The position numbers and the translations under genes are program-made. A stretch of DNA of 7,143 nucleotides from an uncultured Mucispirillum sp. (GTDB taxonomy: Bacteria > Chrysiogenota > Deferribacteres > Deferribacterales > Mucispirillaceae), in assembly GCA_945929285.1 (NCBI GenBank), contig CAMEOC010000053.1, positions 1 to 7,143 of the forward strand, given 5' to 3'. A model generated the notes under the pieces. The model saw only the letters and a list, made by a program, of their open reading frames with translations, made no database searches and had not been told where the DNA came from. This document shows, piece by piece, positions 1 to 7,143 of this stretch. The first letter of the stretch is position 1; each line of letters begins with the position of its first letter.

Positions 1-1
1 A

Positions 2-478
2 ACAAACTTACTGTCATTAAATGGAGCAATTGATGCAGCAATAGATGGAGAACACGGAAAAGGCTTTGCAGTTGTTGCAGATAAAGAAAGAAAATTAGCA
101 GAAAAAACCCAAGATTCTTTAGGGCAGATAAATAATACTATTAACGGCGTATTACAAGGTATTGTAAAAGCCAGTAAAACTATTACTGCCAATTCTGAAG
201 AAATATATAAAATGGTGGAAACTGCTGATGTGGTTAGAAGAAGTGCAACAGAATTAACTGAAAGCATGAAAGAAGTTGCACTTGTGGCAGAAAACTCCAT
301 GACAAGCTCGCAAAATATTGACGGCAAATCAAAAGAGATGATAGAAGGCTTAGGCCACATTAACGGTGCTATTTCAGAAATTGCAGAGCAAATGAATAGA
401 ATGAATACATATGCTGATGAAATAGAAAGCCATGTTACAGAACTTAAAAACGCCTTATCTGTTTTTAAACTAGACTAA
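2..478 (+). CDS. Methyl-accepting chemotaxis protein, C-terminal signalling domain (5' end outside window)
   Basis: This is the C-terminal 158 residues of an MCP, a receptor that controls the CheA kinase through CheW at the hairpin tip of a long cytoplasmic coiled coil. The reading frame is open from the first bases, so the gene starts upstream of the window; internal ATGs such as 212 are not real starts. The first residues, TNLLSLNGAIDAAIDGE, are the signalling tip, followed by GKGFAVVADKERKLAEKT and the descending helix, ending KNALSVFKLD. The distance from tip to stop is almost the same as in the MCP at 1116-3012 (159 against 158 codons), so the two are collinear paralogues. The tip is unusually divergent: relative to the common pattern [14 protein letters not shown] it has Gly, Asp and Ile where Ala, Glu and Arg are expected, and KE replaces the usual EV after VVAD. 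These positions touch CheW/CheA or partner receptors in well-studied MCPs, so the protein may be impaired or decaying. No stop or frameshift is visible in this part. Confidence 0.85.
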   Translation, partial: TNLLSLNGAIDAAIDGEHGKGFAVVADKERKLAEKTQDSLGQINNTINGVLQGIVKASKTITANSEEIYKMVETADVVRRSATELTESMKEVALVAENSMTSSQNIDGKSKEMIEGLGHINGAISEIAEQMNRMNTYADEIESHVTELKNALSVFKLD

Positions 479-494
479 ACCAAACTCTTAAAAA

Positions 495-529
495 GCTGGT
501 AAATAATTAAATTTACCAGCATTTTTTTT
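495..529 (+). terminator. Rho-independent terminator after the first MCP
   Basis: A perfect 10-bp stem (gctggtaaat, 495-504, with atttaccagc, 511-520) closes a 6-nt loop and is followed by eight T residues (522-529). It lies 17 nt after the MCP stop codon and separates that gene from the next transcription unit. Confidence 0.93.
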
Positions 530-567
530 GACAAACACAAATAATTTTATCTTATTAAATATTTCTC

Positions 568-597
568 TTGAAAGAATTATATAAATTGTATTATAAT
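568..597 (+). promoter_or_regulatory. Sigma-70-type promoter for the flavin-binding protein gene
   Basis: A -35 TTGAAA (568-573) and a -10 TATAAT (592-597) are separated by 18 nt, placing the start of transcription near 604 and giving a leader of about 54 nt. A perfect TTGACA (528-533) overlaps the preceding terminator but has no equally good -10 at the right distance, so the downstream pair is preferred. In such AT-rich DNA this is a prediction only. Confidence 0.5.
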
Positions 598-603
598 AGT
601 TAT

Positions 604-620
604 CATATAAAATTTATATG
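604..620. promoter_or_regulatory. Palindrome at the predicted transcription start, possible operator
   Basis: An 8-bp perfect inverted repeat, catataaa / tttatatg, with a one-base centre lies immediately downstream of the TATAAT at 592-597. The position suits a repressor site. The arms are almost pure A/T, however, and palindromes of this kind occur by chance in this composition. Confidence 0.22.
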
Positions 621-657
621 AAAATATAAAAGTGTTATAATATAATGGAGTGCTTAT

Positions 658-1062
658 ATGAATAGTGAAGTTAGGGAATTTTTGGAACATAACCCAATTT
701 TAATGATAGCGAATGTTGGCCAAGACGGGCTTCCAAAAATAAGACCGATGATAACTTTAGGCATATACTTAAATACAATATGGTTTGCAGTTACAAAAGA
801 TAAACAGCTTTATAATGAGCTTATTAATGATAATAATGTGGAGCTTTGTGCCGTTACCCTTAGCCGCTGGATAAGGATAACAGGTAAAGCCATATTTGAA
901 AAAGATAAAAAGCTTGTTTCCCATGTGCGTGAAAATTCAGACATTATGGAAAAGTTTTATAAAAAGAAAAACCAAGATGATGGGGATGTGGAAGTTTTTT
1001 ATATAGAAATAGAGAAGGGTATGCTTTCAGATAATGATAGAGATTATAAAATAGAGTTTTAA
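658..1062 (+). CDS. Pyridoxamine 5'-phosphate oxidase-like FMN-binding protein
   Basis: A 134-residue protein matching the small split-barrel flavin-binding family (PPOX-related, Pfam PF01243 type). Members bind FMN or a related cofactor and act as oxidoreductases or cofactor carriers; the substrate cannot be told from sequence. The recognisable pattern is the N-terminal strand pair NPILMIANVGQDGLPKIRPM (residues 12-31, like the family's a-T-v-d-G-P-h-v-R-P), then IWFAVTKDKQLYNEL (41-55) and WIRITGKAIFEKD (71-83), where the phosphate-binding part of the barrel is expected. The length is normal for the single-domain family, and no signal peptide or membrane segment is present, so it is cytoplasmic. 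The start at 658 has GGAG (647-650) seven bases upstream. No clear terminator separates it from the MCP pseudogene 53 nt downstream, so the two may once have been co-transcribed. I infer a general redox or detoxification role and no more. Confidence 0.82.
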   Translation: MNSEVREFLEHNPILMIANVGQDGLPKIRPMITLGIYLNTIWFAVTKDKQLYNELINDNNVELCAVTLSRWIRITGKAIFEKDKKLVSHVRENSDIMEKFYKKKNQDDGDVEVFYIEIEKGMLSDNDRDYKIEF

Positions 1063-1086
1063 TATTTATAAAAGATTCAGTGGAAT

Positions 1087-1100
1087 ATTTACTTGTAAAT
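1087..1100. promoter_or_regulatory. Small palindrome just upstream of the broken MCP
   Basis: A perfect inverted repeat atttac-tt-gtaaat lies directly before the ribosome binding site (1102-1108) of the MCP pseudogene. It could be an operator or a weak mRNA hairpin. The arms are short and AT-rich, so support is slight. Confidence 0.18.
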
Positions 1101-1115
1101 TGAGGGGGAAAGTAA

Positions 1116-3012
1116 ATGAAAAGGCTATCAAATCTTAAATTAAAAACAAAAATAATTATTAATGCCATTGCACTGGTGTTTCCACTTCATTTTTAGCTTT
1201 TGTTTCCATTATTGGTATATATTTGGTGCAAAATGCAGCAAAAGAAAGTGAAGAATATTATGCTCCTATTATTAACCAGGCAATTATAATAAATAATGAT
1301 TTTATAGTTTCCACCGCTCTTTTTTCTAAATATATTCAAGAACCTACTGAAGAAAATGTATCATAATATGAAAAACAGCTTTCAGCTTTAACAGAACATT
1401 TTAATGAGTTAAAAGATTTAGTATCAGATGATGTGCGTGCAGAGATGATAGCACCTTTACTGGTAGATTTCCAGGAACAGCTTAGAATGTATGGGGATTC
1501 TTCCATTACTCTTTTAATGCAAAAATCAAAACTTAATAATGTGCAAAGTAAGCTAAATACCAGCCTTGATGGCTTTATTGCAGCAGCAACGACTTTTTTA
1601 AACTCAATTTATGATAATATACTAAATTCTGCAAACCCGGAAGTAGAAAGGCGTATCCCCAGGGTGCAGGATATGGTGGCTGTTATTGACGGCATGAAAG
1701 ATGCAATATATGAAATAAAAGTGTATATACTGCTAATATTGATAATAAAAATGATATAATTAAAAATATAAATACCATAAAATATACAGTGGAAAGGCTG
1801 TATAATCAAACTAAAGTACCTGTTATAAAAGATTTAGCAAAAAATGCTCTTGATTAAACAAATAATATGCTAAAACTTACAAGGCAAATCTTTAGAGAAA
1901 TAGATAGGATGAATACTGGGAATATAGAGGAAGAATCATCAGCTACCAGTGTTCGCGATTATATAAACTCTATAAACTCTATGGCATCTAATTTAATGGT
2001 GGAAGCAAGCACATATATTGTAAATATTGCCAATAAAATATTTATAACCTTAATTAAAAACTTAACAGAAGGGGACGACGACTTAACAAAAAGAGTGGAT
2101 GCTAAAACTAAAGATGAGTTTGGTATTTTAGCAGGCTTTATTAATACTTTTATTGATAATGTGTAGCATATTATAAAAGAAGTGCAACAGGTTTCATATG
2201 AAGTTACTTCCGGCACAAATCAGCTGGCTTCTGTTGCAGAGTAGCTACAAACAACCTTTCAATCTCAAACAGAGCAGATAGCTGGAATTTCCACAAATAT
2301 GATAAACCTATCATCTTTAAGTGAGCAGGTATCACATAGCTTAAGCCAAAGTTCTCAAATGGTGCAAAATACCACTGTGCTTACTCAGGAAGGAGCTGTT
2401 TCATTATCAAGCATTAGAAATGAAATGAAAGTTACTAGTGAAAATACTAATAACCTGGCAAAAATAATTTTATCTCTTTCAGAAAGTTCTGAAGATATTG
2501 GTAGAATATTAACAGTTATTAACGATATAGCAGACCAGACAAACTTACTGGCATTAGATGCAGCAATAGAAGCAGCACGTGCAGGAGAGGCAGGTAGAGG
2601 CTTTGCTGTGGTGGCAGATGAAGTAAGAAAGCTAGCAGAAAGAACATCTATTGCTACTAAGGAAATATCATCTATTATTACTTCACTCCAGCAGGAAAGT
2701 GATAATGCTGCAAAAAATATGGAAACCACATCACAGTCTATTGATGAAGGCTCTAGTAAAGTAGAAAAAACATTATCAGACTTTAAAGAAGTGGTGGAAG
2801 GCATAAATAATGCTAATAATGATATTGAAAATATTACAAATATGGTAGATAACCAAAATAACTCTATACAAGATGTTACCACAAATACTGGCAGTATTAA
2901 TGCTGGTATTTCAGAATCTAATGCGGCTATTATAGAAGTTACCAAAACAGTAGACCACCTGCAGCAAAAAACTTCCAGTTTAGAGCAAATTTTAAGGCAG
3001 TTTAAAGTATAA
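1116..3012 (+). pseudogene. Methyl-accepting chemotaxis protein, broken by two frameshifts and four stops
   Basis: Reconstructed, this is an MCP of about 630 residues. The start ATG at 1116 has a strong GAGGGGG (1102-1108). The N-terminus MKRLSNLKLKTKI plus a hydrophobic stretch is a typical receptor anchor. A helical sensor region follows (about 1230-2030), then a HAMP remnant ending LTEGDDDLTKRV with DEFG (about 2065-2130) and a complete signalling domain ending QILRQFKV. Lesions: a missing base at about 1179-1181 (the original frame ends at TAG 1194); TAA at 1364; a missing base at about 1726-1729; TAA at 1855; TAG at 2164; TAG at 2242. All four stops sit where Gln fits and are one C-to-T change away from CAA or CAG. 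No second membrane helix is visible before HAMP, suggesting a further in-frame deletion. The tip [18 protein letters not shown] is canonical except for Asp (GAT, 2557-2559) in place of the near-invariant Asn. The open frame 2299-3012 (237 aa) could yield a soluble signalling fragment if translated, but its ATG lacks a good ribosome binding site. Confidence 0.92.
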
Positions 3013-3031
3013 AATATAAACTTTACTTTTT

Positions 3032-3060
3032 AAGGGGCTTTAGCATATGCTCCCTTTTTT
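3032..3060 (+). terminator. Probable terminator after the MCP pseudogene
   Basis: AAGGG(G) at 3032-3037 pairs with (T)CCCTT at 3051-3056, an inner self-complementary agcatatgct (3042-3051) can fold as an alternative, and six T residues follow (3055-3060). The stem is short, so it is weaker than the hairpin at 3153-3189. It begins 20 nt after the MCP stop. Confidence 0.6.
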
Positions 3061-3152
3061 ATTGCTGATATAAAAGAGATAAATACATAAAGAAATATTA
3101 AATATCTAAATATGGATATACTTAAAGATAAACTTATATAAAAGTATAAATT

Positions 3153-3189
3153 AAAAACCCCCTCTATAAAATATAGAAGGGGTTTTTTT
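3153..3189. terminator. Bidirectional terminator between the MCP pseudogene and msrAB
   Basis: A 16-position stem with one mismatch (3153-3168 against 3172-3187) has a CCCC/GGGG core and a 3-nt loop. It is flanked by A5 on the left (3153-3157) and T7 on the right (3183-3189), so it can stop transcription from both sides. It lies 25 nt beyond the stop codon of the minus-strand msrAB gene and also serves rightward read-through from the MCP region. Confidence 0.88.
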
Positions 3190-3213
3190 GAGGAGAGGTA
3201 TGAGAAATTACTA

Positions 3214-4344
3214 CTAATCTACTAAATGTATCAAATGGCCGTAGCCTTCCTTAATCATATCTTCTTTTGGTATAAACCTAAGGGATGCACTGTTTATACA
3301 GTAACGCATACCGCCTTTATCTTTTGGACCGTCATTAAATAAGTGGCCTAAGTGAGAATCACCAAATTTACTTCTTACTTCTGTTCTAACCATTCCATGG
3401 CTTGTATCTCTATTTTCTGCTAACTCTGTGCCATCAATTGGTTTTGTAAAGCTTGGCCAGCCAGAGCCAGAATCATATTTATCCTTTGAAGAAAAAAGCG
3501 GCTCACCAGTTGTTATATCCACATATATGCCTTTTCTTTTATTATCCCAGTATTCGTTTCTAAATGGCGGTTCTGTGCCATTTTTTTGTGTTACTTTATA
3601 CTGCATAGCTGTAAGCTTTTCTTTTAATTCATCTTCGCTTGGCTGCACAAATTCTTTTTTATAAGAGATATTGTTATGCAGGTTTCTATCCACTGCTTTT
3701 TTAGCTTCTTCAAATTTATCTTTACCTATGTGGCAGTAGCCAAATGGGTTTTTATCAAGATAGCTTTGGTGGTATTCTTCTGCCTTATAATAGTTTGTAA
3801 TAGGTAAAAGCTCTATGGCAATTTTTTGCCCCTTATATTGTTTTGCTAATTCTTTTAAAGAATTTTCTGCAATATTTTTTTGTGTATCATCTAAATAATA
3901 TATACCTGTTCTATACTGAATGCCCCTATCGTTACCTTGTTTATTAACTGAGGTTGGGTCTATTATTTTATAATACATATCAAGTATAAAAGGCAGGCTT
4001 ACAATATTTTCATCGTAAACTATATGCACTGTTTCTGCATGGTTTGTGTTTCTATAAACCACATCTTCATATGTTGGGTTTTCTGTTTTTCCATTGGCAT
4101 ATCCCACATCTGTGGCAACTACACCATTTATAGATGCAAAATATTTTTCCACACCCCAAAAACAGCCACCAGCTAAGTAAATTTCTTTATATCCTTCTTT
4201 CATATTTGCTTTTAATTCTGCCACATTTGAAGGCAACCCTGTATTAATTGTATTTTTGTTTTTTTCTGCCATGCTTTCTCTCTGACTAAATACAACAGCA
4301 ACTATTACAAGGAAAGCAATTACAACTAATAAATATCTTTTCAT
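3214..4344 (-). CDS. msrAB: Exported peptide methionine sulfoxide reductase MsrA-MsrB fusion
   Basis: A 376-residue two-domain enzyme that reduces both diastereomers of methionine sulfoxide in oxidised proteins: MsrA the S form, MsrB the R form. Residues 4-20 are a hydrophobic signal or anchor ([16 protein letters not shown]), so it acts outside the cytoplasmic membrane. The MsrA domain (about 54-210) has the GGCFWG motif with catalytic Cys61 and a C-terminal FGYCHIG giving resolving Cys204. The MsrB domain (about 235-360) has [24 protein letters not shown] and [11 protein letters not shown] with catalytic Cys349. Only three cysteines are present. The position that is the resolving Cys in the Neisseria-type domain (SGCGWPSF) is Ser294, and the zinc-binding CXXC pairs of other MsrBs are absent. 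Unlike Neisseria PilB there is no thioredoxin-like domain, so an external periplasmic reductant is needed. AAGGAGG (4356-4350) lies five bases before the ATG. The gene is monocistronic, with a terminator at 3153-3189; the stop is a tandem TAG. Confidence 0.96.
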
Positions 4345-4382
4345 AAATACCTCCTTGCTTTTTTTTATTTAATTTATATACT

Positions 4383-4411
4383 ATTATACTAGTAATTAAA
4401 ATAAATTTAGA
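4383..4411 (-). promoter_or_regulatory. Candidate msrAB promoter
   Basis: On the minus strand a TATAAT (4388-4383) is preceded 17 nt upstream by a poor -35, TCTAAA (4411-4406). The -10 is perfect but the -35 is weak, which suits a regulated promoter. The region between 4345 and 4464 must also contain a rightward promoter for the lipoprotein gene; a CATAAT at 4432-4437 is the best -10 seen for it, with no convincing -35. Confidence 0.35.
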
Positions 4412-4421
4412 ATTATTCTAC
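4407..4421. promoter_or_regulatory. Fur/PerR-family-like operator upstream of msrAB
   Basis: The 15-mer TTAGAATTATTCTAC contains a perfect 6-1-6 palindrome (4408-4413 / 4415-4420) with the AATnATT core of Fur-family boxes. It matches 11 of the 14 defined positions of the PerR box TTATAATnATTATAA known from Bacillus. It overlaps the predicted msrAB -35, where repressor binding would block transcription. Peroxide control of a methionine sulfoxide reductase makes biological sense. Against it: the region is very AT-rich, and a palindrome this size has an appreciable chance of arising at random. Confidence 0.35.
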
Positions 4422-4464
4422 ATAATTTATACATAATAGTAATTATTATTATTTTGAGTTTTAA

Positions 4465-5313
4465 ATGAAAGAAAAAATATTTATGATTATTGTGGTATTA
4501 TTCCTTATTTCCTGTGGTGAAGTTTTTAATAATACTGCTGATTTGGAAGATTCCACAAGTTATGGTTTAGGACTTTATAATGAGCCAATATTAGTAGGCG
4601 ATATAGTAGAAAAAGCTGCTAACGATATATATGTTTCAGGGCAGGATGTGGAAAATAATTTTCCAACTGTTACATTAAAGCCAAATGGCACAACTTTAGT
4701 AAATGGTGCATTATCTCCAATATCTGTTAAACATGCTTCTACCTTTGAAGTAGTTTCTGCCATATCTGATAATATACATGTTATTACTTCCTGCCATACA
4801 GGTTTAGCAAATAATAACTGTATGTCTACTTTTACATATACTCCCAAATGTAACGGCCAGGTGTTTTCAAGGGTTAAATTACAGGCAGATACTGGCGGAG
4901 CTAAAGTTATTAATGTTATAGGTAATGCAGAAAATTTCCCAAAACAATGTGAAAAAGATTTAGATGATAATATAACTATGACAATATCAGATTCACATCA
5001 TCAGTTTAAAAATATAAATGAAATATTTTATTTTTCCATAGATATAGATAAGCCTGCAAAAAACGGATATAAATATAGTGCAAATGGAGCAGTAAACGGC
5101 TTTTACTATTCTTATGAATGTTTTTATAACAATAATAAAAAATGCACTGGTTTTGTAAAATTTACTGGGAAAATAGGGGCATATCAGTGTATGGGAGCAA
5201 CAGAGCTTAATTTAAAAATTAGGGCAGATTATTTTGAAGGGGCAAAATCTGTAAATCTTAATGTAAAAGGTTTTGGCATAGGTAGAGATAAGAACTATAA
5301 ATGCCAGCAATAA
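4465..5313 (+). CDS. Cysteine-rich lipoprotein with a duplicated four-cysteine module
   Basis: A 282-residue predicted lipoprotein of unknown function. The N-terminus MKEK plus a hydrophobic run ends in the lipobox LISC, so Cys17 is the expected lipidated residue and the mature protein is attached to a membrane on the outside of the cell or in the periplasm. Eight further cysteines fall into two sets with similar spacing: 110, 119, 129, 162 and 219, 227, 242, 280. Each third cysteine is followed by a related strand pattern, VKLQADTGGAKVINVIGNA (137-155) against LKIRADYFEGAKSVNLNVKGF (250-270), so the mature part looks like a tandem duplication of a beta-rich, disulfide-bonded domain of about 110 residues. 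No repeat family is recognised. The gene is divergent from msrAB. The ribosome binding site is poor (only GAG at 4456-4458), unlike most neighbours. No terminator is evident before the sigma-28 promoter that starts 5 nt after its stop. Confidence 0.82.
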   Translation: MKEKIFMIIVVLFLISCGEVFNNTADLEDSTSYGLGLYNEPILVGDIVEKAANDIYVSGQDVENNFPTVTLKPNGTTLVNGALSPISVKHASTFEVVSAISDNIHVITSCHTGLANNNCMSTFTYTPKCNGQVFSRVKLQADTGGAKVINVIGNAENFPKQCEKDLDDNITMTISDSHHQFKNINEIFYFSIDIDKPAKNGYKYSANGAVNGFYYSYECFYNNNKKCTGFVKFTGKIGAYQCMGATELNLKIRADYFEGAKSVNLNVKGFGIGRDKNYKCQQ

Positions 5314-5317
5314 AAGC

Positions 5318-5344
5318 TAAATAAATTTTAAAAAATGCCGATAA
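5318..5344 (+). promoter_or_regulatory. Sigma-28 (FliA) flagellar-class promoter
   Basis: TAAA (5318-5321), 15 nt, then GCCGATAA (5337-5344) is an exact match to the core of the FliA consensus TAAA-N15-GCCGATAA. Transcription would start near 5351, so the leader before the ATG at 5400 is about 49 nt. No other GCCGATAA on either strand was noticed in the window, and the GC-containing -10 stands out against the AT-rich background. The gene it drives is therefore expected to be expressed with late flagellar and chemotaxis genes. Confidence 0.8.
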
Positions 5345-5359
5345 GTGTATTAGTAGTAG

Positions 5360-5398
5360 ATATGCAGGGACGCATATTTTTAATGCATGGAGGCATTA
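5360..5398 (+). promoter_or_regulatory. Tandem-hairpin mRNA leader, probable CsrA/RsmA binding sites
   Basis: Two hairpins fill the leader. Hairpin 1: atatgc (5360-5365) with gcatat (5372-5377), loop AGGGAC. Hairpin 2: taatgc (5381-5386) with gcatta (5393-5398), loop ATGGAG. The cores atgcagggacgcat (5362-5375) and atgcatggaggcat (5383-5396) agree at 12 of 14 positions. Both present ANGGA in a six-base loop, the known CsrA recognition form; against RUACARGGAUGU the sites score 9/12 and 8/12 by eye. The GGA triplets are 21 nt apart. The second is part of the Shine-Dalgarno GGAGG (5389-5393), six bases before the start, so binding there would block translation. Two sites with one on the ribosome binding site is the arrangement known for flagellin (hag) mRNA in Bacillus. 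That a CsrA protein exists in this organism is inferred, not seen. Confidence 0.6.
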
Positions 5399-5399
5399 T

Positions 5400-5723
5400 A
5401 TGGATTTATTTATACCTTATATAGCAACAGTAGAGCCTGCAGCACCAGTTGCAGATAGTAAAAATAGTATTTTAAATTATAGTAATTTATCTGTGCCTGC
5501 TCAAAACAGCTTTCAAAAAGTATATTTTGAAGAACTTGCTAGAAAATGTTATGAAGAAAACGGCAATTTTGATAATATTTCAAATATGGCTCGCATTCAT
5601 TATGAAGAATATTACGGTGCAGGAAGCACAAGAGTTAGAAGGTGGAAACTTTATTTTTTTCAATACGGTATAGTTATAAATATTGAAGAAAATAATGGCA
5701 GCCTTTTAATAAAAGCTGCCTAG
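5400..5723 (+). CDS. Unrecognised 107-residue protein under flagellar-type control
   Basis: I do not recognise this protein. The start at 5400 is set by GGAGG (5389-5393) six bases upstream. The sequence opens MDLFIPYIATVEPAAPVA with an Ala/Pro-rich segment (residues 9-18). A probable helix follows (36-53, NSFQKVYFEELARKCYEE), then an aromatic and basic stretch (GAGSTRVRRWKLYFFQYG, residues 73-90) and a short beta-like tail ending LLIKAA. There is one cysteine (Cys50) and no clear signal peptide, lipobox or membrane helix, so it is probably cytoplasmic, or exported by a flagellar-type route if at all. It does not show the sequence patterns I know for FlaG, FlgM, FliW or flagellin. The exact sigma-28 promoter and CsrA-type leader upstream imply a job linked to motility or its switch. 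It is probably monocistronic: the next gene is convergent, 28 nt away. Confidence 0.8.
   Translation: MDLFIPYIATVEPAAPVADSKNSILNYSNLSVPAQNSFQKVYFEELARKCYEENGNFDNISNMARIHYEEYYGAGSTRVRRWKLYFFQYGIVINIEENNGSLLIKAA
5697..5720. terminator. Hairpin at the 3' end of the 107-aa gene
   Basis: ggcagc (5697-5702) pairs with gctgcc (5715-5720), continued inside by tttt/aaaa around a three-base loop with one bulged C. It covers the last codons and ends just before the TAG stop (5721-5723). There is no T-run immediately after it (six T residues come only at 5737-5742), so it may be a weak terminator or a 3'-end stabiliser between the two convergent genes. Confidence 0.4.
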
Positions 5724-5751
5724 GTTATACTATATATTTTTTATAAATAAA

Positions 5752-6501
5752 TTATCTTAAAGCAATGATTCTTGCCATATCTGGCCTGCCTGGTTCTTTA
5801 TTAGGCTCCATTTTTACAAGAACTCTAATACTGTTTTCCAGCCTGCCATACATATTTGTTTCAGCATTATTCATTTCTTCCACAATGGCATCTTTATTAG
5901 TTGCTTCATAATCAACAACGCCCACATGGGTAGAACCGCTTTCAAGCTCAACCACTAGTAATTTGCCTTTTATTCTAACAATAGAAGCTTCCAATGGGTC
6001 GCCTTCAAGCTCATCAAGATTTTTTACCCTGTCATTTAAGTTGTTTTTATAGTCTGTAATATATGACATTATTTTAGTTAAATCCTGTTTTTGCATACCA
6101 TAAGGTGAAACTTCATAAGCAATGGTATCATCCATATCATTAATAGAGTTTTTTATAACAACATAGGCATGGTCAAGTATATTTGAAATAAGCTGGCTTT
6201 CATCAAGTTTTTCATTTTCATGTAATGTAAGGTTTATATGTAGGTAAAGTGCCTTATCTGCCATTAAAAGCATATCTGCTTTACGCTTAATAAATGAAGC
6301 CATTTTGCTGTCATCAGAATTAATAGTAACATGAACACCTAATGTTTTACCATTTTCTTCTAGAGAAACTATAAAATTTAATTTTGAAGTGTTATCAGAA
6401 TTGTTGTTTGTAGTAATATGAAGATTTTTATCTCGTAAAAAATATTGTAAAAGATAGTCTATTACATAACCCTGACCAATATATTTGTTGCTCTGCATCA
6501 T
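5752..6501 (-). CDS. Unrecognised 249-residue cytoplasmic protein
   Basis: I do not recognise this protein. It has no signal peptide, membrane helix or cysteine and is rich in Asp, Asn, Glu and Lys. The N-terminal half (about 8-120) alternates strands and helices: GYVIDYLLQYFLRD, LNFIVSLEENGKTLGVHVTINSDD, then helix FIKRKADMLLMADKALYLHINLTL. A charged middle section (about 135-165, ending NLDELEGDP) leads to a compact beta-rich C-terminal part: ASIVRIKGKLLVVELESGSTHVGVVDYEA (172-200) and NSIRVLVKMEPNKEPGRPDMARIIALR (223-249). The last part looks like a small barrel-type domain, but I cannot name it. Two adjacent ATGs (6501-6499 and 6498-6496) are both possible starts; AAGGAG (6514-6509) is seven bases before the first, which is preferred. 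It is transcribed away from the lipoprotein at 6714 and converges on the 107-aa gene; a good leftward promoter lies at 6610-6583. Confidence 0.83.
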   Translation of the reverse strand: MMQSNKYIGQGYVIDYLLQYFLRDKNLHITTNNNSDNTSKLNFIVSLEENGKTLGVHVTINSDDSKMASFIKRKADMLLMADKALYLHINLTLHENEKLDESQLISNILDHAYVVIKNSINDMDDTIAYEVSPYGMQKQDLTKIMSYITDYKNNLNDRVKNLDELEGDPLEASIVRIKGKLLVVELESGSTHVGVVDYEATNKDAIVEEMNNAETNMYGRLENSIRVLVKMEPNKEPGRPDMARIIALR

Positions 6502-6582
6502 AAAAAAACTCCTTAATCAGAAACAAAATATTATACATTCACTACATATAATAGTTATAATAATGTTCACTAAATCAGAAAA

Positions 6583-6610
6583 ATTATATATATTTTTTGG
6601 CAAAAGTCAA
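6583..6610 (-). promoter_or_regulatory. Promoter for the 249-aa protein gene
   Basis: On the minus strand TTGACT (6610-6605), a 16-nt spacer and TATAAT (6588-6583) form a strong sigma-70-type promoter. Transcription would start near 6576, leaving a leader of about 75 nt that includes short direct repeats. A second TATAAT closer to the gene (6535-6530) lacks a -35 partner. Confidence 0.6.
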
Positions 6611-6666
6611 TAAAGAAAATATTTACATAATTTTTTATGAAAATTTAAAAAAATAATTAATATGTA

Positions 6667-6695
6667 TTGTGATAATAAAAAAATTATATTATTAT
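6667..6695 (+). promoter_or_regulatory. Possible promoter for the downstream lipoprotein gene
   Basis: TTGTGA (6667-6672), a 17-nt spacer and TATTAT (6690-6695) would start transcription near 6702, almost at the ribosome binding site (6704-6710). The very short leader makes this doubtful. The surrounding 6502-6713 interval is otherwise AT-rich non-coding DNA between two divergent genes. Confidence 0.3.
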
Positions 6696-6713
6696 GTAAT
6701 TTTAGGGGGATAT

Positions 6714-7143
6714 ATGAAGAAATTTGTCCTATTTATATTATTATTTTCATTGGTCTTAGTAGGTTGTGAAAAAAATAAAACAATTGATAATACTGGGGAA
6801 AAACTAGTAGAAAAAAAAGAAACTGCATCTTTTATCAGTCCTGATAAAAACCTTAAAAACTCATTAGAAAGTATTGGGTTTTGGAATAAAAAGTTTTACA
6901 GGCTGGATTATAACCCATTATATGGTTATTGTTACCAGCACCTTTTTCCAACTATGGATACATCTCAGGAAAAAGATGTTATAGCCTTTCATATTTCATC
7001 ATTGCTTGACCCTATGGTTATTTTTATTATGGATAAGGTAGCTTATAACAACAGTCAGTATGAGTTAACAGGTAAAATCAATGATAAAAAAACAACTATA
7101 TATGTAAAGCTTTTAGATGAAAAAACTATAAATGTATTATTTG
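6714..7143 (+). CDS. Lipoprotein, N-terminal part (runs off the window)
   Basis: The frame opens at ATG 6714 after a strong AGGGGGA (6704-6710) and stays open to the last base, giving 143 residues with no stop. MKKFVLFILLFSLVLVGC is a lipoprotein signal peptide with lipobox LVGC and lipidated Cys18. A charged Lys/Glu/Asn linker (19-40) leads to the mature domain. That domain contains SLESIGFWNKKFYRLDYN, GYCYQHLF with a further Cys, and a mixed strand section ending TIYVKLLDEKTINVLF. No family is recognised, and it shows no evident similarity to the lipoprotein at 4465-5313. The mature protein would face the periplasm or the cell surface. Its C-terminus and total length are unknown from this window. 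Confidence 0.85.
   Translation, partial: MKKFVLFILLFSLVLVGCEKNKTIDNTGEKLVEKKETASFISPDKNLKNSLESIGFWNKKFYRLDYNPLYGYCYQHLFPTMDTSQEKDVIAFHISSLLDPMVIFIMDKVAYNNSQYELTGKINDKKTTIYVKLLDEKTINVLF

Follow-up and report, generated by a model that had tools for sequence, protein, structure and literature searches.

The leader at positions 5358–5398 of the window, a stretch of 7,143 nucleotides of DNA from an uncultured Mucispirillum sp., very probably has the two-site layout of a flagellin mRNA repressed by CsrA. It is predicted to place the gene that it precedes, encoding a 107-amino-acid (107-aa) protein, under two controls as a late flagellar gene. Judged by its sequence, this gene is likely to be a new target of CsrA, FliW and sigma-28. 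The original prediction had recognized here the architecture of a CsrA/RsmA-repressed mRNA; the sequence features of the leader, their conservation and the presence of csrA and fliW in the genome support this assignment, CsrA binding itself being predicted.

The leader comprises two hairpins on the forward strand. Hairpin 1, the first predicted CsrA site (5358–5379), pairs residues 5358–5365 with 5372–5379 and presents the loop AGGGAC (5366–5371). Hairpin 2, the second predicted site (5381–5398), pairs residues 5381–5386 with 5393–5398 and presents the loop ATGGAG (5387–5392). Both loops are closed by a C-G pair. The two cores, ATGCAGGGACGCAT in hairpin 1 and ATGCATGGAGGCAT in hairpin 2, are identical at 12 of 14 bases, with two positions differing, and the centroid and minimum-energy structures from RNA folding prediction concur on the hairpins. 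The second GGA (5389–5391), spaced 21 nt from the first, is contained within the Shine-Dalgarno sequence GGAGG (5389–5393, forward strand), four of whose five bases lie in the hairpin 2 loop, the last being paired; 6 nt separate GGAGG from the ATG at 5400. Folding and core comparison confirm what had been proposed from the letters of this leader, namely two near-identical ANGGA hairpins with six-base loops, the second GGA being part of the Shine-Dalgarno within the loop of hairpin 2; the interval originally assigned to them, 5360–5398, was correct to within 2 bases. A scan of both strands of the window for ANGGA hexaloop hairpins with stems of at least 4 bp recovered these two and no others. 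The fold energy of the leader is unexceptional (z −0.93, with 33 of 200 shuffles folding equally well), hence the case for the leader rests on sequence pattern and conservation.

Conservation was assessed in aligned leaders (alignments A6 and A7, which use 15 and 8 leaders, respectively, of the 22 listed, near-duplicates being omitted). Both loops read ANGGAN and are closed by a C-G pair in all eight Mucispirillum leaders, the window included. The GGA motifs are 23–24 nt apart in the other seven leaders and 21–24 nt apart over all eight. Two stem pairs are changed on both sides, which, together with the invariant GGA loops, is the pattern that the original prediction had proposed to look for in relatives: in helix 1, the A-U pair at columns 4/17 becomes C-G in four sequences and, in helix 2, the U-A pair at columns 29/40 becomes A-U in three sequences and G-U in one. 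Of 500 shuffles, 1 attained the covariation score of the 8-leader alignment. The number of pairs changed on both sides (2, against a shuffle mean of 3.1) did not rise above shuffles, and neither did the number of pair types (4, against 4.6 in shuffles), the second of five measures to fall short in this way. The covariation follows one split between two clades, amounting to roughly one event per helix. The sister genus (G011) retains the promoter and the Shine-Dalgarno hairpin, UUGAC-ACGGAG-GUCGG; its upstream hairpin has the loop CAGGAC, not ANGGA, and only the Shine-Dalgarno hairpin is clearly conserved there.

The decisive evidence, at the level of sequence, comes from comparison with flagellin leaders. 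Ten genomes were scanned for a strict pattern (C-ANGGAN-G, 6–30 nt, C-ANGGAG-G), with the reversed pattern as a control; the strict pattern would miss CsrA targets with looser sites. In the window's assembly, itself incomplete, the motif occurs in exactly two places, before a flagellin and before the 107-aa gene. Across the eight Mucispirillum genomes, of ten, that carry the gene (G002 and G008, Mucispirillum without it, were left out) there are 18 matches, 8 before the 107-aa gene and 10 before PF00669 genes, two of the latter (L174 and L179) having stems of just 2 bp; the motif was found nowhere else in these eight genomes, and the reversed pattern gave 0 matches. The motif precedes a minority (10 of 38) of the PF00669 matches in the same genomes, so flagellin-like genes do not all carry it. 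A flagellin gene in the window's own assembly, like flagellin genes in relatives, has this layout, with GGGC-AGGGAA-GCCC followed by CUUAC-ACGGAG-GUAGG on the Shine-Dalgarno. The twin C-ANGGAN-G hairpins, the second on the Shine-Dalgarno, are common to the 107-aa gene and to flagellin leaders of Mucispirillum and other Deferribacterales, whereas the stem letters differ and the GGA spacing before flagellins is 25–36 nt where measured. The earlier claim that the leader mimics flagellin control is borne out both by this similar two-hairpin flagellin leader in the same assembly and by the confinement of the motif to the two kinds of gene. Beyond these eight genomes, G010 has one match, before a flagellin. 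The GC-rich sister-genus genome G011 is noisier, with 7 matches against 2 for the reversed control: a flagellin and a FlaG gene each follow one of them, and the other five have no sizeable open reading frame at the proper distance.

Covariance models gave a more mixed picture. A model built solely from flagellin leaders (R2), run unfiltered, scored the window-type leader highest in 8/8 Mucispirillum loci (15.3–23.9 bits, part of which reflects a Shine-Dalgarno and AUG common to many genes), with a small margin over the next match in one locus (L002; 18.8 versus 16.7 bits). In a ninth locus (L010) the second hairpin alone was matched, at 9.3 bits. A filtered search of 12 genomes with R2, nine of them carrying the gene, in which at most 150 first-pass candidates per genome were scored, yielded leaders of flagellins and a few weak sites but, at E up to 1, none belonging to the 107-aa gene. 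A mixed model (R1) found both leader types, but is no independent test since it was built from both.

In the sister genus, the twin C-ANGGAN-G leader that lies ~150 nt before a FlaG gene (L184, G011:C65:77887–77923; PF03646, E 9e-27) echoes flaG as a CsrA-bound mRNA in Campylobacter. In other Deferribacterales, 10 of 11 flagellin loci (L044–L049 and L063–L067) show, immediately ahead of the gene, an ANGGA hexaloop hairpin whose stem reaches 4 bp or more, which suggests from sequence that CsrA control of flagellin may be common in the order; the stems of these hairpins are diverse, as in UGCAC-AAGGAU-GUGCG of L049. One Mucispirillum flagellin gene (L055:446–915, L057, L052, L053 and L051; alignment A9) is preceded by a long conserved region running from promoter-like sites to the start codon, roughly 360 to 440 nt in L055. 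Upstream of its twin hairpins are an invariant block, AAGAAGATACTGAAACAATCAGGTCGGCATGACGAA, and, in 5/5 of these long leaders, a short open reading frame encoding MRKAIYKIS or a close variant. A search of L055, L057, L052 and L058 gave no Rfam match at E up to 0.5. The conserved region between promoter-like sites and hairpins is thus far longer for this flagellin than in the window's leader.

Upstream of the twin hairpins in the window is the sequence TAAA-N15-GCCGATAA (5318–5344, forward strand), which ends 55 nt before the start codon and resembles a promoter of the sigma-28 (FliA) type. GCCGAT and a −35-like box 15 nt away are found in 9/9 orthologous loci, the box being TAAA in five, TAAG in three and TTAA in one. 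The promoter pattern has 7 matches in the window's assembly against 0 for the reversed pattern, and 64 against 27 over ten Mucispirillum genomes, so that the bare pattern is weakly specific. fliA was found in 11/11 genomes searched; both marks of a sigma-28 regulon member, a FliA-type promoter at the proper distance and fliA in the genome, are thus in place across the nine loci.

The window's assembly, which is 57% complete, also encodes FliA, along with three flagellin-domain (PF00669) matches and a single CsrA gene, immediately upstream of which lies FliW. Absence of csrA, which would have counted against the original prediction, is therefore not what was found. A search of 20 genomes placed csrA next to fliW in 17, among them that of the window, and in the remaining three neither gene has a match. 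The CsrA gives a good alignment to solved chains of CsrA and RsmE. A survey, PMC4682653, already counts Deferribacteres among the groups in which CsrA may be controlled by FliW.

The closest known counterpart is flaA of Campylobacter jejuni. PMC4894983 describes its 5′UTR as 45 nt long and as having two ANGGA stem-loops, of which the second covers the ribosome-binding site; CsrA binds this leader and represses it, and FliW counters CsrA. As in flaA, the leader in the window is a short leader, here of predicted sigma-28 type, whose two stem-loops have ANGGA loops, the second likewise at the ribosome-binding site, and are conserved with compensatory changes, csrA and fliW being in the genome. 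Unlike flaA, the downstream gene encodes an orphan 107-aa protein rather than a flagellin, fliW adjoins csrA, and the CsrA site is predicted from sequence. The same account reports that the C. jejuni flaG, flaB and flgI leaders are bound by CsrA more weakly, their protein levels being hardly altered in a csrA deletion. The hag leader of Bacillus subtilis, as described in PMC7652899, likewise has two CsrA sites (predicted in our case), one overlapping the Shine-Dalgarno, with CsrA and FliW both present; hag belongs to another phylum and is a flagellin gene, and the likeness described here is one of layout. Two GGA sites in predicted hairpin loops, one of them on the Shine-Dalgarno, and csrA together with its antagonist fliW in the genome are marks of this flaA/hag type, and they are found here. 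Moreover, most selected CsrA hairpins have six-base loops, and a single CsrA dimer is able to span two sites separated by 10 to 63 nt (PMC7652899), a range that includes the 21 nt of the window and the 23–24 nt of the other seven leaders.

Because the leader has each of these sequence features, we infer the following course of events. Sigma-28 would transcribe the 107-aa gene once the hook-basal body is complete, as its promoter implies. The mRNA would next be bound by a single CsrA dimer spanning both GGA loops, which are 21 nt apart; this would cover the Shine-Dalgarno and block ribosomes. By analogy with Bacillus and Campylobacter, export of flagellin would free FliW, which would bind CsrA and so release translation, such that synthesis of the 107-aa protein would keep pace with that of flagellin.

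Could the transcript act on CsrA rather than being acted upon? An abundant sigma-28 transcript with two sites might titrate CsrA like a sponge and thereby aid flagellin translation, the protein output being secondary. The C. jejuni flaA leader also titrates CsrA, according to PMC4894983, in addition to being repressed by it, and the window's leader has two consensus-like sites. The 107-aa protein is nevertheless conserved, with 63–79% identity to the window's protein within the genus and 22 invariant columns in 30 sequences, which argues that its output matters; we therefore regard titration as an unlikely primary role. It is compatible with CsrA repression of the 107-aa gene, our main reading, and does not exclude it. 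A switch that works without protein, hairpin 2 masking the Shine-Dalgarno until it melts with temperature or under ribosome pressure, is considerably less plausible: the Shine-Dalgarno does sit in a hairpin, but its GGAG is in the open loop and not the stem, the ANGGA loop is constant while stems vary, and the upstream hairpin and its sharing with flagellins would be left unexplained. Even less credible is that two ATGC-N6-GCAT palindromes, 21 bp apart, act in DNA as operators for a dimeric repressor, and not as RNA hairpins. Although the palindromes are near-identical and about two helical turns apart in the window, their arms vary in relatives (CTGC/GCAG and AAGC/GCTT) while the loop letters stay constant, their spacing varies from 21–24 nt before the 107-aa gene to 25–36 nt before flagellins, and they lie downstream of the promoter and on the Shine-Dalgarno. 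The chance occurrence of hairpins in an AT-rich leader has a negligible claim, since dinucleotide-shuffled windows yield ~1.0 single ANGGA hairpin each but pairs within 60 nt at only 0.0075 per window (3 in 400), and since chance is already contradicted by conservation in 8/8 Mucispirillum leaders and by the restriction of the strict motif to flagellins and the 107-aa gene in eight genomes.

The protein under this predicted CsrA control (5400–5723, forward strand) has no assigned function. It has a conserved N-terminal MDLFIP motif, a low-confidence linker and then a domain of one helix and four strands, predicted in two structure models from overlapping alignments; no confident structural relative was found from the predicted models. 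The gene had been called a non-flagellin gene, which holds: a Pfam search gave no family at E up to 1, the flagellin domain PF00669 included. An NCBIfam search likewise gave no match, and no curated FliS, FlaG or other flagellar family fits. Of 11 genomes, 10 have a FliS of their own besides; the one that lacks it is the window's incomplete assembly. The protein is matched in 9 of 59 genomes, namely the window's, 7/9 other Mucispirillum, 1/5 other members of the family and 0/44 beyond; it is missing from two Mucispirillum assemblies, which are 86% and 75% complete. A wider protein search returned 44 entries, including the window's own and some fragments. Seven relatives of the locus carry a name: six belong to Mucispirillum (M. 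schaedleri, uncultured Mucispirillum and Ca. M. faecigallinarum) and the seventh is an uncultured Deferribacterales bacterium. The gene looks monocistronic, since the next gene downstream is convergent. It is the predicted regulation of the protein, not its sequence, that points to a possible flagellar role. In Campylobacter, a gut bacterium, the Feds (flagellar coexpressed determinants) are non-structural genes expressed with the flagellum from sigma-28 promoters; we know of no CsrA leader among them.

Two further features of the neighbourhood are recorded here. The product of the upstream gene (4465–5313), 282 aa long, resembles a lipoprotein and matched no family above the cut-off; G006 and G007 have a similar-looking gene (281 and 283 aa) upstream. 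Residues 1118–3012 hold a gene that, by its motif, looks like a chemoreceptor. Its frame is interrupted by a shift and by in-frame stops (1855, 2164 and 2242, in the last frame), while in the relative G007 the corresponding frame is open over 671 aa and its start matches.

The regulatory element is itself of a known type, and the novelty lies in its target, a lineage-restricted orphan protein. Under the strict pattern, this leader type is common to flagellins and the orphan and stands before no other gene in the eight Mucispirillum genomes. We suggest tentatively that it marks a Mucispirillum regulon of flagellins plus one lineage-specific protein, which might be a dedicated flagellin partner, or else be exported by the flagellum to serve life in gut mucus; FliW and CsrA would confine its synthesis to the time of filament building, with MDLFIP docking it to the export or checkpoint machinery. 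Our literature search found no experimental work on CsrA in this phylum and no study of CsrA in Mucispirillum; one paper contains both words. CsrA–FliW control is best known for flagellin; the sequence evidence would extend it, in this phylum, to flagellins and one non-flagellin gene whose function is unassigned. An orphan protein of a mucus-dwelling gut bacterium would thereby gain a specific and testable place, at the flagellin checkpoint.
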